Shown here: one piece after another, positions 1 through 8,585 of the stretch
Numbering within the stretch: position 1 is the stretch's first letter
How the letters are laid out: each line of letters begins with the position of its first letter
Notes under the pieces: model-generated
What the model was told of the DNA's origin: nothing
Seen by the model: only the letters and a program-made list of their open reading frames with translations
The model's database searches: none
Position numbers and translations under genes: made by a program
NCBI GenBank assembly: GCA_018903055.1
Contig: JAHIPW010000165.1
Coordinates: 1-8,585, forward strand
Source: DRGV01 sp018903055 [NCBI: bacterium]
GTDB lineage: Bacteria > UBP18 > UBA7526
Length of the DNA stretch: 8,585 nucleotides
Direction: 5' to 3'

Positions 1-82
1 CCGTTTTCTGTTCTCCCTACCGATTTCTGTTTTCCCTGCCCCGTAGGCTTGTCCTTCGGGGTGACAACCGATTTCTGCTTTT
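1..82. repeat. 20-bp direct repeat after pilC
   Basis: CCGTTTTCTGTTCTCCCTAC (1-20) and CGATTTCTGTTTTCCCTGCC (21-40) are near-copies. A partial third, CCGATTTCTGCTTTT, lies at 68-82 and overlaps the pilC stop codon. The array may continue beyond the window edge. Confidence 0.7.
39..61. repeat. Imperfect hairpin downstream of pilC
   Basis: CCCCG (39-43) and CGGGG (57-61) pair, with a mismatch, then AGG/CCT inside and a 5-base loop. In the pilC reading direction it is followed by a purine-rich stretch, not T residues, so it does not qualify as an intrinsic terminator. Confidence 0.4.
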
Positions 83-1289
83 AGCGGGTGAGTTTTATCA
101 TATCGAAGTAGGGCAGGAATAGGGATAGAGCGATGAAGGCCACGATGATCCCCATAACGACGATTAAAATGGGTTCCAGGGCAGCGGTGACATTCTTTAA
201 GGCATAGTCCACTTCTCTATCATAGGTATCGGCCACCTCAGTGAGCATCTTGTCCAGGGCTCCTGACTCCTCCCCAATGGTAATCATATGCACCACCATG
301 GGAGGAAAGACCTTTGATATTCTCAGTGGCTCGGCAATCGACTCCCCTTCCCTCACGCTGATTCTCACATTCTCCACTGCCCGGGCAATGACAACATTGC
401 CAATGGTTCTCTCTACAATCTCCAGAGCGCTCAGAATGGGGACCCCACTTGCATGGAGGGTGGAGAGGATGCGGGCGAAGCGGGCCACAATGAGCTTTTT
501 GATTAGAAGACCGAAGATGGGGATCTTGAGTTTTGCTCTATCGATGAGAAATCCTCCTCCCTCTGTTTTCGAATATCCCCGAAAAGAGAAGACTATTATC
601 AAAACTCCACCCAGGATGACCCACCAGTAGGACTGGACAAGATTACTCACTGCTAAAAGGATCCTGGTGGGTAAGGGAAGAGTAACCTCTTTAGCGGCGA
701 AGACGGTCATGAACCTGGGGAAGACGACCACGGCCAAGAAGCCGATGACCAGTACGGCGACCGAGACTACTATTGTAGGATAGGTTAAGGCTGCCCGGAG
801 TCTGGCCCTGGTCTCCCCCTCCCTCTCTGCGATGAAGATTAATCTTTCCAGTATCTCTTCCAGAACCCCTCCTGCCTCACCCGCTCTCACCATATTGACA
901 TAGAGTTCTGAGAATACTCTGGGATGCTTGGCCAGGGCATCAGAAAAGGCCAATCCCCCTTCGATATCTTTCTTAAGTTCTCCCACTACCTCTCTTAAGG
1001 TGGGGTTCTCTGTCTGCTGGGAGAGAGTATCCAGGGTGACAGTGAAGGTCATACCGGATCTGATCATAGTGGCCATCTGTCTGGTAAAGGTAACGATATT
1101 CTGAGTTGTTACCTTCTTGCGTCGGGTAAATAGCCTGGCCTCTGGTTTCTCCTTTTCTTCTGAAACAGAGATGACATAGTAGCCCAGGTCGCTCAAACGG
1201 TCGGCAACTACACGCTCGTTCGGCGCCTCTCTCGTCCCAGTAACTACCAGGCCGGATTTATCCCTTGCTTTATAGGTATAGTTAGGCAT
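81..1289 (-). CDS. pilC: PilC/GspF-family inner-membrane platform protein of a type IV pilus or type II secretion system
   Basis: Polytopic membrane protein that forms the inner-membrane platform on which the PilB/GspE ATPase acts during pilin or pseudopilin assembly. The product is 402 residues, the usual family length. Two tandem T2SSF domains are visible, at about 65-188 and 268-390, with the paired signatures VRAGEAGG (134-141) and GEESGAL (339-345). Hydrophobic segments lie at about 168-192, 221-237 and 371-393, the expected three-helix layout. The N-terminus (MPNYTYKARDKSG) is typical of the family. An in-frame TTG at 1301 would add four residues, but the ATG at 1289 has GGAG six bases upstream and the TTG has no such site, so I chose the ATG. 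It lies 207 bp downstream of the ATPase gene on the same strand, and that gap is repeat-rich. Family assignment is secure. Whether it serves a pilus or a secretion system cannot be decided, because no pilin, secretin or pilT is in view. Confidence 0.95.
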   Translation of the reverse strand: MPNYTYKARDKSGLVVTGTREAPNERVVADRLSDLGYYVISVSEEKEKPEARLFTRRKKVTTQNIVTFTRQMATMIRSGMTFTVTLDTLSQQTENPTLREVVGELKKDIEGGLAFSDALAKHPRVFSELYVNMVRAGEAGGVLEEILERLIFIAEREGETRARLRAALTYPTIVVSVAVLVIGFLAVVVFPRFMTVFAAKEVTLPLPTRILLAVSNLVQSYWWVILGGVLIIVFSFRGYSKTEGGGFLIDRAKLKIPIFGLLIKKLIVARFARILSTLHASGVPILSALEIVERTIGNVVIARAVENVRISVREGESIAEPLRISKVFPPMVVHMITIGEESGALDKMLTEVADTYDREVDYALKNVTAALEPILIVVMGIIVAFIALSLFLPYFDMIKLTR

Positions 1290-1295
1290 CTCTCT

Positions 1296-1299
1296 CTCC
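1296..1299 (-). promoter_or_regulatory. Ribosome binding site of pilC
   Basis: GGAG on the minus strand lies six bases before the ATG at 1289. It decides the start against the upstream in-frame TTG at 1301, which has no Shine-Dalgarno match. Confidence 0.6.
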
Positions 1300-1310
1300 A
1301 AGGTAACCAG

Positions 1311-1341
1311 TAAAAAGTAGGAAAGTAAAAAAGTACGAAAG
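1311..1341. repeat. 16-bp direct repeat, TAAAAA-GTA-GAAAG type
   Basis: Two near-identical units, 15 bp at 1311-1325 and 16 bp at 1326-1341, each read TAAAAA(A)GTA(G/C)GAAAG. They lie just upstream of pilC. No function is apparent; this is one of several gene-gap repeats in the window with a period near 16 bp. Confidence 0.75.
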
Positions 1342-1349
1342 TAATAGAG

Positions 1350-1462
1350 TATCAGATCACCAGACTATCAGATGGAGAGGGACAGATATCAGAGGGTCAG
1401 ATTAAAAAAATTGAATCTGGTCTTCTGAATTCTCATTCTGTGTTCTGATATACTGATATTCT
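1350..1462 (+). repeat. Gene-free copy of the repeat arms that flank the four-helix-bundle gene
   Basis: Positions 1350-1403 match the reverse complement of 4526-4579, the arm just upstream of the four-helix-bundle gene, at 49 of 54 positions by hand alignment. After a 10-bp A-rich joint, positions 1414-1462 resemble the reverse complement of the downstream arm. That match includes the exact 19-bp word CTTCTGAATTCTCATTCTG (1422-1440 versus 4065-4083). The order arm A then arm B is kept, but about 430 bp holding the gene are absent and the orientation is opposite. It sits in the gap between pilB and pilC. It could be an empty site, a deletion derivative, or a shared low-complexity repeat family. 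The similarity itself is read directly from the sequence. Confidence 0.8.
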
Positions 1463-1496
1463 ATGGCTTTGCTGGTTAGTGTAAACATCTATTCTT

Positions 1497-3209
1497 CTAC
1501 GCAGTAATCTTGAACTCCTCTTCCTGAGTAACTCTCAAAACCTCTTCTATCGAGGTAATCCCCTCCTTTATCTTAAAGACCCCATCCTCCCTCAAGGACC
1601 TCATACCGGCCCTTAAGGCCTCTTTCCTTATCTCAGTCGCCGGGGTCTTCCTCACCACTATATCCTTTATCTTCTCATTGGGGATGAGGAGCTCAAAGAT
1701 TCCCGTTCTACCGAAGTAGCCGGTATTCTTGCAGTTCCCACATCCCTTTCCCCGATAGAACTTGAGGCCCTTCTCTTTAGAGAGCCCCAGTTCCTCCAGA
1801 ACCTCTTTGGGTGGCTGGTGCTCCTCCCTGCATTTGGGGCAGATGGTCCTCACCAATCTCTGGGCCATGACTGCGGTAACCGAAGAAGAGACCAGGAAGG
1901 GCTCCACCCCCATATCGATAAGACGAGTAAAGGCCGTGGGAGCATCATTGGTATGTAAAGTACTAAGGACCAGATGGCCGGTGAGGGAGGCATGGACTGC
2001 GATCTCTGCTGTCTCCAGGTCCCTTATCTCACCCACCATGATGATGTCCGGGTCCTGCCTCAAGAAGGAGCGCAGGCCATTAGCGAAGGTAAGTCCTGCT
2101 TTGGGATTGATCTGGACCTGATTGACCAGACTTATCTGGTACTCTATGGGGTCCTCAATGGTGATGATGTTCGTCTTGGTGGACTTGATCTTATTTAAAG
2201 AAGCATATAATGTGGAACTCTTGCCACACCCTGTGGGCCCGGTGGATAGAACGATACCATAGGGCCGGCTGATAATCTCCTCGTATCTCTTCCTGGTCTC
2301 GGGAAGAAGTCCCAGCTTATCCAAGTCCACAATCGTGACCGCTCTCTCTAAGATTCTCAAGACCACTTTCTCCCCAAACATAGTGGGCAGTGTCGCTACC
2401 CGGAGATCGATATCCTTATTCCTGGCCCTCAGCATTATCCTGCCATCCTGGGGAAGCCTCTTCTCTGCGATGTCCATCCCCGACATGATCTTAATGCGGG
2501 AGACGATGGCCGGCTGCAGCCTCTTGGGAGGAGAGGGAACCTCATAGAGGACACCGTCTATGCGATATCTTGTCCTCACTTTATCTCTTTCCGACTCGAT
2601 GTGGATGTCAGAGGCCCGGTCCTTTACGGCCTGCATGATGATGAGGTTGACCAGCTTTATAATGGGCATCTCCTCTGCCAGGGCCTCGATCTTATCCAGA
2701 TCGACCTCCTCCACTTCTTCCAGTTTGAACTTCTCCTCACTGGCCTCCTTTATTACTTCCTCCATACTTTCACTGATTCCATAGTACTGATCAATGGCCC
2801 TCAGGATGTCGGTCTCTGAGGCCACGGCCGGGGTGATCCGGCACTTCGTCCGGACATGGAGGTCATCGATGGCAAAGACGTTCAGAGGATCGGCCATGGC
2901 TAACGTCAAAGTATCCTCACTCTTGAAGACCGGGATGAGGATGTAGCGTCTGGCCAGGCTCTGGGGAACGAGGTCTATGATCTGGGGATCGATGAGGTAA
3001 TTGTCGAGGTTAATGGGAGGAATATCCATCTGCGCCCCTAAGAACTTGATCAGTTCTCGCTCTGTGATGAAACCCAGGTTTACCAGGATTCTCCCCAGTC
3101 TCTCCCCAGTCCTCTTCTGCTCTGCCAGGACCTGGGTGAGCTGGGCAGAAGTGATGACTCCCTTCTCAACCAGAATTTCTCCTAACTTTTTCTTTTCCAT
3201 CTTAGCCAT
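1497..3209 (-). CDS. pilB: PilB/GspE-family assembly ATPase (type IV pilus or type II secretion)
   Basis: Cytoplasmic hexameric ATPase that powers pilus extension or pseudopilus assembly by acting on the PilC/GspF platform, encoded next downstream. With the start at 3209 the product is 570 residues. An N-terminal MshEN/T2SSE_N domain (about 1-150, starting KLGEILVEKGVIT) is followed by a charged linker and the ATPase core. Walker A is GPTGCGKSS (about 324-332), the Asp box is TIEDPIEY, Walker B is DIIMVGE (about 388-394), and the His box is LTGHLVLSTLHTND. A four-cysteine zinc site (CPKC at 457/460 and CGNC at 490/493) marks the GspE/PilB group rather than PilT. The Walker A serine before Gly-Lys is replaced by cysteine. 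An ATG at 3230 would add seven residues, but AAAGGAAGG lies seven bases before the ATG at 3209, so I prefer that start. Confidence 0.95.
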   Translation of the reverse strand: MAKMEKKKLGEILVEKGVITSAQLTQVLAEQKRTGERLGRILVNLGFITERELIKFLGAQMDIPPINLDNYLIDPQIIDLVPQSLARRYILIPVFKSEDTLTLAMADPLNVFAIDDLHVRTKCRITPAVASETDILRAIDQYYGISESMEEVIKEASEEKFKLEEVEEVDLDKIEALAEEMPIIKLVNLIIMQAVKDRASDIHIESERDKVRTRYRIDGVLYEVPSPPKRLQPAIVSRIKIMSGMDIAEKRLPQDGRIMLRARNKDIDLRVATLPTMFGEKVVLRILERAVTIVDLDKLGLLPETRKRYEEIISRPYGIVLSTGPTGCGKSSTLYASLNKIKSTKTNIITIEDPIEYQISLVNQVQINPKAGLTFANGLRSFLRQDPDIIMVGEIRDLETAEIAVHASLTGHLVLSTLHTNDAPTAFTRLIDMGVEPFLVSSSVTAVMAQRLVRTICPKCREEHQPPKEVLEELGLSKEKGLKFYRGKGCGNCKNTGYFGRTGIFELLIPNEKIKDIVVRKTPATEIRKEALRAGMRSLREDGVFKIKEGITSIEEVLRVTQEEEFKITA

Positions 3210-3216
3210 TTTATTT

Positions 3217-3225
3217 CCTTCCTTT
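3217..3225 (-). promoter_or_regulatory. Strong ribosome binding site of pilB
   Basis: AAAGGAAGG on the minus strand, seven bases before the ATG at 3209. The alternative ATG at 3230 lies upstream of it and has only A-rich sequence before it, so this site fixes the likely start. Confidence 0.7.
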
Positions 3226-3260
3226 CCCATTCTTTTTTACATTGAACATTCTTGCGAACA

Positions 3261-3304
3261 GTTAATATCAGTTAATAACAGTTAATAACGGTTAATAACG
3301 GTTG
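3261..3304. repeat. 10-bp tandem array upstream of pilB
   Basis: Four exact-length units start at 3261, 3271, 3281 and 3291: GTTAATATCA, GTTAATAACA, GTTAATAACG and GTTAATAACG, followed by a partial GTTG. The AT steps recur every 10 bp, close to one helical turn. The array lies about 50 to 95 bp upstream of the pilB start. This could produce curved DNA, a protein-binding array, or simply be a slippage-born repeat. A related word (CAGTTACTAA) occurs before obg at 8272. Confidence 0.85.
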
Positions 3305-3327
3305 CTTTCAATCGTCCCTCGTCCTTC

Positions 3328-3354
3328 ACTAATCCAACTAATCCACCTAATCTC
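3328..3354. repeat. 9-bp tandem repeat ACTAATCCA
   Basis: Two exact copies of ACTAATCCA (3328-3336 and 3337-3345) are followed by a degenerate third (3346-3354, CCTAATCTC). It lies between the nadD stop and the 10-bp array. No function is visible. Confidence 0.7.
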
Positions 3355-3399
3355 CCACTCTCTCACCTGCTCACTTTCCCACATGCTCACTTTCCCGCT
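3352..3399. repeat. 16-bp pyrimidine-rich repeat running into the 3' end of nadD
   Basis: Three 16-bp units (3352-3367, 3368-3383, 3384-3399). The last two share the exact 13-mer TGCTCACTTTCCC at 3368-3380 and 3384-3396. On the coding strand this is GGGAAAGTGAGCA; the first copy met by the ribosome is translated, and the second carries the nadD stop codon. Similar words occur at the 3' end of obg (7203-7238). Confidence 0.8.
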
Positions 3400-3982
3400 G
3401 GCTACTATAGAGCCGGTATTTATAGATATACTTTTCCACCTTCTCCGGGAGAAGATACTTTATGGTCTCGCCTTTCTTCAGGCGTCTTCTGATATTCGTA
3501 GATGAGATGGCCAGGGCCGGAACCTCGATTAAGTGGGTATGCCTTTGATACCTCGGAGGAAGTTTTTTTAATCTGAAACCGGGGCGGGAGGCAGCGATGA
3601 ACTCACACAAGGTGGGTAGTTCTTCCGCCTTCTTCCACTTAGGTATCTGCGCGATAGCATCCGCTCCAGTAATAAAAAAAAGTTTTGTCTTTTTCCCAAA
3701 CCTTTCCTTAAATCCTTTCATGGTATCTCGGGTGTATGATTTTCCCCTTCTCTTAATCTCAATATCAGATACTGAAAAATAGCCATTATTTTCTATGGCC
3801 AGTTTTGTCATTTTGTAGCGATGGCGGGAGGGGGCCAGGTTTATTCTTCCCTTGTAGGGGGTGCGATAGGAAGGAATAAAAATTACCTTATCTAACTTGA
3901 ACCTATCCCTCACCACCTCGGCCGTCACCAGGTGGCCGTAGTGGATGGGGTTGAAGGTCCCGCCCATGATCCCAATCCTCAC
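3371..3982 (-). CDS. nadD: Nicotinate-nucleotide adenylyltransferase
   Basis: Transfers AMP from ATP to nicotinate mononucleotide to give deamido-NAD, the penultimate step of NAD synthesis in the cytoplasm. The 203-residue product has the nucleotidyltransferase start GGTFNPIHYGHL (7-18, with the HxGH pair H14/H17), SYTRDT (82-87), GADAI (106-110) followed by a tryptophan, and the C-terminal ISSTNIR motif (159-165). The start is GTG, supported by GGAGGTG at 3987-3993, four bases upstream. The family normally ends shortly after a motif like KVEKYIYKYRLY. Here an extra 11 residues (SSQRESEHVGK) follow, encoded largely by the 16-bp repeat. It lies in the usual position after proA except that the four-helix-bundle gene intervenes. 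The rsfS gene that often follows nadD is absent; pilB follows instead. Confidence 0.95.
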   Translation of the reverse strand: MRIGIMGGTFNPIHYGHLVTAEVVRDRFKLDKVIFIPSYRTPYKGRINLAPSRHRYKMTKLAIENNGYFSVSDIEIKRRGKSYTRDTMKGFKERFGKKTKLFFITGADAIAQIPKWKKAEELPTLCEFIAASRPGFRLKKLPPRYQRHTHLIEVPALAISSTNIRRRLKKGETIKYLLPEKVEKYIYKYRLYSSQRESEHVGK

Positions 3983-3986
3983 AGAG

Positions 3987-3993
3987 CACCTCC
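3987..3993 (-). promoter_or_regulatory. Ribosome binding site of nadD
   Basis: GGAGGTG on the minus strand, four bases before a GTG codon. It is the strongest Shine-Dalgarno match in the window and supports the GTG start at 3982. Confidence 0.75.
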
Positions 3994-4036
3994 AGTTGCC
4001 GTTATACGTTGATTGGTTGCGCAGCTCGTTTCGTAT

Positions 4037-4099
4037 TTTTTAGATTATCAGAACATCAGAGTATCAGAATGAGAATTCAGAAGGTCAGAATATCAGATT
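4037..4099 (-). repeat. ATCAGA-type repeat arm downstream of the four-helix-bundle gene (arm B)
   Basis: This stretch is built from repeated ATCAGA words (for example ATCAGAACATCAGAGTATCAGAAT on the plus strand, in part). It supplies the gene's stop codon, since the TGA at 4093-4095 lies inside AATCTGATATTCTG. The 19-bp word at 4065-4083 recurs exactly, inverted, at 1422-1440. Confidence 0.75.
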
Positions 4100-4524
4100 T
4101 TGCGAGACCCCTTTTTACCATAAGTATCTTTCTTCTCTGAGATAGTCTTGATCATGCCATTGATACCTCTTTTTATTTCCTCATATTCATCTATCATGTC
4201 TTGACTTTTACTATGTGATAGATATCCTTTATCTTCCATATCCCTAAGGTGATTCTGGGTTTCAGCTGCCTCTTTACGGGCAGTGAAGAATCCTTTCATC
4301 TTATCATTATAATAATAACTCTCGTTTCCCTCTGCGATGTTGTCTGCTACTGACTTTGATGAACGCTCTGCTTGCGACCTAAGTTTATATGTCTCATGGC
4401 GAGGTAGTCTTTTACCTATCTTGCAAATTTCCAGATGAAGTTTATGAGCCTTCTGCCATATCCATAATTTCTCATGGGCAGGTTTTATATTCTTCCATTC
4501 TGGTCTTCTATCTTCTTGCTCCAT
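4093..4524 (-). CDS. Four-helix-bundle protein, 23S rRNA intervening-sequence (S23/IVP) family
   Basis: Small all-helical protein of the family first found encoded in 23S rRNA intervening sequences and related in fold to Avd of diversity-generating retroelements; its biochemical role is unknown. With the ATG at 4524 the product is 143 residues. Family marks are LWIWQKAHKL (20-29), SVADNIAEG (58-66, the family's conserved NIAEG turn), the helix FFTARKEAAETQNHL (79-93) and a last helix through RGINGMIKTI. An ATG at 4557 would add 11 residues (MERVRYQRVRL), but these are encoded by the upstream repeat arm and have no ribosome-binding site. GAGGG lies eight bases before the chosen start. The last residues (about GSRKI) and the stop lie at or in the downstream arm. 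The gene separates proA from nadD and looks like an insertion into a conserved string. There is no reverse transcriptase or 23S rRNA here. Family call strong, function unknown. Confidence 0.88.
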   Translation of the reverse strand: MEQEDRRPEWKNIKPAHEKLWIWQKAHKLHLEICKIGKRLPRHETYKLRSQAERSSKSVADNIAEGNESYYYNDKMKGFFTARKEAAETQNHLRDMEDKGYLSHSKSQDMIDEYEEIKRGINGMIKTISEKKDTYGKKGSRKI

Positions 4525-4525
4525 A

Positions 4526-4579
4526 AGTCTGACCCTCTGGTATCTGACCCTCTCCATCTGATATTCTGGTAATCTGATA
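4526..4579 (-). repeat. ATCAGA-type repeat arm upstream of the four-helix-bundle gene (arm A)
   Basis: A 54-bp stretch containing two runs of TATCAGAT-like words and two GAGGGTCAGA words. It matches 1350-1403 in inverted orientation at 49 of 54 positions. It contains the probable ribosome-binding site of the downstream gene (GAGGG, 4533-4537). Confidence 0.8.
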
Positions 4580-4623
4580 TTCTAATTATTTCAGTTGCGC
4601 AACCGCAACCGATTGCCGCATAA

Positions 4624-5871
4624 CTACTCTCTAACCTGCCCATCTCCATAGACTAAGTACTTATAAGTGGTGAGTTCTTCTAAGCCCATGGGACCCCGGG
4701 CATGGAGCTTCTGGGTAGAGATCCCGATCTCTGCCCCCAGACCAAACTCCCCACCGTCATGGAGCCTGGTTGAGGCATTGACAAAGACCGCACTGGCATC
4801 GACCTCCTTCAAGAACCTCTCCGCCGCTTTCTTATTCTCGGTAATTATGGCCTCTGAATGATTTGAACCATACCTCGAGATATGGTCTAAGGCCTCCTTC
4901 AGACTATTAACTATTTTGATAGAGAGGATGAGATCCAGGTACTCTGTCTGCCAATCAATCTCTCTTGCTTCATTAATACCGGGAGCAATCCTTTTTGTCT
5001 TGGGACAACCCCTCACCTCTACCCCGGCCCCTTCCAACCTTTCAATCATCCGGGGCAGAAACCTCCTGGCAATACTCTTATGTACTAGAAGGGTCTCAAG
5101 GGCATTACATACCCCCGGTCTCTGGACCTTGGCATTATAGACTATCTCTTCCGCCATATTCAGATCAGCATCCCGGTCCACATAGATGTGACATAACCCC
5201 TTGGCATGGGCGATGACTGGGATAGTAGATTCTCTCCTCACCGTCCGGATGAGACCCTCCCCTCCCCGGGGGATGACGAGATCGATGTAGTCATCCAGTC
5301 TCAGTAATTCTCTTACTGCTTGACGAGAGGTAGTTTTAATTAGTTGAATAGCATCTTCCGGGAGGCCTTTAGTCTCTTCTAAAATCTTGACGATGGCAAG
5401 GTTGGAACTCTGGGCCTCGCTCCCTCCCTTCAGGATGACGGCATTCCCGCTCTTTAGGGCTAAAGCGCTGGCTTCTACCGTGACATTTGGCCGGGCCTCA
5501 TAGATCATGGCGATTACCCCAATGGGAACCCTCACCTTCTTTATTACTAAGCCATTGGGCCTTCTGGTGGTCTTCATTATTCTCCCCACAGGATCGGGAA
5601 GGGAGGCGACTTCCCTTAAGGATTTTGTCATATTCTCAATGCGTGAGGGAGTTAAGGTAAGGCGATCTATGAGGGCCCTGCTTAGACCTTTCTTCTTAGC
5701 GAGTTCAACGTCCCTTTCATTTGCTTTTAAAATCCCTTTCTTTCCCTTAGAAAGTCCCCTGGCCATATTTCGTAGAATGCTGTTTTTGGCAGAGGTAGAG
5801 AGTCCGGCCAATTCTTTCGAGGCCCTCTTCGCCCTCTTAGCCATGCTTATCATTTCATTCTTAATATCCAT
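4624..5871 (-). CDS. proA: Gamma-glutamyl phosphate reductase (glutamate-5-semialdehyde dehydrogenase)
   Basis: NADPH-dependent reduction of gamma-glutamyl phosphate to glutamate-5-semialdehyde, the second step of proline synthesis, taking the unstable product of ProB. The 415-residue product is full length for the family. The aldehyde-dehydrogenase-like catalytic cysteine is C255 in RPGVCNALETLLVH, with the nucleotide-binding region around YEARPNVT and LKSGNAVILKGG (about 124-150). The C-terminal signature is present as STRLHDGGEFGLGAEIGIST followed by KLHARGPMGLEELTTYKY in part. The ATG has AAAGGTG five bases upstream (5877-5883). It follows proB by 91 bp, a gap filled with repeats, so the two are probably co-transcribed but not translationally coupled. 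No odd residues seen. Confidence 0.97.
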   Translation of the reverse strand: MDIKNEMISMAKRAKRASKELAGLSTSAKNSILRNMARGLSKGKKGILKANERDVELAKKKGLSRALIDRLTLTPSRIENMTKSLREVASLPDPVGRIMKTTRRPNGLVIKKVRVPIGVIAMIYEARPNVTVEASALALKSGNAVILKGGSEAQSSNLAIVKILEETKGLPEDAIQLIKTTSRQAVRELLRLDDYIDLVIPRGGEGLIRTVRRESTIPVIAHAKGLCHIYVDRDADLNMAEEIVYNAKVQRPGVCNALETLLVHKSIARRFLPRMIERLEGAGVEVRGCPKTKRIAPGINEAREIDWQTEYLDLILSIKIVNSLKEALDHISRYGSNHSEAIITENKKAAERFLKEVDASAVFVNASTRLHDGGEFGLGAEIGISTQKLHARGPMGLEELTTYKYLVYGDGQVRE

Positions 5872-5904
5872 CTTAACACCTTTCAGGAGTTATTTATGCT
5901 GCAA

Positions 5905-5934
5905 GCTACAAGCCGCAAGCTTCAAGCTTGTAGC
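5905..5934. repeat. Inverted repeat GCTACAAG/CTTGTAGC between proB and proA
   Basis: Perfect 8-bp arms at 5905-5912 and 5927-5934 enclose 14 bp that themselves contain CAAGCTT words. On the minus strand no T-run follows, so it is not an intrinsic terminator. It could form a hairpin in the proBA transcript. Confidence 0.6.
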
Positions 5935-5958
5935 CTGAGGCCTGGAGCCTGAGGCCTG
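5933..5958. repeat. 12-bp direct repeat GCCTGAGGCCTG just after proB
   Basis: Exact copies at 5933-5944 and 5947-5958, separated by GA, four bases beyond the proB stop codon. Each copy contains the palindrome AGGCCT. Function unknown. Confidence 0.75.
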
Positions 5959-5962
5959 CATT

Positions 5963-7072
5963 TTAAAGGATGACCAGATTATCCCGATGGATGACCTCAT
6001 CGTAGTCTTTATAACCCAGAATCTTCTCTATCTTTTGGGTCTTTTTTCCCATTATCTTCTCTATCTCACTGGAGGAGTAGGAGACTATTCCCCGGGCAAA
6101 CTCTTCGCCTTCTTCATCAATGATGCTCACCCCATTTCCTATAGAGAACCTACCTTTAACCTTTATAATTCCTGAAGGGAGAAGACTCTTTCCCCTCTTG
6201 GAAATGGCCTCCTCGGCCCCTTCATCTACTCTTATCTTTCCCTTAAGGGCGACTCCAAAAGCAATCCATCTCTTTCGCGATTTGAGCCTTTCCTTGGGGA
6301 GGAATAGTGTTCCCAAGCGTTCCCCAGCCAAAATCCTTTTGATTACATTCTTCATTCTTCCATCAGCGATGACCATGGCTACCCCTGAGGAGCGGGAGAT
6401 CTTAGCCGCCCGAAGTTTAGTCACCATCCCTCCCGTTCCCCTTAGGGTTCCCGGGCCAGAGGCCATCCTCTCCAACTGGGGAGTAATCTCGGATACTTCT
6501 CCTATAAATCTGATTCCTCTCCTTCTCTTGGGATCAGCGGTATAGAGTCCCTTGGTATCTGTTAGGATGATGAGTAGATCGGCCTCCACCTTACTGGCCA
6601 CCAGGGCGGAGAGAGTATCGTTATCTCCAAACTTTATTTCATCCACTGCCACGGTATCGTTCTCATTGACGATGGGGATGGCTTTATAATTCAAAAGGGT
6701 TAAAAGAGTATTGCGGGCATTGAGGTATCTCTCTCTATCTTGAATATCCTCAGAGGTCAATAAGATCTGAGCAACGAGGCAGCCTTTTTTCTTGAAGAGT
6801 CTCTCATATATTCCCATCAAGAGATTTTGACCAACGGCTGCCGCAGCCTGCTTCTGGGGGATGGAGGTTAGTCTTTTCAGATTTAACCCCCCCATTCCAC
6901 TGGCAATGGCACCAGAGGTGACCAGGATGATTTCTTTATTCTTCTTCTGGAGAGAGGCCAGCTGATCTACGATTTTCTCCATCATCTCCAGGTTCAATCT
7001 ATTCTTTTCTGTTAGGAGGCTGGAACCCACTTTAACCACGATGCGCTTTGCGTTTAAGAAGTCTCTCTTCAT
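5963..7072 (-). CDS. proB: Glutamate 5-kinase with C-terminal PUA domain
   Basis: ATP-dependent phosphorylation of glutamate to gamma-glutamyl phosphate, the first and usually proline-inhibited step of proline synthesis. The 369-residue product has the amino-acid-kinase fold (about 8-260): VVKVGSS (12-18), TSGAIASG (52-59), NENDTV (136-141), FGDND (148-152), [11 protein letters not shown] (171-181) and [12 protein letters not shown] (212-223). A PUA domain follows at about 278-352, and the chain ends [12 protein letters not shown] as in the long form of the family. The ATG has GGTG four bases upstream. It lies between obg and proA as in related gene strings; the 155-bp gap from obg is repeat-filled. 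Regulation by proline is a family property and cannot be judged from the sequence. Confidence 0.97.
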
Positions 7073-7079
7073 CTTTCAC

Positions 7080-7145
7080 CACAGATTATCACAGATTGAT
7101 TACAGATAGACACAGATCACAGATACTGGATCCTTGATACTGGAT
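7080..7145. repeat. ACAGAT words and GATACTGGAT direct repeat upstream of proB
   Basis: ACAGAT recurs at 7081, 7091, 7102, 7112 and 7119, mostly at 10-11 bp spacing. It is followed by the exact 10-mer GATACTGGAT at 7122-7131 and 7136-7145. The array starts next to the proB ribosome-binding site. Function unknown. Confidence 0.75.
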
Positions 7146-7170
7146 ACTCGATAGTTTAATTACTTACCTT

Positions 7171-7234
7171 CCCCGTTTCTCCGATGCCCCGTTTCTCCGT
7201 TTCCCACTTTCCCACCTGCTCGCTTTCTCACTTT
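7171..7234. repeat. 16-bp pyrimidine-rich repeat at the 3' end of obg
   Basis: The exact 13-mer CCCCGTTTCTCCG occurs at 7171-7183 and 7187-7199, a 16-bp period. It continues into two more degenerate 16-bp units up to 7234 that use CACTTTCCC and CTCGCTTTCTC words. These resemble the units at 3352-3399 after nadD. The obg stop codon (7228-7230) lies in the last unit. Confidence 0.7.
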
Positions 7235-8226
7235 CCCAGTATCTCCAATTCTTTTGCTACCGCCTCTTTTAACTCTTCTGTCCCCTCACCGGTAAGAGCG
7301 GAGATGGGGAATACCTTATATCCCTGACCCTCAACTTCCTTCTGGAATCGGGGAAAGTTCTTCCTGGCTCCTGGAAGATCTATCTTATTCGCCGCCACAA
7401 TCTGAGGTCTCTCAAGGAGCAGGGGATCGTGAGCCCTAAGCTCTTCATTTATTGTCCGGAAGTTAAGGAGGGACGGATTTCTCTCATAGCCGGTAAGGTC
7501 AACGATGTGGATGAGGAGTCTGGTTCTCTCTATATGACGCAGGAACTCGTGTCCTAATCCTTTTCCTTTATGAGCCCCCTCAATGAGTCCCGGGATATCA
7601 GCCATGATGAACTCTCTTTCTTTAGAGGAGACAACCCCCAGGTTGGGCGAGAGGGTGGTGAAGGGATAGGAGGCAATCTTGGGTCGAGCGCGGGTAAGGG
7701 AGGCCAAAAGGGTTGACTTTCCACTATTGGGATAGCCAACTAATCCCACATCAGCAATTAGTTTTAACTCTAATTCTAACTCCTTCTCTTCGCCCGTCTG
7801 CCCCTCTTTTGCAAAGCGGGGGGCCGGGTCCAGGGAAGAAGCAAGAGAGGCATTCCCCTTTCCCCCTCTTCCTCCCTTAGTGATTAATATCTTCTGGCCC
7901 GGGTTTACCAGGTCAGCAATAAGTTCTCTGCTCTTCTTATTTTTTACTACTGTTCCCGGGGGAATCCTGATGATCAGGTCCTCTCCCTTCTTCCCGCTCT
8001 TTTTCTTTCCTTTGCCATGGGCCCCATTCTTTGCTCTATAATGAGGGTGATAGCGAAGGTCGCTTAATGTCCTAAGCCCTTTATCTACCTCCAGGAAGAT
8101 GCTTCCCCCTTTTCCCCCATCCCCTCCATTCGGGCCACCGCGGCGATGCTTCTGGCGGGCAAAGGCGACACAGCCGTTCCCTCCATTGCCTGCCTTAACA
8201 AAAATGTTTGTCCGATCAATAAACAT
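7228..8226 (-). CDS. obg: Obg-family GTPase (ribosome assembly)
   Basis: GTPase that binds the 50S subunit and acts in large-subunit maturation and stress response. The 332-residue product has the glycine-rich Obg fold (1-158, beginning MFIDRTNIFVKAGNGGNGCV). The G domain follows: G1 GYPNSGKS (164-171), switch region YPFTTLSPNLG, G3 DIPG (210-213), G4 NKID (280-283), G5 SALTG (309-313). The chain stops soon after G5, so the optional C-terminal OCT domain is absent, as in many bacteria. A TTG at 8247 would add MLIREES, but the family begins at MF(I/V)D, so I chose the ATG at 8226; its ribosome-binding site (GAAGAAAG) is weak. It follows rpmA as in most bacteria. Confidence 0.97.
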   Translation of the reverse strand: MFIDRTNIFVKAGNGGNGCVAFARQKHRRGGPNGGDGGKGGSIFLEVDKGLRTLSDLRYHPHYRAKNGAHGKGKKKSGKKGEDLIIRIPPGTVVKNKKSRELIADLVNPGQKILITKGGRGGKGNASLASSLDPAPRFAKEGQTGEEKELELELKLIADVGLVGYPNSGKSTLLASLTRARPKIASYPFTTLSPNLGVVSSKEREFIMADIPGLIEGAHKGKGLGHEFLRHIERTRLLIHIVDLTGYERNPSLLNFRTINEELRAHDPLLLERPQIVAANKIDLPGARKNFPRFQKEVEGQGYKVFPISALTGEGTEELKEAVAKELEILGK

Positions 8227-8262
8227 ACTTTCTTCACGGATTAGCAAGGAAAAGAGTTAATG

Positions 8263-8357
8263 GTTACTAAACAGTTACTAACAGTTACAGCAACCGATAG
8301 TAACAGCGAAGCGTAGTAACCAATAGTAACAGTCCCGCATTGGCGGGACGTAGTAAC
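8263..8357. repeat. GTTACT/AGTAAC word cluster between rpmA and obg
   Basis: GTTAC(T/A) occurs at 8263, 8274 and 8284, and its complement (A)GTAAC at 8299, 8315, 8325 and 8352. The left and right halves could therefore pair in several registers. It fills most of the 156-bp gap. The left half resembles the GTTAATAACA array at 3261-3304. Confidence 0.75.
8332..8349. repeat. Hairpin GTCCCGC-ATTG-GCGGGAC
   Basis: Perfect 7-bp GC-rich arms (8332-8338 and 8343-8349) with a 4-base loop, 34 bp past the rpmA stop codon in the direction of transcription. No T-run follows on the minus strand, so a rho-independent terminator is not supported. It could act as an mRNA stability or processing hairpin, or be a small dispersed repeat. 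Confidence 0.6.
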
Positions 8358-8382
8358 CGTTATCCTTTCCGCTCGCCCCTTT

Positions 8383-8585
8383 TTAGTGGGTTATCTTAGG
8401 AGAAGGGTAGACAGAGATTCTTTTCCTCTCCCCAGTTCTTTCAAAGGAGACGAAGCCATCTATCATGGCAAAAAGGGTATCATCCCTCCCCAGACCAACA
8501 TTCAAGCCCGGACGGAATCTCGTCCCTCTCTGCCTAACAATGATGGCCCCGGCTTTCACCTTCTGACCACAGGAGGTCTTGACCC
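8383..8585 (-). CDS. rpmA: 50S ribosomal protein L27, C-terminal part (5' end outside window)
   Basis: Component of the large ribosomal subunit near the peptidyl-transferase centre. The reverse complement reads through 66 codons to a TAA at 8383-8385: [20 protein letters not shown], then [20 protein letters not shown], and ends [10 protein letters not shown]. The L27 hallmark [16 protein letters not shown](R)PGxNVGxGxDxTLFAxxDG is clear. About 20 N-terminal residues, including the start, lie beyond 8585, so any N-terminal cleavage signal cannot be assessed. The neighbour obg directly downstream is the standard partner. The gene was too short and open-ended to be found by a simple start-to-stop scan. 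Confidence 0.95.

Follow-up and report, generated by a model that had tools for sequence, protein, structure and literature searches.

Hairpin-armed IVP genes and gene-free copies of their arms suggest an overlooked mobile gene-and-repeat pair

The gene of the IVP/S23 four-helix-bundle family in the window (the whole analysed stretch of 8,585 nucleotides) lies between two complementary arrays of a short repeated word, and the same arms stand joined without the gene elsewhere in the window and in its genome. Together with the arms found around most other IVP genes analysed, this suggests, from comparison of sequences, that hairpin-armed IVP cassettes are an overlooked mobile gene-and-repeat pair. 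Our preferred reading, to which we assign a probability of roughly 0.55, is that an IVP gene and its hairpin word would form a mobile pair with gene-free dependants, resembling REPIN-RAYT systems without the RAYT and akin to the intervening sequences (IVS) of rRNA; the movement and the binding that it involves are what we infer from the DNA. Such a pair joins the IVP/S23 proteins, which are found in rRNA intervening sequences and have no settled function, with heptameric intergenic repeats, which have no known cause. If IVPs recognise these words, their function and spread become testable in cultured cyanobacteria, and some bacterial intergenic repeats gain a candidate protein partner. The link between IVP and heptamers was not stated in the titles and abstract openings of the literature searched, with preprints and most subscription journals lying outside that search.

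The window gene and its arms

The gene, its arms and the enclosing repeat have the following limits in the window.

4093..4524, minus strand: IVP / S23 / four-helix-bundle gene, 143 aa, ATG at 4524, frame open to 4557
4041..4098, minus strand: downstream arm (arm B), TCTGAT-type units on the gene strand, spanning the stop codon
4526..4584, minus strand: upstream arm (arm A), ATCAGA-type units, complementary to arm B
4001..4024, no strand assigned: left side of the outermost inverted repeat, GTTATACG..GGTTGCGC, aligning with the right side and closing the outer stem in the fold
4594..4624, no strand assigned: right side of the outermost inverted repeat, from alignment with the left side and the fold

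In the profile search the gene matched PF05635 over its whole length (positions 1-106 of 106; E 4.3e-27, 94.9 bits, cut-off 33.8), and matched the bAvd profile PF22296 at E 5.8e-6, which is under that profile's cut-off. A solved relative is 2GSC (XCC0516; E 5.4e-4), whose source organism we take to be Xanthomonas campestris, the species whose GGGAATC repeats were described. Hereafter G000 is the window genome (1.085 Mb) and G003 its sister genome, L-numbers are loci and C-numbers contigs; relatives of the window gene are 54% identical in genome G005 and 58-59% in G003. The ATG at 4524 is the likely start codon because the longer frame extends into arm A, and the stop codon (4093-4095) falls within arm B. 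The two arms score 52 for complementarity, and the own partner ranks top of 57. A location of the gene inside rRNA was ruled out, since its neighbours are proA-like and nadD-like genes and the Rfam search of the window found no family at gathering score. The gene therefore does not stand inside a 23S rRNA gene as a 23S IVS does, and like the S23p gene of such an IVS it lies within a stem of terminal inverted repeats.

Gene-free hairpins in the window and in related genomes

The first-pass annotation held that the arms recur, joined without the gene, before pilC. The comparison bears this out: 49 of 54 positions agree between 1350-1403 and the reverse complement of 4526-4579, and 1422-1440 is a 19-mer that exactly matches the reverse complement of the sequence from 4065. 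When folded, the joined arms give a hairpin whose terminal loop is 10 nt long (-41.7 kcal/mol, z -4.2), and the search of the 1.085-Mb genome returned two matches at the pilC locus (E 1.1e-16 and 6.0e-7). The proposal that this locus is an empty site or a MITE-like product stands as regards a gene-free copy and falls as regards emptiness, the truly empty site being that of the relative G005. The gene-free repeats of the window are as follows.

1345..1464, plus strand: gene-free joined hairpin copy (MITE-like) between pilC and pilB, from genome search, alignment and fold
1299..1344, plus strand: outer repeat shell around the gene-free copy, left side, GTAACCAG / AAGTAGGAAAGTA
1465..1487, plus strand: outer shell, right side, TGGTTAGTGTAAAC
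3256..3303, no strand assigned: gene-free GTTAATA(T/A)CAG repeat, its word that of the flanks of a broken IVP gene (G000:C62), by eye
5897..5960, no strand assigned: gene-free palindromic repeat GCTACAAGC/GCCTGAGG, its word that of IVP arms on G000:C101, by eye
7080..7150, no strand assigned: gene-free repeats of the CACAGAT word and the GATACTGGATC word, score 40 to L024

At 7080..7150 the CACAGAT word is that found around PF13366 genes, and GATACTGGATC is that of the IVP gene on G000:C138. Other window gaps (8250-8350, 3256-3303) are filled by gene-free repeats of the AGTTACTAAC and GTTAATACAG types. Nesting was also seen: ATCAGA hairpins stand within GTAACCAG hairpins (L002, L003, L005 and window 1299-1487) and the L073 cassette within a CACAGAT hairpin, as though elements landed preferentially in other hairpins.

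Across G000, parts of the element match many places (E 6.7e-19 to 1.6e-4), which group into ten gene-free places besides the gene-bearing one (C77 twice, C135, C160:1337, C3, C25, C186, C144, C187 and C101). Most of the nine outside the window consist of two arms round a short spacer, with the same ends and in either direction; C25 is truncated at a contig end, and divergence is greater in C144, C187 and C101. G003 has 19 places covering at least 100 nt of the hairpin, and one G003 copy aligns over positions 404-587 of the query, outer shell included. From the loci of six genomes we gathered 19 distinct joined copies, of which 15 were aligned; the gene-free copies agree in arm order and ends. 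Four joined copies folded singly gave z values of -4.2 to -5.6. A compensatory change was found in only 1 of 35 pairs of the gene-free family, so that covariation did not provide proof of the structure, which counts against the preferred reading.

As with MITEs, these short copies have the ends of the gene-bearing copy; unlike MITEs, they have no known transposase and no demonstrated target-site duplication, none being seen when occupied and empty pilC-pilB gaps were compared by eye.

Repeat arrays of the intergenic DNA were compared with the arms of the window family's IVP genes. In 125 kb of G000 there are 40 arrays, of which 26 score at least 34 against some family IVP arm. As a null, equally many arms were drawn 300 times from other genomes, which gave a mean of 9.7 matching arrays and at most 20 (family arms being somewhat longer than null arms, mean 141 vs 129 nt). 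In 393 kb of G003 the count was 39 of 62 (68 arrays minus six that are IVP flanks; null mean 12.6, maximum 27). When 24 instead of 28 family arms were used, the counts were 22 of 40 for G000 (null mean 8.7, maximum 18) and 30 of 62 for G003 (null 11.7, maximum 25). These matches suggest that gene-free hairpins with the same words are non-autonomous relatives of the cassette.

Complementary arms around other IVP genes

G000 has eight PF05635 hits in seven genes, with five above the cut-off and two broken or partial. By eye, six of the seven have inverted short-tandem-repeat flanks on both sides, every word being different, and the seventh (C146), viewed on one side, has a repeat there also. For 57 distinct IVP genes with a near-full domain and both flanks, taken from 68 entries of the own genome and its relatives, the complement score of the own flanks averaged 44.1, compared with 20.1 (sd 5.0) for flanks of other genes, and the own partner came top of 57 in 36 cases.

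A broader sample consists of 80 relatives of one query IVP (the named loci, 61-71% identical, the query's own locus aside) from Acidobacteria, Nostocales, Hymenobacter, Verrucomicrobia, Planctomycetes, Chloroflexi, Nitrospirae, Desulfobacterota and others, going by record titles; the query had no match in any phage record. Two loci were skipped for short flanks, and 63 of the 78 tested score at least 30, a value reached by 2.7% of 6471 windows taken from these loci. Because the loci have one word in common, 46.5% of permuted pairs reach 30, and the own partner comes top in 8 alone.

When the samples were pooled, complementary arms (score at least 30) were present at 188 of 225 distinct IVP genes (43/56, 64/72 and 81/97 by sample), and permuted partners passed in 11%. 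The pool required a domain score of at least 40, a near-full domain, minimum flank lengths of 150 and 170 nt and no N run, and excluded loci repeating others and identical genes; in the sample containing the G005 and G003 relatives, genes had been ordered by how similar they are to the window gene. The remaining 37 genes score below 30, with wider windows rescuing 5, and this counts against the preferred reading. The best unit of the 188 armed genes is 7 in 84, 8 in ten and of another length in six, and 88 have no clear period by a strict measure. Most relatives' IVP genes are thus flanked by arms of various words with consistent boundaries, the opposite of the scattered tracts and flankless genes that would have spoken against the first-pass annotation. 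Although the thresholds of 30 and 34 were picked after the distributions had been viewed, the controls used identical thresholds. Most genomes are metagenome assemblies; the complete records of cyanobacterial plasmids (below) rule out an artefact of a single metagenome assembly.

That ordinary neighbouring genes are also armed was ruled out by a control with other open reading frames. A score of 34 is reached by 51 of 66 IVPs of the named loci, compared with 11 of 499 other ORFs and, at 80-200 aa, 4 of 206 other ORFs; in the stretches of G000 and G003 the figures are 5 of 6 IVPs and 18 of 452 other ORFs. By position, three of these 18 are PF13366 genes (GxxExxY, PDDEXK_3), presumably members of a nuclease superfamily, going by the Pfam name PDDEXK_3. 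In 21 of 24 PF13366 hits the arms averaged 40.0, against 23.2 when permuted, and the own partner came first in 9 of the 21, so a second, unrelated small gene family is present in the same repeat habitat. The PF13366 genes (L097-L120) mostly have CACGGAT/CACAGAT arms, and window 7080-7130 is a gene-free stretch of that word. GIY-YIG genes were rejected as equal passengers: 27 were tried, and 6 of the 21 with usable flanks score at least 33, two of the six with a REP-like palindrome. Small GIY-YIG genes stand between REP-like palindromes such as TGTCATTCCCGCGAAAGCGGGAATCCAG at L382 and L393. The presence of PF13366 and some GIY-YIG genes in repeat arms counts against the preferred reading.

The word in relation to the protein

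The arms of the named clade are mostly variants of one heptamer, GRANNYA (GGAGTCA, GAATTCA, GAAGCCA etc.). Tandem GRANNYA of at least two units occurs in both arms at 50 of 78 named loci and in either arm at 71 of 78; it is in the upstream arm at 60 of 78 and there on the opposite strand at 1 of 78, and on the opposite strand in both arms at 0 of 78. Among other IVPs it occurs in both arms at 4 of 153, one of which is the query's own copy. For armed pairs across genomes, word sharing was 1-3% below 45% protein identity, 4.6% at 45-50%, 6.2% at 50-55%, 33% at 55-60%, 62% at 60-70% and 87% above 70%; these pairs are not mutually independent, and of the 2541 at 55% identity or more, 2007 join two members of the named clade, and in 75 neither gene belongs to the named set.

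Outside the named set, the word is common (score at least 34) to 14 of 16 pairs at 66% identity or more and to 11 of 59 pairs at 55-66%; it differs in the other 48 of 59, which counts against the preferred reading. The overall rank correlation of word and IVP identity in the non-named pairs was set aside as evidence, being weak and within the permutation range (rho 0.065; permutation maximum 0.11). In the clade of the window gene, at 58-61% identity, the arm scores are 26 (G000/G003), 48 (G000/G005) and 37 (G003/G005), and by eye all three genes have ATCAG- or ATCGG-type words. Close relatives have a stable word; some clades retain it over long distances, and in others it has often changed at identities near 60%, as the sharing of 11/59 compared with 14/16 outside the named clade indicates.

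A forecast stated beforehand, that AAATCCG-type heptamers would be present at every relative sharing at least 55% identity with the L073 IVP, held in 8 of 9 cases, judged by cross-score and not by heptamer pattern, and with L414 (= L093) known in advance. In 386 genomes, eight relatives at 60-74% identity from eight other genomes have cross-scores of 42-81 to the L073 arms, one at 55% scores 34, and nineteen at 31-47% score 21-39; two of the eight, L411 (truncated where its contig ends) and L418, lack a good arm pair themselves. Of 31 records of cyanobacterial plasmids, 10 were analysed (H1, H3-H5, H7-H12), and each has an arm score of at least 36. Tandem GRANNYA was in both arms of 5 of 6 plasmid loci at 58-66% identity, the sixth, from Picosynechococcus, having GGAGATA units, and of 0 of 4 at 39.5-46%; the loci are not fully independent because L440 and L441 have neighbours in common, as do L442 and L448, and the gene of L448 was matched in two pieces.

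These results bear most directly on the alternative that the IVP gene is a passenger, the hairpins being made by host slippage, the cassette simply inserting into them or being retained there, and the match of word and protein coming from joint inheritance or transfer. It survives best among the alternatives, and we consider it unlikely. It would accommodate the PF13366 genes in similar arms, the nesting of repeats within each other, the word differences at 55-66% identity, and the excess of arrays over IVP genes (40 in 125 kb of G000, seven genes genome-wide), 14 of the 40 fitting no family IVP arm at 34. It is at odds with the word of the named clade, which is kept between phyla at 60-70% protein identity where neutral DNA should be unalignable, with the L073-clade word kept at 60-74%, and with the constancy of GRANNYA word and polarity while the unit number varies.

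Signs of movement, orientation and selection

The annotated view that the gene and its arms form one cassette agrees with the sharp limits in the comparable pairs. The loci L073 (G004) and L074 (G001), from two genera, match over 468 bp at 95.7%, the homology ends in the arms, the flanks are unrelated, and no further homology was found within about 900 nt of the cassette. L066 and L067, two sites in G004, match over 450 bp at 91%, also ending in the arms. The contents of the proA-nadD and pilB-pilC gaps vary among relatives, as the first-pass annotation would have them do. At proA-nadD, the gap of G000 contains an IVP with ATCAGA arms and that of G003 a 59%-identical IVP whose arms are of the ATCAGG/ATCGGG words; G001, G004 and G005 have gene-free repeats there, built of other words, and G002 a repeat and an N run. 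Separate insertions of the G000 and G003 IVPs seem likelier than descent, because the flanking DNA is 84% identical and the IVP-domain DNA 60%. Of the pilC-pilB gaps, that of G000 carries the ATCAGA hairpin, those of G001 and G002 carry other words, and that of G005 is empty. At one further gap, between homologous flanks, G004 and G001 each have an IVP, the two being 35% identical and differing in word. Overall, the first-pass interpretation is partly supported.

IVP genes are codirectional with agreeing neighbours in 130 of 139 cases (130 vs 9; three samples summed), compared with 174 of 209 for small ORFs generally, a set that includes IVPs and spurious frames. The gene-free ATCAGA copies, judged against codirectional neighbours, divide 6 vs 10, with three in other gaps. 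The bias of the genes, next to its absence in the gene-free copies, fits a gene that would be read from the host transcript and a hairpin that may insert in both directions. In 158 of 179 untied cases G exceeds C in the upstream arm, a fixed polarity for which purine loading of transcripts might be an alternative cause. In six close IVP pairs, of which three are formed by one set of three genes, dN/dS is 0.01-0.11; the close pair L069/L070, with dN 0.007 and dS 0, counts against the preferred reading.

Purifying selection in the close pairs and codirectional genes would also be expected if the IVP were a host-serving RNA-binding regulator of transcripts containing the hairpin word, its gene lying in its own target and rarely moving, and the TAACTGA repeats of Beggiatoaceae have, in the accessible text of PMC4679880, been proposed to affect translation. 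We hold this improbable, given that the same gaps carry other words or none in relatives, that cassettes occur in unrelated contexts at 91-96% identity, and that the gene-free copies have no orientation preference.

Avd-type proteins serve reverse transcriptases, the IVP has the weak bAvd match given above, and Y1_Tnp matches occur in 24 of 41 genomes and RVT_1 matches in 11 of 41, yet movement of the arms in trans by a conventional enzyme, either a Y1/HUH transposase (REPIN-RAYT) or a reverse transcriptase (with the IVP as Avd-like partner), is highly improbable and was rejected, since PF01797 (Y1) and PF00078 (reverse transcriptase), the two families searched, each had matches in 0 of the 6 window-family genomes (53-93% complete), all six with IVP matches.

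A possible mechanism

In the mobile-pair reading, the cassette measures about 0.45-0.6 kb, with the IVP gene set between a 5' and a 3' arm that are inverted arrays of a word of 7-9 bp. The gene stands mostly in operon-type gaps and codirectionally, and would be transcribed as part of the host transcript. An IVP oligomer may then recognise the hairpin of its cognate repeat, as RNA or as single-stranded DNA, and the bound hairpin, with or without the gene, could be copied by host replication and repair enzymes into another intergenic gap, at times into another repeat hairpin. Slippage and copying within the hairpin would renew the arms pairwise, so that complementarity persists while the unit number and, over longer times, the word drift along with the protein. 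The four-helix-bundle protein would fill the transposase's place in a REPIN-RAYT-like scheme, and the intervening sequences of 23S rRNA would be copies of such elements located in rRNA. To our knowledge, no catalytic motif is known in the IVP family.

More tentatively, and with less confidence than the reading itself, IVP genes and clade-specific words may constitute a separate and very widespread class of mobile hairpins with no transposase or reverse transcriptase of its own, in which each IVP would read one word and spread both forms of the hairpin through host enzymes, much heptameric intergenic DNA and the 23S intervening sequences possibly being products.

Comparison with known systems

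The IVS of the Coxiella burnetii 23S rRNA has a gene of the same protein family in the loop of a terminal-inverted-repeat stem. According to the accessible text of PMC4990558, its terminal repeats are 28 bp long, tandem GACAGAT heptamers stand just before the start codon in two or three units depending on the strain, and the authors name it a selfish element. Unlike it, the cassettes described here lie between protein genes, use many words and have scattered gene-free copies of the same words. The same authors deduce that S23p is unlikely to be produced and the gene dispensable, which contrasts with the purifying selection in close IVP pairs and counts against the preferred reading.

REPIN-RAYT systems (REPtrons) resemble the pair in having palindromic or hairpin intergenic repeats tied to specific protein genes and gene-free doublets as non-autonomous relatives, with co-evolution of repeat and protein being claimed (accessible text of PMC3116915 and PMC8266576). 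Here, too, gene-free hairpins with the same repeat occur in intergenic gaps, and the repeat co-varies with the protein clade in two clades and in close pairs, with words often differing at 55-66% identity elsewhere. The differences are that no Y1/HUH transposase was found in the genome family, that the protein is a four-helix bundle, and that the arms are tandem arrays of short units. To the Avd / bAvd proteins of diversity-generating retroelements there is distant profile similarity, the IVP falling under the bAvd cut-off; a reverse transcriptase match, nearby or in the genome, was absent from the window family.

Cyanobacterial STRRs are heptameric intergenic repeats with 7-bp tandem units. 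The TAACTGA repeats (PMC4679880) and the GGGAATC/GGGGAYT repeats of Xanthomonas and Nostoc (PMC4692102) are, in the accessible parts of these papers, likewise 7-bp, tandem and intergenic, as the arms are. An IVP link goes unmentioned in these parts, where the terms 'S23' and 'intervening' do not occur in either paper, nor 'four-helix' in PMC4692102. In the same text of PMC4692102 the Xanthomonas heptamers often stand as inverted pairs, and Nostoc 7120 has few inverted pairs and none on plasmids. It also gives 90% of the Xanthomonas heptamer repeats as lying between the same genes in two species, stabler than controls; because of this stability frequent movement in Xanthomonas is disfavoured, which counts against the preferred reading.

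IVP genes in particular settings

An Rfam search of 20 loci, mostly of genes without arms, gave three tRNAs and one group I intron, and no rRNA in these 20. At L223:946-1161 in genome G211 an IVP gene adjoins a group I intron (RF00028). Genome G013 (L044, L094, L095) has nineteen IVP-like hits, several of which are divergent pairs around a shared palindrome with a poly-A/T core, and complementary arms are absent in the tested copies (L044, L095). CRISPR operons on plasmids of Picosynechococcus 7003, Pseudanabaena galeata and Anabaena sp. 90 harbour armed IVP genes (L443, L444 and L446), which lie once between cmr2 and cmr3 and twice between cas6 and cas4.
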